A stretch of DNA of 64,000 nucleotides, from NCBI RefSeq assembly GCF_002754475.1, contig NZ_PEFL01000001.1:558001-622000 (forward strand), written 5' to 3'. Source of the DNA: Comamonas sp. 26 (GTDB lineage: Bacteria; Pseudomonadota; Gammaproteobacteria; Burkholderiales; Burkholderiaceae_C). Below are positions 1 to 64,000 of the stretch, one piece after another; the first letter of the stretch is position 1; each line of letters begins with the position of its first letter. Below the pieces are notes generated by a model that did no database searches, was not told the DNA's origin, and worked only from the letters and a program-made list of their open reading frames with translations. The position numbers were made by a program, and so were the translations under genes.

Positions 1-126
1 GGCCAACACGATGGCCAAAAATGCTGCGGCGAAAGTCCAGCCCAGTGCGCGCAGCCAGCGACGACGCTTGAGGGGCACTGATCGGGCGGGTGCTTGGGTG
101 GGGGTTGAGTTGTCTTGTTCTGCCAT
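1..126 (-). CDS. tamB: TamB, translocation and assembly module inner-membrane component (N-terminus only)
   Basis: Only the first 42 codons lie in the window; the gene runs off the left edge. The start ATG is at 126-124, directly after the tamA stop at 129. The visible protein has a short polar N-terminus rich in Thr/Pro/Ala, an Arg/Lys cluster (KRRR) and then a hydrophobic segment, which fits the signal-anchor of TamB. No catalytic or beta-helical part can be seen. The name therefore rests mainly on position directly downstream of tamA on the same strand, the usual tamA-tamB order. TamB spans the periplasm and works with TamA in outer-membrane protein and phospholipid transport. Confidence 0.7.
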   Translation of the reverse strand, partial: MAEQDNSTPTQAPARSVPLKRRRWLRALGWTFAAAFLAIVLA

Positions 127-128
127 GC

Positions 129-2036
129 TTAAAACGTGAAGCCAAGGCGCAGGTGCAGGCGCAGTTTTTGTGCCTGCGCACCCCAGGCGATATCTGCTTG
201 AATCGGGCCGACCGGGCTTTTCCAGCGCATTCCAGTGCCTATGCCTACGCGCGTGTAGAGATTGTTGATTTCATCGCCCACGGTACCTGCATCGATGAAC
301 AGCGTGTGTTCAAAATCTTGCGTGTTGCCCTTGATGGTGATGGGGCGCTGCCACTCCACACTGCCCATGGCTAGGTAGCGGCCTGCAATCACTCGCCCGT
401 TTTCGGTGCGTGCGCCAATCGATTGATAGCCGTAGCCGCGCACCGTGTTGTCGCCACCGGTCAGAAACATGACCGTGGTGGGCAGGTCCACATCTTTCTT
501 GGCCAGCGCGGCACCCACGCCTACCTTGAGCTGCAGGCGGCTGCGGCGGCGGGTTTCTTCATCGCGATCGCCCACCGGTATCAGGCTGAGCCAGCGGCCC
601 GTGATGCGGCCAAAAGGCGAGCGTTGTGGGGTCAGTGTGGTACCGATACCGGCTTCTGCGGCCAGTCCAAAGCCGGATGTGGGCAGCAGGTTGTTGTCGA
701 AGTAGCGAGCCGTCCAGCCATAGTTTGCCAGCAGCGATGAGGCACCGGGCGGCGCACCGTCGCCCTGAGTTTTGGCGTAGTCGTATTGCAGATAGAGATT
801 GCGCTCGATACGGTCTTCTGCCTTGCTGCGGCCAAAGCGCATTTGCGCGCTGTTGGTGTAGAAGTCGCCTGCAGGCGCACGCTCCAGCTTGCCACCGGCA
901 AACCAGCGCCACAGGTCTTCACCCGGCAGGCCCACCAATTGGGTGGAGATCAACGGGTTCTTCTTGTCGATCTGCAGCTTGCTCACGGCACGCCAGTCCA
1001 GACCGGGCACTTTGTTATAGGTGTGATCGATGGACAGGCGTGGCCCGGTGTCGGTGCTCAGACCCACACCGAACACCCATTTCTGCAGCTTTGCCTCGCG
1101 CACCTTGGCAATCACCGGCGAGGTGACGGCTGCACCTTGATTCTTGCGCTGCTCGTCGCGCTGCGCTTCGGTATCGGTCTGCAACGGGGAGTCCGCCAGC
1201 GAGAGAAACACCGAGTCATAGTAGCCGCTACTGACCAAGCGCTGCTGCGCATCGAGCATGCTTTGCTGGTCGTACTCCTGCCCCTGGGGCAGGCGCCCAA
1301 TGCGGGCGATGCGAATGGGGTCGTAGCGCTCGGCGCCTTCAATCTGCAGCGGGCCAAAGGTGTAGGCCGGGCCGGGGTCGTAGGTGACGTTGACCTGCGC
1401 CTTGTTGGTGTCGGCATCCACATTGGCCAGGCTGGTGTCTATGCGTGCCAGCGGGTAGCGGCGTTTTTGCAGCTCTTTGAGGCCACCGCTCTTGGCACTG
1501 CTCCACGCCGATTGCGAGAACTGCTCGCCCGCTTGCAGCGGCCAGTTCTCTTCAATCTGCAAGCGCTGCGAGGTGCCCAGCTCATCGCTGGCGTTGACAC
1601 CCGTAAAGCGTACTTCAGATTTTTCAATCACCGTGGGCGGGCCGGGGTCAACCTTGACCACGACCTTGCGCGGCGTGTCTTCATCGGGTGTATCGGTCAG
1701 CTCTACGGTCACGCTGGGGCTGAAGTAGCCCATCGTTCCAATCAGCTCGCGCACATTGGCATCGGTTGCGCCCAGCAGGCGCGTCAGCTCGCGGCGCTGC
1801 AGATCAGGCTGGTGGCGAAAGCGTTTGAGTTCGAGGTGCTGCTCCAGCAACGCACGCACTTCTTTAGGCGCATCAACCTCAAGAGTGAAAGCCGCAGGGC
1901 CGCTGGTGTCTATGCCCATGGCCTCTGCTTCTTTGTCTTTAGGGGACAGTAGGCTGCAACCGCTGAGAATCAAAGCGGCTCCCAAAAGCAAAGTCGGCTT
2001 CAAGGCCGACTTTTTTACAAGCAATGTCTGGAGCAT
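129..2036 (-). CDS. tamA: TamA, Omp85-family outer membrane assembly protein
   Basis: 635 residues, the normal size for TamA. The N-terminus has a basic start, a hydrophobic stretch and a lipobox-like LSGC with Cys27. POTRA-like repeats follow (about residues 50-300), then a C-terminal 16-strand barrel of the bacterial surface antigen/D15 type ending in Phe (LGFTF), the usual signal for outer-membrane insertion. TamA forms the outer-membrane half of the translocation and assembly module that helps insert barrel proteins such as autotransporters. The stop lies 2 bp before the tamB start, so the two are surely cotranscribed. The start is 3 bp from the stop of the VWA gene upstream. A lipobox on a barrel protein is unusual; cleavage by signal peptidase I nearby is also possible. 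Confidence 0.9.
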   Translation of the reverse strand: MLQTLLVKKSALKPTLLLGAALILSGCSLLSPKDKEAEAMGIDTSGPAAFTLEVDAPKEVRALLEQHLELKRFRHQPDLQRRELTRLLGATDANVRELIGTMGYFSPSVTVELTDTPDEDTPRKVVVKVDPGPPTVIEKSEVRFTGVNASDELGTSQRLQIEENWPLQAGEQFSQSAWSSAKSGGLKELQKRRYPLARIDTSLANVDADTNKAQVNVTYDPGPAYTFGPLQIEGAERYDPIRIARIGRLPQGQEYDQQSMLDAQQRLVSSGYYDSVFLSLADSPLQTDTEAQRDEQRKNQGAAVTSPVIAKVREAKLQKWVFGVGLSTDTGPRLSIDHTYNKVPGLDWRAVSKLQIDKKNPLISTQLVGLPGEDLWRWFAGGKLERAPAGDFYTNSAQMRFGRSKAEDRIERNLYLQYDYAKTQGDGAPPGASSLLANYGWTARYFDNNLLPTSGFGLAAEAGIGTTLTPQRSPFGRITGRWLSLIPVGDRDEETRRRSRLQLKVGVGAALAKKDVDLPTTVMFLTGGDNTVRGYGYQSIGARTENGRVIAGRYLAMGSVEWQRPITIKGNTQDFEHTLFIDAGTVGDEINNLYTRVGIGTGMRWKSPVGPIQADIAWGAQAQKLRLHLRLGFTF

Positions 2037-2039
2037 TAC

Positions 2040-3227
2040 TTATTTTGACAGCATACGCATGGCGTCTTCTAGACCCTTGAGTGTCAACGGGTACATACGG
2101 TCACCCATCAGTTGCTGAATGACGCTGATGCTCTGGCGATATTGCCATACGCCTTGCGGCTCGGGGTTGATCCAGGCGAAGCGCGGGAATGCGTTGGTCA
2201 GGCGTTGCAGCCACTCGGCACCGGGCTCTTCGTTCATATATTCGACCGAGCCACCGGGCTGCAGAATCTCGTACGGGCTCATGGTTGCATCGCCTACAAA
2301 GATCAGCTTGTAGTCCTTGCTGTACTTGCGGATGATGTCCCACGTAGGGAACTTCTCTGCGAAGCGGCGGCGATTGTTCTTCCACATGAAGTCGTAGACG
2401 CAGTTGTGGAAGTAATAGAACTCCAGGTGCTTGAGCTCGCCTTTGACGGCAGAAAACAGCTCTTCCACTTTCTGCACATGCTCGTCCATGGTGCCGCCCA
2501 CATCCATGAGCAGCAGCACTTTGACGTTGTTGTGCCGCTCGGGAATCATCTTGATATCGAGATAGCCCGCATTGGCTGCCGTGGCGCGAATGGTGTCCGG
2601 CAGGTCCAGCTCAAGCTCGCTGCCTTGACGGGCAAACTTGCGCAGGCGGCGCAGTGCCACCTTGATGTTGCGCGTGCCCAGCTCCTGCGTATCGTCATAG
2701 TCGCGGTAAGCGCGCTGCTCCCACACTTTGACGGCGCTCTTGTTGCGGCCCGGCCCGCCAATGCGAATGCCTGCGGGGTTGTAGCCGCCATGGCCAAACG
2801 GGCTGGTGCCGCCCGTTCCAATCCATTTGTTGCCGCCTTCGTGCCGCTCTTTCTGCTCTTCAAGGCGTTTCTTGAGCGTCTCCATCAGCTCGTCCCAGCC
2901 CATGGCTTCAATCTTGGCCTTGTCCTCGGGGCTGAGTTCGCGCTCCAGCAGCTTTTGCAGCCAGTCTTGCGGAATCTCTTTGGTTAGATCGGCCAGCATT
3001 TCTACGCCTTTGAAGTAGGCTGAAAAGGCTCGGTCGTATTTATCGAAATGCTTTTCATCCTTGACCAGAATGGTGCGGCCAAGGTGGTAGAAATCATCGA
3101 GACTCCAGCAGTCTTCGCTCTTGGGGCCGATGATGCCTGCGTCCAGCGCTTCGAGCAGAGCCAGAAACTCTTTGACCGAGACCGGCAGCTTGGCTGCACG
3201 CAGTGTGTAGAAAAAGTCGATCAGCAT
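2040..3227 (-). CDS. VWA domain-containing CoxE-type protein
   Basis: 395 residues. The C-terminal half (about 190-390) is a von Willebrand A domain of the CoxE family. Its metal-ion-dependent adhesion motif is seen as LLLMDVGGT near residue 240, so the canonical DxSxS reads DxGxT. The N-terminal half is helical and has a Gly-rich stretch (about 130-155). Proteins of this family act with MoxR AAA+ ATPases as chaperone pairs that mature or insert cofactors into enzymes; the partner ATPase is encoded three genes upstream (4118-4972). It follows the acetyltransferase by 18 bp and precedes tamA by 3 bp, so it lies in one long minus-strand transcription unit. The client protein is unknown. Confidence 0.85.
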   Translation of the reverse strand: MLIDFFYTLRAAKLPVSVKEFLALLEALDAGIIGPKSEDCWSLDDFYHLGRTILVKDEKHFDKYDRAFSAYFKGVEMLADLTKEIPQDWLQKLLERELSPEDKAKIEAMGWDELMETLKKRLEEQKERHEGGNKWIGTGGTSPFGHGGYNPAGIRIGGPGRNKSAVKVWEQRAYRDYDDTQELGTRNIKVALRRLRKFARQGSELELDLPDTIRATAANAGYLDIKMIPERHNNVKVLLLMDVGGTMDEHVQKVEELFSAVKGELKHLEFYYFHNCVYDFMWKNNRRRFAEKFPTWDIIRKYSKDYKLIFVGDATMSPYEILQPGGSVEYMNEEPGAEWLQRLTNAFPRFAWINPEPQGVWQYRQSISVIQQLMGDRMYPLTLKGLEDAMRMLSK

Positions 3228-3245
3228 TAAATTGGGCTCCAGCGC

Positions 3246-3848
3246 TTATTTGGCGGGCGCATGCTGCTCTAACAGATAGAGCAACTGTGCACGGACCTCA
3301 GGCCACTCGCCGCTGCGCATGCTGTACATCACGGTGTCGCGGATCGTGCCGTCGCGGCGCAGCGCGTGGCCGCGAATCACACCATCTTTTTTAGCCCCCA
3401 GTCGCTCAATAGCGCGCTGGCTGGCAAAGTTGAAATTGTCGGTACGCCAGCCTACGACATGGCAGGCCAGCGTGCCGAAGGCGTGGGCCAGCAGCAGTAG
3501 CTTGGCCGAGGTGTTGACATGGGTGCGCTGCATGCTTTTGGCATACCAGGTGTAGCCAATTTCCACGCGGCGAATGGCGGGAACAATGTCGTGATAACTG
3601 GTCGTTCCCAGCACCTTGTCCGTCGCATCGTCGACTACTGCAAATGCAAAGCGGTGGCCTTGATCGCGCCCCAGCAAAGCGGTTTCTATATAGCCGCGCA
3701 CCTCTTGCGGCGCAGGCACAGAGGTGACGCGAATCTTCCACAGCTCGCCGTCTGTTGCTGCGGCGATAAGGCCGGCTTCATGGCTCAACGCCAGTGGCTC
3801 CAGCCGCACGCCACGGTCGCGCAGGGTGACGGGTTCTACAAAGGCCAT
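3246..3848 (-). CDS. GNAT-family N-acetyltransferase (RimJ/RimL type)
   Basis: About 200 residues with the Acetyltransf_3 layout: an early LRDRGVRLEPL strand, a central IGYTWY strand typical of RimJ-like enzymes, and a C-terminal region with the RAIERLGAKKDG motif seen in this subfamily. It probably transfers an acetyl group from acetyl-CoA to an amine or protein N-terminus; the substrate is unknown. I chose ATG 3848. An in-frame TTG at 3863 would overlap the upstream gene by 4 bp and could also be used. It sits between two genes of a MoxR/VWA pair, which may just be operon packing. Confidence 0.82.
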   Translation of the reverse strand: MAFVEPVTLRDRGVRLEPLALSHEAGLIAAATDGELWKIRVTSVPAPQEVRGYIETALLGRDQGHRFAFAVVDDATDKVLGTTSYHDIVPAIRRVEIGYTWYAKSMQRTHVNTSAKLLLLAHAFGTLACHVVGWRTDNFNFASQRAIERLGAKKDGVIRGHALRRDGTIRDTVMYSMRSGEWPEVRAQLLYLLEQHAPAK

Positions 3849-3859
3849 GATGTGCTCAC

Positions 3860-4078
3860 TCAAACGGTTTTGCGTTTGCGCCAGAGTCGGGCCAGTTTCA
3901 GGCCTAGCCCGCCACCCAGACCCACCAGTGCAATGGCTGCAATGCTGCCTGCGCCGTAGCCCTGGGCAAACAGATCAAGGCCCAGCACATGTGCAACGCC
4001 CCAGCCCAGAAGAGCGCCGCCGACAAAGCCGACGGCATCAGAGCAGCCTTCCATTAGCAGTTGTTGGGCGTTGCTCAT
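3860..4078 (-). CDS. small glycine-rich membrane protein
   Basis: 72 residues with a good Shine-Dalgarno (AAGGAGA) six bases before ATG 4078. Two hydrophobic segments (about 15-35 and 43-62) are rich in Gly/Ala, with a VGLGGGLGLKL glycine-zipper-like run, and the tail is basic (RLWRKRKTV). That fits a small inner-membrane hairpin protein with cytoplasmic ends. I do not recognise a named family. It is packed between the MoxR ATPase and the acetyltransferase genes on the same strand, and its stop is 11 bp upstream of the acetyltransferase ATG. Confidence 0.75.
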   Translation of the reverse strand: MSNAQQLLMEGCSDAVGFVGGALLGWGVAHVLGLDLFAQGYGAGSIAAIALVGLGGGLGLKLARLWRKRKTV

Positions 4079-4117
4079 GGTCTGTCTCCTTGGACTGTTT
4101 TTGGCTACTTTTATGGT

Positions 4118-4972
4118 TTAACGGTTGCGCTGGTTCATGAAGACCAGCTTCTCGAACAGGCTCATGTCCTGTTCGTTCTTCAGCAGTGCGCCCACCATGG
4201 GCGGTACGCTCACCTTACCGTCTTCTGCCTGCAAAGCGGAAGCGGGAATCTCCTCAGCCACCAGCAGCTTGAGCCAGTCGATCAGCTCAGATGTAGAAGG
4301 CTTTTTCTTCAGTCCCGGCAGATTGCGCACGTCATAGAAGACCTTCATGGCGGCGCTCAGCAATTCGCCCTGAAGCTTGGGGAAGTGCACGGCCACGATC
4401 TGGCGCATGGTGTCCGCATCGGGGAACTTGATGTAGTGGAAAAAGCAGCGGCGCAAGAAGGCGTCGGGCAGTTCTTTCTCGTTGTTCGAGGTGATGAATA
4501 CCAGGGGTCTGTGCTTGGCGCGAATCATCTCGCGCGTTTCGTAGCAGTAGAACTCCATGCGATCGATTTCGCGCAGCAAGTCGTTAGGAAACTCGATGTC
4601 GGCCTTGTCGATTTCGTCGATCAGCAGCACCACGGGTTCATTGGCCGTGAAGGCTTGCCAGAGCACGCCCTTGATGATGTAGTTGTGGATGTTTTTGACG
4701 CGCTCGCTGCCTTCGATATCCGCCAGCTGGCTGTCGCGCAGACGGCTCACGGCGTCGTATTCATACAGACCTTGCTGAGCTTTGGTCGTGGACTTGATGT
4801 GCCACTGCAGCAGCGGCATCTTCAGTGCTTCGGCCACTTCTTCGGCCAGCATGGTCTTGCCCGTGCCGGGCTCGCCCTTGATGAGCAGCGGGCGCTGCAG
4901 GGTAGCAGCAGCGTTGACGGCCAGCATCAAATCTTGCGTGGCAACGTATTTGTCGGAACCTTGAAACTTCAT
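4118..4972 (-). CDS. MoxR-family AAA+ ATPase
   Basis: 284 residues from ATG 4972, the usual MoxR length. The frame stays open another 59 codons upstream, but that part overlaps the region before the divergent cytochrome gene and does not look like MoxR. Visible motifs are Walker A (GEPGTGKT), Walker B (LLIDEIDKAD), and sensor 1 (FITSNNEKELP). MoxR ATPases drive remodelling or cofactor insertion together with a VWA-domain partner, here encoded at 2040-3227. The promoter probably lies in the 116 bp shared with the divergent cytochrome c gene. Confidence 0.9.
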   Translation of the reverse strand: MKFQGSDKYVATQDLMLAVNAAATLQRPLLIKGEPGTGKTMLAEEVAEALKMPLLQWHIKSTTKAQQGLYEYDAVSRLRDSQLADIEGSERVKNIHNYIIKGVLWQAFTANEPVVLLIDEIDKADIEFPNDLLREIDRMEFYCYETREMIRAKHRPLVFITSNNEKELPDAFLRRCFFHYIKFPDADTMRQIVAVHFPKLQGELLSAAMKVFYDVRNLPGLKKKPSTSELIDWLKLLVAEEIPASALQAEDGKVSVPPMVGALLKNEQDMSLFEKLVFMNQRNR

Positions 4973-5088
4973 GGGCGGTATCAGCGTAAGTATTGATAAG
5001 CGTGCCAAATTCTCACTGCCATAATCGTTTGCACTGCAGCAAGGCTTTTGAGCACCCGTCTGAACTCTTGAAGGATTGTGCGCGAAAA

Positions 5089-5751
5089 ATGATAAAAACT
5101 TGGACCACGGTAATGGCCGTAGTTGTCGCCTCAGTGACCGGCGTGGCACATGCCCAGGCCGTCAAGGGCAACGCGAAAGCAGGCGAAGGCAAGATCGCCA
5201 TGTGCATAGGCTGTCACGGTATCACCGGCTATCAGGCCAGTTTCCCTGAGGTGTACAAGGTGCCCATGATCGGCGGGCAGAACGAGGCCTATATCGTCTC
5301 GGCCCTGAACGCCTACAAAAAAGGCGAACGCAAACACCCCACCATGCGCGGCATTGCGGATCCTCTGAGCGATCAGGATATTGCCGATGTGGCCGCTTTC
5401 TACGCCGGTCACGGCAAGGTCAAGGAAGGCAAGGCGAAGGAGGGCAATGCCGAAGTTACCGCCCTGCTGCAAAAGGGCGCCTGCTTCTCCTGCCACGGCG
5501 ATGGCTTTGCCAAACCGATTGACCCCAGCTACCCGAAGGTGGCGGGCCAGTATTCGGACTATGTCTTCCGCGCCCTGCAGTCATACAAGACCGAAAACAA
5601 CCCGCTCATCGGCCGAAGCAATGGCGTGATGGCAGGCATTGCCAAGCAGTTCAAGAACGACGAGTTGCAGCAACTGGCCAAATACATCGGCAGTCTGGAC
5701 AGCGAGATGCAAGTGGTGGCGCAGCCGCACTTCCGTATGGGCCAGAAGTAA
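5089..5751 (+). CDS. periplasmic dihaem cytochrome c (c4-like)
   Basis: 220 residues from ATG 5089. A signal peptide of about 23 residues ends in AHA. Two haem-binding motifs are present: CIGCH (Cys39-His43) and CFSCH (Cys132-His136), one in each half, the two-domain plan of cytochrome c4 and related carriers. A basic linker (residues 109-119) separates them. It probably moves electrons in the periplasm to a terminal oxidase; the aa3 oxidase locus lies 8 kb downstream, but a direct link is inference. The frame is open upstream to 4993, but that part lacks a signal sequence. A strong hairpin terminator follows. Confidence 0.88.
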   Translation: MIKTWTTVMAVVVASVTGVAHAQAVKGNAKAGEGKIAMCIGCHGITGYQASFPEVYKVPMIGGQNEAYIVSALNAYKKGERKHPTMRGIADPLSDQDIADVAAFYAGHGKVKEGKAKEGNAEVTALLQKGACFSCHGDGFAKPIDPSYPKVAGQYSDYVFRALQSYKTENNPLIGRSNGVMAGIAKQFKNDELQQLAKYIGSLDSEMQVVAQPHFRMGQK

Positions 5752-5765
5752 TTTGCTCCTTTGCA

Positions 5766-5799
5766 AACAAAAGCCCGTGAAAACGGGCTTTTGTTTTTT
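5766..5799. terminator. intrinsic terminator between convergent genes
   Basis: A 12-bp inverted repeat with arms AAAAGCCCGT and ACGGGCTTTT, a GAAA-type loop and a T-run lies 15 bp after the cytochrome c stop. A-tracts on the left let it also stop transcription from the convergent DUF1841 gene. Confidence 0.9.
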
Positions 5800-5816
5800 G
5801 TGGAAGCGCCGACTGC

Positions 5817-6269
5817 TTAACTGGCGCTTTTGAAACTGCCGTCCGTGGTGGCCAGGCGCTGCACGCCAGCGACATAGGCTTCGCCATCTGGCGCGCGGCC
5901 GGAGCGCTGGCTTTCCCAGAGCATCTGGCCCAGACACTCCATGGCGGCGTGGTGCGCGTCATGCAGATCACGCTTGCGGGTCAGCAGCTCTACGGCCTGG
6001 CGAATGCCACGCGGAGAATCCACGCTGCACTGTTCGCTGATGGACAGGTGCATGGACAGGTGCAAGAACGGATTGGTGCGTTCGGTCTCGGCGTCATAGT
6101 TGCGCGCAAGGGCGGCATCTACGTCGGAGAGCTCGTCAAAATACTCGGGGTGCTCGGCGATCCACAGGCTGGCCAGCGTCTCGATGGCCTCCATGGGCCC
6201 GCCGCTGATCATCTTGGCGCGCACACCGCAAAAAAATCGCCGTACGTCGGCTTGACTGGGGTTGAACAT
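5817..6269 (-). CDS. DUF1841 family protein
   Basis: 150 residues from ATG 6269, beginning MFNPSQADVRRFF, the characteristic opening of DUF1841. The frame is open another 30 codons but that extension would overlap the upstream antiporter gene. Other conserved blocks are HPEYFDEL, NPFLHLSMHLSI and HDAHHAAMECLGQMLWE, rich in His and acidic residues. The function of the family is unknown; it is a soluble cytoplasmic protein common in beta- and gammaproteobacteria. It follows the KefB/C-type antiporter by 16 bp, so it is probably cotranscribed with it. Confidence 0.88.
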   Translation of the reverse strand: MFNPSQADVRRFFCGVRAKMISGGPMEAIETLASLWIAEHPEYFDELSDVDAALARNYDAETERTNPFLHLSMHLSISEQCSVDSPRGIRQAVELLTRKRDLHDAHHAAMECLGQMLWESQRSGRAPDGEAYVAGVQRLATTDGSFKSAS

Positions 6270-6285
6270 GATGGCGCGCAGCGTA

Positions 6286-8196
6286 TCACGGCTGCTTTGA
6301 GTCAGCTGGGCTGTGGTTTTGCTCGCTGACGGTGGGTTTATCAGGTGCATCGGACTCATCAGGCATTTCTGTACTGTTCTCCAGCAGGTCGGCGCGCTCT
6401 TTGGCCATTTGCTCCACCAGTTGCTGGCGGCCTTGTTTGGAGACGGCGATCAGCTTGTTCTTGTCCTTGTAGTGCGGGTACATGCGCTCGGCCAGTGCCA
6501 GATTGTGTTCTCTGAAGCGAGCTGTCATGTGGCGTGCATCTGCCGGGCTCTGGCCGATCAACTCCAGCACCGACTGGGCAGACACAAGGCTGGATTCAAA
6601 CACTTCACGCTGGGCGTGCTCCACACCCAAGTCGCGCAGGCGGAACCAGTGATTCAGATCGCGGCTGCGGGCCACAATTTGCAGGTTGGGGAAATGCTTG
6701 CGCACCTGGCTGGCAATCTTGATGGATTGCTCGGGCGAATCCACCGCAATCACCAGCACGCGGGCCTTGGCGGCACCGGCAATGCGCAGCAGGTCCATGC
6801 GCGTGGCATCGCCATAAAAGACGCCATGGCCGTAGATTTTGGCGGCCTCCAGCATTTCCACGTTGTGGTCGAGGATGGTGGGGCGTATGTCTTGCGCCAG
6901 CAGCACGCGGGCGACGATCTGACCATAGCGGCCAAAGCCGGCAATGATGATGGGCGCTTCTTGCTGCTCTGAGATTTCCTTGGCTTTGCTGGATTCAGCG
7001 TTGTCGTCCTTGATGGTGGAGAAGCGGCGCAGCAGCAACTTGTCCAGTACGACCAGCAGCAGCGGGCCCAGCAGCATGGACAGGGCGACGGCCGCCACCA
7101 GCATGGATGAGACATTGTGGTGAAACACCTTGTACTGGGCGGCAGTCTGGAACACCACAAAGGCAAATTCCCCCCCTTGCGCCAGCATCAGCGTAAAGAC
7201 GGGGCGCTCGCGCCAGGGGATTTGCATGAAGCGCGCTAGACCAAAAATCATCAGCGCCTTGAGGGTGATGAAGCCCGTCACCATGGCGGCCATGGCCCAG
7301 GGCGACTGGAGGATGACGCCAAAGTCAATGCTCATGCCCACGGCCATGAAGAAGAGGCCCAGCAGCAGACCCTTGAAGGGTTCGATATTGGTTTCCAGCT
7401 CGCTGCGGTACTCGCTGTCTGCCAGCAGCACACCGGCCAGAAACGCGCCCAGCGCCATGGACAGGCCCACTTGCGTCATCAGCATGGCAATGCCCACGAC
7501 CAGAAGTAGCGAGGTGGCGGTAAAAATCTCGGGCGTCTTGCTGCGCGCAATCCATCGCAGCAGGGGTTGCAGCAGCAGGCGGCCGCCAATGATGACGGCG
7601 GCAATTGTGCCCACGGTCTTGAAGATGGTCAGCCAGAGATGGCTGTCGGTGTGAGTGGCGTTGGCCACCTTGTAGGCCCCCAGAATGGGAATCAGCGCCA
7701 GAATGGGGATGGCAGCTACGTCCTGGAACAGCAGGATGGAGAAGGCAGCTTGCCCGCTGGGTGTGCGCATGAGGTTGCGCTCTGCCATCACCTGCAGGCA
7801 GACGGCGGTGGACGACAGGGCCAGGCCCATGCCTGCAATCAGGCTGACACGCCATGTAAAGCCAAAGCCCCAGGCTGCCAGAAACAGAATGCCGGTGCAG
7901 ACCATCATCTGAGCCAGACCCCAGCCAAAAATGGGCCGTCGCAGCTCCCACAGCCGCTTGGGCTGCAGCTCAAGGCCGATCACGAACAGCATGAGCACCA
8001 CGCCAAACTCGGCAAAGTGCAGGATGTCCTCGACATTGCTCACCAGCCCAAAGCCCCAGGGGCCCATGGCAATGCCCGCGCCAAGGTAGCCAATGATGGA
8101 GCCTAGCCCCAGTGCTCTGGCAATAGGGACGGCGAGCACTGCCGCCGTCAGGTAGATGAAGCCGTAAGTCAGCCAGATTGGGGAGCCGTGTTCCAT
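6286..8196 (-). CDS. KefB/KefC-type CPA2 cation:proton antiporter with TrkA-N domain
   Basis: 636 residues. The first about 385 form 12-13 membrane helices of the Na+/H+ exchanger (CPA2) fold, including the conserved GYLGAGIAMGP segment. A Rossmann-type TrkA-N domain (IIIAGFGRYGQIVA, from about residue 415) binds nucleotide and gates the channel in KefC relatives. The last 60 residues are a polar tail. Such proteins export K+ (or Na+) in exchange for protons, often during electrophile stress. No KefF/KefG-type quinone reductase partner is nearby, so calling it a true glutathione-gated KefC would be unsafe. It is probably cotranscribed with DUF1841. Confidence 0.88.
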   Translation of the reverse strand: MEHGSPIWLTYGFIYLTAAVLAVPIARALGLGSIIGYLGAGIAMGPWGFGLVSNVEDILHFAEFGVVLMLFVIGLELQPKRLWELRRPIFGWGLAQMMVCTGILFLAAWGFGFTWRVSLIAGMGLALSSTAVCLQVMAERNLMRTPSGQAAFSILLFQDVAAIPILALIPILGAYKVANATHTDSHLWLTIFKTVGTIAAVIIGGRLLLQPLLRWIARSKTPEIFTATSLLLVVGIAMLMTQVGLSMALGAFLAGVLLADSEYRSELETNIEPFKGLLLGLFFMAVGMSIDFGVILQSPWAMAAMVTGFITLKALMIFGLARFMQIPWRERPVFTLMLAQGGEFAFVVFQTAAQYKVFHHNVSSMLVAAVALSMLLGPLLLVVLDKLLLRRFSTIKDDNAESSKAKEISEQQEAPIIIAGFGRYGQIVARVLLAQDIRPTILDHNVEMLEAAKIYGHGVFYGDATRMDLLRIAGAAKARVLVIAVDSPEQSIKIASQVRKHFPNLQIVARSRDLNHWFRLRDLGVEHAQREVFESSLVSAQSVLELIGQSPADARHMTARFREHNLALAERMYPHYKDKNKLIAVSKQGRQQLVEQMAKERADLLENSTEMPDESDAPDKPTVSEQNHSPADSKQP

Positions 8197-8388
8197 GGGG
8201 AGTGTTGTTTGGTGTTTACCCTAGACGGATTCCATTTTGGCACCCAGGATCATATTTTTGCTTTTGACCGCACGAAAAGTGGAATGAATTGCTGCCTGCT
8301 GCTTATATCGTCAGGTCAACTGTGCGTCTGCAAGTTGATGGCGCAACTTTTAAGATAGCGGTTTTGTGACTGGGTACTTGGGACTGGT

Positions 8389-9021
8389 ATGGATTTGCAC
8401 ACATGGTTCGCGTTTTTTGTGGCTTCCTGGATCATTGCGGTGTCGCCGGGGTCGGGGGCGGTGCTGTCCATGAGCCATGGCCTGTCCTATGGCGTGCGCA
8501 AGACCAGCGCCACGATCATGGGGCTGCAGCTGGGTTTGCTGCTCATTTTGTTGATAGCAGGGGCTGGCGTGGGTTCGCTGCTCATGGCATCGGAATGGGC
8601 GTTCAACGCTGTGAAGATTGTGGGGGCTTGCTATCTGATTTATCTGGGCATCAGCCAGTGGCGCTCGGGCGGTTCGCCGCTGGCCACACAAGAGGCCATG
8701 CCTGAAGTCAGCCTTAAAAAACGGGTACTGACCGGTTTCTTGACCAATGCCACCAACCCCAAGGGCATCATTTTCATGGTGGCCGTGCTGCCCCAGTTCA
8801 TGACCACCAGCCGCCCGCTGGCGCCTCAGCTGGCCATTCTGGCTGTGACCATGCTGGCGGTAGATACCACTGTCATGCACAGCTATGCAGCCGGTGCCAG
8901 CGCCTTGCGCGGCCTGATGCGCAGCGCGCGGGCCATGCGCAATCAAAACCGCATCTTTGGCGGCTTGCTGATGGCGGTGGGTGCTGGCCTTTTCTTTGTA
9001 CAGCGCGGTACCGAGGCTTGA
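8389..9021 (+). CDS. LysE/RhtB family amino-acid exporter
   Basis: 210 residues with six predicted membrane helices. The N-terminal block SPGSGAVLSMSHGLSYG is the conserved SPGP-like signature of the LysE superfamily, and helix 3 carries GACYLIYLGISQW, also typical. Family members export lysine, homoserine, threonine or homoserine lactones; the substrate cannot be told here. It diverges from the antiporter gene across 192 bp that must hold both promoters. The 130 bp after it contain a degenerate sequence resembling the nested repeats seen elsewhere in the window. Confidence 0.88.
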   Translation: MDLHTWFAFFVASWIIAVSPGSGAVLSMSHGLSYGVRKTSATIMGLQLGLLLILLIAGAGVGSLLMASEWAFNAVKIVGACYLIYLGISQWRSGGSPLATQEAMPEVSLKKRVLTGFLTNATNPKGIIFMVAVLPQFMTTSRPLAPQLAILAVTMLAVDTTVMHSYAAGASALRGLMRSARAMRNQNRIFGGLLMAVGAGLFFVQRGTEA

Positions 9022-9152
9022 TCTGCTTTTAAAACCATAGCTTTCTGCGCTTTACTGCATTGGGCTTGAGGCGTATTTTTCTTTGAATTCAGGGTAAGCC
9101 CCTTGTCCCGCGTCAGACATGGCGCAGGGCAGGGGGCTTCTACATTCAGGGC

Positions 9153-9617
9153 ATGAAAACCTTTCGCTCCTACTCCGAAGTGCTGGCCTCAATTGGGCAG
9201 GAAGTCGCCGTCAGCGACTGGATCGCCATTAGCCAGGCACAGATTCAAATGTTTGCCGATGCCACGGGCGATCAGCAATGGATTCACACTGACCCGGAGC
9301 GCGCCGCCAAGGGCCCGTTTGGTGCGCCGATTGCCCATGGCTTTCTGACGCTGTCGCTGTTGCCCCGGTTTTTTGAGTCCACCTTTGCCATTGAAGGCAC
9401 GAAGATGGGCGTGAACTACGGCCTCAACCGTGTGCGTTTTGTCGCTCCCGTGCCGGTCAACAGCCGCTTGCGTGCCCGCATGACCTTGCAGCATGCCGAA
9501 CGCGTGGAGCCTGACGGCATTCAGATGACCTGGCTGGTCACGGTGGAGCGTGAAGGCAGTGACAAGCCGGTATGCGTGGCGGAATCGCTGGCGCGCAGCT
9601 TTGGCGCTGCAGCCTGA
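9153..9617 (+). CDS. MaoC-family (R)-specific enoyl-CoA hydratase-like protein
   Basis: 154 residues forming one hot-dog domain. The hydratase-2 catalytic motif is seen as FADATGDQQWIHTDPERA (Asp and His about residues 35-42), followed by the PIAHGFLTLSLLP block. Such enzymes add water to trans-2-enoyl-CoA to give (R)-3-hydroxyacyl-CoA, linking beta-oxidation and polyhydroxyalkanoate synthesis, or act in other acyl-CoA pathways. It stands alone between terminators, so no pathway can be assigned from context. A phasin gene at 56439 suggests that the organism makes PHA. Confidence 0.88.
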   Translation: MKTFRSYSEVLASIGQEVAVSDWIAISQAQIQMFADATGDQQWIHTDPERAAKGPFGAPIAHGFLTLSLLPRFFESTFAIEGTKMGVNYGLNRVRFVAPVPVNSRLRARMTLQHAERVEPDGIQMTWLVTVEREGSDKPVCVAESLARSFGAAA

Positions 9618-9644
9618 ATTTCTCTGCATTGATCCGACCATGAA

Positions 9645-9674
9645 AAAAGCCCCAAGGGTTTCCTTGGGGCTTTG
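9645..9674. terminator. bidirectional intrinsic terminator
   Basis: Arms AAGCCCCAAGG and CCTTGGGGCTT pair perfectly around a GTTT loop, with A-tract and T-tract flanks. It lies between the convergent MaoC and DUF4148 genes. Confidence 0.9.
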
Positions 9675-9695
9675 CTGTCTGAGGGGCCGGGTGCT

Positions 9696-10004
9696 TTATT
9701 CACCGTAGCTGTCCAGCAGACCGGCCTTTCCGGCGGCTGCGGTTTCCTGGCGTACCTGTTCGCGGCTGAGAGTGGAAGACTGCTGGGACTGGGAGGAAAG
9801 AGACAGGTAGGAATCTCCGAACTGCAGTTCACCCTTGGCCATGGCATCGATGGCCTGTGCTTGCACTTGGGCACGGGTCAGTGTGGAATGGCTTTCGGCC
9901 TGGGGAGGGTAGTGGCCGCTGGTGAAGTCCAATCCTCCAGCCTGTGCGGCGGCGGCAGACATGGCAAGTGTGGCAACGATGGCGAGACGGTTGGCGTATT
10001 TCAT
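9696..10004 (-). CDS. DUF4148 domain-containing exported protein
   Basis: 102 residues. A clear signal peptide (residues 1-22, ending AQA) precedes a small domain with the two DUF4148 repeats LTRAQVQAQAIDAMAKGEL and LSREQVRQETAAAGKAGLL. The family is a periplasmic or secreted small protein of unknown role, very common and multi-copy in Burkholderiales; a second copy is at 63611. It has its own upstream region of 151 bp after trmL and a terminator directly downstream, so it is probably monocistronic. Confidence 0.88.
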   Translation of the reverse strand: MKYANRLAIVATLAMSAAAAQAGGLDFTSGHYPPQAESHSTLTRAQVQAQAIDAMAKGELQFGDSYLSLSSQSQQSSTLSREQVRQETAAAGKAGLLDSYGE

Positions 10005-10155
10005 GATGCGTCCTTAGTTGGCGTGACTTGCAGTCCTGGCGGATATCGTCGGTTGGCTGCAATCGATAGGTGCTACTGTAGGCCGATGCAATCAGAAGAA
10101 AAACCCCCGGAGTCGCAACTTATCGTTCCATGAACAGTGCTAATTTTGCGGGAAC

Positions 10156-10650
10156 TTAAGGTGCGGGAACTGGCTCTGCCAACGCAGCTCCCACAAAGCC
10201 CTGCTGACGCCAGGCTTCAAACACGGTGACCGCTACGGCGTTGGACAGGTTCAGGCTGCGCTGTGATGCCAGCATGGGCAGGCGCAGGCGCTGCTCATTG
10301 GGGAACTGGGCGCGCACATCGGCAGGCAAGCCTTTGCTTTCCGAGCCAAAGACCAGCCAGTCGCCTGCTTTGAAATGAATAGCATGAGCCGGACTGCTGC
10401 TGTGCGTGGTCATGGCAAACATGCGGTCACGCTGAGGCTGGCAGGTTGCGATGAAAGCTTCCCAGTTGGCGTGGCGGGCCACGTTGGCATACTCGTGGTA
10501 GTCCAGACCGGCACGACGCATGTGGCGGTCTTCCATGGAAAAGCCCAGCGGCTCAATCAAATGCAGGCTGCAGCCCGTATTGGCAGCCAGGCGGATGACG
10601 TTGCCCGTATTGGGTGGGATCTCGGGCGCCACAAGAACGATATGAAACAT
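10156..10650 (-). CDS. trmL: tRNA (cytidine/uridine-34 2'-O)-methyltransferase TrmL
   Basis: 164 residues, the normal length of TrmL. The SPOUT knot motifs are visible: the N-terminal PEIPPNTGNVIRLAANTG block, the middle VFGSESKGLP motif, and the C-terminal LRLPMLASQRSLNLSNAVAV block that forms the AdoMet-binding knot. The enzyme methylates the wobble-base ribose of tRNA-Leu isoacceptors. It lies 73 bp downstream of comF on the same strand, so it may be cotranscribed with it. Confidence 0.93.
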   Translation of the reverse strand: MFHIVLVAPEIPPNTGNVIRLAANTGCSLHLIEPLGFSMEDRHMRRAGLDYHEYANVARHANWEAFIATCQPQRDRMFAMTTHSSSPAHAIHFKAGDWLVFGSESKGLPADVRAQFPNEQRLRLPMLASQRSLNLSNAVAVTVFEAWRQQGFVGAALAEPVPAP

Positions 10651-10723
10651 GGGGCGCTATTGTGCAGGCGGGCCTTTACCCGTGCTGCCAGCCCAGGCAG
10701 TTTTTGGGTCTGATGAATATGCA

Positions 10724-11488
10724 TCAAGCCGTGCGGGCCAACACCACGGCGCAGACGGAGGCGGCTCCCGCCGTCAGCAGGCAACCGGCCAGAGCGTCCA
10801 GCGTGGCACCCGTGGTCATCACATCGTCAATCAACAGAATGTGGCGGCCCGCAACCTGCTTTGTCTGCGCCGGTGCAAGGCTGAAAACACCGCGCAGCTG
10901 GCGCAGGCGCTGCTCGCGTGTCGATGAATGCTGGGCAAGCTCCAGGTGTTTGCGCTGCACCACCTGCGTGAGCACGGGACGCTTGATACCCGATTGCCTT
11001 GCGAGCGCGCGTGCCAGCAGCAGGCTGTGGTCAAAGCCGCGCTCGCGTATGCGCTGGCTGGTAGTGGGGACGGGCAGCAGCACATCACAGGCCTGCAACT
11101 GCTCCTTGACTTCAGGGTGACTGGCCATCAGACGGCCCAGACTACGCGCCAGCCCCAGATCGGCCTGAAATTTGTAGCGGGTGATGAGGTCTTGCCAAGG
11201 GTAGGCGTAGCTCAGTGCGGCGGTGCAGCGGTGGAGCTTGGGTGGCTGCAGGAGACAGGCGCCGCAGGTGCAGACCAGTGCCGGCAGCGGTATGGCGCAG
11301 GTCTGGCAGCGATGAAGGCGGCTAACCCAGCGCGCACGGCAGTCATGGCAAATGCGCGGCCCCGGCCAGCGGCCACAGACGGCACACTGGCTGGGCAAGG
11401 CGTTCAGCCAGTTTTGCTGCTGGCGGCGAAAACGTAGGCGCAGACGCTGGCGCAGCTGCGAAAGCCATGTCGCATGAAGGTCGGGCAT
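10724..11488 (-). CDS. ComF family phosphoribosyltransferase-like protein
   Basis: 254 residues from ATG 11488; an in-frame upstream start is less likely. The N-terminus has a zinc-finger-like Cys set (CAVCGRW, CHDC, CQTC, CTCGAC, about residues 34-80). The C-terminal type I phosphoribosyltransferase fold shows KFQADLGLARSLG, DVLLPVPTT, RGFDHSLLLARALA, and the PRPP-binding loop LLIDDVMTTGAT. ComF proteins take part in DNA uptake for transformation in some bacteria, but many ComF relatives have no proven role. It diverges from the methyltransferase gene across 89 bp. Confidence 0.9.
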   Translation of the reverse strand: MPDLHATWLSQLRQRLRLRFRRQQQNWLNALPSQCAVCGRWPGPRICHDCRARWVSRLHRCQTCAIPLPALVCTCGACLLQPPKLHRCTAALSYAYPWQDLITRYKFQADLGLARSLGRLMASHPEVKEQLQACDVLLPVPTTSQRIRERGFDHSLLLARALARQSGIKRPVLTQVVQRKHLELAQHSSTREQRLRQLRGVFSLAPAQTKQVAGRHILLIDDVMTTGATLDALAGCLLTAGAASVCAVVLARTA

Positions 11489-11577
11489 GGAATCAATATA
11501 CTCGCGCCGCATTGATTCCCTTTCAGGCAAGAGGTGGGCGGCCCGCTCCCTCAGCCTCTTGCCCGCCTTGTTTGCCC

Positions 11578-12486
11578 ATGTCTCACGCTCTTCCTCCCAC
11601 TATTGATTCTGTAGCTGCTAACCATTGGCACACGGCCGCTCCGGCTGAATCGCCTTGGTTGCATGAGGAGGTGGCCAGCCGCATGCAGCAGCGGCTGGAC
11701 TGGATTGTGAAGCCGCCCGAGCAATGGTGTCACTGGGAGCCGGTGCGGGGAGGGATGGCGTCGCACAATCTGCTGCGCGAGCGCTATCCGCAGGCTGAAT
11801 GCACGATTTACGAGCCCGTGGCCCAGCGCCAAGCCCTTGCGCAGGAGAAACTGACCAGCCGCTGGTGGCAGCTGGCTCGCTGGAAGGGCGCTGCTGCGCA
11901 AGTGGGCGAACCTGCGGACGGCAGCTTGGACATGCTCTGGGCCAATATGCTGCTGCATAACGCGGCTGACCCACAGACGCTGATTGAGCGCTGGCACAAA
12001 GCGCTCAAGGTGGATGGCTATGTGATGTTCTCGGGTCTGGGCCCTGACACCGTGCAGCAGTTGCACCGCCTGTATACCCAGCTGGGTCTGGGTCCTGCAG
12101 GCCACGCCTTTACCGACATGCATGACTGGGGCGACATGCTGGTGCATTCTGGCTTTGCCGAGCCGGTGATGGACATGGAGCGCATCACCCTGACCTTTGC
12201 CACGCCAGAGCGTTTGCTGCAGGAGCTGCGCGAGCTGGGGCGCAATCTGCACCCGGCTCGTTTTGCGGGTCTGCGCGGCAAGCGCTGGAAGGCCGATCTG
12301 CTGCAGAAAATGGCCGAGCGCTGGCCCGACAAGCAGGCCGATGGTCAGTTGTCACTGACCTTTGAAATTGTCTATGGCCACGCCTACAAGCCTCAGCCCA
12401 AGGTGCGCCTTGAAGCCAATAGCGCCGTCTCGCTGGAAGACATGAAGGCCATGCTCAAGCAGCCGCGCAACACGGGTTTGCGATAG
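11578..12486 (+). CDS. class I SAM-dependent methyltransferase, BioC-like
   Basis: 302 residues from ATG 11578; the frame is open further upstream but that segment runs over the comF start. The central part matches the BioC pattern: a substrate-face block LDMLWANMLLHNAADPQTL and then ALKVDGYVMFSGLGPDT, the strand 5 equivalent. The usual Gly-rich AdoMet loop is poorly kept, so activity is not certain. BioC methylates malonyl-ACP to start biotin synthesis. No other bio genes are near, and I therefore give no gene symbol. In this family of bacteria such genes sit next to comF, and the product may have another role. Confidence 0.75.
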   Translation: MSHALPPTIDSVAANHWHTAAPAESPWLHEEVASRMQQRLDWIVKPPEQWCHWEPVRGGMASHNLLRERYPQAECTIYEPVAQRQALAQEKLTSRWWQLARWKGAAAQVGEPADGSLDMLWANMLLHNAADPQTLIERWHKALKVDGYVMFSGLGPDTVQQLHRLYTQLGLGPAGHAFTDMHDWGDMLVHSGFAEPVMDMERITLTFATPERLLQELRELGRNLHPARFAGLRGKRWKADLLQKMAERWPDKQADGQLSLTFEIVYGHAYKPQPKVRLEANSAVSLEDMKAMLKQPRNTGLR

Positions 12487-12508
12487 TTCAAGTGTCGTTT
12501 TCCGGTCA

Positions 12509-12535
12509 TTGATTTAGCGCAAAGCTGCCTACAAT
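12509..12535 (+). promoter_or_regulatory. candidate promoter overlapped by an FNR/ANR-like box
   Basis: TTGAT-TTAG-CGCAA at 12509-12522 resembles the FNR/ANR consensus TTGAT-N4-ATCAA (8 of 10 positions). The same TTGATT can serve as a -35 element, with TACAAT at 12530-12535 as -10 (spacer 15 bp, short). The box centre would lie about 26 bp before the start of transcription, a position expected to repress rather than activate. That would fit shut-down of an aa3 oxidase at low oxygen. This is inference from one sequence match. Confidence 0.35.
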
Positions 12536-12862
12536 TTCCCCAAGTTATTTCATAGATAGCAGCCATCTTTCAAGCATCTCTCCTGCCTGAAAGAGACAAG
12601 ACAGTGCGGCTTGAGTCGCCGGGGGAGATTCGGGTGTTTCGCTTTGCCAAGGGGACTGGCCAGCGGGTTTCTGAGCGGCCAGCTCACGCAGTTCTTCATC
12701 ACCAAAAGCCAGCCTCGCGCTGCGCTGAAGCATTCATGTGCACGGCTGTCGCCGCAGTACATGCGCGTCCCCATCTCTCTACCTCTGTTGCGGCTGCGAT
12801 GCCTGTTTTAGCCATGCCCGGTATGTGCCGCGGCATGCGCTTGTCGTTGTTGGTTTCGTGGT

Positions 12863-12891
12863 CAATCAGTCCTGCCAAGGCAGGCTGATTG
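12863..12891. other. stem-loop in the cox leader
   Basis: CAATCAG-T-CCTGCC-AA-GGCAGG-CTGATTG pairs as a 13-bp stem with one bulged base and a very small loop. No T-run follows on either strand, so it is not a simple terminator. It lies 174 bp before coxB and may be an RNA structure or processing site. Confidence 0.5.
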
Positions 12892-13065
12892 GCATGGGTT
12901 CCCGGTACATGCATTAGTGAATGCGCGCAGACAGTGCTATCAAATTTTGGGGCATGCTGCGGTGTAGTTCGCAAGGGTAGTGTGAGTGCACAGCCTTCTG
13001 GCGCAAGCGGCGCGCAAGCAGTCTGAGCGAGTGGACAAACTAAGGCTTAGAGGTAAGTGAAAACG

Positions 13066-14640
13066 ATGAAAAACATTTCCACCAAGCTGGTTCCCTGGAG
13101 TTTGGCCTTGGCAGCGTGGGGTAGTTCCATGGCTTACGCCGCGCAGGATCTGCCGGGAGGCCCTGCCGTCAACCAGCTCAACCTGCATCCGCCTGTGACG
13201 CGCATTGCCGTGGAGCAGCACTGGCTGCACTGGATGATGCTCATCATCTGCACGGTGATCTTTCTCGGCGTGTTCGGGGTGATGTTCTACTCCATCTGGA
13301 AGCATCGCAAATCCCAGGGCGCCAAGGCTGCGAATTTTCATGAATCCGTCAAGGTAGAAATCGCTTGGACGGTGGCACCCTTCATCATCGTCATCTTGAT
13401 TGCACTGCCCGCGACCAAGGTGCTGGTGGCGCAAAAAGATACGACCAATGCCGATCTCACGATCAAGGCCACGGGCTATCAGTGGAAATGGGGTTATGAC
13501 TATCTCAACGGCGAAGGCGAGGGCCTGGCCTATATCTCCACGCTGGATACGGCGCACCGCCAGATGTCCAACAGCGGCGATGTGAGCAATGCACCTAGCG
13601 ACTACCTGCTCAAAGTGGACAACCCGCTGGTGGTGCCCGTCAACAAGAAGGTGCGCATCATCACAACTGCCAATGACGTGATTCACTCCTTCATGGTGCC
13701 GGCCTTTGGTATTAAGCAGGATGCGATTCCCGGCTTTGTGCGCGACACCTGGTTCAAGGCTGAGAAGATCGGTGACTACTACGGTCAATGCGCCGAGCTG
13801 TGCGGCAAAGAGCATGCGTACATGCCCATTCATGTGAAGGTGCTCTCTGCCGAGAATTACACCGCATGGGTGGCTGGCGAGATGAAAAAGCTGGCCGCCA
13901 AGGCCGATGACCCGAACAAGGTTTGGGCTCTGGCTGACCTGGTGGCGCGTGGTGAGAAGGTCTATGCCTCTAACTGCGCGGCCTGCCACCAGCCCAACGG
14001 CAAGGGTGCAGGCCCCATCAAGGCGCTGGATGGCAGCCCTTTGGTGTTGGGCCCCACGGGAGACATGATGCATGCCGTGCTGGAGGGCCGTGCCAACGGT
14101 GCCATGCCCGCCTGGAAGCAACTGAGCGACACCGATTTGGCAGCCGTGGTGACCTTTGCCAAGAACCACTGGAGCAACAAGACCGGCCAGTTAGTGCAGC
14201 CTGCGCAGTTTGTGGCAGCACGTAGCGGTAAATTCCCTGAAGGTGGTGCTGCAGCACCAGCGGCTGAACCTGCTGTACCGGCACCTGCTCCGGCAGAAAA
14301 TGCACCCGCAGCGGCCAGCGAATCCGGTCCTTACCAGGTCTTTTTTGAGTCCGGCAAGAGCACGCTGGACGACAAGGCTCAGGCTGTTGTGAAGAAGGCC
14401 GCCGAGTACTGGTCGGCGCACAAGGACGGCAAGATTGCTCTGTCAGGCTTTGTGGATGCCACCGGTAGCGCCGACAAGAACGCCGATCTGGCCAAGGAGC
14501 GCGCCAAGGCCGTATCCAAACTGCTGAGCGAAAGCGGTGTAGCCGCCGATCGCATCGAGATGCGCAAGCCCGAGACCATCACGGCTGCTGCCGGTTCGGA
14601 CCAGCAGGCACGCCGTGTTGACATCACGGCCGCACAGTAA
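13066..14640 (+). CDS. coxB: cytochrome c oxidase subunit II with cytochrome c and OmpA-like C-terminal domains
   Basis: 524 residues. A signal peptide (to AYA, about residue 26) is followed by two membrane helices (about 55-77, 98-122) and the CuA domain. The CuA ligands are His207 and the CxELCGxxHxxM motif (Cys242, Glu244, Cys246, His250, Met253). A cytochrome c domain with CAACH (304-308) follows, then an Ala/Pro-rich linker (395-418), then an OmpA-like domain (about 420-524) with FVDATGSADKNADLAKERA, the peptidoglycan-binding pattern. I chose ATG 13066 over GTG 13057 because AGAGG is correctly spaced only for the ATG. The subunit takes electrons from cytochrome c and passes them to subunit I. 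It heads the oxidase operon. Confidence 0.93.
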   Translation: MKNISTKLVPWSLALAAWGSSMAYAAQDLPGGPAVNQLNLHPPVTRIAVEQHWLHWMMLIICTVIFLGVFGVMFYSIWKHRKSQGAKAANFHESVKVEIAWTVAPFIIVILIALPATKVLVAQKDTTNADLTIKATGYQWKWGYDYLNGEGEGLAYISTLDTAHRQMSNSGDVSNAPSDYLLKVDNPLVVPVNKKVRIITTANDVIHSFMVPAFGIKQDAIPGFVRDTWFKAEKIGDYYGQCAELCGKEHAYMPIHVKVLSAENYTAWVAGEMKKLAAKADDPNKVWALADLVARGEKVYASNCAACHQPNGKGAGPIKALDGSPLVLGPTGDMMHAVLEGRANGAMPAWKQLSDTDLAAVVTFAKNHWSNKTGQLVQPAQFVAARSGKFPEGGAAAPAAEPAVPAPAPAENAPAAASESGPYQVFFESGKSTLDDKAQAVVKKAAEYWSAHKDGKIALSGFVDATGSADKNADLAKERAKAVSKLLSESGVAADRIEMRKPETITAAAGSDQQARRVDITAAQ

Positions 14641-14674
14641 GCCCCGGGTATAGAGACTGATTGGAGAAAAGAAT

Positions 14675-16321
14675 ATGAGCGCCGTAGTTCCTCCCGTCCA
14701 CACCCATGAGGGCCATGGTCACGATGACCATGGGCATGACGACCACCATCACGCCACGCCCACGGGCTGGCGTCGCTGGCTGTTTGCGACCAATCACAAA
14801 GATATCGGTACGATGTACCTGCTGTTTTCCTTCACCATGCTGATGGTGGGGGGCGTGCTGGCCATGCTGATTCGCGCCGAGCTGTTTGAGCCCGGCCTGC
14901 AGATCGTCAACCCAGAGCTGTTCAATCAGCTCACCACCATGCATGGCCTGATCATGGTGTTCGGTGCCATCATGCCGGCCTTTGTGGGCTTCGCTAACTG
15001 GATGCTGCCGCTGCAGATTGGCGCATCCGACATGGCTTTTGCGCGCATGAATAACTTCAGCTTCTGGCTGCTGATTCCTGCGGGCATCATGCTGGTGGGC
15101 TCGTTCTTCATGCCCGGCGGCGCACCCGCTGCAGGCTGGACGCTGTACGCGCCACTGACGCTGCAAATGGGCCCCTCCATGGACACCAGCATCTTTGCGA
15201 TGCACGTCATGGGTGCCAGCTCCATCATGGGCGCGATCAACATCATCGTGACCATTCTGAACATGCGCGCACCCGGCATGACGCTGATGAAGATGCCGCT
15301 GTTTTCCTGGACCTGGCTGATCACGGCGTATCTGCTGATTGCCGTGATGCCGGTGCTGGCTGGTGCCATCACCATGACGCTGACTGACCGCCATTTCGGC
15401 ACCAGCTTCTTTAACCCCGCAGGTGGCGGCGACCCGGTGATGTACCAGCACATCTTCTGGTTCTTCGGCCACCCCGAGGTTTACATCATGATCTTGCCAG
15501 CCTTCGGCATCGTCAGCCAGATCGTGCCCGCCTTCAGCCGCAAAAAGCTGTTTGGCTACACCTCCATGGTCTATGCCGTGGCGGCTATTGCCATCCTGTC
15601 TTTCATCGTGTGGGCGCACCACATGTTCACCACCGGCATGCCGGTTACGGGTCAGCTGTTCTTTATGTACGCGACCATGCTGATCTCCGTGCCTACTGCG
15701 GTGAAGGTGTTCAACTGGACAGCCACCATGTGGCGCGGCTCCATGACGTTTGAGACTCCCATGCTGTTCGCTGTGGGCTTTATCTTCGTGTTCACCATGG
15801 GCGGCTTTACCGGGCTGATTCTGTCCATGGCTCCCATCGACATTCAGCTGCAGGACACCTACTACGTGGTGGCGCACTTCCACTACGTGCTGGTGGCCGG
15901 TTCGCTGTTCTCCATGTTCGCTGGCTACTACTACTGGTCGCCTAAATGGACGGGCGTGATGTACTCCGAAACGCGTGGCCGCATCCACTTCTGGGGCTCG
16001 CTGATTTTCTTCAACATCACCTTCTTCCCCATGCACTTCCTGGGTCTGGCCGGCATGCCACGTCGCTATGCCGACTACCCCATGCAGTTTGCCGACTTCA
16101 ACATGATTGCCTCCATCGGCGGCTTCGGTTTTGGTCTGATGCAGGTTTACTTCTTTGTCTTCGTGGTGTGGCCTGCCATGCGCGGCCGTGGTGAAAAAGC
16201 GCCGCAAAAGCCTTGGGAAGCCGCTGAAGGTCTGGAGTGGGAAGTGCCTTCACCCGCACCATTCCACACCTTTGAGAACCCACCCAAGCTTGATGAAACC
16301 GCCACCAAGGTGATCGGCTGA
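14675..16321 (+). CDS. ctaD: cytochrome c oxidase subunit I (aa3 type)
   Basis: 548 residues with 12 membrane helices. Metal-site residues are clear: [12 protein letters not shown] (CuB His, cross-linked Tyr, and the A1-type Glu), [10 protein letters not shown] (two CuB His), and VVAHFHYVL (haem a3 and haem a ligands). These place it in the A1 class of haem-copper oxidases with D and K proton channels. The N-terminus is odd: residues 7-23 are packed with His and Asp ([18 protein letters not shown]), a likely metal-binding tail. A Shine-Dalgarno (GGAGAAAAG) precedes ATG 14675. Reduces O2 to water while pumping protons across the inner membrane. Confidence 0.97.
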
Positions 16322-16335
16322 ACAGGAGCTTTGAG

Positions 16336-16458
16336 ATGACAACGCAAACCAGAATGCAAGAGCAACGCAAGGCGAATCTGAAACTGGGGCTGATTCTGGC
16401 CTCTACAGCCGCCGTATTCTTTATCGGCTTTGTCGTGAAGATGGCCTGGCTGCACTGA
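16336..16458 (+). CDS. cytochrome oxidase small assembly protein
   Basis: 40 residues, between ctaD and cox11. It starts at ATG 16336 after the Shine-Dalgarno AGGAG. The sequence has a basic, Gln-rich N-terminus (MTTQTRMQEQRKANLK) and one membrane helix (about 17-36, LGLILASTAAVFFIGFVV). Small one-helix proteins at this place in Burkholderiales oxidase operons are annotated as cytochrome oxidase small assembly proteins; the exact role is unproven. Position and cotranscription are the main evidence. Confidence 0.85.
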   Translation: MTTQTRMQEQRKANLKLGLILASTAAVFFIGFVVKMAWLH

Positions 16459-16495
16459 AGCGGCCGGTTGATGCAGTGAATGCAAGGAGGGTGAT

Positions 16496-17119
16496 GTGAG
16501 CGTAGCCAAGGAAAACGCAAAGATGGTGGGCAAGCTGGCGATTGTTGCGCTGGGCATGTTTGCGTTTGGCTACGTGCTCATCCCCATCTACAAGCACATC
16601 TGCGAGCTGACGGGCATCAACATCTTGTCGCTGTCTGAAAAGCAGGTGCCCGGTGCTGGCGTGGCCGGGCGCGATGTGAAGCTGCCCAGCAATAGCCAGA
16701 TCGATACCACCCGCACCATCACCGTAGAGTTTGATGCCAATGCACGCGGCCCCTGGGACTTCAAGCCCGCCAAGCGCTCGGTACAGGTTCACCCCGGCGA
16801 GCTGGCGACGGTGATGTATGAGTTTCAGAACGTGCAAAACCGCCGCATGGCCGCGCAGGCCATTCCCAGTTATGCACCGCGTCAGGCCACGGCCTACTTC
16901 AACAAGATGGAGTGTTTTTGCTTCTCGCAATACACGCTGGAGCCCGGCGAAAAACGCGAATGGCCGGTGGCTTTTGTGATTGATCCGCGCATCTCCAAAG
17001 ATGTGAAGACCATCACCCTGTCGTACACGTTTTTTGAAGTGGGCGGCAAGACCCCGCCCGCACCTGCCACACCTGCTGACAGCACGGCTTCCGTGGCTGC
17101 GCCGGGGAGTCATTTATGA
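16496..17119 (+). CDS. ctaG: Cox11/CtaG copper chaperone for the CuB site
   Basis: 207 residues with a GTG start at 16496 preceded by AAGGAGG; the ATG two bases upstream is out of frame and stops at once. One N-terminal membrane helix (about 12-32) anchors an immunoglobulin-like periplasmic domain. The copper-binding CFCFSQ motif (in KMECFCFSQYTL) is intact and is followed by the conserved EPGEKREWPVAFVIDP block. Cox11 delivers copper to CuB of subunit I. Its stop overlaps the DUF2970 start by 4 bp (ATGA), so the two are translationally coupled. Confidence 0.95.
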   Translation: MSVAKENAKMVGKLAIVALGMFAFGYVLIPIYKHICELTGINILSLSEKQVPGAGVAGRDVKLPSNSQIDTTRTITVEFDANARGPWDFKPAKRSVQVHPGELATVMYEFQNVQNRRMAAQAIPSYAPRQATAYFNKMECFCFSQYTLEPGEKREWPVAFVIDPRISKDVKTITLSYTFFEVGGKTPPAPATPADSTASVAAPGSHL

Positions 17120-17313
17120 CGCAGGACAGCAAAAAGTCCAACTTCTGGCGCAGCATCGTCGCCGTGGCATGGGCCATGCTGGGTGTGCGCAAGGGCAAGG
17201 AATACGAGAAAGACTTTGCCAGCATTACGCCGCTGCACGTCATTGGCGTGGGACTGGTAGCGATTGTGATCTTGGTATTAGCGTTGATATGGATCGTCAA
17301 CCTGGTCGTTTAG
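17116..17313 (+). CDS. DUF2970 family small membrane protein
   Basis: 65 residues: a polar N-terminus, the conserved SIVAVAWAMLGVRKGKEYEKDF block of DUF2970, and a C-terminal membrane helix (about 40-62). It is found in betaproteobacterial oxidase operons between cox11 and subunit III, and is presumably an assembly or stability factor, but no function is proven. It overlaps cox11 by 4 bp. Confidence 0.88.
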   Translation: MTQDSKKSNFWRSIVAVAWAMLGVRKGKEYEKDFASITPLHVIGVGLVAIVILVLALIWIVNLVV

Positions 17314-17398
17314 CCTAGGCTGAAGACGGGTGGGGCGAAGTGCAAGTGATAGTGGAGCGTCGGTAAAAACAACGATCAACAGCGTCAGGAGCCGAGTG

Positions 17399-18280
17399 AT
17401 GAGTGCAACCCATAAGGGCGCGACCCCTTACTACTATGTGCCAGCCGAATCCAGCCATCCCGTGATGGCGGCCATCGGTCTGTTTTTCATGATTCTCGGT
17501 GCGGGCACCTGGATCAACGGCCATGAATGGGGAATGTATTCCCTGTACTTTGGCCTGATCTGGTGGCTGTCGATACTGTTTGTCTGGTTCCGCGATGCAG
17601 CGCGTGAAAGTGAAGCTGGGCTATACAGTCGCAAGATTGATCTGTCTTATCGCTGGAGCATGAGCTGGTTCATCTTCTCTGAGGTGATGTTCTTCGGCGC
17701 TTTCTTCACCGCCCTGTGGTGGGCGCGCGCGCACTCTGTGCCTGCACTGGGCAGCCTGGCGAACGAGCTGCTGTGGCCCAACTTTCAGGCCGTATGGCCC
17801 AGTGTTGCAGCGGGTGCCACGGCATCGCCCGGCAATATTGTTGAGCCCTTCAAGACTGTGGGTCCGTTCTGGCTGCCCACCATCAATACTGCACTGCTGC
17901 TGACATCCGGTGTGACGCTGACCATCGCCCACCATGCGCTGCAGGTCAACAACCGCGCACGCTGCATCAGCTTCATGTGGATGACGGTGATTCTGGGCTG
18001 CATCTTCCTGTTCGTGCAGGGCTACGAATACCACCACCTCTACAACGACTACAACCTCAAGCTCAACTCGGGCGTGTTCGGCTCCACCTTCTACATGCTG
18101 ACCGGCTTTCACGGCTTCCACGTTCTGGTGGGCATGCTGATGCTGTTCTTCATCACCATTCGCCTGATGAAGGGCGACTTCACCGATAAGCACCACTTCG
18201 GCTTTGAAGGCGCGGCCTGGTACTGGCACTTTGTGGACGTGGTCTGGGTCTTCCTCTACATCCTTGTTTACTGGATGTGA
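17399..18280 (+). CDS. ctaE: cytochrome c oxidase subunit III
   Basis: 293 residues from ATG 17399, with seven membrane helices. Conserved blocks include YYYVPAESSHPV at the start, SYRWSMSWFIFSEVMFFGAFF (with the Glu of the lipid site), GFHGFHVLVG and the C-terminal WYWHFVDVVWVFLYILVYW. It stabilises subunit I and its proton uptake. It is longer than some relatives because of an insert around 120-160. An 85-bp gap separates it from DUF2970; a large hairpin follows the stop. Confidence 0.95.
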   Translation: MSATHKGATPYYYVPAESSHPVMAAIGLFFMILGAGTWINGHEWGMYSLYFGLIWWLSILFVWFRDAARESEAGLYSRKIDLSYRWSMSWFIFSEVMFFGAFFTALWWARAHSVPALGSLANELLWPNFQAVWPSVAAGATASPGNIVEPFKTVGPFWLPTINTALLLTSGVTLTIAHHALQVNNRARCISFMWMTVILGCIFLFVQGYEYHHLYNDYNLKLNSGVFGSTFYMLTGFHGFHVLVGMLMLFFITIRLMKGDFTDKHHFGFEGAAWYWHFVDVVWVFLYILVYWM

Positions 18281-18307
18281 GAGAGCTTTAGTCACTACTT
18301 TTTTCAG

Positions 18308-18383
18308 AGCGCCTTGCGCTTGTCATCTGAAGGTTTCAGCATTGTTTGATGCTGAAACCAAAGACAGACAGGCGCAAGGCGCT
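18308..18383. repeat. nested inverted repeat (large double-stem hairpin)
   Basis: The outer arms AGCGCCTTGCGC (18308-18319) and GCGCAAGGCGCT (18372-18383) are perfect complements. An inner stem, GGTTTCAGCAT (18332-18342) with ATGCTGAAACC (18349-18359), is also perfect. The same two-stem plan, with GGTTTCA and GCGCAAG elements, is seen at 52787-52867. It lies between convergent genes and probably ends both transcripts. Confidence 0.85.
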
Positions 18384-18429
18384 TGCCTTTGTATAGCGCG
18401 GGGAGTTGCGAACGGTTGCTTGCGAACAA

Positions 18430-18672
18430 TTAGCTGCCTGGCACCCAGCCCGTAGGCTGGATCCAGCCCATCTTGGCCGCCATCAAAATACACAGGAACA
18501 GCCCTATGGACAGAGCCACGCGCAAGGCAAGGGCGCGGAACATCTTGCGGCTGCGCTCTGCGTCCTCGGCGGCCGTGCTGGCGCTGCCATCGCCCTTGCG
18601 CATCATGAAGAACAGCGCACTGCCAAGGCTCGCCAAAATGGCGAGAAAAGCGAGAATGATCACGAATTTCAT
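18430..18672 (-). CDS. twin transmembrane protein (DUF2909)
   Basis: 80 residues with two membrane helices (about 2-22 and 50-70) joined by a polar, charged loop. This matches the DUF2909 twin-transmembrane family, which is found on the opposite strand between coxC and SURF1 in Comamonadaceae. Function unknown, probably linked to oxidase biogenesis by location only. Its ATG (18672) is only 2 bp from the SURF1 ATG (18675), so the promoters of the two genes must lie within each other's coding sequence or one start is different. Confidence 0.85.
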   Translation of the reverse strand: MKFVIILAFLAILASLGSALFFMMRKGDGSASTAAEDAERSRKMFRALALRVALSIGLFLCILMAAKMGWIQPTGWVPGS

Positions 18673-18674
18673 GA

Positions 18675-19511
18675 ATGGATTATCTGGTGCGAACTTCCCG
18701 AATTCCAGACCTCTGGCGGTTTCTACTGATCTCTTTCGCCGCCCTTGTCTGCGCAGGCATAACAGCATCGCTGGGCTTCTGGCAACTGAGCCGTGCCGCG
18801 CAAAAGCAGGAAATTTTTGATGCCATGGCGCGCCAGCAGGCGCTGGTGCCTTGGGGCAACGCAGAGCTTGTTGCGCAGGTTCCGGACATCAGCCAAATCC
18901 TGAGCGATTCCAAGCGCAAAGAGCTGCTACACAGACCCGCACAGCTGCAAGGCCAGTGGCTGGCCGAGCAGACGGTGTTTCTGGAAAACCGGCAAATGCA
19001 GGGCAAGGTGGGTTTTTATGTGCTCACACCGTTTCGCCTTGCTGCCCCGCAGGAAGGCGCCGTCATCATCGTGCAGCGCGGCTGGGCACCGCGCAACTTC
19101 ATGGATCGCACGGTGCTGCCCCCGGTGCATACACCTGCTGGCATGGTCACGATTGAGGGCAGGCTTGAGGCACCGCCCTCCAAACTGATGGAGCTGGAAG
19201 GAGCGGATGGCGGGGCAGACCCTGATGGGCAAAAGTCGCGCATCCGACAGAATGCAGACATTGCCCAGTGGGCACAGCAAAGCAGCTTGCCGTTGCTGGC
19301 GCTGAGCTTGGTGGAGACCAGCGATGACGCCGCCAGCCAAGGCTTGCTGCGTGACTGGCCGCAAATCAATGCTGGTGTGCAAAAGCACTACGGCTATGCC
19401 TTTCAGTGGTTCGGACTCAGTGTTTTGGTGGTGTTGCTTTATGTCTGGTTTCAACTCGTCCGACGCTTTTACCTCCCCCGCCGCGCAGCCCGCATCGCAG
19501 CGCCGCGCTAG
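18675..19511 (+). CDS. SURF1 family cytochrome oxidase biogenesis protein
   Basis: Up to 278 residues with the SURF1 plan: an N-terminal membrane helix carrying GFWQLSRAAQK (the LGxWQ-like signature), a large periplasmic domain with VFLENRQMQGKVGFYVLTPF and VQRGWAPRN blocks, and a C-terminal helix ending HYGYAFQWFGLSVLVVLLYVW, all typical. SURF1 assists haem a delivery to subunit I. The start is uncertain: ATG 18675 abuts the divergent DUF2909 gene, and GTG 18687 is a possible alternative. The C-terminus overlaps the next gene by about 70 bp. Confidence 0.9.
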   Translation: MDYLVRTSRIPDLWRFLLISFAALVCAGITASLGFWQLSRAAQKQEIFDAMARQQALVPWGNAELVAQVPDISQILSDSKRKELLHRPAQLQGQWLAEQTVFLENRQMQGKVGFYVLTPFRLAAPQEGAVIIVQRGWAPRNFMDRTVLPPVHTPAGMVTIEGRLEAPPSKLMELEGADGGADPDGQKSRIRQNADIAQWAQQSSLPLLALSLVETSDDAASQGLLRDWPQINAGVQKHYGYAFQWFGLSVLVVLLYVWFQLVRRFYLPRRAARIAAPR

Positions 19512-20208
19512 TGAGGTTCGTGAAGGTGATGAGCCGCTGAGTTTTTCAATTCACAGCCTGCCAGACCCCTCACAAACCCAGATGCAGCAGGCGCGCAGCG
19601 GCCGCTGGAAGATGCTGGCTGTGCTGCTGGTCTGCGCTGCGCCGGTGGTGGCTTCTTACCTCACCTATTACGTGCTGCGCCCCACGCAGCAGCGCAGCTA
19701 TGGCGAGTTGATCAGCAGCCAGCCCAGCCTGCCCGATGTGAAGGTGCAAAAGCTCGATGGCACCAGCATGGATTTGCGCAATCTTCAGGGCCAGTGGCTG
19801 CTGGTCAGCACCAGTAATGCCAGCTGCGAAGCGCGCTGCCAGGACCACTTGTATCTGCAGCGTCAGCTGCGTGAAACGCTGGGCCGTGAAAAAGACCGGC
19901 TGGACTGGGTCTGGCTCATCAACGACCAGCAAGCCGTAAGCGAAAAAATTCTGCCTGCCGCCGAGCAGGCGACGGCGCTGCGCATGCCAGCAGCCGCCAT
20001 TCAAGACTGGTTGAAACCTGAGGTGGGCCATGCGCTGGATGAGCACCTGTATGTGGTGGACCCGCAAGGGCACTGGATGATGCGCTTTCCGGCCAATATG
20101 GACAAAGCCACGGCAGGCAAGGCCAAGAGAGATCTGGAACGGCTGCTGCGTGCCTCTTCCTCGTGGGATGAGGCCGGGCGGACGGCTGCTGACGCTATAG
20201 AGAAATAG
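19441..20208 (+). CDS. SCO-like membrane-anchored thioredoxin-fold protein
   Basis: 255 residues if it starts at ATG 19441; the start is uncertain because of the 71-bp overlap with SURF1 (ATG 19582 is an alternative). There is one membrane helix (about 57-80), then a SCO/thioredoxin-like domain with a CxxxC pair (Cys129, Cys133 in NASCEARCQ) and a later His near 212. These are the three ligand types of SCO copper chaperones. It lies between SURF1 and ctaB in place of, or next to where, COX15/ctaA is often found. It probably helps load copper or reduce cysteines in subunit II. Confidence 0.78.
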   Translation: MSGFNSSDAFTSPAAQPASQRRASEVREGDEPLSFSIHSLPDPSQTQMQQARSGRWKMLAVLLVCAAPVVASYLTYYVLRPTQQRSYGELISSQPSLPDVKVQKLDGTSMDLRNLQGQWLLVSTSNASCEARCQDHLYLQRQLRETLGREKDRLDWVWLINDQQAVSEKILPAAEQATALRMPAAAIQDWLKPEVGHALDEHLYVVDPQGHWMMRFPANMDKATAGKAKRDLERLLRASSSWDEAGRTAADAIEK

Positions 20209-20260
20209 GTATTGAAATGGCTTGTAGCGCATGCATATCAGGCGCTGCTAGCTATCTAAA
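20207..20260. repeat. dispersed intergenic repeat unit
   Basis: Contains the core ATATCAGGCGCTGCTAGCTA shared with the element at 35811-35862 (ATCAGGCGCTGCCAGCTATC). It fills most of the 75-bp gap between the SCO-like gene and ctaB, exactly where a ctaA gene is missing. Confidence 0.7.
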
Positions 20261-20283
20261 TCATAGTTATTGAGGAGGGTGAC

Positions 20284-21216
20284 ATGCAGGCAAAAGTCAT
20301 GAATGTGGAGAGCATCCCTCAGTCCGCTGCGGAGGCAGCGCAGCACTCATCGCGCTGGGCGCAGTATTACGCGCTGACCAAACCGCGCGTGGTGCAGCTC
20401 ATTGTGTTTTGTGCTTTCATCGGCATGGTGCTTGCCGTGCCCGGCGCGCCCACCTGGCAAGACTGGGGCCGCATGCTGGCGGCCAGCGCAGGTATCTGGC
20501 TGGTGGCAGCGGCCGCGGCGGCTTTTAACTGCCTGGTTGAGCGCACGATTGATGCCCGAATGAAGCGCACCGCCTGGCGCCCCACGGCGCGTGGCGAGTT
20601 GTCGCACCGGCAGGCTCTGGTGTTTTCTGCCCTGCTGTGCGCAGCGGGTGCCGCCATCTTGCTGCTGGCCGTCAATGCGCTGACGCTGTGGCTGACGCTG
20701 GCTACCTTTATCGGCTATGCGGTCATCTACACGCTGGTGCTCAAGCCACTCACACCACAGAACATTGTGATTGGCGGTGCATCGGGTGCCATGCCGCCGG
20801 TGCTGGGCTGGGCCGCGATGACGGGGCAGGTCGGGCACGAGGCGCTGCTGCTGTTTCTCATCATTTTTCTGTGGACGCCGCCGCACTTCTGGGCGCTGGC
20901 GCTGTACCGGGTTGAAGACTACCGCCGCGCGGGTTTGCCCATGCTGCCCGTGACGCATGGCAATGCTTTCACGCGACTGCAGGTGTTCCTCTACACCGCG
21001 GTGCTGTTTGCGGGCTGTCTGCTGCCGTTTGTGGTGGGCATGAGCGGCTATCTGTACCTCTTTGCCGCAGTGGGCCTGGGGTTGGGCTTTTGCGGTTATG
21101 GTTGGGCACTGCTGCGCAACTACTCGGATGCGCTGGCACGCAAAACCTTCCGCTTTTCCCTGATTCACCTGAGTTTGCTGTTCGCAGCCCTGCTGGTGGA
21201 TCACTACCTGACCTGA
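20284..21216 (+). CDS. ctaB: protoheme IX farnesyltransferase (haem O synthase)
   Basis: 310 residues, with about nine membrane helices. The UbiA-superfamily motifs are complete: [15 protein letters not shown] (NxxxExxxDxxM), which binds the farnesyl diphosphate Mg2+, and the second motif [13 protein letters not shown]. It adds a farnesyl group to haem b to make haem O, which CtaA then oxidises to haem A. A strong Shine-Dalgarno (GAGGAGG) precedes ATG 20284. It sits 6 bp from the SCO gene. No ctaA is present in this operon. Confidence 0.95.
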
Positions 21217-21222
21217 ACCATC

Positions 21223-21828
21223 ATGGATAAACGAGGTGCATTGCGCGCATTCGGCGCTGCAACACTGGCCTGCACAGCCGCATTCGCTCTGACTGCCTGC
21301 AAGGACGATAAAAAGCCTGCGTTTCAAGGCGTGGATGTGACGGGCGCTGATTACGCCAAAGACATTCCTCTGACTGACGTGAATGGCCAAAAGCGCAGCC
21401 TCAAGGACTTCTCCGGCAAGGTCGTCGCCGTGTTCTTTGGCTACACGCAATGCCCCGATGTCTGCCCGACCACGCTGCAAGAGCTACTGGAAGTCAAACA
21501 GGCGCTGGGCGCTGATGGCGACAAGCTGCAGGCTGTGTTCGTCTCGCTGGACCCTGAGCGCGACACGCCCGAAGTGCTAAAGGCCTATCTAGCTAACTTC
21601 GACCAGAGCTTTGTCGGCCTGAGCGGTACGCCTGACGAGCTCGCCGCTGTGGTCAAGGACTTCAAGATTTACTTCAAAAAAGTGCCAGGCAAGGCCGAAG
21701 GGACTTACACCGTCGATCACTCCGCTGGTACTTACCTGTACGACCCCCAAGGTCGCTTGCGCATCTATGAGCGCTATGGCACAGGCCCTCAAGTCCTGGT
21801 GCAGGATGTGAGAGCATTGCTGGGCTGA
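21223..21828 (+). CDS. SCO1/SenC family copper chaperone lipoprotein
   Basis: 201 residues. An N-terminal lipoprotein signal ends in LTAC (Cys26). The thioredoxin-fold domain carries the copper ligands CPDVC (Cys77, Cys81) and His166 (VDHSAG). SCO proteins insert copper into, and reduce, the CuA site of subunit II. This is the second SCO-like protein in the operon; it has the canonical motif, while the 19441 product has the more diverged one. Confidence 0.95.
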   Translation: MDKRGALRAFGAATLACTAAFALTACKDDKKPAFQGVDVTGADYAKDIPLTDVNGQKRSLKDFSGKVVAVFFGYTQCPDVCPTTLQELLEVKQALGADGDKLQAVFVSLDPERDTPEVLKAYLANFDQSFVGLSGTPDELAAVVKDFKIYFKKVPGKAEGTYTVDHSAGTYLYDPQGRLRIYERYGTGPQVLVQDVRALLG

Positions 21829-21905
21829 TAGCGCGGCTGTCTGGAGCAATCGTGTAGATGAGTGCAATCCATTGAAATTTATTGTTACACATTTGTGTTT
21901 GATGT

Positions 21906-21924
21906 AGCGCAAGCAGATTGCGCT
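21906..21924. other. small hairpin after the SCO gene
   Basis: AGCGCAA-GCAGA-TTGCGCT forms a perfect 7-bp stem 78 bp after the stop. There is no T-run, so termination here is doubtful; it could be a remnant of the dispersed repeat family. Confidence 0.3.
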
Positions 21925-22059
21925 TGCTGCCGCGCATAGTTGGTGCTTTCAAACACTTGGCAAGGCTTCTCGCCGCGAGCCAGCAGATACATATCCTCTG
22001 ATGTTGCATGAGGGGGTTCTGCACGCAGGAACGCCAGAGTGAATGTCTGGAGCGCTTGT

Positions 22060-23838
22060 ATGGCTGAATGCCCTTTTTCTTCAATGCATGAGCCTGTGTC
22101 CGAGGTAGCACTGGCGAACTGTCAGCGTCGACTGGGTCTGGCGTTTTCTGCATGGCAGGATGAGCTGAGCCTGCCTTCCATGCTGCTGACCCAGCGTGAG
22201 CGCTATGCGCTGGATTCTGCGCCTGATGGAATCTTGCTGGTGGGGCGGGATGGGCGCATCGTGGTGGCCAATGCAGCCATGCAAGTCATATCTGGCTATG
22301 AATGCAGCGAGCTGGAAGGGCAGGTGCTCGACATCCTGCTTCCATCCGATGTTCAGGCGACGCATGGTCACTACCTGCGCAGTTATTTTTCTCAGCCCTC
22401 GCGCCGCCCCATGGGGCTGGGGCGCGTTTTATGGCTGCAGCGAAAGCAAGGTAGTGCCATGCCTGTCGACATTGCGCTGGGGTTTTTTGGCGAAGATGGA
22501 AAGGGCTTGGCTGTAGCCTTTGTTCGGGATGTGACGGAGCTGCACCAGATGCAGCAACGTCTGAAGTTTCAGGCTACCAAGGACACGTTGACCGGCCTTA
22601 ACAACCGCTGGCAGTTTGGTCAGGAGCTGCAGGAGCAGCTCAAGATCGCTCAGGCCGACGATGACTCAATGGCCCTGCTGCAGCTGGATCTGGATAACTT
22701 CAAGGCTATCAATGACGGTTACGGGCATGCCGCAGGTGATCATCTGCTCAGAGAAGTCGCCCGACGCCTTAAATCTCAACTGCGCAGCGAAGGTGTTCTG
22801 GCCCGGCTCGGAGGTGATGAATTCATCGTGATGCTGGCGGGGGAAAACGCCGCCCGAGCGAAATTTTGGAGCGATCAGATTCTGGCCGCGCTGTCCATTC
22901 CTTTCAAACATGATGGGCTAGCGCTGGATTTCGGGGCCAGCATTGGCATCGCGCTGTATCCCGATGATGCGCAGACTGGCGATGATCTGATGCGGTTTGC
23001 CGATATGGCCATGTACAGCGCCAAGGCGCGGGGTCGTGGCAATGCCGTGTTTTTCGAGCCCTGCATGGGTAAGGAAATGGCCGAGCGTGTGCAGCTGGCC
23101 GAGCGCCTGCGCATGGCGCTCAGCTACGGAGGGCTGCAGCTTCATTACCAGCCGCAGGTCAAGGTAGAGAGTGCAACCGTGGTGGGTGTAGAGGCCTTGC
23201 TGCGCTGGCATGACCCGGTGCTGGGGAATGTCAGTCCTGTGCGTTTTATTCCGGTGGCGGAGGCTTCCGGACAGATTGTGGCCTTGGGCAACTATGTGCT
23301 TGATGCCGCTTGCAAGCAAATTTCCTTATGGCTCAAGGCTGGTACGCCGCTGCGCGTAGCGGTCAATCTCTCGGCACATCAGTTAAGGCAGGTGAATCTG
23401 GTCGAGCAGGTCAGCAGTTGTTTGACGCGGTATGAAGTGCCGCCGCAATGGCTGGAGCTGGAGGTTACGGAGTCGCAGGCCATGTTGAACCTCGAACAGG
23501 GGCGTGAAGTGCTGCAAGGGCTGGCACGGCTGGGGGTGACGATTGCACTCGATGATTTTGGCACCGGCCATTCATCGCTGGCTTATCTGCAATATCTGCC
23601 GCTGCAGCGCATCAAGCTGGGGCGGGAATTTTTGTCTCCATCTCCCTGCCGGGACCGACTGATGGGCGGCATTGTGCACATGGCCCATGCCCTCGATCTG
23701 GAGGTCGTAGCAGAAGGCGTGGAAGAGGTCGAACAGCTGCAACTGCTGCGCAACATTGGCTGTGAATTCTTTCAAGGCTGGCTGCATTCCCGCGCCATGC
23801 CTGCCGAGCAGTTAGACGCGTGGTTAGCCGTGGTCTGA
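22060..23838 (+). CDS. PAS-GGDEF-EAL cyclic di-GMP signalling protein
   Basis: 592 residues from ATG 22060, which has GGAG seven bases upstream; a GTG at 22039 is in frame but less well placed. Domains: PAS (about 45-165), GGDEF (170-335) with the active-site GGDEF intact at 251-255 but no RxxD inhibitory site before it, and EAL (350-590) with E378-A-L. EAL catalytic blocks are mostly kept (VNLSAHQL, ELEVTES, LDDFGTGHSS, VVAEGVEE, FQGW). The usual KID motif reads KLG. No membrane helix is seen, so it is a cytoplasmic sensor that may make or break c-di-GMP. It is probably a lone gene inserted between sco and rpoH; it converges on the operon 23861-28426. Confidence 0.92.
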   Translation: MAECPFSSMHEPVSEVALANCQRRLGLAFSAWQDELSLPSMLLTQRERYALDSAPDGILLVGRDGRIVVANAAMQVISGYECSELEGQVLDILLPSDVQATHGHYLRSYFSQPSRRPMGLGRVLWLQRKQGSAMPVDIALGFFGEDGKGLAVAFVRDVTELHQMQQRLKFQATKDTLTGLNNRWQFGQELQEQLKIAQADDDSMALLQLDLDNFKAINDGYGHAAGDHLLREVARRLKSQLRSEGVLARLGGDEFIVMLAGENAARAKFWSDQILAALSIPFKHDGLALDFGASIGIALYPDDAQTGDDLMRFADMAMYSAKARGRGNAVFFEPCMGKEMAERVQLAERLRMALSYGGLQLHYQPQVKVESATVVGVEALLRWHDPVLGNVSPVRFIPVAEASGQIVALGNYVLDAACKQISLWLKAGTPLRVAVNLSAHQLRQVNLVEQVSSCLTRYEVPPQWLELEVTESQAMLNLEQGREVLQGLARLGVTIALDDFGTGHSSLAYLQYLPLQRIKLGREFLSPSPCRDRLMGGIVHMAHALDLEVVAEGVEEVEQLQLLRNIGCEFFQGWLHSRAMPAEQLDAWLAVV

Positions 23839-23860
23839 AGAACTTATGACGGGTGACGGT

Positions 23861-24778
23861 TCATTGGGCGGCTTCAGCCGTCTTATGCATCTTGGCCAGT
23901 TCGCGCGCCGGAATTGGAAGCTCACCGCTGGCCATGCGCGCAAGCAGCGAATGCAGCATCTCGGTGGACAGCCCGTGCAGCACCAGACGGTAAGCCGCAT
24001 AAAGCGTTGAATCTGGAACCATGGGGTGCTTGTTATTGAGCAACACCAGATGTTCGGGCGAGGCCAGAATCTTGGCGCAGTAAATGCCCAGGGTTTCATC
24101 CAGCTGCAGCGAGTTGCTGGCGCGCCAGAAGTCGTTGTCGGTCAGCAGCAGCTGGTAGATGGGCGTGTACAGCTCAATGGCGCTTTGCAGATCGATGACG
24201 TTGAAGCGCCCGCGCGGCATGTCTTCGAGCTTGAGTTCGGGCTCGTGAATCATCGAGAAATCGGGCTCTGCGACAGCGAGCAGCTCTTGCTTGTTTTCAC
24301 GCAGCGCCTTGTTCAGGCGAATCACAAAGTTGAAGAGGTTGAGGTCGTGCTTGAGGAATAGCTCCTCTTTCACATCGTCAATTTCCATGGGCGTCAAAGG
24401 CGTGGTGCTGACCTTGGTAGGCGAGTTAGCCGCCACAAACTGCAGCACCTGAGAGCCCAGGTGAAAGTGCCGCATGATGAGCCAGTTGGCCTCTGGCGAG
24501 AGAAACTTCTTCATGCCAAAAGCCAGCATGCGGTGCAGCAAGATGGAGTGTGACCAGCGCTTTGGCAGAAAGATTTTCAGCGCCTGAATGAGGATCATCG
24601 ACAGGCGCGCCAGCGGCCGCATGGCGGGCAGAAAAAACTGGCGCGAGCTGCTGCTGCAGTCGCGCAGCCAGGCGGCTTTGACGTCATCGGGCAGTGGCGT
24701 GCTCTGATCCAGGTAGAGGGCCAGCCAGGGGCTGGGGTCGCGCTCGTCCCAGACATGGTCGTTGAATTCGTTCTTCAT
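23861..24778 (-). CDS. uncharacterised protein of the KAS III-diiron oxidase operon
   Basis: 305 residues, no signal peptide. The sequence is mostly helical with a hydrophobic region near 50-75 (LARLSMILIQALKIFLP), then MLAFGMKKFLSPEANWLIMRHFHLGSQVLQF, a mid part with DDVKEELFLKHDLNLFNFVIRLN, and a C-terminus rich in Leu. I do not recognise a family with confidence. It is the last gene of the minus-strand operon, 24 bp after the KAS III-oxidase gene, so its product most likely works in that pathway, perhaps as a carrier, partner or tailoring protein. It could also be a membrane-associated helper. The gene converges on the GGDEF-EAL gene with a 22-bp gap. Confidence 0.6.
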   Translation of the reverse strand: MKNEFNDHVWDERDPSPWLALYLDQSTPLPDDVKAAWLRDCSSSSRQFFLPAMRPLARLSMILIQALKIFLPKRWSHSILLHRMLAFGMKKFLSPEANWLIMRHFHLGSQVLQFVAANSPTKVSTTPLTPMEIDDVKEELFLKHDLNLFNFVIRLNKALRENKQELLAVAEPDFSMIHEPELKLEDMPRGRFNVIDLQSAIELYTPIYQLLLTDNDFWRASNSLQLDETLGIYCAKILASPEHLVLLNNKHPMVPDSTLYAAYRLVLHGLSTEMLHSLLARMASGELPIPARELAKMHKTAEAAQ

Positions 24779-24802
24779 CAGGCTGTCCTGCTCGTCTTGT
24801 TT

Positions 24803-26734
24803 TTATTCGGCCAGCACATGCTGGAACTGCATCAGATACATGGCCGCCGTGTGGCGGGCGGTCTGCAGTATGGCTTGCTGGGCCGAGCCTTCGGTGTCCA
24901 TGTCCAGCGCCATCTGCACGGCGATCAGCCAGCGCTCCAAATGGTTCTCATCATTGGCACCGTGATACTCCAGAAAGCGGAAGGCATCGGGCGGCAAGGG
25001 CAGGGCAGCGCGCAGCAGCGGCAGCAGGCTGGGCACGATGCGCTGGCCCGTGCCTTCAATGATGTAGATGGCGCCCAGCAGGCCGATGGGGTTGGGCGTG
25101 GCGGCAAGGCCGTGCAGATAGGCGTTGAGTGCCTCACCGCCGGGGTTGCGGCGCAGTTTGCTGATATCGGTTTCGGCACCGCCCGCCTTCAGGTAGTCGC
25201 TGTGCAGAATTTTGAAGTCGTTTTGCTCTTCACCGGCGTGCAGGTCGATGAGAGAAGCCAACGTGGCGTAGTCGCCCGTGAGCGATGCTGCGCCTTCGCG
25301 CATCCACAGGCTGCCTTCGCGCACTTGGGGAATCCAGTGGCTCATCCAGCGCACATAGTCGCTGCTTTGCAGCTCGCGGGTGCGAATGCGGCGCAGCAGT
25401 GGCGTGCGCCAGACATTGCTGCGGTAGTCCTGCCAGATGCTGGCCAGCTCGGTCAGCAGTGGGGCCAGCTGCTGCGGCGCGGTGGCCGGGTCGTGCGGAG
25501 CGGCGATAGTGGAGACATCGGGCAGGGCATCGTTGGCAATCGTTTCAGCGGCGGCAGTTTTATGAGGGAAATCGGCCTGTAGCGCTTGATTGGCGGGTGC
25601 ATCCAGCTCTACTTCCCATAGCATGTAGCCGGCAGTGAAGCGGCCTGACTCGGGGATGAAGCAGAGCACGGTGTCGCCCGCTTTCAGGCGCTTGCCTTCT
25701 TTCTGCAAAAACTCCGACATCATGATGAAGATGGAGGCCGCGCCCGTGTTGCCACGCCAGGTTAGGTTGCTCCACCAGCGATCACGCGGGATGCTGAGCT
25801 GGGCTTTGCCCAGCAGATCATCGACGACGGGGATGAAGCGTTCTGACGAGTAGTGGCACAGAAAGTGGTCAATGCCGCGCTCGGGCACCCAGCCTTTGTG
25901 GGCGAGGTCGGCGTACTCGTGAATGCAGACGTCAAACAGGTGTGGCAGCAGGCGAATGTCCTGGCGCAGAGACAGCGCACCGGCTGCCTCGGCATCGCCC
26001 CAGGCGGGGAAGTCCAGATGGCTTTTGCTGCGATCTGGCGTTAAGCCCAGCTGCATGCAGACGGGGTAGTCGCCTGCAAAACTGCGCTGGTGCGTCCATT
26101 TCAACTTCAAGCGCAGGCCATTGGCTTGCGGCAGGGCCTTGGGGCCACCCAGCAACACCGCACCTGCGCCATCCGACAGCATCCAGCGCAGAAAGTGGGC
26201 GTCAAAGTCAGTGTTGTAATCCTGAGCGGCGAAGCGCGAGCGCTTGAACAGGCGCGATGGCATCTCGCTGGCAACAGACAGCGCCAGTGAATGGGCACAG
26301 CTTTCCACAGCCATGGCTGCGGCCTGCATGGCCCCCACGCTGGCGGCGCATACGCCGTGGACGGACAATGTTTCCATGGGCGGGGCAGCCATCTCGCCCT
26401 GAATCATGCTGGCAAAGCCGGGCATCAGCGCATCGCCTCCCGATGAACCGCTGGAGAGGTAGCCCACATCAGCGAGCGTTTTGCCAGCCAGCGCCAGTGT
26501 TTCTGTAATTGCGCCTGCGGCCATCTGCGTGTTGCTGAAGACGGTCTGGCCTGCGCCATCGATGGCGTAGTAGCGTTGCTGAATGCCGTTTTCCGCCAGG
26601 ATGCGTTGCTTGATGCGCCCGGATATGCGGTTCAGCGGAGCGACATATGCATCCATGCCAGCGTTATCCACCGGAGAGCCAGGCAGGAACATACCGGCAG
26701 ATTGAAGATAGACGTTTGAATAGGCAACAGGCAT
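24803..26734 (-). CDS. KAS III-like condensing enzyme fused to a haem-oxygenase-like diiron oxidase domain
   Basis: 643 residues. Residues 1-380 form a thiolase-fold beta-ketoacyl synthase III with the full triad: Cys129 (SVHGVCAASVG), His294 (FLCHYSSERF) and Asn329 (WRGNTGAAS). An Ala/Pro-rich linker (385-425) leads to an all-helical C-terminal domain (430-643). That domain shows His/acid-rich HAGEEQNDFKILH (499-511), Glu560 (YIIEGTG), and the H591-x3-D595-x2-H598 set (EYHGANDENH), as in haem-oxygenase-like diiron oxidases such as CADD, UndA and SznF. I infer acyl condensation coupled to an oxidation, for example decarboxylation. It lies between the FA desaturase and the 23861 gene. The product is unknown. 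Confidence 0.82.
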   Translation of the reverse strand: MPVAYSNVYLQSAGMFLPGSPVDNAGMDAYVAPLNRISGRIKQRILAENGIQQRYYAIDGAGQTVFSNTQMAAGAITETLALAGKTLADVGYLSSGSSGGDALMPGFASMIQGEMAAPPMETLSVHGVCAASVGAMQAAAMAVESCAHSLALSVASEMPSRLFKRSRFAAQDYNTDFDAHFLRWMLSDGAGAVLLGGPKALPQANGLRLKLKWTHQRSFAGDYPVCMQLGLTPDRSKSHLDFPAWGDAEAAGALSLRQDIRLLPHLFDVCIHEYADLAHKGWVPERGIDHFLCHYSSERFIPVVDDLLGKAQLSIPRDRWWSNLTWRGNTGAASIFIMMSEFLQKEGKRLKAGDTVLCFIPESGRFTAGYMLWEVELDAPANQALQADFPHKTAAAETIANDALPDVSTIAAPHDPATAPQQLAPLLTELASIWQDYRSNVWRTPLLRRIRTRELQSSDYVRWMSHWIPQVREGSLWMREGAASLTGDYATLASLIDLHAGEEQNDFKILHSDYLKAGGAETDISKLRRNPGGEALNAYLHGLAATPNPIGLLGAIYIIEGTGQRIVPSLLPLLRAALPLPPDAFRFLEYHGANDENHLERWLIAVQMALDMDTEGSAQQAILQTARHTAAMYLMQFQHVLAE

Positions 26735-26750
26735 AGATCCTCGACAGGTT

Positions 26751-27683
26751 TTACTTCACATCGTCTGGCGGCATTTGCGGCTGGGTTCTTGCCGCAGGCC
26801 AGATCAGACCTAATACAAACACGCGTCCCATATAGGGCAGCAGGCCACCCTCGTTCAATGCGGGCGTAACTCGCTGGCGGTAAATGCGCTCATGCAGCGT
26901 GGCCAGATCAGACCAGTGAGCATGCGGGCATTCATGGTGCGCGGTGTGCAGGCCAATATTAAAAAGCAGGGGGTTGACCAGCCCCTCAAAGTTGCGGGCG
27001 TAGTTCAGCTCGATACCCGGAGTATTGCGCTGCGCTCTGGACAGCGGCCTGCCATCGGCATGGGCGTGCTGCAGGTAGTTGGTGGCTAGCAGCCAGTGCA
27101 GACCATGCAACTGGGGGACGATGATAAAGATCAGCGCCTTTTGCCAGTCCAGCCACAGAAAAAATCCCCAGCTACCCAGCCATAGCGCGTACTGCCCCAT
27201 GCAATAGCGGAATGCGCCGGGCCAGCGAAGGCGCAGATTGTTCAGCCAGCGAAAGAACATAGGGTACAGCACCACAGCCGCCTGCACGGGGTGGATGAGG
27301 TAGCCCCAGAGGTGATTGGTATCACCGCCAAACTCAGGCCGGTAGGTGCGCACCAGATCGCGCGGGCCGTGGCGAAAGCGGTGGTGATTGGCCACATGGG
27401 CGGGCCAGAACACAAAGGTGGGGTGGCCTTGTAGCAGGGTCAGCCAGTAGTCGGTGGCGCGGTTCGTCCGGCGGCCCCACCACATGCGCACATGGGTGTG
27501 GTTGTGGTGAATGACGCCCACGCCCAGCGTTAAAAACAGCTCAATGCCGTAGAGGATGAGGTTGAAGCCATGCGACCACTGCCACCAGACGATCAGCGGC
27601 AGGATGAGCATGTAAAACACGGATTGCCAGTCGCGCCAGTGGCGCAGAGTGGGAAGCAGACGCTGGCCGGGGTGTTGGCTCAT
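26751..27683 (-). CDS. membrane fatty-acid desaturase/hydroxylase
   Basis: 310 residues. Membrane helices alternate with three histidine boxes: HHNHTH near 60, HVANHHRFRH near 98-107 (HxxxHH), and HTAHHECPHAH near 245-255 (HxxHH), with a NYLQHAHADG block between. These are the metal ligands of membrane diiron desaturases and hydroxylases (FADS-like fold). It probably acts on an acyl chain bound to lipid or carrier. The start overlaps the sterol-desaturase-like stop by 4 bp, so both are translationally coupled, and 16 bp separate it from the KAS III fusion gene. Confidence 0.85.
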   Translation of the reverse strand: MSQHPGQRLLPTLRHWRDWQSVFYMLILPLIVWWQWSHGFNLILYGIELFLTLGVGVIHHNHTHVRMWWGRRTNRATDYWLTLLQGHPTFVFWPAHVANHHRFRHGPRDLVRTYRPEFGGDTNHLWGYLIHPVQAAVVLYPMFFRWLNNLRLRWPGAFRYCMGQYALWLGSWGFFLWLDWQKALIFIIVPQLHGLHWLLATNYLQHAHADGRPLSRAQRNTPGIELNYARNFEGLVNPLLFNIGLHTAHHECPHAHWSDLATLHERIYRQRVTPALNEGGLLPYMGRVFVLGLIWPAARTQPQMPPDDVK

Positions 27684-28426
27684 TCAGCGGCAGATGCGCG
27701 GGTATAGGCGGTCTTGACCTTGGTGCCCATGATCTGATCCATAAAGGGCAGCGCAAAGCCATAGTTGCCCGCAGGCCGTGAATGGTGCAGATGGTGGCGA
27801 CGGCTTGCTGCCAGAGGGTGCGTGTCAGGCACTTTGGGGAAAAAGTCGTAGTTGGAGTGGCCGATGAGATTGAGGATCAGACTCAGCACCGGCACTGACG
27901 CCAGCGACCAGAAGTAGAAATCATGCACAACCATGGGCAGCAAAATAATGTTGCCCAGCATCAGCGCCTCAATCGGGTGAAAGCTGTAGGTGGACCACGG
28001 CGTTGTCACAACGGAGCGATGGTGGTCGCCGTGATAGCGCACCAGCTGGCGGGTATGCAGCAGACGGTGGTTGATCCAGAAGTGCACATCGTTCCAGATC
28101 AGCAGCACGGCAATCTCCAGTGCAATGCGACCTGCACTGGCATCGGGTGTCAGGTGTGCCCAGCCCAGTTGCAAAAAGCCCCAGGGCACGATCATGCCGA
28201 GGCCGAAAACCAGAATCGAATGAAACGACTGACGCCATTCACGCCCTAACTGATCGGGCTTGAGCGGGCGCGTATCGAGTACCTGACCGATGCCAAGTCG
28301 AGAAAGCCCGGACGTCAGCATGCTCATGAGCAGGCCGCCCAGCAGATAAATGCCACCGAAAAAAACCAGCCCCAACAGCATGACTTGCCAAGCGTTGAGT
28401 TGCGTGAACCAGGTACCAGCGTCCAT
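27680..28426 (-). CDS. sterol desaturase/fatty-acid hydroxylase superfamily protein
   Basis: 248 residues with several membrane helices. Histidine boxes are present: HFWINHRLLH, YHGDHHRS, and the late RRHHLHHS block, plus HSNYDFFPKVP, all typical of the sterol desaturase family, which uses a diiron centre to hydroxylate or desaturate lipids. GGAG precedes ATG 28426 by six bases. It is the first gene of the operon, so the promoter lies in 28427-28612. The substrate is unknown; the presence of a second diiron membrane enzyme and a KAS III suggests a modified acyl product. Confidence 0.85.
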   Translation of the reverse strand: MDAGTWFTQLNAWQVMLLGLVFFGGIYLLGGLLMSMLTSGLSRLGIGQVLDTRPLKPDQLGREWRQSFHSILVFGLGMIVPWGFLQLGWAHLTPDASAGRIALEIAVLLIWNDVHFWINHRLLHTRQLVRYHGDHHRSVVTTPWSTYSFHPIEALMLGNIILLPMVVHDFYFWSLASVPVLSLILNLIGHSNYDFFPKVPDTHPLAASRRHHLHHSRPAGNYGFALPFMDQIMGTKVKTAYTRASAAE

Positions 28427-28612
28427 GAAGGCTCCGTAAACAGCGGGGCAGCCTGATAAAAAATGCGCCCGATGGCATAGCGTAAAAGCATGCCTGTCGA
28501 GCGCATGATATCTGAGGCGGTAGTCGCTCTATTTGATACCGAGCGGAGCTTCACCAGAGACGCCTAGCAAAAACCAAGCGTTTAAAACTAGCGCGCCAGG
28601 GCCTCCGGCGGC

Positions 28613-29602
28613 TTATTGCGACGTGATGTGCTGGTCGCGAATGATGGCGCCCAGTGCCTTTACATCCTGCTGAATGCGGTTCTGCAGACCTTCAGGCGAG
28701 CTGCCCACAGCTTGCCAACCTTGCATGGAAAGCTTCTGGCGCATTTCAGGCGTGCGCACAATTTCGCTGACGGCAGCGGCCAACTTCTCGACGTGGGCCT
28801 TGGGCATGGACTTGGGCGCGGCCACGGCGTTCCAGATTTCCAGATCAAAGTTGTTGACGCCCAGATCCTTGAGGCTGGGCAGGCCGGGAGCCAGCGGGCT
28901 GCGGGCGGCAGAAGTCACCGCAATGCCGTGCAGCTTGCCTGCCTGAATCTGCGCCATGGCCAGAGCCGGGGGGAGCATGGACAGCTTCAGGTCGCCGCCC
29001 TGAATGGCATTGAAAACCTGTGGGTAGCCGGTATAGGGCACATGCACGGCCTTGATGGCAGAGCGGCTCTTGAGCAGCTCCATGCCCAGATGGCCTACGG
29101 TGCCCACGCCTGGGGAGCCGTAGCTCCACTTGTCGCCCGCTTGGGCTGCGGCTTCCATGAAGGCTTTGCCTTGTGGTGCCGATGCGGGAGCCACCAGCAC
29201 CAGCGGGGCCACGCCAATCAGGCTTACGGGCTGCAAGTCCTTAATGGGGTCATAACGCACGGCGGGATTGAGCATCTTGGCGATGGTCATATTGCCGTTG
29301 ATCATCACGCTGAAGGTGTAGCCGTCAGCCTTGGCCACGTATTCACCCGCAATATTGCCGCCAGCGCCCACGCGGTTTTCCACGATAACCGTCTGGCCCA
29401 GCTTCTTTTCCAGTGGCTCGGCCAGTGCGCGGGCTGTGAGGTCAGGGGAAGAGCCAGCGGGGAAGCCCACAATCAGGTGCAGGGGCTTGTCGGGCCAGTT
29501 GTCAGCGGCCATGGCAGCGGGGGCCAGCGTTGCGGCCATCAGGGCGGCCCCGGCGGCGACCAGACTGCGGCGAGACAGATTCTTCAAAGTGCGTGCGTGC
29601 AT
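28613..29602 (-). CDS. Bug-family tripartite tricarboxylate transporter substrate-binding protein
   Basis: 329 residues from ATG 29602. The N-terminus has a twin-Arg-type signal (LSRRSLVAAGAAL) ending in AMAA. The mature part has the Bug/TctC pattern: WPDKPLHLIVGFPAGSSPDLTARALAEPLEKKLGQTVIVENR with the first ligand loop, NIAGEYVAK, and VGTVGHLGMELLK. Bug receptors bind carboxylates or amides in the periplasm, and are extremely numerous in Comamonadaceae, often with no transporter next to them. No TctA/TctB genes are near, so this is an orphan receptor. The ligand cannot be told. Confidence 0.92.
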   Translation of the reverse strand: MHARTLKNLSRRSLVAAGAALMAATLAPAAMAADNWPDKPLHLIVGFPAGSSPDLTARALAEPLEKKLGQTVIVENRVGAGGNIAGEYVAKADGYTFSVMINGNMTIAKMLNPAVRYDPIKDLQPVSLIGVAPLVLVAPASAPQGKAFMEAAAQAGDKWSYGSPGVGTVGHLGMELLKSRSAIKAVHVPYTGYPQVFNAIQGGDLKLSMLPPALAMAQIQAGKLHGIAVTSAARSPLAPGLPSLKDLGVNNFDLEIWNAVAAPKSMPKAHVEKLAAAVSEIVRTPEMRQKLSMQGWQAVGSSPEGLQNRIQQDVKALGAIIRDQHITSQ

Positions 29603-29670
29603 GGCAGGTCTCTTATGTCTTGTTGGTATGAAGATCAGCGCAGATGCCTGTGACACCGACGCCAGAAATG

Positions 29671-29696
29671 AAAAACCCGGAAATTATCCGGGTTTA
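29671..29696 (-). terminator. intrinsic terminator of rpoH
   Basis: Reading the minus strand, AAACCCGGA-TAATT-TCCGGGTTT is followed by further T residues, 48 bp after the rpoH stop. Confidence 0.85.
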
Positions 29697-29743
29697 GGGT
29701 TCAGCATTTCAGCCTTTTTAAGGGCTTTGGCGCAAGTTGGTAT

Positions 29744-30688
29744 TTACGCAAACTCGGCCAGCGCTTTTTTCATCTTTTTCATGGCGGCAACTTCAATCTG
29801 GCGAATGCGTTCGGCGCTGACACCATATTCGGCAGCCAGCTCATGCAGCGTCATGCCGCCAGAGCCATCGTCGTTCACCTGCAACCAGCGCTGCTCAACG
29901 ATACGGCGGCTGCGGTCGTCCAGACCTTCCAGTGCCAGGGCCAGGCCATCGGTTGCCAGATGGTCACGCTGGCGCGACTCGATCATGGCGGTAGGCTCAT
30001 GGTTAGCGTCGGCCAGATAGGCGATGGGGCCATAGGCCTGCTCGCCATCATCGCTGGGCGAAGGGTCCAGCAGCACGTCGCCACCCGATAGGCGGGTTTC
30101 CATCTCCATGACTTCTTCGCGCTTGACGTTGAGCTTGGCCGCTACGGTGTCAATCTCGTGCGAAGTCAGTGTGTCGCGCATCATGGGCTCGTCATCCGCC
30201 ATGGCAGCGTCAGACTTGAGGTCATTCTTCATCGAGCGCAGGTTGAAGAACAGCTTGCGCTGAGCCTTGGTCGTCGCGACCTTGACCATGCGCCAGTTCT
30301 TCAAGATGTACTCGTGGATCTCAGCCTTGATCCAGTGCATGGCGTAGCTGACCAGACGCACGCCCTGATCGGGATCGAAGCGTTTGACAGCCTTCATCAG
30401 ACCCACGTTACCTTCCTGAATCAGGTCGCCGTGAGGCAGGCCATAACCCAGATACTGGCGCGAGATAGACACGACCAGACGCAGGTGGGACATCACCAGA
30501 CGCCCAGCGGCGTCCAGATCATTGTTTTCTTTGAGCTTGCGTGCGTATGCCTGCTCTTCCTCAGGGGTGAGCATGGGCAGACGGTTGGCGGCCGAGATAT
30601 AGGCATCGAGGTTGCCCAGCGGAGGTACCAGCGCCCAGGGGTTAGCGGGTGCCAAGGCTGTAGCAATGGAGCCGGAGGCAGTTGTCAT
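29744..30688 (-). CDS. rpoH: RNA polymerase sigma-32 (heat-shock) factor RpoH
   Basis: 314 residues from ATG 30688, which has AAAGGA eight bases before it. An ATG 30 bp upstream lies inside the -10 element and cannot be the start. Sigma regions are clear: 1.2/2 with HLRLVVSISRQYLGYGLPHGDLIQEGNVGLMKAVKRFDP, the RpoH box QRKLFFNLRSMK region, and region 4.2 (LHELAAEYGVSAERIRQIEVAAMKKMKKAL). It directs transcription of heat-shock genes. A perfect CIRCE operator overlaps its promoter, so the HrcA repressor very likely controls it. Confidence 0.96.
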   Translation of the reverse strand: MTTASGSIATALAPANPWALVPPLGNLDAYISAANRLPMLTPEEEQAYARKLKENNDLDAAGRLVMSHLRLVVSISRQYLGYGLPHGDLIQEGNVGLMKAVKRFDPDQGVRLVSYAMHWIKAEIHEYILKNWRMVKVATTKAQRKLFFNLRSMKNDLKSDAAMADDEPMMRDTLTSHEIDTVAAKLNVKREEVMEMETRLSGGDVLLDPSPSDDGEQAYGPIAYLADANHEPTAMIESRQRDHLATDGLALALEGLDDRSRRIVEQRWLQVNDDGSGGMTLHELAAEYGVSAERIRQIEVAAMKKMKKALAEFA

Positions 30689-30716
30689 TGCGGGTTTCCT
30701 TTCTTCCATAATCTTC

Positions 30717-30746
30717 ATATTAGCACTCTGTTAGAGGGAGTGCTAA
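30717..30746 (-). promoter_or_regulatory. rpoH promoter (sigma-70 type)
   Basis: Reading the minus strand, TTAGCA (30746-30741) as -35 and TAATAT (30722-30717) as -10 are 18 bp apart. Transcription should start near 30709, giving a leader of about 20 nt to the rpoH ATG at 30688. Both elements fall inside the CIRCE repeat, so bound HrcA would block polymerase. Confidence 0.6.
30720..30746. promoter_or_regulatory. CIRCE element (HrcA operator) upstream of rpoH
   Basis: TTAGCACTC-N9-GAGTGCTAA is a perfect match to the CIRCE consensus in both arms and spacer. It lies 32 bp before the rpoH start. HrcA normally represses groESL and dnaKJ; here it would repress the heat-shock sigma factor itself. 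Confidence 0.95.
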
Positions 30747-31013
30747 GGACAAAGTTCCCGAACCTTTTGCAGGCTCGGTGAATTGGGTTTTGCCGTTGGA
30801 TTGTTGCAGTGCAGCGTCATTTTCACTGGGGTGAATTTCAATTGCTTATCGATGCATCAATTAGAGCTGTCTGCTTGCAGCTAGAAGGTATGGAAGTGTT
30901 TGCTTACGAAGGCTGACAGCATTGTTGCCGGGCTTTAGTGTCTGTTTGATGGGGTCTGTATGCTGCTTTGAGGTTTGATGCAGATCAGATCGCTCCACAA
31001 AAAAGGACCCCTG

Positions 31014-31481
31014 ATGACAACTCTTGATATCAACGGACAGCGCCAGTCGGTGGACACGGTGCAGGAGACCCCATTGCTCTGGGTATTGCGCGATGAGCTG
31101 GGAATGTGTGGCACCAAGTTTGGTTGCGGCATGGCCTTGTGCGGGGCGTGTACTGTGCATCTCGATGGACAGCCGATTCGCTCCTGCATCACCCCGATCT
31201 CGGCCGTCGAAGGCAAACAGGTGGTCACCATCGAGAGCATGGAGTCGGACCGCGTGGGCAAAGTAGTGCAGGCCGCGTGGGTGGAGCTGGGGGTGGCTCA
31301 GTGCGGCTACTGCCAGGGCGGGCAGATCATGTCGGCGGTCGGTTTGCTCAAGACCAATGGCAAGCCTACGGACAAGCAGATTGACGAGGCCATGAGCGGC
31401 AACATCTGCCGCTGCGGCACCTATCCGCGCATTCGTGCGGCCATCAAGCTGGCAGCGCAGCGCCTGCAGGGAGCTAAATGA
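31014..31481 (+). CDS. 2Fe-2S subunit of a xanthine-dehydrogenase-family molybdenum hydroxylase (IorA-like)
   Basis: 155 residues from ATG 31014 (AAGGA upstream). Two 2Fe-2S domains are intact: the plant-type [15 protein letters not shown] (CxxxxCxxxxxCxxC) and the second cluster CGYCQGG / ICRCGTYPR. There is no signal peptide, so it must be exported as a complex with the twin-Arg large subunit. It passes electrons from the molybdenum centre to an acceptor. Its stop overlaps the start of the large-subunit gene by 4 bp. This two-subunit, FAD-less design is that of isoquinoline 1-oxidoreductase or periplasmic aldehyde oxidases. Confidence 0.93.
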
Positions 31482-33775
31482 TGCAAGACAACGCAACATT
31501 GCCTGAAATTTCACGTCGCACCCTGCTGCAGAGCAGTGCGGGTCTGGTCTTCAGTCTGGCGGTTACCGCACAAGGCGTGGTCCACGCGCAAGAGGCCAAA
31601 AAATACGGTGCCGATTCCATGCCCGGGGGCACGGTCGATGACCCGCTGGTTTTTGTCAGCATTGGGGCCGATGGCATGGTGAGCATCATTGCCCACCGTG
31701 CCGAGATGGGCACCGGCGTGCGCACCAGTTTGCCCATGGTGGTGGCCGATGAACTGGAAGCGCGCTGGGACAAGGTGCGCGTGGTTCAAGCGCAGGGCAT
31801 TGAATCTAAATACGGTAACCAGAACGTGGATGGCTCGCGCAGCGTGCGCCACTTCTTTGCCCCCATGCGCCGCGTGGGCGCAGCGGCCCGTCAGATGCTG
31901 GAATCGGCTGCTGCCGCGCGCTGGGGCGTGCCGGTGGAGCAGGTCAAGGCGGTGCAGCACGAGGTCATTCATACCCCCAGCGGCAAGCGCTTCGGCTATG
32001 GCGAGCTGGCTGCTGATGCAGCCAAGCAACCGGTGCCAAAAGGTGATGGGTTGCGGCTCAAAAAGCCAGCGGACTTCCGCTACATCGGCAAGGGAAAGCT
32101 GGCGGTGGTCGATCTGGCGGACATTGGCAAAGGCAAGGCGGTTTACGGGCAAGACAAGCATCTGCCCGGCATGGTCTATGCCGTGGTCGCCCGCCCGCCG
32201 GTGCTGGGTGCCAAGTTGCGCAGTGCCCAAAAAGACAAGGCGCTGGCCGTGCCCGGCGTGAAGGCGCTGGTGGATATTCCTGCGTACAAGGGCGCACCCG
32301 CATTCCAGCCGCTGGGCGGCGTGGCCGTGGTGGCGCGCAATACCTGGGCCGCTACCAAGGGGCGCGAGGCGCTGGTGCTGGACTGGGATGAGGGCCCGCA
32401 CGCCAGTTATGACTCGGCTGCATACCGCAAGCAGCTGGAAAAGTCCGCCAATAGCCCGGGCAAAGTCTTGCGTAGCAACGGCGATCTGGATGCGGCTGTC
32501 GAAAAAGCTGGAAACAAGGCGCTGGTCAAGGCAGATTACTACGTGCCGCATTTGGCCCATGCCTCCATGGAGCCGCCTACGGCCACTGCGTTGCTGTCGG
32601 CCGACAAAAGCCACTGTGAAATCTGGACTTCGGTGCAGGCACCGGAAGCTGCCAGAGAGCTGGTGGCTGCAGCTCTTGGCTTGAAGATTGAGCAAGTCAC
32701 GGTGAATGTGCTGCTGCTGGGCGGTGCTTTTGGCCGCAAGTCCAAGCCGGACTTCGCGGTTGAGGCGGCGCTGATTGCCAAGACCATGCCGGGCACGCCC
32801 GTCAAAGTGGTGTGGACGCGTGACGATGATATTCAGCACGACTTCTATCACGCAGTGGCAGCTGATCATTTGGAGGCCGCGCTGGATGCCAAGGGCATGC
32901 CCCAGACCTGGCTGCACCGCTCGGCAGCGCCCACCATTAGTTCGTTGTTTCAGGAAGGTGCCAAGGGACAGAGCAGCATGGAAATGGGGATGGGGGCTAT
33001 CAACATGCCCTATCAGATTCCCAATGTGCGCATCGAGACCGGCGAGGTGGAGGCCCATACCCGCATCGGCTGGTTCCGTTCGGTCTACAACATTCCCCAT
33101 GCATTTGCGGCGCAAAGTTTTATTGCCGAACTGGCCCATCGAGCAGGCAAAGACCATAAGCAATATGCGCTGGAGCTGATTGGCCCGCCGCGCAAGCTCA
33201 ACCCTGAAAAGGACTTGAGCGATAGCTGGAACTACACCGAATCGCCCACGCTATACCCCTATGACACAGGGCGGCTGCGCGCGGTGATTGAAGCAGCGAC
33301 ACGTGGCGCGCGCTGGGGCCGAAAACTGCCCAAGGGCCATGGCCTGGGGCTGGCTTTCTGCTACAGCTTTATGAGTTATTCCGCCATGGTGGTGGAAGCG
33401 GCGGTGGACGATAAAGGCAATGTGAAAGTGATTGCAGTGGATACGGCGCTGGACTGCGGCCCACAGATCAACCCTGAGCGCATTCGCTCGCAGCTGGAAG
33501 GTGGCGTCATCATGGGCATGAGCCTGGCCATGAGCAGCGAAATCACCTTTGCCAAGGGCCGCGTTCAGCAAAGCAACTTCCATGACTATGAAGTGCTGCG
33601 CCATGTCGATCAGCCACAGACCATTCGGACCCATCTGGTGGGCGGCGGCATGGATGTCCCGCTGGGCGGCGTGGGCGAGCCCCCATTGCCTGCGGTTGCT
33701 CCGGCCTTGGCCAATGCCATTTTTGCGGCCACAGGCAAGCGAGTGAGATCGCTGCCGATTCGTCAGGTCACCTGA
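31478..33775 (+). CDS. molybdopterin-binding large subunit, IorB-like, with Tat signal
   Basis: 765 residues. The N-terminus carries a twin-Arg signal ([19 protein letters not shown]) that would send the folded complex to the periplasm. Residues 60-300 and 300-765 match the two aldehyde-oxidase-type molybdopterin domains, with [19 protein letters not shown] and the late [17 protein letters not shown] block; a Glu in GVGEPP is the family's likely base. Substrate may be an N-heterocycle or aldehyde. It is coupled to the iron-sulfur gene and followed by a terminator. No maturation or cytochrome gene is nearby. Confidence 0.92.
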
Positions 33776-33795
33776 TCGGAGTCTGAATGCTCACT

Positions 33796-33833
33796 AAAAA
33801 AGCCGGCTGGGCAATTTGCCCGCCGGCTTTTTT
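33796..33833. terminator. bidirectional intrinsic terminator
   Basis: AAAAAAGCCGGC and GCCGGCTTTTTT flank an internal GGGCAA/TTGCCC stem, giving a long near-perfect hairpin between the convergent hydroxylase gene and the small minus-strand gene. Confidence 0.92.
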
Positions 33834-33873
33834 CATGGTGGCGGTGATTAGTGCATCAACCAATCCACGGAGA

Positions 33874-34083
33874 TCAACCCAGTAATGCGGCCTTGATAGT
33901 TTTGACGCCGCTTGCGTTGTCCCACATACCTTCTTCCTGCGCGTCATGAATGGACTGGTTCAGCGCGGTGGCCAGTTGCTCGCGTACCTGAGCGGCATCG
34001 GGGCTGGCATTGAGAACGATGCGCAGCGCCGTACTCAGGGTGGTGATCTGGGCGGTCAGATTGATGGTGTTGCTGGAGCTCAT
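33874..34083 (-). CDS. small conserved-looking hypothetical protein
   Basis: 69 residues from ATG 34083, with AAGGA eight bases upstream; a longer frame exists but lacks a ribosome site. The first half is rich in Thr/Ser/Leu/Ile (NLTAQITTLSTALRIVLN), the second is a helix with charged residues. It has no signal or membrane segment. I do not recognise a family. It is bounded by a terminator downstream and a divergent reductase gene 244 bp away, so it is probably a single-gene unit. Confidence 0.6.
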   Translation of the reverse strand: MSSSNTINLTAQITTLSTALRIVLNASPDAAQVREQLATALNQSIHDAQEEGMWDNASGVKTIKAALLG

Positions 34084-34327
34084 GAGGACAGTCCTTGAAA
34101 ATACAAAAAACAAGGCAGCGGGCTCCCGGCTTGCGGGTCTGTCAGCTGTCAACGGCCTTCAGTTTCTCTCGGGTTGATACTGATGTTCACGTGTCAACAA
34201 TGCGCAAAGATGCGCCCGCCCGGTGAGAATTAAGTACGCAAAAAGCCTCAAGCGCTTTCTCATCAAGCGCAAGCTGCTCTTGTTTTGAGAGTCTTTGCTG
34301 CGCCCGGATAAAACATAAAACTGAGAT

Positions 34328-35338
34328 ATGGAGATGAATTTGACCAAGGTATGCATTTTTGGCGCGGGTGCCATTGGCGGCTGGCTGGGTGTGGCGCTGG
34401 CCAAGGCAGGGTGTGAACTCAGCGCTGTGGCGCGGGGCCAGACTCTGGCCGCCCTGCAGCAAAACGGTTTGACGCTGGTTCATGGCGATGCGCGCGAGAC
34501 CGTGGCTGTCAATGCCCAGCAAGACCCTGCTGCGCTGGGTGTGCAGGATGTGGTGGTGATTGCAGTCAAAGCCCCGGCCATGCCAGATGTAGCGCGCCAG
34601 ATTGCGCCGCTGATAGGCCCGCAAACGCTGGTGCTGACAGCCATGAATGGCGTGCCATGGTGGTTTCTGGCTGGCGGGGTGGATGCCAGCCTGCGCGGCC
34701 TGCAGCTCAAGACCGTGGACCCGCAGGGCGAGATTGCGCAGGCCATTCCCACCACGCAGGTGATTGGCTCGGTCGTGCATGCCAGTTGCTCGCTGGATGC
34801 GCCCGGCGTGGTGCGCCGCCATTTTGGCAACAGCATCATTGTGGGCGAACCCATGACGCTGCCCGGCGACGAACCTACGCCGCGTCTGCTGGCGCTGGCC
34901 GAGCTGCTGCGCGTGGGCGGTCTCGAGGTCAAGGTCTCCAGCAACATCCAGCGCGACGCCTGGTACAAGCTCTGGGGCAATATGACCATGAACCCCGTCA
35001 GTGCCATCACCGGGGCGGCGACTGACAAGATTTTGGGCGACGAGCTGGTGCGCAACTTCATTACCGCCGTGATGTTGGAGGCCAAGGAGATTGGCGCCCG
35101 TATCGGCCTGCCGATCAGCGACTCGCCGCAAGACCGCCATCAGGTCACGCTCAAGCTGGGTGGCTTCAAGACATCCATGCTGCAGGATGTGGAAGGCGGC
35201 AAGCCGGTGGAGCTGGATGCGCTGGTGGGCGCGGTGCGCGAGATGGGCCGCATGTGCGGTATTGCCACGCCGTTTACCGATGCGCTGCTGGGGCTGACCC
35301 GGCTGCGGGCACAGCAGCTGGGTTTGTATCCGTTGTAA
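34328..35338 (+). CDS. 2-dehydropantoate 2-reductase family protein
   Basis: 336 residues. The Rossmann NADPH-binding motif GAGAIGG is at residues 12-18 and the ApbA/PanE catalytic block WYKLWGNMTMNPVSAITG (with the conserved Lys and Asn) is around 215-232; the C-terminal helical domain includes TSMLQDVEGGKPVELDAL. It would reduce ketopantoate to pantoate with NADPH, the step before panC. However many bacteria have several PanE-like paralogues, and panB and panC are 26 kb away, so the true substrate is uncertain. The start could also be ATG 34334. Confidence 0.85.
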   Translation: MEMNLTKVCIFGAGAIGGWLGVALAKAGCELSAVARGQTLAALQQNGLTLVHGDARETVAVNAQQDPAALGVQDVVVIAVKAPAMPDVARQIAPLIGPQTLVLTAMNGVPWWFLAGGVDASLRGLQLKTVDPQGEIAQAIPTTQVIGSVVHASCSLDAPGVVRRHFGNSIIVGEPMTLPGDEPTPRLLALAELLRVGGLEVKVSSNIQRDAWYKLWGNMTMNPVSAITGAATDKILGDELVRNFITAVMLEAKEIGARIGLPISDSPQDRHQVTLKLGGFKTSMLQDVEGGKPVELDALVGAVREMGRMCGIATPFTDALLGLTRLRAQQLGLYPL

Positions 35339-35380
35339 CGCTTGGCGGGCTGGAATGGTCTTGGGCCTAGACTAGGCTGC

Positions 35381-35740
35381 ATGAGCACCCTATCTACCAA
35401 GACCGCGTCTTCACCCGAAAGCCATTGGGCCACGCTCTGCGTGGTGACCACCACCGTGGGCCATTCTGGCGAGGCCGAAGACATGGCGCGCGCGCTGGTG
35501 GCTGCCAAGGCGGCGGCCTGCGTGCAGACCGAGCGCATTACCTCGTACTACGAATGGGATGGGGTGCTGCAGTCATTGCCAGAGTGGCGACTGGTCTGCA
35601 AGACCCTGCCCGAGGCTTTGCAGCGGCTGACCAAGCTGATGCGCGACCAGCACAGCTACGAGGTGCCGCAAATTACGATGCGTACCGAGCGCTGCCTGAG
35701 CGACTACGCCAAGTGGCTCAAGCAGCAGGTGCAGGCCTGA
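35381..35740 (+). CDS. cutA: CutA1 divalent-cation tolerance protein
   Basis: 119 residues from ATG 35381. It follows the CutA fold pattern: an early strand VVTTTVGHSGEAEDMARALVAAKAAACVQ, the ITSYYEWDG turn, and RLVCKTLPEALQRLTKLMRDQHSYEVPQI, all close to the family. CutA is a cytoplasmic trimer long linked to copper tolerance, but its exact role is not settled. It follows the reductase by 42 bp on the same strand, so cotranscription is likely. A terminator follows. Confidence 0.92.
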   Translation: MSTLSTKTASSPESHWATLCVVTTTVGHSGEAEDMARALVAAKAAACVQTERITSYYEWDGVLQSLPEWRLVCKTLPEALQRLTKLMRDQHSYEVPQITMRTERCLSDYAKWLKQQVQA

Positions 35741-35755
35741 ATCCTCGGCAGTCAT

Positions 35756-35783
35756 AAAAAAGGAGCGCCTTGCGCGCTCCTTT
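35756..35783. terminator. intrinsic terminator between cutA and ftsY
   Basis: AAAAAAGGAGCGC and GCGCTCCTTT form a stable stem about 18 bp after the cutA stop; it serves the convergent pair cutA/ftsY. Confidence 0.85.
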
Positions 35784-35810
35784 CATGGGTTTGAGTGCTG
35801 AAGAGGCCTG

Positions 35811-35862
35811 AAATTCATAGGAATCAGGCGCTGCCAGCTATCAAATAGGCATCAATTGCTTC
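35811..35862. repeat. dispersed intergenic repeat unit
   Basis: Holds ATCAGGCGCTGCCAGCTATC, nearly the same as the unit at 20207-20260. It lies directly before the ftsY stop codon, in a convergent gap. Confidence 0.65.
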
Positions 35863-35866
35863 TAGA

Positions 35867-37030
35867 TCAGGACAGCAGAGCCTGCGAGAATTCGCGGGCG
35901 CTGAAGGTTTCCAGGTCTTCGATTTTCTCGCCCACACCGATGAAGTAGACGGGAATAGGACGCTCCTGCGCAATCGCGGCCAGCACGCCACCCTTGGCGG
36001 TTCCATCCAGCTTGGTCACGATCAGGCCGGTCAGCTGCAGCGCATCGTCAAAGGCGCGCACCTGAGTCAGAGCGTTCTGGCCGGTGTTGCCGTCAATGAC
36101 CAGCAGCACTTCGTGCGGCGCAGTGCCGTCGGCCTTGTTGACCACGCGCTTGATCTTGCGCAGCTCTTCCATCAGGTGCAGCTGCGTGGGCAGGCGACCG
36201 GCGGTATCGACCAGCACCACATCTTTTTTGCGTGCCTTGCCTGCGGAAACGGCATCAAAGCTCACGGCGGCGGGGTCGCCACCTTCTTGGCTGATGATTT
36301 CCACGGTGTTGCGGTTGGCCCATACGCCCAGCTGCTCACGGGCAGCGGCGCGGAAGGTGTCTGCGGCGGCCAGCAGTACGGTCTGATCGTTGTCGGCCAG
36401 GTGCTTGGTCAGCTTGCCAATCGACGTGGTCTTGCCCGCACCGTTGACGCCGGCAACCATGACCACGGTGGGCTGGTGCTCACCAATGGTCAGTTGCTTT
36501 TCAAGTGGCTTGAGCAGGTCGGTCAGGGCATCGGCCAGCAGCGCCTTGACGGCGGCGGGCTCGGTGGTCTTGGTGTCTTTGACGCGGCGTTTCAAGTCTT
36601 CCAGCAGGTGCTGGGTGGCTTTGACGCCAGTGTCTGCCATCAGCAGCGCATCTTCTAGCTCTTCATAAAGCGCGTCGTTGATCTGCGTGCCAGTAAAGAC
36701 GGTGGCGATGCTGGAGCCAGTCTTGCGCAGGCCGGCCTTCAGGCGCTCCATCCAGCTTTGGCGGGAGTTATCCGCTTGCGGCTTTGCGGCAGGCTCGGGG
36801 GCTGCTACAAAATCCTGACTGGCTGGTGCTGCTTCGGTATGCTTGTCATCGCCGCCACCAAAGGGCTTGCGCCACCACGAGGCGCTGGCGCTCGCGGCAG
36901 GCACCGCAGGCGTATCCTGTGGGTTGGGCTTGGACTCGATAACAGGAGCGGGCGCAGCAGCTGCCGGGGCAGCTGGCGTGGGCTCCACCGCATTGGGCGG
37001 GCTGGGCTTTTTCTTGAAAAAACTGAACAT
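35867..37030 (-). CDS. ftsY: signal recognition particle receptor FtsY
   Basis: 387 residues. The N-terminal A domain (1-90) is rich in Ala/Pro rather than acidic, and is followed by the NG domain. GTPase motifs are all there: GVNGAGKTT (G1, about 194-202), DTFRAAAREQL, DTAGRLP, and TKLDGTAKGG (G4). It docks ribosome-SRP complexes at the inner membrane. Its start is 28 bp from the divergent M16 peptidase start. In many Burkholderiales ftsY follows ftsX and ftsE; neither is here. Confidence 0.96.
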   Translation of the reverse strand: MFSFFKKKPSPPNAVEPTPAAPAAAAPAPVIESKPNPQDTPAVPAASASASWWRKPFGGGDDKHTEAAPASQDFVAAPEPAAKPQADNSRQSWMERLKAGLRKTGSSIATVFTGTQINDALYEELEDALLMADTGVKATQHLLEDLKRRVKDTKTTEPAAVKALLADALTDLLKPLEKQLTIGEHQPTVVMVAGVNGAGKTTSIGKLTKHLADNDQTVLLAAADTFRAAAREQLGVWANRNTVEIISQEGGDPAAVSFDAVSAGKARKKDVVLVDTAGRLPTQLHLMEELRKIKRVVNKADGTAPHEVLLVIDGNTGQNALTQVRAFDDALQLTGLIVTKLDGTAKGGVLAAIAQERPIPVYFIGVGEKIEDLETFSAREFSQALLS

Positions 37031-37058
37031 TGGCTGGTTTTTAGAATCGCATCATTCT

Positions 37059-38528
37059 ATGAAACATGTACTCGTACTCCCTGCACTGGGCTTAATGGCC
37101 TGTTTGAGCGCTGGGGCAGCTTTGGCTGCACCGGGCGCATCGTTAAAACCTGTGCCTGCTGCTGTCGCTGAAGCTGCACCGCTGGTGCAGCAGTTCACGC
37201 TGAAAAACGGCATGCAGCTGCTTGTGCAGCCAGACCGGCGCGCACCTACGGCGGTGCACATGGTCTGGGTGCGTGTGGGCTCCATGGACGAGGTCGATGG
37301 CACCACGGGCGTGGCCCATGCGCTGGAGCACATGATGTTCAAGGGCTCCAAAACCGTCAAGCCGGGTGATTTCTCGCGCCGCGTGGCGGCTCTGGGCGGT
37401 CAGGACAATGCCTTTACCTGGCGCGACTACACCGGCTACTACCAGCAGATTCCATCCAATCGCCTTGAAGATGTGATGAAGCTCGAGTCTGACCGCTTTA
37501 CCAACAACCTGTGGCCTGATTCTGAGTTCAAGAAGGAAATCGAGGTCATCAAGGAAGAGCGCCGCATGCGCACCGATGACCAGCCGCGTGCCATGCTCAT
37601 GGAGCAGTTAATGGCAGCCACCTTCATGGCGTCGCCCTATCGCCGCCCCGTGGTGGGCTGGATGAGCGATCTGGATTCCATGACTCCCGCCGATGTACGC
37701 GACTTCCACAAGCGCTGGTATGTGCCCGCCAATGCGGCCGTGGTCGTAGTGGGCGATGTGAATGTGAACCAGGTGCGCGCCTGGGCCGAGAAATATTACG
37801 GCAGCATGCCAGTCCGTGCGGTGCCGCAGCGCAAGCCGCAACTGGAGCCCACGCAGATTGGTGTGCGCCGCATTGAGGTCAAGCAGCCCGCAGAACAAGC
37901 CTTTATCGCCATGGCTTACCGCGCGCCCACCTTGAAGAGCGTGGAAAAAATGGGTGTCGAGGATAGAGAGGCGCTGGCGCTGCTGGTACTTTCTGCTGTG
38001 TTGGATGGCTATGACGGCGCCCGTCTGGAGCGCGCGCTGGTGCAAGGCGAAGGCCAGGCCAATGGTCGCGTGGCCGATAGCGCTGGCAGCTCGGCCAGCA
38101 TCATGGGTCGTGGCCCCAGCCTGTTCATGCTGACGGGCGTGCCCGCCAAGGGCAAGACCGTGGCCGATGTGGAAGCCGCACTGCGTGCCCAGATCAAGAA
38201 GATTGCCGACGAGGGTGTGCAGGAAGACGAACTCAAGCGCGTCAAGATTCAGTGGATGGCCTCCAACGTCTACGAGCGCGATTCGGTCATGGGCCAGGCC
38301 CAGAACCTGGGCAGCTACTGGATTCAGGGCATGCCGCTGGATGCTGAAGACAAGCTGCTGGCGCAGTTGCAAAAAGTGACTTCTGACGAAGTCAAGGCTG
38401 TGGCTGCCAAGTATTTTGGCGATGACCAGCTCACCGTTGGCACCTTGAACCCCCAGCCCCTGCCTGCAGGTGGCAAGCCCCAGCGCCCCATGTCGGGCAA
38501 GGCTGATATGGGTGGATCGGTACATTGA
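37059..38528 (+). CDS. M16 family zinc peptidase, active subunit (periplasmic)
   Basis: 489 residues from ATG 37059, with a signal peptide ending AALA (residue 23). The inverted zinc motif HALEH (His87, Glu90, His91) lies in GVAHALEHMMFKGS, followed by the downstream glutamate region EIEVIKEERRMRTDD. This is the catalytic partner of a two-subunit peptidase such as PqqL/YhjJ-type or mitochondrial MPP-like enzymes. The frame is open far upstream, but that part is the antisense of ftsY. The partner subunit is encoded next (38667). Confidence 0.93.
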   Translation: MKHVLVLPALGLMACLSAGAALAAPGASLKPVPAAVAEAAPLVQQFTLKNGMQLLVQPDRRAPTAVHMVWVRVGSMDEVDGTTGVAHALEHMMFKGSKTVKPGDFSRRVAALGGQDNAFTWRDYTGYYQQIPSNRLEDVMKLESDRFTNNLWPDSEFKKEIEVIKEERRMRTDDQPRAMLMEQLMAATFMASPYRRPVVGWMSDLDSMTPADVRDFHKRWYVPANAAVVVVGDVNVNQVRAWAEKYYGSMPVRAVPQRKPQLEPTQIGVRRIEVKQPAEQAFIAMAYRAPTLKSVEKMGVEDREALALLVLSAVLDGYDGARLERALVQGEGQANGRVADSAGSSASIMGRGPSLFMLTGVPAKGKTVADVEAALRAQIKKIADEGVQEDELKRVKIQWMASNVYERDSVMGQAQNLGSYWIQGMPLDAEDKLLAQLQKVTSDEVKAVAAKYFGDDQLTVGTLNPQPLPAGGKPQRPMSGKADMGGSVH

Positions 38529-38536
38529 TGAAACAT

Positions 38537-38640
38537 CCCCTGAGCCGCTGCGCGTCTTCCCCCGAAGGGGGATGCAGCCTTTGCTGCGGGGCGGCCCTTG
38601 CTTGGCTGCTCGCGCATGGGGCGCACCCATGTTTACGCAG
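38537..38640 (+). repeat. REP-like dispersed element (GCAGCC...GCTGCGG type)
   Basis: Includes CCCCCGAAGGGGG, GCAGCCTTTGCTGCGGGGC and GGCCCTTGCTTGGCTGC. The same blocks appear at 50567-50636 (GCAGCCTTTGCTGCGGAGC) and, reversed, at 53950-54068 (GCAGCGAGGGCTGC, GCAAGGGCC). It sits between the two M16 genes and can fold into several small stems. Confidence 0.8.
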
Positions 38641-38666
38641 CGTTGTGGAAAACAGAGGTTGAACAC

Positions 38667-40019
38667 ATGAAAACTATGAAAAAGATAGCTGCTGGCGCTT
38701 TGGTTGTAAGCGCTGGAATGGGTTTTTTAACTCAATCTGCCTGGGCGCTATTGCCTATTGAGCACTGGACCCAGCCCAGCGGTGCGCAGGTCTGGCTGGT
38801 GCAAAGTCCCGGCATTCCCATGGTGGATGTGCAGATGGACTTTGATGCCGGCAGCCGCCGCGATCCGCAAGGCCAGGCCGGTCTGGCTGCTGCCGTGGCC
38901 ATGATGACATCCAAGGGCATCAAGGCGGCTGGCGATGCGCCTGCGCTGGATGAAAATGCGCTGGGACAGGCCTGGGCCGATCTGGGTGCCAGCTTTGGTG
39001 CCAATGCAGGTCGCGACAGCTTTACCTTTGGTCTGCGCAGCTTGACCGTGCCCGATCTGCAACAAAAGGCTGTGGCCCTGGCCGCACGCCAGATGGCTGC
39101 GCCCAGCTGGCCCGATGCCGTGTGGCAGCGCGACCGCGAGCGCTGGAGCGCATCGATCAAGGAATCCGATACACGCCCCGGAACGATTGCCTCCAAGGCC
39201 TTTCGCAAGGATGTGTTCGGCAACTCGCCCTATGGTTACCAGACCACGGTCGATAGCCTGGCCAAGATCGATGTCTCGGCCATGCAAGCCTTTCACAAGG
39301 AGCTGATTAAGGCCTGCCGTGCCAAGGTCAGCGTGGTGGGGGCGGTCAGCCGCGAGCAGGCCGATGCCATGGTTAAGCAGTTGCTGGGCCCGCTACAGGC
39401 GACCAACGGCAATGACTGCGCGCCTTTGCCTGCAGTCGCCAAGGTGCAGGACTTGAAGGAAGCCAAAGTGGAGGGCATTCCATTTGAGTCTGCTCAGGCC
39501 CAAGTACTGATCGGCCAGCCCGGCATTGCACGCAACAACCCGGACTTTCTGGCGGTGATGGTAGGCAACCATATTCTGGGCGGCGGTGGCTTCACCTCAC
39601 GCCTGATGGAAGAGGTGCGTGAAAAACGTGGCCTGACCTATGGTGTATCCAGCGACTTCTCGCCCGGCCTTGATCGCGGTGCGTTTGTGATCAGCCTGCA
39701 GACCCGCCCTGATCAGGCGGCCGAGGCGCTCAAGGTCTCCCAGGATGTGCTGCGCAAATTCATCGCAGAAGGCCCGACAGAGAAAGAGTTGAAGGCAGCC
39801 AAGGATAATCTGGTCGGCGGCTTCGCGCTGCGCATCGACAGCAACCGCAAGCTGCTGGGCAATGTCTCGAACATTGCCTGGAACGGCTTGCCACTTGATT
39901 ATCTGGAGCACTGGACGGACCGCGTTCAGGCTCTCACCACCAGAGACGTGAAGGACGCCATGCAGCGCATGGTGCAACCCGACCGCATGGTGACCATTAC
40001 CCTCGGATCTAAGCCATGA
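38667..40019 (+). CDS. M16 family peptidase-like subunit, probably inactive
   Basis: 450 residues from ATG 38667. A signal peptide of about 29 residues ends SAWA. The region that should hold HxxEH reads AGLAAAVAMMTSKG, so the zinc motif is lost; the C-terminal half keeps the R/Y-type substrate-binding block LMEEVREKRGLTYGV. That is the pattern of the non-catalytic partner of a heterodimeric M16 enzyme. It follows the active subunit gene and is separated by a repeat element; GAGG precedes the start. Confidence 0.92.
   Translation: MKTMKKIAAGALVVSAGMGFLTQSAWALLPIEHWTQPSGAQVWLVQSPGIPMVDVQMDFDAGSRRDPQGQAGLAAAVAMMTSKGIKAAGDAPALDENALGQAWADLGASFGANAGRDSFTFGLRSLTVPDLQQKAVALAARQMAAPSWPDAVWQRDRERWSASIKESDTRPGTIASKAFRKDVFGNSPYGYQTTVDSLAKIDVSAMQAFHKELIKACRAKVSVVGAVSREQADAMVKQLLGPLQATNGNDCAPLPAVAKVQDLKEAKVEGIPFESAQAQVLIGQPGIARNNPDFLAVMVGNHILGGGGFTSRLMEEVREKRGLTYGVSSDFSPGLDRGAFVISLQTRPDQAAEALKVSQDVLRKFIAEGPTEKELKAAKDNLVGGFALRIDSNRKLLGNVSNIAWNGLPLDYLEHWTDRVQALTTRDVKDAMQRMVQPDRMVTITLGSKP
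38684..38716 (+). repeat. dispersed repeat-like sequence inside the signal-peptide coding region
   Basis: GATAGCTGCTGGCGCTT, a 7-base centre and AAGCGCTGG make an inverted repeat (GCGCTT/AAGCGC) of the type found between genes at 40756 and 53861. Here it codes residues 7-17 of the second M16 protein's signal peptide. Confidence 0.5.
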
Positions 40020-40726
40020 GCCGCAGCGCCATCAAACTACACACCCCCGCAGGCCGCAAGGCATTGGACAAGATGATTCACGAGGCCGAGCGCAAGGCCC
40101 AGGAGCTGGCTGCGACCAAGCCCGGTCGCCCCGGTGCGGCCAAGGGCGCCGCATCTGCAGGCAAGAGCGTGACTACTGGTGCGGGTGAAATCCGCATCGT
40201 CGGCGGCCAGTGGCGCCGCACGCGCTTGACCGTGGCGCAAAAGCCTGGCCTGCGCCCCACGCCTGATCGCGTGCGCGAGACGCTGTTCAACTGGCTGGGC
40301 CAGGACCTGACCAACTGGAAATGTCTGGATGCTTTCTCCGGCACAGGCGCTCTGGGTTTTGAAGCTGCATCGCGCGGTGCCACCAGCGTCATCATGAACG
40401 AGCAAGACCCGGCCCTGGTCCAGCAACTGCAGCGTCTGCAGCAAAAGCTGGACGCCAAGATGGTGCGCGTGCAGCGTGGCGATGGCCTGAGCTGCCTGAA
40501 GACGGCTATCGGCCAGGACCTGATCTTGCTTGACCCGCCTTTTGAGAGCGTTGACCTGTTCGAGCCCTCCGTAAAGGCGGCCATGGCTGCGTTAAATGAC
40601 GGCGGCTTCATCTATCTGGAAGCGCCCGAGGCCTGGTCTGAAGAGCGCTTGCTGGAGATGGGGCTGGAGCTGTACCGCTATTTGAAAGCGGGTGCGGTAC
40701 ACGCCCACCTGCTGAAAAAGCAATAA
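40016..40726 (+). CDS. rsmD: 16S rRNA (guanine-966-N2)-methyltransferase RsmD
   Basis: 236 residues. An Ala/Lys-rich extension of about 55 residues precedes the usual start, GEIRIVGGQWRRTRL. Motifs: RPTPDRVRETLFNWL, AdoMet loop DAFSGTGALGFEAASRGA, and the catalytic LLDPPFE (DPPF). It methylates G966 of 16S rRNA. Its start overlaps the stop of the inactive M16 gene by 4 bp (ATGA), so translation is coupled. It precedes coaD, the usual order in Burkholderiales. Confidence 0.95.
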   Translation: MSRSAIKLHTPAGRKALDKMIHEAERKAQELAATKPGRPGAAKGAASAGKSVTTGAGEIRIVGGQWRRTRLTVAQKPGLRPTPDRVRETLFNWLGQDLTNWKCLDAFSGTGALGFEAASRGATSVIMNEQDPALVQQLQRLQQKLDAKMVRVQRGDGLSCLKTAIGQDLILLDPPFESVDLFEPSVKAAMAALNDGGFIYLEAPEAWSEERLLEMGLELYRYLKAGAVHAHLLKKQ

Positions 40727-40755
40727 ACGTCAAAGCATTCGTTTGCTATTGATAT

Positions 40756-40796
40756 AAGAGCTGCTAGCACTGATAAATAAGGCGCTAGCAGCTCTT
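40756..40796. repeat. nested-repeat family hairpin acting as terminator of rsmD
   Basis: AAGAGCTGCTAGC (40756-40768) and GCTAGCAGCTCTT (40784-40796) are perfect 13-bp complements around a 15-base loop; TTTT overlaps the right end. Related to the elements at 18308 and 52787. Confidence 0.85.
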
Positions 40797-40896
40797 TTAT
40801 GCAAAAAAAAGCGCGATTTGATGCTGCATGCATAATGCTTTTGTGCTGCACTGCAGCAGCATCTAAACCCATAAAAAGCCGCAGGAGAGATAAGCC

Positions 40897-41391
40897 ATGA
40901 GCCAGAACGTGATTGCCGTTTACCCCGGCACCTTCGATCCGATTACGCTGGGCCATGAAGATGTGGTGCGCCGGGCCACGCAGCTGTTTGGCAAGGTGAT
41001 CGTGGCGGTGGCGGCCGGTCATCACAAGAAGACATTGTTCACGCTGGACGAGCGCATTGCCATGGTGCGCGAGGCTTGCTCCAGCTATCCGCAGGTTCAG
41101 GTTGAAAGCTTTGACGGTTTGCTGGCGCACTTTGTGCTGGCCCGCGGAGCCAAGGCCATGGTGCGTGGCCTGCGCGCGGTGACGGATTTTGACTATGAAT
41201 TCCAGCTCGCAGGCATGAACCGCACGCTGATGCCCGAGGTGGAAACCGTGTTCCTCACGCCCAGCGACCGCTACCAGTTCATCAGCTCCACCTTTGTGCG
41301 CGAGATTGCAACTCTCAATGGTGAGGTGGACAAGTTCGTCTCCAAGGGTGTGCACGAAAAGCTGATGGCCAAGGTGGGCCGCAGCAGCTAA
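40897..41391 (+). CDS. coaD: phosphopantetheine adenylyltransferase
   Basis: 164 residues. The nucleotidyl-transferase signature YPGTFDPITLGH (residues 9-20) and the C-terminal ISSTFVREI motif are intact; GAKAMVRGLRAVTDFDYEFQLAGMN is the classic middle block. It adenylates 4'-phosphopantetheine to dephospho-CoA in CoA synthesis. GCAGGAGAG precedes ATG 40897. With panB, panC and a PanE-like gene in this window, several CoA-pathway genes are near, though not linked in one operon. It converges on the zinc peptidase gene with only 10 bp between. Confidence 0.97.
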   Translation: MSQNVIAVYPGTFDPITLGHEDVVRRATQLFGKVIVAVAAGHHKKTLFTLDERIAMVREACSSYPQVQVESFDGLLAHFVLARGAKAMVRGLRAVTDFDYEFQLAGMNRTLMPEVETVFLTPSDRYQFISSTFVREIATLNGEVDKFVSKGVHEKLMAKVGRSS

Positions 41392-41401
41392 GAATCGTTA
41401 A

Positions 41402-42487
41402 TCAAAGGGCCGGGACTGCAAAGCCAGATTTCTGGCGGTAGTCGCTGATCAGGTCGTGCACAAAGCGTAGCTTGTCCCAGGCCATGGCTGAGATGGAAAA
41501 CGGGTAGGCGTCCTCAAGCCCCAGACTGCGGTTGAGGCTGTTGTGCAGCAGCGTCAGGGGCACCCACTGTGCCTGCATCACAGAAAAGTCCAAAGGCACA
41601 TTTCCCAGCGGGTTGCAGATCAGCTGCGGTCCTGAGCAGGGAATGTCTGGCACGGTGATGCTGGTGCTGTAACTGGCCGCTGTCTCCATCAAATCCACCA
41701 TGTGCAGATAGTGCGCCCAGGTCTCGGCCCAGTCTTCCCATGGGTGAGATGTGGCATAGGCGCTGATGGCACTCTGGCTCCAGCGAGTGTCCAGAGGATC
41801 CTTGTTGTAGTGCTGTTGCAGGGCTTGCGCGTAGTCCAGATTTTCGTGGCCAAACAGGGCTCTGAATGGCTCCAGCCAAGCGCTATGCGCTATCAATTGA
41901 TCCCAGTAAAAATGCCCTGATTCGTGGCGCAGATGGCCAATCAGCGTGCGCAATGGCTCACGCAGTGCAAGGCGACGTCTGGCGCGCTCATCATCGTCAG
42001 CTTCGACCACATTGAGCGTAATCATGCCGCTGGCGTGGCCCGTCATCACCGGGGTGGAGCCGGGAATATCCGCAAGCAGTGAGAACCGGGGTTCTGGCAC
42101 CCGGTGCCCATGAGGGTCAAGCAGGCCTAGCTTGGCCAAGGTATAGAACAGACGCCGCTTGGAAACTTCAATCTTTGCCCAGCGCAGCTCGTTGGCAGGG
42201 TTGCTGGAGTCTGGCAGCCATTCCGTCTGGCGGCAGGAAACACAGAGCTGGTGAGAGTCAGAGGGCTCAATCGCAAAATTGCACAGGCTGATGTTGTGCC
42301 GGTGCGCACAGGGCCGGTAGCGTGCTGTCAGATCGCTAGATGACGCATCGGAAGTTGTATTGGAGGGCGGAAGAACTCCCACCCTGAGCTGATCTGGCAG
42401 AAATGCCTGAGCTGCGCCACAATGCACGCATTGCAGACTGTCAAAGTAGATCAGATGGCCGCAGGCCTCGCAGTTGAAAACTCGCAT
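41402..42487 (-). CDS. zinc-ribbon and zinc-metallopeptidase family protein
   Basis: 361 residues. The N-terminus has a zinc ribbon (Cys6, Cys9, Cys20, Cys23) and further Cys/His pairs (RPCAHRHNISLC, LCVSC). A zincin motif HESGH (in LRHESGHFYWDQL, near 188) is followed by HPWEDWAETWAHYLH, giving the extra Glu/His ligands. This is the pattern of the putative zinc-binding metallopeptidase family (Zn_peptidase_2 type). No signal peptide, so it is likely cytoplasmic. The substrate is unknown. It has a terminator from the BON gene just upstream. Confidence 0.88.
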   Translation of the reverse strand: MRVFNCEACGHLIYFDSLQCVHCGAAQAFLPDQLRVGVLPPSNTTSDASSSDLTARYRPCAHRHNISLCNFAIEPSDSHQLCVSCRQTEWLPDSSNPANELRWAKIEVSKRRLFYTLAKLGLLDPHGHRVPEPRFSLLADIPGSTPVMTGHASGMITLNVVEADDDERARRRLALREPLRTLIGHLRHESGHFYWDQLIAHSAWLEPFRALFGHENLDYAQALQQHYNKDPLDTRWSQSAISAYATSHPWEDWAETWAHYLHMVDLMETAASYSTSITVPDIPCSGPQLICNPLGNVPLDFSVMQAQWVPLTLLHNSLNRSLGLEDAYPFSISAMAWDKLRFVHDLISDYRQKSGFAVPAL

Positions 42488-42535
42488 GCATTCACTTTAG
42501 CGTCGAAGTGCGGCGCCGTGGTGTAGGCGAAAAAA

Positions 42536-42560
42536 CAAAGCCAGCTCGAAGCTGGCTTTG
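42536..42560 (-). terminator. intrinsic terminator of the BON-domain gene
   Basis: CAAAGCCAGC-TTCGA-GCTGGCTTTG followed by TTTTTT on the minus strand, 52 bp after the BON gene stop. Confidence 0.88.
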
Positions 42561-42612
42561 GCTGAGTAAAGCAGCGCCTGTCAGGCTCCGCTTTCAGGTG
42601 ATGTGAACAGAA

Positions 42613-42933
42613 TCAGGGTTTGACCACAATACTGTTGCGCACTTCGCGAACATTCTTTGTTGTGCGGGCAATTTCACCAGCGCGTGCTTTTTCTGCATCA
42701 GACTTGGCAAAGCCTGACAGCTGTACAACGCCCTTCAATGTTTCCACGCTGATAGCAGTGGCAGACACGCTCTTGTCTTCAGCCATCTTGGCTTTCACCG
42801 CGGTGGTGATGCCAGCGTCATCAACGTAGGAGCCTACTGTTTGCTGGTCACGAGCGACCGAGCAAGCGGTAGTGCCCAGAACGGCAGTGAGGGCAACGAA
42901 GCTGAAAGCCAAAGCACGAGTCATGTTCTTCAT
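42613..42933 (-). CDS. BON-domain lipoprotein (OsmY-like)
   Basis: 106 residues. A lipoprotein signal ends in TTAC-S (Cys about 24). One BON domain follows (about 40-105) with the usual DDAGITTAVKAKMAEDKS start, VETLKGVVQLSGFAKS centre and VREVRNSIVV end. BON proteins bind to membranes and are often induced by osmotic or envelope stress. It is placed with DUF883 and DUF1328 genes and a sensor kinase, so an envelope-stress role is likely but is inference. Confidence 0.92.
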   Translation of the reverse strand: MKNMTRALAFSFVALTAVLGTTACSVARDQQTVGSYVDDAGITTAVKAKMAEDKSVSATAISVETLKGVVQLSGFAKSDAEKARAGEIARTTKNVREVRNSIVVKP

Positions 42934-43005
42934 AGGTTCTCCCTTGGTGTTGAAAACGGCACCAAAACGTTTTGTTAAAGTGCCTTGAGAAAAAGAATTG
43001 AAAGC

Positions 43006-43494
43006 TTATTTTTTTCGCGAGCGACCGAGGAAAAAGGCCGTTGCCAGAGCTGCGCCCGTGGCGGCAGCAATCAGTACCGATTTGCCGGGTTGCTCGCTCA
43101 CATACTTGGTGGTTGCATCTGTGGCCGTATTTATCTGGCGACGTGCGCGGTGAGAGTTGTCAGCCCAGAAGTTGATGCTGCGCTCGGCCAAGTCCTGCGC
43201 ACGGTTGGCGAGGTTGTCGATCAGCGGGTTGACTTCATCATCAGCATTGCGCAGGTGACGACCTGTTGAGTCAATGGCTTCAGAAGCCGTACGGCGCGCG
43301 CTGCGCGCAGTGTCCTTAGCGTTGTCTGCCAAGTCGTCAGCCATGTCTTCGGCGGCATCAGCAACCTTGTGAGCCGTGCTCTTGGCGGAGCTCACTGCAT
43401 CATTCACAGCCTCTTTGGCATCGCCAGCCAGATCTTTGGCTGTGCTCTTGAGGTCTTCCATTGTGTCTTTTGCGTCTTTTGCAGCTTGGCTCAT
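43006..43494 (-). CDS. DUF883 (ElaB/YqjD-like) membrane-anchored protein
   Basis: 162 residues from ATG 43494. A long amphipathic region rich in Ala/Asp/Lys (residues 1-125, many AKDxAxxAxD repeats) is followed by the C-terminal helix GKSVLIAAATGAALATAFFLG and a basic end (RSRKK). This is the YqjD/ElaB plan; YqjD in Escherichia coli binds ribosomes at the inner membrane in stationary phase. It is larger than those relatives. Neighbouring genes point to stress adaptation. The upstream frame to 43644 lacks support. Confidence 0.88.
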   Translation of the reverse strand: MSQAAKDAKDTMEDLKSTAKDLAGDAKEAVNDAVSSAKSTAHKVADAAEDMADDLADNAKDTARSARRTASEAIDSTGRHLRNADDEVNPLIDNLANRAQDLAERSINFWADNSHRARRQINTATDATTKYVSEQPGKSVLIAAATGAALATAFFLGRSRKK

Positions 43495-43657
43495 TGTCTG
43501 AAACTCCCAGAAATTTAAAAATTCTTGCGAAAGTGTGCGGTCATGTGGCTCATGAGCATCACAACTTCTGAAATACAGAAGCTGAGAGGAATGATGGCCA
43601 ATACTCCTTGTTTGCGCAATGCATACGAACAAAGTTCTACACATTTCAAAGCAAGGC

Positions 43658-43819
43658 TTACTTCTTCACCAGCCCAACCAAGAAGGTGATAACGGCCATC
43701 ACGATGAAGACAAAGAACAGGATTTTGGCGATGCCTGCAGCGCTGGCTGCGATGCCGCCGAAGCCAAAGATGGCGGCAATCAAGGCGATGACAAAAAAGA
43801 CAATAGCGTAGTGCAGCAT
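43658..43819 (-). CDS. DUF1328 family small membrane protein
   Basis: 53 residues, shorter than most annotated frames here. ATG 43819 is preceded by GAGGAGA. The protein is two hydrophobic helices ([19 protein letters not shown] and [19 protein letters not shown]) joined by a Gly/Ala loop, the DUF1328 (YtjA-like) sequence. The family often appears in stress and osmotic regulons next to BON and DUF883 proteins. Upstream, at 43924-43962, are two direct repeats that may be a regulator site. Confidence 0.92.
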
Positions 43820-43923
43820 GTTTCTCTCCTCGAAAGTACAGACTTGGCAGAACTTGTAGCCAAGGGCATGTATTTACTGTAGAGATTCGATGTCAGGCGG
43901 GGTGACGGTGAGCATCTTCCTAC

Positions 43924-43962
43924 TGCGTAGGGGTAAATTCGTACACTTGCGTAGGATAAATC
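43924..43962. promoter_or_regulatory. tandem direct repeats upstream of the DUF1328 gene
   Basis: TGCGTAGGGGTAAAT (43924-43938) and TGCGTAGGATAAATC (43948-43962) share TGCGTAGG and TAAAT and start 24 bp apart. They lie 105-143 bp before DUF1328. They may be a site for the response regulator encoded at 45466, which is inference. Confidence 0.45.
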
Positions 43963-43980
43963 TCTGTGAAGTACTTACTG

Positions 43981-45330
43981 TCAGGCATTCACCATGGCCA
44001 GTGGGATGACGGCTGAAATAGTCGTTCCTTTGCTGGGTTGCGAGGCTACGGTGAGTCTGCCACCTACGGCTTCAACGCGGTGCTTCATGCCTGCCAGCCC
44101 GTGGGAGTTAGGGCGCATGCTGGCCAGTTCAAAGCCTTGACCATCATCCTGAATCTGCACAGCTACATAGGTAGGGTAGTTGTGCACGGTCACTATCACA
44201 TGGTTGGCTTTGGCGTATTTGCCAATATTGGTCAGAGATTCCTGAACGATGCGGTATACCGTTAGCTGGGTTGACTCCGTCAAATCGACAGGCTCCAGAC
44301 TGCATTCCACTTCGATATTGCTGCGCTCACCAAACTCTCGGGTCAAAATTTCCAAAGCCGTAGTCAGGCCCAGATTGGAGAGGGATGAGGGGCGCAGGTC
44401 TTCAATGATGCGGCGCTTGAGTGCAATCCCGCTGTTGAGCGTTTCGATCAAGTGAGCGACTCGTTCTGAGACTTCGGGTGTTGAGATATCAATCTTTGAT
44501 TTGAGTCTTGCCACATCTAGCTTGGCGGCGGTTAGCAGGGATCCCAGCTCATCGTGGAGTTCACGTGCCAGATGACCACGCTCATCTTCGCGTACCTGCT
44601 GCAGGTGGGTTGCCAGTTCTGTCAGTGTGGCAGTTCGCTCACTCACCACCTCTTCGAGTCGATTGCGCTCTTCACGCTGAATTTCTTGCTCGCGCTGGTG
44701 CGAATGCTGCAGGGCGTTCGCTTGGCGCAAGTACATGAAGAAACCAAGAATGCCTAGCGCAGTCACGGTTGCAATACCGATGCGGGACAAGCTCAGCGTT
44801 TGTTCGATATCAGCAAGGTTGGCTTTGGCGCGCTGGTCGATGCTGTCAACCAGTGTTTTGATGTGTTCCCGGATGGCGTCCATGTTTTCTATGCCGATAT
44901 CGGTAAACATCACAAAGCGCCATGCCTCGTTGTTGCCTTGTCGATACAAGCGCAGGCTCAGCTCCATTTCGCTGGTCTTGCGCTCGACTTGGCGGGCCAG
45001 TGGCGTGAAGGATGCCAGCTCCTTGGGATCCATGATGAAGATGCGGCGCAACTCATCCATACTGCCGCTAATGGCTGCATTCGCGGAGTTATAAGGCTCT
45101 AAATAGCGTTCTTTTCCTGTAAGCAGATAGCCACGCAGACCAGTCTCTGCGTCCAGTATTTGCTGCATCAGCAAATTCAGCTTGGCCCTTGTGCTTTGTG
45201 TCTGGGTGAGCGTATCCAGCGCCTGCAAGGATCGTTTATAGCCAGCTTCATTAATACTTACCATTAAGACAGCCGCAATGATCGCTATCGTCAGGCTGAC
45301 TGCAATTTTGCGGATATTGGTCCAGCGCAT
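43981..45330 (-). CDS. CHASE3-domain sensor histidine kinase (NarX/DegS type)
   Basis: 449 residues. Two membrane helices (about 10-28, 185-201) flank a periplasmic CHASE3 domain with the signature DAETGLRGYLLTGKERYLEPY. A coiled coil (205-240) leads to a HisKA_3 domain with ELHDELG (His259), and a HATPase domain with DDGQGFE and HGLAGMKHRVEAVGG. It lacks the usual DHp of EnvZ-type kinases; it is a LuxR-type partner kinase. The response regulator is divergent at 45466, across a shared promoter region of 135 bp. The signal is unknown. Confidence 0.92.
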   Translation of the reverse strand: MRWTNIRKIAVSLTIAIIAAVLMVSINEAGYKRSLQALDTLTQTQSTRAKLNLLMQQILDAETGLRGYLLTGKERYLEPYNSANAAISGSMDELRRIFIMDPKELASFTPLARQVERKTSEMELSLRLYRQGNNEAWRFVMFTDIGIENMDAIREHIKTLVDSIDQRAKANLADIEQTLSLSRIGIATVTALGILGFFMYLRQANALQHSHQREQEIQREERNRLEEVVSERTATLTELATHLQQVREDERGHLARELHDELGSLLTAAKLDVARLKSKIDISTPEVSERVAHLIETLNSGIALKRRIIEDLRPSSLSNLGLTTALEILTREFGERSNIEVECSLEPVDLTESTQLTVYRIVQESLTNIGKYAKANHVIVTVHNYPTYVAVQIQDDGQGFELASMRPNSHGLAGMKHRVEAVGGRLTVASQPSKGTTISAVIPLAMVNA

Positions 45331-45465
45331 CTACATCCTCTCACCTACAAGGCAATTACCTGATATTCTGCATAATCGTATCGTCAATGACTGACATCAT
45401 AGTTCGGGTCTTTAAAAGTTACGCGCAGGGGGAGACGAGCGCAACTTCATGAAAAAGAGGTGTTC

Positions 45466-46098
45466 ATGATAAAAGTAGGCATAGTGGATGACCACGCAAT
45501 TGTTCGTTCGGGATTACGCCAATTCCTGTCTGAACATGTAGACCTGAGGGTGGTTGGAGAAGCAGGCAATGGACGAGAGGCCATTGACTTGGTACGAGAG
45601 CAAGAGATTGATGTGCTGCTGATGGATTTGTCTATGCCAGGGCAAAGTGGCATTGATGCACTGGCAATGCTCCGAGCTAAAGCGCCGGACATGGGGATTT
45701 TGATTCTCAGTGGATACCCTGAGGAGCACTATGCAATCAACTTGATTCGCCAAGGTGCCAGCGGATATCTAAACAAGGAATGTGATCCTCAAGATATTGC
45801 CGAGGCGATTCGAACTGTTGCGCTGGGGCGACGTTATCTGACACCTGCAGTAGCTGACCTTCTGGCACAGCAACTCAATCGCAAAGATGATGTGCCTGCA
45901 CACGAGCAACTGTCTGAGCGCGAGTTTCAGGTGTTTCTGAAACTGGCTCGTGGTGAGACTGCTGGTGATATTGCGAAATCACTTTCTTTAAGCGTCAAGA
46001 CTGTCAGCACTTACCGAACAAGATTGATGGAGAAAATGGGGCTTTCTTCCAATAGTGATTTGACATATTACGCGTTAAAAAATCGTTTGATCGATTAA
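45466..46098 (+). CDS. LuxR/NarL-family response regulator
   Basis: 210 residues from ATG 45466, with AAGAGG upstream; an in-frame GTG at 45460 is also possible. The receiver domain has the acidic pocket (Asp8, Asp9), phospho-acceptor Asp54 (LLMDLSMPG) and Lys near 104 (YLNKEC). The C-terminus has a GerE helix-turn-helix (LSEREFQVFLKLARGETAGDIAKSL). Divergent to the CHASE3 kinase, so likely its partner. It may act on the DUF1328/DUF883/BON genes. Confidence 0.92.
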   Translation: MIKVGIVDDHAIVRSGLRQFLSEHVDLRVVGEAGNGREAIDLVREQEIDVLLMDLSMPGQSGIDALAMLRAKAPDMGILILSGYPEEHYAINLIRQGASGYLNKECDPQDIAEAIRTVALGRRYLTPAVADLLAQQLNRKDDVPAHEQLSEREFQVFLKLARGETAGDIAKSLSLSVKTVSTYRTRLMEKMGLSSNSDLTYYALKNRLID

Positions 46099-46100
46099 CG

Positions 46101-46133
46101 AAAAGAGGCTTGGAAATCCAAGCCTCTTTTTAT
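46101..46133. terminator. bidirectional intrinsic terminator
   Basis: AAAAGAGGCTTGGA and TCCAAGCCTCTTTT pair perfectly, followed by a T-rich stretch; it lies between the two convergent response-regulator genes. Confidence 0.92.
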
Positions 46134-46145
46134 TTTTGATAACGA

Positions 46146-46571
46146 TCAGGCTTTCGCTGTGTTTAGATCAATGCAAAAGTCGATGAGGGCATCGATTTCA
46201 TTAGATTTGTCAAATACTGCATCAGCATTCAGTTCAAGGCAGCGCTCACGAACATCTGCTGTTGCATAGTTGCTGAGTACCAGCAGCTTTTGCGATGGAA
46301 GGCGATGCTGGAAGCTGGTGACCACGCCAAGGCCACTACCTTCGCGTAGGAATAGATCTACGATGACGAGATCCCATGCGCCCTGGTTGATGCTCAGCCA
46401 CTCCGATGCGTCAGCCTCAGTCTCTGCGAGACCCACCGCTTCGACATCTGCAAGCTCCGCCAGCGTCGCAATCAGGTTCTCGCGAATCGTAGGGTTGTCT
46501 TCAACGAAAAAAGTGCGCAATTTCACGGCGGTAGGTAGATGTTTAGTGGGGATGACTGTATTTGTGGACAT
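46146..46571 (-). CDS. single-domain response regulator receiver protein
   Basis: 141 residues from ATG 46571. One receiver domain with the acidic pair (FFVEDNPTIRE), phospho-acceptor Asp (DLVIVDLFLREGSG) and Lys (VFDKSNE). No DNA-binding or output domain follows, so it acts as a CheY/Spo0F-like relay or protein-interaction switch. The gene faces the LuxR regulator across a terminator. It may be phosphorylated by the CHASE3 kinase or by another kinase; nothing here decides this. The N-terminal 20 residues are extra. Confidence 0.88.
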   Translation of the reverse strand: MSTNTVIPTKHLPTAVKLRTFFVEDNPTIRENLIATLAELADVEAVGLAETEADASEWLSINQGAWDLVIVDLFLREGSGLGVVTSFQHRLPSQKLLVLSNYATADVRERCLELNADAVFDKSNEIDALIDFCIDLNTAKA

Positions 46572-46657
46572 GATGTGAGAGTTACCAAGTTCCCACATAG
46601 TGAAACAAATTATGTTTTATACAATTTTATTGTAATGTTGATTTACTAAAGGGGATC

Positions 46658-47404
46658 TCAGCTTCCGCAAACCACACAGGTTTTAACCCTAGCAATTTTC
46701 ATCGTACTCCACTCCAAAGTGCGTGCATCGAGCATTTGGAGTCGTCCGACAGAAGATTGGCCAAAACCGACAATCAGCTTCATTGCCTCTGCCGCCTGCT
46801 GGGTGCCGATGAGCCCCACTAGCGGCGCAAAAACGCCCATGGTCGAGCACTGAATTTCTTCAAACTCAGCCTCAGGCGGGAAGACGCAGGCATAGCAAGG
46901 GCTGTCAGAAGCTCGGGGATCGATGACCATGAGTTGTCCGTCCAGCCGAATGGCAGCGCCTTCTATCAACGGAATGCAGTGGCGCACGCAGGCCGCGTTG
47001 ATGGATTGGCGGGTCTTGTAGTTATCGGTGCAGTCCAGAACGAGGGTTGCCTCTGGAAGTAGCTCATTGAGCAAAGCATCTGTAGCGCGTTCCTGAATGC
47101 AACGAATATCAACCTCGGGGTTGATGGCGTGTACCGCTGTGCGAATGGAGTCGACTTTTGGCATGCCGATGCGCTCGGTGGTATGTGCAATCTGACGCTG
47201 CAGATTGGTCATGTCCACGATGTCGTTGTCGACGATGGTCATGCGGCCTACGCCGGCGGAGCCCAGATAAAGTGCAGCAGGGGAGCCCAGGCCACCTGCG
47301 CCAATGATCACGACATGTGCAGCAAGAATTCGCTCCTGACCTTCGATGCCGATTTCGTCGAGCATGATGTGGCGGGAGTAGCGCAGCAATTGACCATCGT
47401 TCAT
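46658..47404 (-). CDS. MoeB/ThiF-family adenylyltransferase
   Basis: 248 residues. It begins with the classic LLRYSRHIMLDEIGIEGQERI block, then the nucleotide motif IIGAGGLGSPAALYL, the DNYKTRQSIN segment and the zinc site CYAC (about 185) and CVVC (at the C-terminus). It adenylates the C-terminus of a small sulfur carrier (MoaD for molybdopterin or ThiS for thiamine). The molybdenum hydroxylase at 31014 shows a need for molybdopterin, but distance gives no direct link, so moeB versus thiF is left open. Confidence 0.92.
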   Translation of the reverse strand: MNDGQLLRYSRHIMLDEIGIEGQERILAAHVVIIGAGGLGSPAALYLGSAGVGRMTIVDNDIVDMTNLQRQIAHTTERIGMPKVDSIRTAVHAINPEVDIRCIQERATDALLNELLPEATLVLDCTDNYKTRQSINAACVRHCIPLIEGAAIRLDGQLMVIDPRASDSPCYACVFPPEAEFEEIQCSTMGVFAPLVGLIGTQQAAEAMKLIVGFGQSSVGRLQMLDARTLEWSTMKIARVKTCVVCGS

Positions 47405-47426
47405 CGGTTGGTTTCCATGAGTCCAA

Positions 47427-47449
47427 GAAAAAGCCGGGCAAGCCCGGCT
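47427..47449 (-). terminator. intrinsic terminator of ctpA
   Basis: On the minus strand AGCCGGGC-TT-GCCCGGCT is followed by TTTTTC, 28 bp after the ctpA stop. Confidence 0.85.
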
Positions 47450-47476
47450 GGTTGGGAGGGGTTTGCAGCCCTGAGC

Positions 47477-48988
47477 TTATTTTTTGCTCTTGTCGGATTC
47501 GCTCTTTTCAGGCGACTTCTTCACGGCAGGTTTTTTATCTGAAGCGGCCGCATCGTCGGACTTGTCTTCAACTTTGCGCTCTGTCAGCGTTTTGCTGACT
47601 TGAACGGGCTGGCCCTTGAGCTTGCTCAGCGCCTGCTGCAGCTGGAAGTCCTTGTCAGAGCCGAACTCTGGCAGACGGCGTTCAGAAATGGGCTTTTTCG
47701 TTTCTTCTTCGAGGCGCTTGCGGGCTTCTTCGCGAGCTTTTTCCAGTGCGTCGTTCTTGACTTCTGCACCTTGGCCGCTGGAGAGGTGCTTTTCCAGATC
47801 CGCTTCACGCATGCCCAGAGCTGCGAAGAGGTTGCCTTCTGGAGTTTCGTCCACCATCAGATCGGGGACGATGCCCTTGGCCTGAATGGACTTGCCGCTA
47901 GGCGTGTAGTAACGTGCAGTGGTCAGCTTGAGCGCAGTCTCTGGGCCCAGGGGGCGCACCGTCTGCACGGAGCCCTTGCCGAAAGACTGGCTGCCCATCA
48001 CGGTAGCGCGCTTGTGATCTTGCAAGGCGCCAGCCACGATTTCGCTGGCAGAGGCCGAGCCTTCGTTGACCAGTACAACCAGAGGCAGCTTTTTCAGCGC
48101 AGCAGGCAGGCGTTGCAAGGGGTCGCCAAAGCCTCGCTGAGCGTAAAACTCTGGAGATGCCTTATAAACAGCCTTGCTCTCAGCCAACTGGCCGTTGGTG
48201 GAAACCACGGGCACATCGGGCGGCAAGAAGGCTGCAGAGATGGCGACGGCTGCATCCAGCAGGCCGCCCGGGTCGTTGCGCAGGTCCAGCACCAGCCCCT
48301 TGAGGTTGGGGTCCTGCTTGTAGATTTCTTCGACCTTGCGGACAAAGTCATCGACCGTGCGTTCCTGGAACTGGCTCAGGCGAATCCAAGCGTAGCCAGG
48401 CTCGATGACCTTGCCCTTGACCGACTGGGTTTTGATCTCTTCACGCGTGATGGTGACGGGGAAGCTACGGCTCTCATCCTTGCGCAGGATGTTCAGGCGA
48501 ACCTTGGTATTGGGCTCGCCACGCATGCGCTTGACGGCATCATTGAGCGTTAGGCCCTTGACGGCGGTGTCATCAATCTTGGTGATCAGGTCGCCGGTCT
48601 TGAGGCCTGCGCGGAAGGCTGGCGAGCCTTCGATGGGAGAGACGATCTTGATCAGGCCATCTTCCATGGTGATCTCAATGCCTACGCCAACGAACTTGCC
48701 CGAAGTGCCTTCCTTGAATTCTTTGTATGTCTTCTTATCGAAGTACTGGGAGTGGGGGTCAAGGCTGGAGACCATGCCGGAGATGGCATCGGTGATCAGC
48801 TTCTTGTCACTGACCGGCTCCACATAATCTGTTTTGATCAGACCAAAAACGGCCGACAGTTGCTGGATTTCTTCAAGTGGCAGAGGCGTTACGCCGCCAC
48901 GAGCCAGCGTCTGCAGTGATACGGTGGTCAGCGCACCAGCGACCACGCCTACAGAGATCCAGCCTGCAATTTTGATTTTTTGACCCAT
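47477..48988 (-). CDS. S41-family C-terminal processing peptidase (CtpA-like)
   Basis: 503 residues. An N-terminal signal anchor (about 5-28), a PDZ domain (about 95-175, VGIEITMEDGLIKIVSPIEGSPAFRAGL), then the S41 core with the catalytic Ser in NEGSASASE (311-315) and Lys338 (SQSFGKGSV). The tail of about 100 residues is very polar and Lys/Ser/Glu-rich, unlike shorter relatives. It cuts proteins at the C-terminus in the periplasm, for example cell-wall enzymes. Its terminator comes after it; gpmA lies upstream on the same strand, 132 bp away. Confidence 0.93.
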   Translation of the reverse strand: MGQKIKIAGWISVGVVAGALTTVSLQTLARGGVTPLPLEEIQQLSAVFGLIKTDYVEPVSDKKLITDAISGMVSSLDPHSQYFDKKTYKEFKEGTSGKFVGVGIEITMEDGLIKIVSPIEGSPAFRAGLKTGDLITKIDDTAVKGLTLNDAVKRMRGEPNTKVRLNILRKDESRSFPVTITREEIKTQSVKGKVIEPGYAWIRLSQFQERTVDDFVRKVEEIYKQDPNLKGLVLDLRNDPGGLLDAAVAISAAFLPPDVPVVSTNGQLAESKAVYKASPEFYAQRGFGDPLQRLPAALKKLPLVVLVNEGSASASEIVAGALQDHKRATVMGSQSFGKGSVQTVRPLGPETALKLTTARYYTPSGKSIQAKGIVPDLMVDETPEGNLFAALGMREADLEKHLSSGQGAEVKNDALEKAREEARKRLEEETKKPISERRLPEFGSDKDFQLQQALSKLKGQPVQVSKTLTERKVEDKSDDAAASDKKPAVKKSPEKSESDKSKK

Positions 48989-49030
48989 AGCACCCCTTTA
49001 ACCATTCGCAATATACACCTTGGACGACAG

Positions 49031-49057
49031 AAGGCCCATGAGGTTCCATAGGCCTTT
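49031..49057 (-). terminator. possible terminator of gpmA
   Basis: On the minus strand AAGGCCTATGG and CATGGGCCTT form an imperfect stem 64 bp after the gpmA stop. No clear T-run follows on that strand. Confidence 0.4.
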
Positions 49058-49120
49058 TGCTGCGTCAGCCCATGTTCAGACTAGCTAAGCCGTCTGAGCA
49101 ATGGGCGGCGAAAAGGAATT

Positions 49121-49864
49121 TCAGGCCTTGCCCTGAGCTGCGACTGCAGCGGCTGCCTTGGCTGCCGCTTCGGCATCGCCCAGGTAGTAGTGGCGAATTG
49201 GCTTGAGATCGGCATCCAGCTCATACACGAGAGGGATGCCGTTGGGGACGTTCACACCTACGATGGCGTCATCGGCGATATTGTCCAGATACTTGATCAG
49301 AGCGCGGATGGAGTTGCCGTGCGCCGTGATGACGATGCGCTTGCCTGCCTTGATGGCGGGGGCAATGGACTCGCTCCAGAAAGGAACAACGCGCTCAACG
49401 GTGTCTTTGAGGCATTCGGTCAGCGGGATCTGCTCGGGCTGCAGCTTGGCGTAGCGCACATCGCCGCGCTCGCTGCGGGGATCCGTGGCTTCCAGTGCAG
49501 GAGGCGGCACATCGTAGCTGCGGCGCCAGACCAGAACCTGATCATCGCCATACTTCTTGGCAGTATCAGCCTTGTTCAGGCCTTGCAGACCGCCGTAGTG
49601 GCGTTCGTTGAGGCGCCAGCTATGCACCACGGGCAGCCAGGTGCGGTCCATTTCATCTTGCACATGCCAGAGGGTGCGGATCGCACGCTTGAGCATGCTG
49701 GTATAGGCCACATCGAAGTCGAAGCCTTCTGCCTTGAGCAGTTGACCGGCCTTTTTGGCCTGTTCGACGCCGGTGGCAGTCAGATCCACATCGGTCCAGC
49801 CGGTGAAGCGGTTTTCTAGGTTCCAGGTGGATTCACCGTGGCGGATCAGAACGAGCTTGTACAT
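49121..49864 (-). CDS. gpmA: 2,3-bisphosphoglycerate-dependent phosphoglycerate mutase
   Basis: 247 residues from ATG 49864. Catalytic motif [10 protein letters not shown] (His about 8-9) and the second histidine in [11 protein letters not shown] are intact; [25 protein letters not shown] and DVRYA blocks agree with GpmA. It interconverts 3- and 2-phosphoglycerate in glycolysis. A longer open frame upstream to 50473 is the reverse of the rhodanese gene and is not coding. The C-terminus ends in an Ala-rich run. The rhodanese-grxC-secB-gpsA block diverges from it. Confidence 0.95.
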
Positions 49865-50150
49865 GGAATCTCTCAAAGTAGCAAAGCAGTAATGACACAA
49901 AGTCAAAACCGTGCATTCTAGAGGCAGGGCCTTTGCCCGGGAGCGAGTCCAGGAAAGCCACTTCAGGCAAATAGCCGGTCTGCTTCCTATTCCTGTGAGA
50001 CTTTTCGGGATTTTGGAGAGCGTGCACTTTCGGTTGTGGCCTTGTAAACAGAACGTATGGGCTTGTGGGACGCGGGTCTGTGCAGTGCTGGCCGGGCCGA
50101 ATGGCGGAGCAGCCTCTAAAATCAGCAGGTTTGCCATCCCAAGGAATGAC

Positions 50151-50564
50151 GTGAAATTCATCATCGATAACTGGTATTTGATCCTGATTGCTGTAGCTTC
50201 GGGTGTGATGCTGCTCTTGCCCGCCCTGCGCGGTGCTACTGGCGGTTCCCTTTCGGCTGCTGCTGCCGTGCACCTGATCAACCGTGAAAAAGCCGTGGTG
50301 CTGGATATATGCGAGCCCGAAGAGTTCGCGGCAGGCCATGTCAACGGAGCCAAGAATCTGCCTCTGAGCCAGTTCGAAGAAAAACTGGCTACGACCGTTA
50401 AGAACAAGCAACTGCCCTTGGTGCTGGTCTGCGCATCGGGTGCACGTGCTGTGCGCGCTGAAGCCATTGCCAAGAAGCTGGGCTACGAAAAGGCCCAGGC
50501 ACTGGCCGGTGGCTTGAAGGCCTGGCGCGATGCGGGTCTGCCTGTTGAGAAAAATACTCCTTGA
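50151..50564 (+). CDS. membrane-anchored rhodanese-like protein
   Basis: 137 residues with a GTG start at 50151 (AAGGA five bases upstream). One membrane helix (residues 5-27) is followed by a rhodanese domain with the active-site loop VCASGARA (Cys94) and [13 protein letters not shown] end. The usual DVREPEEF entry motif reads DICEPEEF. It probably transfers sulfane sulfur at the inner membrane. It is the first gene of the rhodanese-grxC-secB-gpsA block, an order found widely in Betaproteobacteria. Confidence 0.9.
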
Positions 50565-50566
50565 GC

Positions 50567-50636
50567 ACTGCGCGCCTTTCCCTAAAGGGACGGCAGCCTT
50601 TGCTGCGGAGCGCCCTTTGCTGGCGCCCTCTGTGAA
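50567..50636 (+). repeat. REP-like dispersed element
   Basis: Holds CTTTCCCTAAAGGGA and GCAGCCTTTGCTGCGGAGC, close to the 38537 element (CCCCCGAAGGGGG, GCAGCCTTTGCTGCGGGGC). It fills the gap between rhodanese and grxC. Confidence 0.75.
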
Positions 50637-50658
50637 ATTCTGAAAAGAAAGTGACCCC

Positions 50659-50916
50659 ATGCAAGCCGTGAAGATGTACACCACCGCCGTCTGCCCTTAT
50701 TGCACACGAGCCAAGCAAATTCTCAAGTCCAAGGGTGTTGAGGAGATTGAAGAAATCCGCATTGATTTCGACACCGCTGCCCGCAATCACATGATGGAGA
50801 TCACCGGCCGCCGCACCGTGCCGCAGATCTTTATTGGCGAGACCCATGTGGGAGGCTGCGACGATTTGATGGCGCTGGATGCCAATGGCGGCCTGCTGCC
50901 CCTGCTGCAAAGCTAA
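50659..50916 (+). CDS. grxC: glutaredoxin 3
   Basis: 85 residues. The dithiol active site CPYC (residues 12-15) and the GSH-binding TVPQIFIG and GGCDDLMALD motifs are all present; this is the GrxC length and pattern. It reduces disulfides with glutathione in the cytoplasm. Located between the rhodanese and secB genes. Confidence 0.96.
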   Translation: MQAVKMYTTAVCPYCTRAKQILKSKGVEEIEEIRIDFDTAARNHMMEITGRRTVPQIFIGETHVGGCDDLMALDANGGLLPLLQS

Positions 50917-51180
50917 GGTCCTCTGAGGTTTGTTCGGAGTTACCACGCGATCTCCGATCAATTCTCAACATGCCCTCATTACATACCCTGTAAAAATGCC
51001 AAGAAATGGTATGAATTCCCGCTTTACACAAGTAGCGACCATGGGTCGGTTGGCAGTCGCTGCATAATGCAAAGCGCTATTTCATGGAAATGCCTGCTGT
51101 GAGACTAGCCCCCGTGCTGACACTCACCGCAGGCATTTGCATTTCTCCCGCAAGAATTTTTCTGAAAGACCAAGCTCATC

Positions 51181-51642
51181 ATGGCCGAACAAGACAACAG
51201 CCCCGTGTTCCAGATCCAACGCGTGTACCTGAAGGATCTGTCCCTGGAGCAGCCTAACTCTCCCGCCATCTTGCTGGAGCAAGAGCAGCCTAGTGTTGAC
51301 ATTCAGCTGGGCGTGGAAGCCACTCCCGTGGCTGAAGGCGTGTACGAAGTGGCCGTGACAGCGACCGTTCAGACCAAGATTCAGGACAAGACCGTGTTCC
51401 TGGTCGAAGCCAAGCAAGCTGGCATCTTCGAAATCCGCAACGTGCCTGAAGACCAGATGGGTGGCGTGATCGGCATTGCCTGCCCCCAGATCATTTACCC
51501 CTACCTGCGCGGCAACGTGGCTGACGTGGTGACCCGCGCTGGCTTCCCTCCTGTGCACCTGGCCGAAATCAACTTCCAGGCCATGTACGAGCAACAACAA
51601 GCCGCTGCCGCCGCACAGACTGAAGGCCAGTTGCCCCAGTAA
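51181..51642 (+). CDS. secB: protein-export chaperone SecB
   Basis: 153 residues. It starts [21 protein letters not shown], then has [31 protein letters not shown] and [32 protein letters not shown], all diagnostic of SecB, with an Ala/Gln-rich tail. The tetramer keeps preproteins unfolded for SecA. It lies 264 bp after grxC, enough for its own promoter. A terminator follows. Confidence 0.97.
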
Positions 51643-51698
51643 CGCGCACCGCTTTTTGATCCGATGCCCCTGTGGGACAATCAGGTCAGGCACCCAGC

Positions 51699-51723
51699 AA
51701 AGAGGCCCTAGCGGCCTCTTTTG
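51699..51723 (+). terminator. intrinsic terminator of secB
   Basis: AAAGAGGCC-CTAGC-GGCCTCTTTTG with a T-run, 56 bp after the secB stop. Confidence 0.88.
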
Positions 51724-51762
51724 CATATCTGGCGTGCGTTACTTGCTATGAATTCCAAAGCT

Positions 51763-52773
51763 ATGAAAATTCTTGTCATCGGCGCTGGCGCCTGGGGTAC
51801 GGCCATGGCCATCAGCGCGGCCACCCATCCGGACAAGCGCGTCGTCAGCCTCTGGGCGCGTGACCCGGCGCAGGCGCAGCTCATGCAGGCTGAGCGTGCC
51901 AACAGCCGCTATTTGCCCGGCATCACCTTTCCTGAGCCGCTCGCCGTGGTCAGCGGCGATGTGATGGCGCATGCGGCTGCTGCAGATTTGATTGTGCTGG
52001 GCACGCCCATGGCGGCGCTGCGTCGGTGGCTGGGCTTGCTCAAGGATTGCCGCGTGCCCGTGGTCTGGTTGTGCAAAGGCTTTGAAGCCGTGCCCGCCGA
52101 TGCTGCTCCTGGCAGCTTTGGTTTGATGGCGCACGAGGTCTGCCAGCAAGTGGCGCCGCAGCTGCAAAGCGGAGCCCTCAGCGGCCCCAGCTTTGCGGCT
52201 GAAGTGGCGCGTCAGCAGCCCACGGCACTGGTCGCGGCCAGCGCGCATGAGAGCGTGAGCGAGCTGCTGGTGTCGGCCTTTCACGGCGATGCCATGCGCG
52301 TTTATGCCAACCACGACATCGTGGGGGTAGAGGTGGGCGGTGCCGTCAAGAATGTGCTGGCCATTGCTACCGGCCTGTGCGATGGACTGGAGCTAGGCCT
52401 CAATGCCCGTGCAGCGCTGGTGACTCGCGGTCTGGCCGAGATGACGCGCCTGGGTGTGGCGCTGGGCGCGCAGGCAGAGACTTTCATGGGCTTGTCGGGT
52501 CTAGGTGATTTGGTGCTGACTGCTACCGGTGATTTGTCACGCAACCGCAAAGTGGGTTTGCTGCTGGCGCAGGGCAAGACGCTGGAGCAGGCTGTGACAT
52601 CGCTGGGCCATGTGGCCGAGGGTGTTTACAGCGCCCGCACCGTGCTGGCCCGTGCCCGACAGGTTGGAGCGGAGATGCCAATTACCGAAACCGTGGTGGC
52701 CTTGCTGGATGGAACCTTGCCAGTGACCGAGGCTGTGCAGTCTTTGATGGCGCGGGATCCGCGCGGCGAGTAA
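51763..52773 (+). CDS. gpsA: NAD(P)-dependent glycerol-3-phosphate dehydrogenase
   Basis: 336 residues from ATG 51763 (an in-frame ATG at 51748 is also possible). NAD motif [10 protein letters not shown] (about 7-16), the [16 protein letters not shown] block, the catalytic [14 protein letters not shown] (Lys), and [21 protein letters not shown] are intact. It makes glycerol-3-phosphate for phospholipids. No clear Shine-Dalgarno was seen. Followed by a double-stem hairpin that closes the block. Confidence 0.95.
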
Positions 52774-52786
52774 AGCCTCATAAAAC

Positions 52787-52867
52787 AATAGCTGCTTGTG
52801 CATGATATTTCTAGGTTTCAAATGCTTTTGCATTGAAAGCTAATGAATAAAGGCGCAAGCAGCTATT
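52787..52867. repeat. nested inverted repeat acting as terminator of gpsA
   Basis: Outer arms AATAGCTGCTTGTGC (52787-52801) and GCGCAAGCAGCTATT (52853-52867) pair with one wobble; an inner stem GTTTCAAATGC/GCATTGAAAGC sits between them. TTTTT follows. Same design as 18308-18383. Confidence 0.85.
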
Positions 52868-52902
52868 CTTTTTAGGGCGGTGTTAGCCGCTCTTAAGGCG
52901 GG

Positions 52903-53793
52903 CTAGCGACTTTCTCGCATGCTCAGCCAGGCACTGGCCGCTCCGCACAGCGCAACGACGGCCATGCCAAGCACGGCCCACTGGTCGGGGATATGGCCAT
53001 AGAGCAGCCAGCCGGCCAGCAAGGCGCAGGGAATCTGGCTGTAGAGAAACGGTGTGATGGTGGCGGGCTCGGCCTTTTCATAGGCTTTGAGAAGCATCAG
53101 GTGTCCCACGGTACTGCCCACGCCCATGGCAATAGCCGCCAGCCACAGCGCTGCTGTATTTGGCAGCTGCCAGATCCAGGGCAGGGCCATGCAGGTCACG
53201 CTCAGCGCCAGCAGGCTGGTGTAGATCTGTGTGGTCAGCGGGCGCTCCTTGCCGGCCATGCGGCTGCTCAGCACTTGATAGGCCGTATTGGCTGCGAGCT
53301 GCAACGCAGGCCAGACCAGCGCCCAGCCGCTGAACTGCATACCGCCCGGGCGGATGATGACCAGCGTGCCCGCAAAGCCCAGAGCCACCAGCACCCAGCG
53401 CAGCGGGCTGACCTGCTGGCGCAGCCACACAGCCGCAACCAGTGTCAGAGCCAGCGGCGTCAGCGCCACGATGGCGGTGAACTCTGCCAGCGGCAGATAG
53501 CGCAGGCTGAGCATGGCCAGCGCGTTGCTCATGCAAAACAAAATAGCGCGCAGCAACTGAAACCCCGGGCGCTGCGTGCGAAAAATATCCAGCCCATGGC
53601 GCGCCACGCCAAAACCGACCGTCAAGGCCGACTGCAGCACATAGCGCAGCCACAGTGCCATCAGCAGCGGCAGCAAGGCACCCGCGTATTTGGAGCCGGT
53701 ATCCAGTATGGAAAAGCAGGCACAGGCCAGCACCGTAAAGCCAATGCCCGTCAGCGTGTGGCGATGGACTGAAGGGGCAGGGTGCTTTGGCAT
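52903..53793 (-). CDS. EamA/DMT-family exporter
   Basis: 296 residues from ATG 53793, with ten membrane helices in two five-helix repeats. The repeat features are seen as LRAILFCMSNALAMLSLRYLPLAEFTAIVALTPLALTLVAA and the later ACEMGVG-type segment (AIAMGVGSTVGHLMLLKAYEKAEPATITPF). Members of this family export amino acids or drug-like metabolites; substrate unknown. A longer frame upstream has no support. Converges with gpsA. Confidence 0.9.
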   Translation of the reverse strand: MPKHPAPSVHRHTLTGIGFTVLACACFSILDTGSKYAGALLPLLMALWLRYVLQSALTVGFGVARHGLDIFRTQRPGFQLLRAILFCMSNALAMLSLRYLPLAEFTAIVALTPLALTLVAAVWLRQQVSPLRWVLVALGFAGTLVIIRPGGMQFSGWALVWPALQLAANTAYQVLSSRMAGKERPLTTQIYTSLLALSVTCMALPWIWQLPNTAALWLAAIAMGVGSTVGHLMLLKAYEKAEPATITPFLYSQIPCALLAGWLLYGHIPDQWAVLGMAVVALCGAASAWLSMRESR

Positions 53794-53860
53794 GGAAGAA
53801 CTGGCTGGGCACGGTACGGTGCCGAGAGAGGCTGGTTTCAGGCAATTTCGGCCTGAAGCC

Positions 53861-53900
53861 CTTGATGAATAAGCGCTAGCTGCTATGGAATCAGATAGCG
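53861..53900. repeat. dispersed intergenic repeat unit
   Basis: TTGATGAATAAGCGCTAGCTGCTATGG matches the family core TAAGCGCTAGC seen in shorter or reversed form at 38684 and 40756. It lies upstream of the EamA gene. Confidence 0.55.
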
Positions 53901-53949
53901 ATGGTGCAGTACGACACCTGTATCGCATGAAGCCGGCGCAGACCAAGCC

Positions 53950-54068
53950 AGTGCAGCCGAGCAAGGGCCGCTCCGCAGCGAGGGCTGCATTCCCCTCTCT
54001 TAGCGCGCAGCGCGTAGAGAGAGGGGGAAGGCAACAATGCCAAATGTTGTGCGCCTCAGGGGGCGCTT
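53950..54068 (-). repeat. REP-like dispersed element, reverse orientation
   Basis: Read on the minus strand it gives GCGCCCCCTGAGGCGC, then GAGAGGGGAATGCAGCC, GCTGCGGAGCGGCCCTTGC and TCGGCTGC, matching 38537-38640. It has an internal CCCCCTCTCT...AGAGAGGGG stem. It ends just before the lysA stop codon and may act as its terminator. Confidence 0.75.
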
Positions 54069-54071
54069 TAA

Positions 54072-55319
54072 TTACAAGCCCAGTTCCAATGCAAGCAGCT
54101 CATCCACCGTCTGGCGGCGGCGAATCAGCTGCACTTTGTCGCCATCGACCAGCACTTCGGCTGCCAGAGGACGGGTGTTGTAGTTGCTGGACATGGAGCT
54201 GCCGTAGGCGCCCGTGTCATGAATCACCAGCAGATCGCCCACGGAGGCACCGGCCAGGCTGCGCGGCAGCACCACGCCGCCATCGCCCTGGGTAAACACG
54301 TCACCCGATTCGCACAGCGGGCCAGCCACCACGCTGTCTTGCGCGGGCAGTTGCTGGCCGTCGCGGCGCAGCACTTCCATGCCGTGATAGCTGCCGTACA
54401 TGCTGGGGCGCATCAGTTCGTTGAAGCCGGTATCGACTAGTACAAAGTGGTTGTTGCCCGCATTCTTGGTGGCGCGCACGGTGCCCAGCAGCACACCGGA
54501 TTCGGCGACCAGGAAGCGACCGGGTTCGAGTTCCAGGCCAAGGCTGTGGCCCACAACGGCTTCAGCTTGCTTGCGCGCGGCATCCCACAGGCCATGGTAG
54601 TGGGCGGTGTCGATGGTGGCGTCGCCCTTTTTGTAGGGGATGGACAGGCCGCCGCCAGCGCTGATGGCGTGCAGGTCCACGCCCGCCGCCTTGGCGCGCT
54701 CTACCAGCTTGACCATGGCGCCGCAGACTTCCTGCAGATGGCCGTAGTCCACGCCCGAGCCGATGTGCATGTGCAGACCGGCCAGTACCAGGCCGCCGGC
54801 CTTGATGGCTTCAAGCGCCTCTTCCAGCTCGCTGTGCCAGATGCCGTGCTTGCTGTGCTCGCCGCCGGTATTGGTCTTGTTGCTGTGGCCGTGGCCAAAG
54901 CCGGGGTTGATGCGCAGCCACACATGGTGACCCTTGGATACCGCCGCCAGTTGGCCCAGCATGTCAATGGAGCCTGCGTTCACGGGCACCTTGTGCTCCA
55001 CCACGGTGGCCAGCGTGGCCTCGTCCATCACATCGGCGGTGAATACGATGTCGGCAGGCTCACCAAAACCGGGTGTAAAGCCCGCAGCCAGCGCACGCAG
55101 AATTTCGCCGCGCGAGACCGCATCCACCTTCACGCCTTGCTCGCGCATCAGCTTCAGGATATGGATGTTGGAGCAGGCCTTCTGGGCAAAACGCACGGTG
55201 TCAAAAGCCTTGAGCTGGGCAATGCGCTCGCGGATAGTGGTGGCGTCGTACACCCACAGCGGGGTGCCGAATTCGTCGGCCAGGTTCCAGAGCAGGGCGG
55301 GAGTGAAGGGGTTTGACAT
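54072..55319 (-). CDS. lysA: diaminopimelate decarboxylase
   Basis: 415 residues, fold III PLP enzyme. The PLP lysine is Lys47 (RFAQKACSN), the glycine-rich phosphate loop is AISAGGGLSIPY, and the C-terminal active-site motif is CESGDVF. It decarboxylates meso-diaminopimelate to give lysine, the last step of that pathway. The lysR-type gene starts 109 bp away on the other strand, with a palindromic candidate operator between. Confidence 0.97.
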   Translation of the reverse strand: MSNPFTPALLWNLADEFGTPLWVYDATTIRERIAQLKAFDTVRFAQKACSNIHILKLMREQGVKVDAVSRGEILRALAAGFTPGFGEPADIVFTADVMDEATLATVVEHKVPVNAGSIDMLGQLAAVSKGHHVWLRINPGFGHGHSNKTNTGGEHSKHGIWHSELEEALEAIKAGGLVLAGLHMHIGSGVDYGHLQEVCGAMVKLVERAKAAGVDLHAISAGGGLSIPYKKGDATIDTAHYHGLWDAARKQAEAVVGHSLGLELEPGRFLVAESGVLLGTVRATKNAGNNHFVLVDTGFNELMRPSMYGSYHGMEVLRRDGQQLPAQDSVVAGPLCESGDVFTQGDGGVVLPRSLAGASVGDLLVIHDTGAYGSSMSSNYNTRPLAAEVLVDGDKVQLIRRRQTVDELLALELGL

Positions 55320-55371
55320 GGTGGCTGTCTCTTGAAAATAGAAAAATCCTGCGCATCATGCCAAGTACTAT

Positions 55372-55387
55372 CTATTCAGTCCAATAG
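55372..55387. promoter_or_regulatory. candidate LysR operator in the lysA-lysR gap
   Basis: CTATT-CAGTCC-AATAG is a palindrome with a six-base centre. It is in the 109-bp gap between the divergent starts, where a LysR-type activator should bind. The match to a T-N11-A LysR box is approximate. Confidence 0.4.
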
Positions 55388-55428
55388 CTTGTTTTTTGAA
55401 GAGTATTCAAACTGGATATGCTTTTGGC

Positions 55429-56361
55429 ATGACCGATTCAGATTCTTCGCTGCGCATCACGCACCGGCATATCGAGGTGTTTCGTGCCGTCATGACGGCA
55501 GGCAGCGTCACCAGCGCGGCGCAGCTGCTCTACACCTCGCAGCCTACCGTCAGCCGCGAACTGGCGCGCATGGAGCAACTGCTGGGTTACGCCCTGTTTG
55601 AGCGGGTGCAGGGCCGTCTGCGTGCCAATGCGCGCGCCTTGCTGCTGTGGGATGAGGTGCAGCGCAGCTGGCAGGGGCTTGAGCGGGTGATTGACCGCGC
55701 TGTAGAGCTGGGCCGCCCGCAGGGTGCGCGCATCAGCGTGCTGTGCCTGCCTGCACTTAGTCACGCCTTGCTGCCGGGCGCATTGGCGCGGCTGCATTCC
55801 AGTCATGGCACGGTGGCTGTCAGCGTAGCCACGCAAGAAGCACCGCTGCTGCAGGAATGGATGGCGGCGCAGCGCTTTGATCTGGGCCTGTCTGAACTGG
55901 CCGATGCCCCGCCCGGCACGCGCAGCCAGCCGCTGCCCGCCATGGATGAGGTTGCCGTGCTGCCAGCCAGCCACCCGCTGGCGCAAAAAGTGCAGCTCAC
56001 GGCGCAGGACTTTGAGGGCGAATCTTTTATCAGTCTGGCGCGAGACGATCCTTACCGCGCGCAGATTGATGCCGTTTTTTCCAAAGCCGGTGTGCAGCGC
56101 CAGCTGAGTCTGGAGACGGCCAGCGCCGTGGCCGTGTGTGCCATGGTCCAGCACGGGCTGGGCGTGGCCGTCGTCAACCCGCTCACAGCGCGGGCCTGCG
56201 CCGGGCCGCAACTGGTGGTGCGGCCGCTGGCGTTTTCCATTCCATTTCAGGTTCACATGCTGCTGCCGCTGCACCGCCCCGGCGATGTGGGCGTGCCCTG
56301 GCTGATGGAGGCGCTGCTGCAGGAAGCCCAGGGGCAGACCTTGGCGGATGGTGGTTTATAA
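55429..56361 (+). CDS. lysR: LysR-type transcriptional regulator, probable activator of lysA
   Basis: 310 residues from ATG 55429. The N-terminal winged helix-turn-helix has RHIEVFRAVMTAGSVTSAAQLLYTSQPTVSRELARMEQLLG; the effector domain follows (95-300). Divergent from lysA, the arrangement of the LysR-lysA pair in E. coli, where LysR with diaminopimelate turns on lysA. The identification as LysR itself rests on this position. Confidence 0.88.
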   Translation: MTDSDSSLRITHRHIEVFRAVMTAGSVTSAAQLLYTSQPTVSRELARMEQLLGYALFERVQGRLRANARALLLWDEVQRSWQGLERVIDRAVELGRPQGARISVLCLPALSHALLPGALARLHSSHGTVAVSVATQEAPLLQEWMAAQRFDLGLSELADAPPGTRSQPLPAMDEVAVLPASHPLAQKVQLTAQDFEGESFISLARDDPYRAQIDAVFSKAGVQRQLSLETASAVAVCAMVQHGLGVAVVNPLTARACAGPQLVVRPLAFSIPFQVHMLLPLHRPGDVGVPWLMEALLQEAQGQTLADGGL

Positions 56362-56438
56362 AGTGAGTGCGCGCACTCATTTATGCTGCAGTGCACAATA
56401 AGTGCTCTTTTGAGTAGCGCTTTGAGCCAAAAACCTGC

Positions 56439-56810
56439 ATGACCAAATCCGCCATTCCCCACCGTACCGCCAGCGAACTGCTGGAGCTCAGCATGGCTGT
56501 GCCTCAGGTCATCAGCCACAGGCTTGCGCGTATGGCGCTCAGCGGCCCCGTGCTGTCCCCACGCGATCAGCGTGAGTTCACGCGCATGGTGGTGGAAAAG
56601 CAGGATGCTTTCAACCAGTCCTGGCTGACCATGGGCGCCGAGATGTTCAAGGTGCAGCAGCAGCTGTGCCAGGCATGGCTGCAAAACCCCTGGACTCTGG
56701 GGCAGAAGCTGCCCGCCGTGGCAGACAAGGTGGCGGCCAAAAGTCTGGCCCCCATTCGTCGCAAGGCCGTGGCCAATGCCAAGCGCCTGTCTAAAACCAG
56801 CTTGAAATAA
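56439..56810 (+). CDS. polyhydroxyalkanoate granule-associated phasin
   Basis: 123 residues, helical, with amphipathic stretches (EFTRMVVEKQDAFNQSWLTMGAEMFKVQQQLCQAWL) like short PHA granule-associated phasins. It coats storage granules in the cytoplasm. No pha synthesis gene is adjacent. The gene converges with the SulP gene with a 16-bp gap. Confidence 0.8.
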   Translation: MTKSAIPHRTASELLELSMAVPQVISHRLARMALSGPVLSPRDQREFTRMVVEKQDAFNQSWLTMGAEMFKVQQQLCQAWLQNPWTLGQKLPAVADKVAAKSLAPIRRKAVANAKRLSKTSLK

Positions 56811-56826
56811 GGCCAGACCTTCGCCG

Positions 56827-58302
56827 TCAGACCTTCAGTCTTTCTATCAACCGCTGGCTGCTGTCATCCAGCCCGATCAGCTCCACGCTGCAGCCGTGCT
56901 GGCGCAGGCGCTCCATCACCTTGTCCAGCGCACCGACGGCGGTGATGTCCCAGAAGTGAGCGGCGCTCACATCAATGCGCACAGGCTTGCCAGCGGCAGC
57001 GAGCACGTCAAACGCCTCTATCAGCGCATCGGCTGAGGCAAAGAACACCTGGCCTGTCACTGTCCAGATATAGGTGTCTTGATGGAGATGGCCCTGCACC
57101 TTCAGCATATTGGCCACCTTGAAGGTAAAGAACACGCCTGACAGCAGCACACCCGCAATCACGCCCATGGCCAGGTTGTGGGTGGCGATGGTGATGACCA
57201 CGGTGACCAGCATGACCGAGCTGGACAGATGCGGATAGCGCACCAGATTGCCCAGCGACTTCCAGTCAAACGTCGATACGGACACCATGATCATGATGGC
57301 CACCAGTGCAATTACCGGCACCTGCGATACCCAGGGCTTGAGGGCGACCATCAAAATCAGCAAAAACACGCCGGCAAACAGCGTGGACAAGCGACCCCGG
57401 CCGCCGTACTTCACATTGCCCACGGCCTGACCAATCATGCCGCAGCCTGCGATGCCGCCAAACAGGCTGGCCGCGGCATTGGCTAGCCCCAAGCCCGTGC
57501 ATTCACGGCTCTTGTTGCTGGGTGTGCCCGTCAGATCATCGACTACGGCGGCGGTGAGCACAGATTCCAGCAGGCCCACCATGGCAATCGCCAGAGCAGG
57601 CAAAGCGATGATGCGCAGGGTCTCAAGGCTGGCGGGAATTTCAGGCAGAGCAAAGAGCGGCAGGCTGTCGGGCAACTGGCCCAGATCGGCCACGGTCTTG
57701 AGCGGCAGGCCCATGAAGCTGCTGAGCAGTGTCAGCAGCAGCACACAGATTAGCGGTGAGGGAATGGCCGTCAGTGCCTTGAGCTGCAATCTCTGTCCCA
57801 GCCACGGCAGGCCGTAGATCAGTGCCAGACCCAGGGCCAGCATGGCCCAAGTCGCAGTGTTGGCGCCTTGCAGATGTGGCAGCTGGGCTGAAAAGATCAG
57901 AATGGCAAGGGCATTGACAAAGCCCGTACGCACGGAACTGGAGACAAAGCGCACCAGGCTGCCCATCTTGCACAGGCCAAAAACGATCTGCATGGCCCCG
58001 GCCAGCAAGCCTGCCGCCAGTAGATATTGCAGCCCGTGTGATGCGACAAGAGGTGCAGCCACCAGTGCCACCGAGCCCGCAGCGGCTGAGATCATGGCCG
58101 GGCGCGCGCCAAACACCGCAATCACGATGCTGATGATGAAGGATGCATAAAGCCCCACGGCTGGGTCTACGCCCGCCACAAAGGAAAAGGCAATCACTTC
58201 GGGAATCAGCGCAAACGTGGCAACGGCACCGGCCAGCAGTTCACGCGGCACACTGGGTGCCCATTCAGCGCGCAGACGGGTCAGCAGGGGGGATGGATTC
58301 AT
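56827..58302 (-). CDS. SulP-family anion transporter with STAS domain
   Basis: 491 residues. About eleven to twelve membrane helices with the SulP motifs (GAVATFALIPEVIAFSFVAGVDPAVGLYASF, RPAMISAAAGS) are followed by a C-terminal STAS domain (about 400-490, VTGQVFFASADALIEAF, RIDVSAAHFWDITAVGALDKV). It probably moves sulfate, bicarbonate or a dicarboxylate with Na+ or H+; substrate unknown. It lies alone between the phasin and MaoC genes. Confidence 0.92.
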   Translation of the reverse strand: MNPSPLLTRLRAEWAPSVPRELLAGAVATFALIPEVIAFSFVAGVDPAVGLYASFIISIVIAVFGARPAMISAAAGSVALVAAPLVASHGLQYLLAAGLLAGAMQIVFGLCKMGSLVRFVSSSVRTGFVNALAILIFSAQLPHLQGANTATWAMLALGLALIYGLPWLGQRLQLKALTAIPSPLICVLLLTLLSSFMGLPLKTVADLGQLPDSLPLFALPEIPASLETLRIIALPALAIAMVGLLESVLTAAVVDDLTGTPSNKSRECTGLGLANAAASLFGGIAGCGMIGQAVGNVKYGGRGRLSTLFAGVFLLILMVALKPWVSQVPVIALVAIMIMVSVSTFDWKSLGNLVRYPHLSSSVMLVTVVITIATHNLAMGVIAGVLLSGVFFTFKVANMLKVQGHLHQDTYIWTVTGQVFFASADALIEAFDVLAAAGKPVRIDVSAAHFWDITAVGALDKVMERLRQHGCSVELIGLDDSSQRLIERLKV

Positions 58303-58393
58303 ATCGCAGCAGCAAGTGATGCGCAGCCCCTGCAGAGGAGGCAGCGCCAGCGGGCGATGTTACTCAGTGCCCTGGACTTTTGCTGCGCGAGGG

Positions 58394-58843
58394 TCAGGCC
58401 GGTCGTTTGAAGCAGACCATCTTGGGCCTGAAGCGCTGCAGCACCTCGCCGCGCTGGTTCTTGGTGTGGGCCAGAACGCGCACCAGAGCGCGATTGGGTT
58501 TGGACTGAGAAGGAATGATTTCCACAATCTCCGACTCCACCTGCAGCACATCGCCGGGGCGCGTGGGCTGGGGCCAGGCCAGCTCTTCCATGCCGCCGCC
58601 AATCACGCCATCGGCCAGCGGAATGCTTTGCGTCACCAGCCGCATACTGATGGCGGCCGTATGCCAGCCGCTGGCAGCAAGGCCTTGAAAAAAGGTGTTC
58701 TTGGCAGCCTCTGGGTCGAGGTGAAAGACCTGCGGGTCGAACTGCTGGGCGAAGGCGATGATCTGCGCTTCATCCAGCGGGTAGCCCTCACTCACAAATT
58801 TCTGACCTACGTACAGATCGTCCAGATACAGCTTTTCGCTCAT
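58394..58843 (-). CDS. MaoC-family dehydratase
   Basis: 149 residues from ATG 58843. It is a hot-dog fold MaoC dehydratase: FAQQFDPQVFHLDPEAA (Asp and His active-site motif) and FFQGLAASGWHTAAISMRL blocks. It is the second MaoC-type protein of the window, and diverged from the one at 9153 (here FDPQVFHLD, there TGDQQWIHTD). It probably hydrates an enoyl-CoA. The frame is open further upstream without support. Confidence 0.9.
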   Translation of the reverse strand: MSEKLYLDDLYVGQKFVSEGYPLDEAQIIAFAQQFDPQVFHLDPEAAKNTFFQGLAASGWHTAAISMRLVTQSIPLADGVIGGGMEELAWPQPTRPGDVLQVESEIVEIIPSQSKPNRALVRVLAHTKNQRGEVLQRFRPKMVCFKRPA

Positions 58844-58960
58844 GCTCGTTTCCCCTTTTGTCCTTGCATTACAGACGAAGCAGTATGCGCGGGCCTTAGC
58901 AAGGCGGGTGTTGCGCAGGTGCCAGCCAGCTCTCGCGCCTTCCCCGTTATGCTTGGCTGC

Positions 58961-59374
58961 ATGATTTTTGAGTTTGAAGATTCCGAGGTCTCCGAGGTCA
59001 CGCAGCAGGGCGATACGCTGCATATTCGTTTCTCGGCTGCCCGCTTATATGACACAGGCCGCACCGGTGCTGGTCAGGGTTTGTGGCAGCCTTTGCTATT
59101 GATTTGCAAGCGGGTAGCGCATGCTAATAGAGCGCTAGAGCCCCATTTGACTGAAATTTTAACCGTGATAGGCCGCGTGCAGCGGGCGGAACTCTTGCTG
59201 GAAGGGCTTCCAACCAGCCAACGTCTGCGAAGCCTGCCCATGCCGTTTGAAAGCGACGCCAGCTTTGCGCTGGAGCTGGAATTTTCCAGTGGCCTATTTT
59301 GCGAGCTAAATGGCAAAGGGCTGGAGTTGCGCTCGCTGCTCAGTCAGTGCTCGGTGGATTCATATCAGTGCTGA
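58961..59374 (+). CDS. hypothetical protein, partly made from a repeat
   Basis: 137 residues from ATG 58961, in the only plausible frame; ATG 58949 is a possible alternative. The N-terminus reads MIFEFEDSEVSEVTQQGDTLHIRFSAA, a beta-strand-rich pattern, and a Leu-rich stretch follows. I do not recognise a family. Residues about 46-60 are coded by a sequence very like the dispersed repeats (59095-59140), so it may have been extended by repeat insertion. Divergent from the MaoC gene across 117 bp. Confidence 0.65.
   Translation: MIFEFEDSEVSEVTQQGDTLHIRFSAARLYDTGRTGAGQGLWQPLLLICKRVAHANRALEPHLTEILTVIGRVQRAELLLEGLPTSQRLRSLPMPFESDASFALELEFSSGLFCELNGKGLELRSLLSQCSVDSYQC
59095..59140 (+). repeat. repeat-like sequence inside the coding region
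   Basis: GCTATTGATTTGCAAGCGGG, TAGCGCATGCTAATAGAGCG and CTAGAG together resemble the intergenic repeats at 20207 and 40741 (GCTATTGATATAAGAGCTGC). The open frame passes through it. Confidence 0.5.
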
Positions 59375-59506
59375 CCAAGACTGGGTGAGAGGCATCTTGC
59401 AGCCGTAAGACCAACTACAGTGGGTGAGACTAGTTTGAGGCTCACCTACCCAGCCTCAAAGTTAAGACGACCCGTTGAATCCAGCACCAGTAGCACTGGC
59501 TCAGAC

Positions 59507-59536
59507 GGACCTTATAAGGAATTCGTCATAAGGGTC
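59507..59536 (-). other. hairpin after the small membrane-protein gene
   Basis: GACCTTAT and ATAAGGGTC flank a 13-base loop with one bulge. It is 44 bp after the 59581 stop on the minus strand and could slow or end transcription, but no T-run follows. The rest of 59375-59580 shows no gene. Confidence 0.4.
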
Positions 59537-59580
59537 GAGCAGCTTGATTGGTGTTCGAATCGCCGAGCGCAGCTTGAATA

Positions 59581-59913
59581 TCACTTCAACATAATGAGCG
59601 TATTGGTGATGATTTCCAATATTGCTCCGTAGATTAATATTGGACGCATATAGCGATCCTGAAATCGTATGGGGGAAGCCAAGACTGCAAAGAATGCGGC
59701 AATCAATGAAAACAGGCTAATCAACAAGGCACCAAGAAAATCCTGGAGTGTTGCAAACGAACTCAGAACGTTAATCATCAAAGTCGCGAACACAACACTT
59801 ATAGCTACGAAAATGATGCGCATCCACCATTGATGCTCTTCCGCTTCTATGAGATCGTTATCAACGATGGCCGGTCGGGCTCGTTCTACAGGGGCAGGAG
59901 AAATTCTCGGCAT
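59581..59913 (-). CDS. small membrane protein of unknown function
   Basis: 110 residues, with three hydrophobic segments (about 31-50, 57-80, 90-108) and a short polar N-terminus. Composition is more Ile/Phe/Ser-rich and codons are AT-richer than in the neighbouring genes, a sign of different origin. I do not recognise a family. It is 12 bp downstream of the 59926 gene on the same strand, so the three small genes 60494-59581 probably form an operon. Confidence 0.65.
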   Translation of the reverse strand: MPRISPAPVERARPAIVDNDLIEAEEHQWWMRIIFVAISVVFATLMINVLSSFATLQDFLGALLISLFSLIAAFFAVLASPIRFQDRYMRPILIYGAILEIITNTLIMLK

Positions 59914-59925
59914 GGTTTGTGGTTT

Positions 59926-60156
59926 TTACATCACGGAACTGTGTGAGCTATGGCGTTCCCACAAAAGCCCCACGACTCCCGATAGAAGTATGAGTAGCAC
60001 CGCTGGCCATAACGCCAGCTCACTTGGCAATGCGAGCAGGTAAATTAACGCGACGATAAAAAATCCACAAATCACGCTGACATACACGCGTCCATAGCTC
60101 CAATCGTTTAAGAATACAAAGAATGTGGCGATGATGGTTTGCATAGATTTCCACAT
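59926..60156 (-). CDS. small membrane protein of unknown function
   Basis: About 76 residues from ATG 60156; the frame is open to 60282, but that would overlap the upstream gene. Two hydrophobic segments (about 18-40, 44-62) and a short polar end ending in HSSHSSVM. AT-richer like its neighbours. I do not recognise a family. Position within the three-gene group is the main clue to co-function. Confidence 0.55.
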   Translation of the reverse strand: MWKSMQTIIATFFVFLNDWSYGRVYVSVICGFFIVALIYLLALPSELALWPAVLLILLSGVVGLLWERHSSHSSVM

Positions 60157-60224
60157 TCGATAATTTTCAAAGTGAAAGTCACTCCTACTGGAAATATCAG
60201 CTCTGCGCGACTCGCTGTGGCCGC

Positions 60225-60494
60225 TCAACGCTGCGTCTTCTGTCTGTTTCTCAGCACCATGAAGCCAAGCACAGCAATACATGAGCCTATTAGCAAGTAG
60301 ATCGATCCTGCTGAGACCGCGCCAACCGCCGGATTAAAAAACTGAGCGAGTAAGAGCGAGATCCCACATATTGCTTTGCAGCTACTTCCTTCTGCATGGA
60401 TCGCACCGCGTATCAAAATAGCGATTCCATTCGCAATACCGAACACACCAAGAATCAACATAAACCCACCAAAGACCGTAGCCTCACGATGCAT
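60225..60494 (-). CDS. small membrane protein of unknown function
   Basis: About 89 residues from ATG 60494; ATG 60533 is in frame too and would add 13 residues. Three hydrophobic segments (about 10-30, 40-55, 60-80) and a basic tail (RNRQKTQR). Its codon use is AT-richer than the surrounding genes. No family recognised. It is the first of the three small minus-strand genes 60494-59581. Convergent or overlapping alternatives were not convincing. Confidence 0.58.
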   Translation of the reverse strand: MHREATVFGGFMLILGVFGIANGIAILIRGAIHAEGSSCKAICGISLLLAQFFNPAVGAVSAGSIYLLIGSCIAVLGFMVLRNRQKTQR

Positions 60495-60599
60495 ATCTGA
60501 CTTTCGAAGAGTCTGCTGGAAAAGCAATTGCATTCAAGTGTAGCTGGTAGCGCTGAACGACAGATATTGGCCGATAGCAGTTAGCTAGCAATTTTCCAG

Positions 60600-60630
60600 A
60601 AACCCGGTGAACACGCAGTCACCGGGTTTT
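60600..60630 (-). terminator. intrinsic terminator of panBC
   Basis: AAACCCGGTGA and TCACCGGGTTT form an 11-bp stem around a short loop, with T-run on the plus side and A/T flanks on the minus side. It is 125 bp after the panC stop. Confidence 0.75.
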
Positions 60631-60685
60631 TATTGCAGCACAGAGTCGCTGCAGGGCCGTCACATTGACTTTGGTGCACCAGGGC

Positions 60686-60743
60686 AGCGAAGGTGTCGCC
60701 CCCTCTCAAAGAGAGCGGGGAAAGGCGCAAAGCGCCTCGGGAG
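60686..60743. repeat. REP-like dispersed element, partial
   Basis: Contains CCCCCTCTC-AAAG-AGAGCGGGG and AAAGGCGCAAAGCGCCTCGG, related to the stems at 53950-54068. It lies in the gap before panC. Confidence 0.55.
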
Positions 60744-60754
60744 ATGCTGGAGGT

Positions 60755-61594
60755 CTAGAACTCCAGGTTGTCGATCAGGCGGGTGCTGCCCAGTCGTGCT
60801 GCGCCCAGTGCGACCAGGTCGCCGCTGGTGGCGTCCGCTGGCGTCAGCAGGTTGTTGCGCTTGCGCACGGTCAGGTAGTCAGGTTCCCAGCCCTTGGCGC
60901 GCAGGTCGGCCATGGCTTGGGCTTCAAGCTCGGCCAGATTGCCGCCTTGGCGCGCGGCATCGGCCAGTGCCTTGAGTGCTTGCGACAGCGCCATGGCTTG
61001 CACGCGCTGCTCGTCGCTGAGGTAGCCGTTGCGTGAGCTGAGCGCCAAGCCGCTATCCGCGCGGGTGGTGGGGCAGCCAATGACTTCGATGGGCAGCGCA
61101 AACTGCTGCACCATGCGGCGAATGACCATGAGCTGCTGATAGTCCTTTTGCCCGAACACGGCCACGCCGCCGCCGGTGGTGGCAAACACGACCTGAAACA
61201 GCTTCATGACCACGGTGCACACGCCGGTGAAGAAGCCGGGGCGAAAGTGTCCTTCCAGAATGTCAGCCAGTTGTGCGTCTGGGTGCACCTTGAAGGTCTG
61301 CAGCTCGGGGTACAGGTCTTTTTCCTTGGGGGCGAAGACGATGTCGCAGCCTTGGGCTTCCAGCTTGGCGCAATCGGCGTCAAACGTGCGTGGGTAGCTA
61401 TCAAAATCTTCGTGCGGCAGAAATTGCAGACGGTTCACAAAGATGCTGGCCACGACCACATCACCATGCAAGCGGGCTTGCTGAACCAGGGAGAGATGGC
61501 CTTCATGCAGATTGCCCATGGTGGGCACAAAAGCAGGGTGGCCGCGGCCAGCAAGGGCTGCGCGCAGGTCGGCGATGGTGTGAACGATTTGCAT
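60755..61594 (-). CDS. panC: pantothenate synthetase
   Basis: 279 residues from ATG 61594. HIGH-type signature [16 protein letters not shown] (residues 21-36), with [11 protein letters not shown], the [15 protein letters not shown] block and the [13 protein letters not shown] motif. It joins pantoate and beta-alanine with ATP to make pantothenate. It follows panB by 77 bp on the same strand. Upstream readthrough of the frame to 62236 is the shadow of panB. Confidence 0.96.
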
Positions 61595-61671
61595 GACTGA
61601 AACAGAAGTCGGGGAACAGAAGTCTAAGAGCAGGAAAAGTGAGCGCAACGCCCTTGAGTGGTGCCCTTGAT

Positions 61672-62541
61672 TTACCAAGCGTGCAGCGCGTTGTCGGGGA
61701 AGCTGCCGTTTTTCACAGCCTGCACATAAGCCTCCATCGCGCCCTTGACGCTGCCAGCGTCGGCCATGAAGTTGTGGACGAACTTGGCCATCTTGCCCAG
61801 GTTCACGCCCAGCATGTCGTGCAGCACCAGAACCTGACCGGCCGTGCCGTTGCCCGCGCCAATGCCTATGGTGTGGCAGTCTTTCAGCTCTTCGGTGAGC
61901 TTGGCAGACAGGGCGGCGGGCACCATTTCCAGCACCAGCATGGATGCTCCGGCATCTTGCAGCTCCAATGCGTGCTGGCGCAGGGTGGCTGCGGCTTGCT
62001 CGTCCTTGCCCTGAACGCGGTAGCCGCCCAGTGCGTGCACGGTTTGCGGTGTCAGCCCCAGGTGGGCGCAGACGGGTACGCCACGGTCGACCAGAAAGCG
62101 CACGATGGGCGCAGTCCAGCCGCCGCCTTCGAGCTTGACCATATGGGCTCCGGCCTGCATCAGCTCGCAGGCGTTGCGCATGGCTTGCTCGGGGCTTTCG
62201 GCGTAGCTGCCAAAGGGCATGTCGGCAATCACCCATGCGGTGGCCTGCGCACGGTGCAGGCCACGGGTCACGCTGGCGGTGTGATAGGCCATGTCGGCCA
62301 GTGTCACGCCCACGGTGCTGTGCAGGCCCTGGCAGACCATGCCCAGTGAGTCACCGACCAGAATGCACTCCACACCGGCGGCATCGGCCACGGCGGCAAA
62401 TGTGGCGTCGTAGGCGGTGAGCATGGTGATCTTCTCGCCCGCCGCACGCATCTGAGCCAGGCGCGGCAGGCTGATGGGGCGGCGCTGGGGCTGGGGCGAA
62501 GAGGGGGGGATGGTGCCGTAAGGCGTTCCGGTGGCGGTCAT
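61672..62541 (-). CDS. panB: 3-methyl-2-oxobutanoate hydroxymethyltransferase
   Basis: 289 residues from ATG 62541 with AGGAGA seven bases upstream. Motifs: [40 protein letters not shown] (with the Mg2+/substrate residues), and [22 protein letters not shown]. It makes ketopantoate from ketoisovalerate and methylene-tetrahydrofolate, the first step to pantothenate; panC follows. The reductase of the middle step may be the gene at 34328. Confidence 0.96.
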
Positions 62542-62749
62542 GGTTTTGTCTCCTGATGATCTGTTCATGGTTCAGCGCAACAGACAAGTCTGTGTGCCAA
62601 TTTGCCCGCGAGTCTATGCCATGCTGCGGTGCAGCGCCAAGTGCAAACTGGGTATGGCAGCCGTCAGCGCCCGTACTATGCTGGTCTGCTTGTGCATGGC
62701 CTGGCCGTGCGCGTTCTGCTGTTTCCATTCCATCCGCGCAAGGTAGTTC

Positions 62750-63481
62750 ATGTCCATGGCCGAGTCCCTGTTTCCGTTGGTTTCTGCACCAGCACCCTCG
62801 GTGGCCTGGCAAGGGCTGCGCGGCGTCAGCTGGCTGGATTCGCTGTCTGACGAGAAACTGGCGGTGCTGGCCGGGCAATGTCGCTGGCACAGGCTGGAGG
62901 CAGGGCAGGTGTTGCAGGGGGCCTATACCGACCGGCGCATTTACATGCTGATCAACGGGCAGCTGAGCGTGGCGGGGCACAGTGTCAGCGGGCGGGCCAT
63001 GATTGTGGGGTATCTGGGGCCGGGCTTTTTCTTTGGCTCCTTTGCCGCGCAGCCGCCCCGCAATGTGGCAGTAGAAGTGCAGGCCACAGAGGCTAGTCTG
63101 GTCGCTTCGCTATCCAATGCAGAGCTAGAAGCACTGATCATGAGCGATGTGCAGGTCATGCGCGCGGTGATTCAGCGGCTGAACGAACTGACGGGCGTGC
63201 TGGCCCGGCGCGTGGTCAGCCTGGGGACTTTGTCGGTGCGTGGCCGTCTGCAGGCTCAGCTGCTGGAGCGGGCTGAAACCGTGGGCATTGATGACGATGA
63301 GGCTCTGTTGTCCCCCGCGCCCCGGCAAAGCGATCTGGCGATGATGCTGGGCACCAGCCGCGAGGAGGTGGCGCGCGAGATGTCGCGACTGACGCGCCTG
63401 GGTCTGCTGCAGCGCGAGGGGCGCAATCTGCGTATCTGCCGTGTTGATGGCTTGCGTGTTTTACTCGAAGAAACACGCTAA
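62750..63481 (+). CDS. Crp/Fnr-family transcriptional regulator
   Basis: 243 residues. A cyclic-nucleotide-binding-like fold (about 30-140) and a C-terminal helix-turn-helix (QSDLAMMLGTSREEVAREMSRLTRLGLLQREG, about 192-225). The N-terminal cysteines of FNR are not present, and key cAMP-binding residues are not seen, so the effector is unknown. ATG 62750, with AAGGT upstream. It diverges from panB across about 208 bp, but a regulatory link is not shown. Confidence 0.88.
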   Translation: MSMAESLFPLVSAPAPSVAWQGLRGVSWLDSLSDEKLAVLAGQCRWHRLEAGQVLQGAYTDRRIYMLINGQLSVAGHSVSGRAMIVGYLGPGFFFGSFAAQPPRNVAVEVQATEASLVASLSNAELEALIMSDVQVMRAVIQRLNELTGVLARRVVSLGTLSVRGRLQAQLLERAETVGIDDDEALLSPAPRQSDLAMMLGTSREEVAREMSRLTRLGLLQREGRNLRICRVDGLRVLLEETR

Positions 63482-63610
63482 CTTTTCATATTGTGAAATT
63501 GCCTTTTGCGTGAGAAAACGCACAGACGGCTCCCGGGATAACACGCATAGTTCAGCCATACCGCTGCTAAGCCATCAAGCCTTGCAGCTTTTACGATTGA
63601 AAGGATTGAT

Positions 63611-63904
63611 ATGCGCTCCGCTACCCGTTTGTTGACTGCCCTTGTTCTGACCGCCAGCGCCGCCGCTGCCATGGCTCAGGGCATGCCCCAGAATGCTGCT
63701 GCACCCAGCAAAAGCCGTGCCGAAGTGAAGGCTGATCTGGAGATGTACCAGCGTTCCGGCCTGGGCTATCTGCCCTCACCTGCGGCTTATATCGAAGTCG
63801 AGTCCAGCGCCGAATACCGCAAGGCTTATGCCGAGTATCAGCGCCTGCTGGCCAGCCCCGCTTACCAAGAAGCGGTGGCCAAGTACCAGTCGGGTGCCAA
63901 ATAA
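63611..63904 (+). CDS. DUF4148 domain-containing exported protein
   Basis: 97 residues. A signal peptide to AMA (residue 22) and one DUF4148 module (KSRAEVKADLEMYQRSGL), then a Tyr-rich tail (EYRKAYAEYQRLLASPAYQEAVAKY). AAAGGA precedes ATG 63611. It is the second DUF4148 gene of the window (first at 9696). A terminator follows. Role unknown. Confidence 0.85.
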   Translation: MRSATRLLTALVLTASAAAAMAQGMPQNAAAPSKSRAEVKADLEMYQRSGLGYLPSPAAYIEVESSAEYRKAYAEYQRLLASPAYQEAVAKYQSGAK

Positions 63905-63938
63905 GCCTGAGGTGATAGAGATCGTTACTTTGGTGGAT

Positions 63939-63975
63939 GCGCGCTGAAGGCTTGATGTCTGCAGCGCGCTTTTTT
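63939..63975 (+). terminator. intrinsic terminator of the DUF4148 gene
   Basis: GCGCGCTG and CAGCGCGC around a 15-base loop, followed by TTTTTT, 35 bp after the stop. Confidence 0.85.
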
Positions 63976-64000
63976 ATGGCAGCAATATCGCCCCAATGGA

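Follow-up and report, generated by a model that had tools for sequence, protein, structure and literature searches.

A conserved operon of Comamonas sp. 26 associates a DarB-like ketosynthase with a haem-oxygenase-like, putative diiron domain and a DUF6999 protein

The window analysed here is a stretch of 64,000 nucleotides from Comamonas sp. 26, in which four ORFs, all on the minus strand, occupy positions 23861-28426. The first in the direction of transcription (27680..28426, 248 aa) encodes a membrane enzyme of the FA_hydroxylase family, of the sterol-desaturase type (PF04116), and the second (26751..27683, 310 aa) a membrane enzyme of the FA_desaturase family (PF00487); both are accessory genes. 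The third ORF (24803-26734, 643 aa) is a fusion of a ketosynthase (KS) half, about residues 1-380 (25595..26734), with a haem-oxygenase-like diiron domain (HDO) type half, residues 421-643 (24803..25474). The fourth, a core gene (23861..24778, 305 aa), codes for a DUF6999 protein. The spacings between the four ORFs are exactly -4, +16 and +24 bp, and these coordinates and gaps agree throughout with the first-pass annotation, which had been made from the sequence alone. Upstream of the operon and in the same direction lie genes for a TctC-like binding protein and rpoH, while a PAS-GGDEF-EAL gene (22039-23838) converges on it from the other side, leaving 22 bp between the two stop codons; this gene also lies close to the cassette at several loci of Comamonas and Delftia. 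A terminator-like hairpin at 28594-28610 on the minus strand, past the TctC-like gene and ahead of the hydroxylase gene, is in line with an operon separate from the TctC-like gene, though such sites are as common in shuffled sequence: the region 23600-29000 holds four of them against a mean of 3.9 in shuffles, an absence of excess that carries little weight. Equally little weight attaches to the finding of no sigma-70-type promoter in the same region, and no Rfam family reaches its gathering score within the window.

An alignment scan for DUF6999 across 84,980 species, with one genome per species, gave 480 confirmed stretches, the best 80 of which were kept, a selection biased toward the form seen in the window. 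By genus, these 80 comprise 34 Variovorax, 19 Achromobacter, 15 Comamonas, 4 Delftia, 2 Acidovorax and 2 Bordetella loci, together with single representatives of others. Hydroxylase, desaturase, KS, HDO and DUF6999 follow one another in this order on one strand in 77 of the best 80 of 480, a conservation of the neighbourhood that is far beyond chance, and KS and HDO share a single ORF in 78 of them. The exceptions are L057 (Corticibacter), which has only the KS-HDO fusion and DUF6999, and two Variovorax loci (L104, 3803-5427; L110, 9183-10846), in which the hydroxylase gene adjoins that for DUF6999 in the absence of KS-HDO and desaturase. In the 76 loci for which a simple gene caller recovered the complete four-gene set, the three gaps have medians of 0, 16.5 and -4 bp and ranges of -41..127, 3..35 and -20..51 bp. 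Since the neighbouring genes differ between the genera compared, it is the cassette rather than the region that has been kept, and the four genes are best read as a conserved biosynthetic operon. The cassette of L048, from a record titled Pantoea sp. 18069, is 80-89% identical to that of the window, and the label of this record may be wrong. Carriage of the gene set as plasmid cargo was considered and rejected: among 72,556 plasmid records, DUF6999 matched one, an 801-kb Pseudoalteromonas replicon on which KS, HDO and DUF6999 are adjacent and in order, with KS and HDO as separate genes.

A less selected view came from genomes in which DUF6999 was sought at several taxonomic levels, with matches in 6 of 229 class, 6 of 200 family, 9 of 398 phylum and 6 of 289 alphaproteobacterial-class genomes, overlapping sets that amount to 21 different genomes. 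Loci were read from 19 of these, the other two being the window's own genome and G224. By tblastn, KS, HDO and DUF6999 are adjacent in that order in 17 of the 19 loci, and the conserved core, as judged from gene content, is this triad. Nine of the 17 carry KS and HDO as a fusion (L030, L034-L037, L129-L131 and L134), seven of which have both desaturase and hydroxylase, with a desaturase alone, in two pieces, in L131 and neither enzyme in L030. In the other eight, KS and HDO are separate genes; six of these loci are alphaproteobacterial (L132, L140-L144), and two (L031, L133) are from the GTDB class of the window, the Gammaproteobacteria. Thus, two points of emphasis in the first-pass annotation have to shift: the unit of conservation is the triad and not the four-gene set, the membrane enzymes accompanying only the fused form in this sample, and the fusion, which had been placed at the centre of the system, is not required. 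The two loci outside the pattern are L032 (9389-10285), with DUF6999 alone and neither KS nor HDO in the 19.5 kb read, and L033 (1305-2355), with fragments of KS and DUF6999 only, possibly a decayed locus. In L132, the DUF6999 gene is directly followed by one for a 1133-residue protein (6197-9598) that by eye resembles an acyltransferase or acyl-ACP synthetase; the remaining loci of that comparison showed no counterpart. Caulobacter vibrioides, a well-studied species that served as a control genome, matches both DUF6999 and PF14518 and may hold a split triad.

The KS half had been labelled KAS III, which is right in that it is a condensing enzyme but not in the subfamily implied. Pfam recognises ACP_syn_III_C (PF08541; 30.4 bits, cut-off 26.6), and the N-terminal model ACP_syn_III (PF08545) falls short, with 14.4 bits against a cut-off of 24. 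The catalytic residues C129, H294 and N329 are invariant in 50 aligned sequences, the window's own included, and the same Cys-His-Asn set of the FabH fold is invariant across core-triad, DarB and FabH-like rows. The best NCBIfam model is that for StlD/DarB (NF005293; 304.1 bits, under its curated cut-off of 450), followed by that for DarB (NF053539; 242.8 bits, under its cut-off of 550), and split relatives also score below both cut-offs (372.1 and 330.6 bits for Pseudoalteromonas; 297.2 and 260 for L132). In contrast, FabH-type models reach 61 and 47 bits, so that the score of the StlD/DarB model is about fivefold that of the best among them. Among solved sequences, StlD (5gk0) is the best match (E 1.4e-58), and there are weak matches, the best at about 0.002, to PDB entries that we take to be OleA. 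A tree built from 26 ketosynthases groups the 12 fusions as a single clade (support 99/100). It places the 19 core-triad sequences beside, and apart from, six DarB-like ones with a support of 92/89, which is just below the star limit of the tool; its root and the placement of its FabH-like row are unsure. An ordinary FabH or KAS III was rejected on the profile scores and on this position beside DarB. From sequence comparison, the KS belongs to a clade sister to the StlD/DarB dialkylresorcinol synthases, with which it has invariant motifs and the Cys-His-Asn set in common but from which it differs in its separate clade and its scores below both curated cut-offs. A place on the StlD/DarB branch suggests a reaction other than that of KAS III. 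In the predicted structure of the fusion, the KS half is of low confidence and too poor for active-site geometry.

The C-terminal half matches Haem_oxygenas_2 (PF14518; 34.9 bits, cut-off 28.9), and its structure model, when compared with known structures, has a haem-oxygenase-like fold, with structural matches at 12-18% sequence identity. An alignment of 50 sequences, that of the window among them, shows no variation at E560, H591, D595 or H598, and one of 19 HDO sequences shows none at H499, H591, H598, E560 or D595. H499 and E473 probably make up the rest of the metal set, the latter position being E in 16 and D in 3 of the 19 sequences; the choice of this third carboxylate is provisional because E503 and D506 are likewise invariant in the 19. 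The residues present would amount to a three-His/three-carboxylate (3H/3C-type) ligand set, as described for HDOs in PMC13108848. The proposal that this half is an HDO-like diiron domain is therefore upheld at the level of fold and ligand-type residues, with a predicted diiron site. The HDO of the Pseudoalteromonas triad gives no match to PF14518 even at E 0.1, yet it can be aligned with the other HDOs. In fold and residue set, the domain resembles members of the HDO superfamily such as UndA, CADD, SznF, HrmI, AetD and FlcD; what sets it apart is its partner, a ketosynthase, a pairing that was not found in the open-access literature searched.

Two alternatives bear directly on what such a domain may do. 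One is that the HDO half has a protective or iron-handling role and does not act on the ketosynthase product at all. In Acinetobacter, DtpC, which contains an HDO-like domain, supports desiccation tolerance, for which the authors of PMC13232832 consider three explanations: iron sequestration, scavenging of reactive oxygen or synthesis of a protectant. However, DtpC is described there as co-transcribed with catalase (PMC13232832), and no catalase partner was seen here. Moreover, the constant pairing of HDO with KS, which in many lineages takes the form of a fusion, points to a shared pathway, and a purely protective role is very unlikely. The other alternative is a linear product: the KS would give a head-to-head beta-keto acid or ketone, which the HDO would cleave or decarboxylate in the way that UndA treats fatty acids, leading to an alkene, a ketone or a shortened chain. 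OleA and PpyS are also enzymes of the FabH fold that join two acyl chains, and their catalytic glutamates are E117 and E105, respectively, according to PMC4578411. The KS instead has a proline at position 105, 24 residues before the catalytic Cys and invariant in the tree rows; by counting from the Cys, it would stand where PpyS has E105, so that the glutamate would have no counterpart here. In addition, StlD/DarB is the top-scoring subfamily for the KS, and UndA is no better a structural match to the HDO half than TenA or haem oxygenase, which makes a linear product somewhat unlikely.

The fourth protein, which the first-pass annotation had rightly included in the operon but left as unrecognised and without a role, is a core member belonging to Pfam family DUF6999 (PF22523; 420 bits, cut-off 27). 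Its structure model is all-helical (pLDDT 88.7, pTM 0.88) and found no convincing structural relative in the comparisons made. Across 12 diverse DUF6999 proteins, the invariant residues include R103, H104, N118, H144, D145, D196, N222, D227, H268 and E273, and such residues suggest an enzyme, perhaps a metal-dependent one; that the invariant His, Asp and Glu sit on several helices was counted toward this reading. DUF6999 is a Pfam family without assigned function, and no mention of it by name was found in the open-access literature searched. As DUF6999 stands by itself in L032 and has only the hydroxylase beside it in L104 and L110, its role may be separable.

Both membrane enzymes had been described as diiron-type. 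They are His-cluster enzymes that score above the Pfam cut-offs (FA_hydroxylase, 78.9 bits against 31; FA_desaturase, 58.9 bits against 29.7), and their characteristic histidines are kept, the His set of the hydroxylase in at least 84 of 85 sequences and the His boxes of the desaturase in at least 83 of 84. In the sampled triad loci, the two occur only beside KS-HDO fusions and are absent from all eight split loci within the stretch read, which for L140 is just 5.8 kb. In two gammaproteobacteria with a split triad, the Pseudoalteromonas replicon (L145, 4621-5178) and L133 (12453-13001), a His-rich and apparently membrane-bound protein of 185 residues is encoded directly 5' of the KS. The two copies are 64% identical over 183 residues, no Pfam or NCBIfam model matches that of L145, and the protein may substitute for the hydroxylase or for the desaturase. 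The presence of two membrane enzymes from families that modify lipids could also mean that the operon remodels lipids or adapts the membrane: hydroxylase and desaturase would act on chains bound in phospholipids to give a modified structural lipid and not a secreted or signalling compound. The chromosomal location of the gene set, its retention in 77 of the best 80 of 480 loci and the single plasmid match would suit such a role, as would the acyltransferase- or synthetase-like gene of L132. Nevertheless, the loci read have no dedicated head-group, acyltransferase or carrier gene in common, and the split loci, as noted, do without the membrane enzymes; a structural membrane lipid is unlikely on this evidence.

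The position of the KS beside DarB invites comparison with DarAB loci. In 4 of 11 short DarB-like loci from the class search (L006, L008, L010 and L013), DarB stands beside a protein whose sequence has an SQTGQ motif early on and which, from its position, we take to be DarA; no Pfam model matched the two copies of it that were searched. One of these loci, L010, also contains a BtrH-like gene by Pfam, and the Azoarcus darA-darE set includes a BtrH-like gene (PMC3949708). The DarA-like query matched in 4 of 4 DarB control genomes, in contrast to 1 of 19 triad genomes, one of which, G913, is just 74% complete. The lone triad genome with a match is G349, where DarA lies on a contig other than that of the triad. 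In the genome of the window, the same query gave no match, and the idea that a DarAB or aryl-polyene pathway is split here, with its DarA encoded at another genomic site, was rejected, the controls being positive. Gene content also differs: where DarAB loci have DarA, darD and BtrH-like neighbours, the triad has HDO and DUF6999. According to PMC4578411, DarB-type enzymes join a beta-ketoacyl thioester to an alpha,beta-unsaturated acyl thioester, and dialkylresorcinols, the products of this nearest known pathway, serve bacteria as a communication signal.

An acyl-derived biosynthetic pathway of one kind or another is likely at this locus, and the product of the operon is probably an oxidised fatty compound. 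The reading we prefer, with a probability of roughly 0.42, is an O2-dependent relative of DarAB in which HDO and DUF6999 take the place of DarA and the product is an oxidised dialkylresorcinol- or dione-like lipid. By analogy with DarB, the KS would join two acyl thioesters into a cyclohexane-1,3-dione or a similar condensed product, which the HDO, taking over from the DarA aromatase, would oxidise with O2, perhaps so that the ring is aromatised or hydroxylated. DUF6999 may then provide a third step or act as a partner of the oxidase, and desaturase and hydroxylase would decorate the acyl chains. It had been suggested at the outset that an acyl chain is condensed and then oxidised on the same protein; the fusion of a KS to an HDO-type domain is borne out, and oxidation on the same protein stays an inference. 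Counted in favour of a DarAB relative are the StlD/DarB model as best profile and StlD as best solved sequence, the tree position beside DarB, the invariant catalytic residues, the adjacency of the triad in 17 of 19 loci and on the Pseudoalteromonas replicon, the distribution of DarA (1/19 versus 4/4) and the 3H/3C set; counted against it are the KS scores under both curated cut-offs, the DarA match in G349, the incompleteness of G913, the occurrence of DUF6999 outside the triad (L032, L104, L110), the low confidence of the modelled KS half and the tree support of 92/89 with its unsure root. Held more tentatively is the possibility of an unrecognised class of acyl-condensing pathway, in which a DarB-like KS would hand on what it makes straight to a diiron domain that activates O2, with DUF6999 as a third, metal-dependent enzyme. 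The enzyme types involved, with the exception of DUF6999, are of known kind, and what appears new is the association of KS, HDO and DUF6999: in line with the first-pass annotation, the open-access literature yielded no characterised system in which these genes are combined, a search that could miss subscription papers.

The triad is spread over Alpha-, Beta- and Gammaproteobacteria, and the gene set supplies a functional setting for DUF6999. With relatives of DUF6999 in 480 stretches, and Comamonas, Delftia, Variovorax, Achromobacter and Bordetella among the best 80 of them, the metabolite may come from many common bacteria. If the more tentative reading is true, the oxidised cyclic lipids made would form a new family, and the HDO would be one that acts on a ketosynthase product. 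The locus, with its two to four genes, offers a compact system for learning what an HDO does to such a product.
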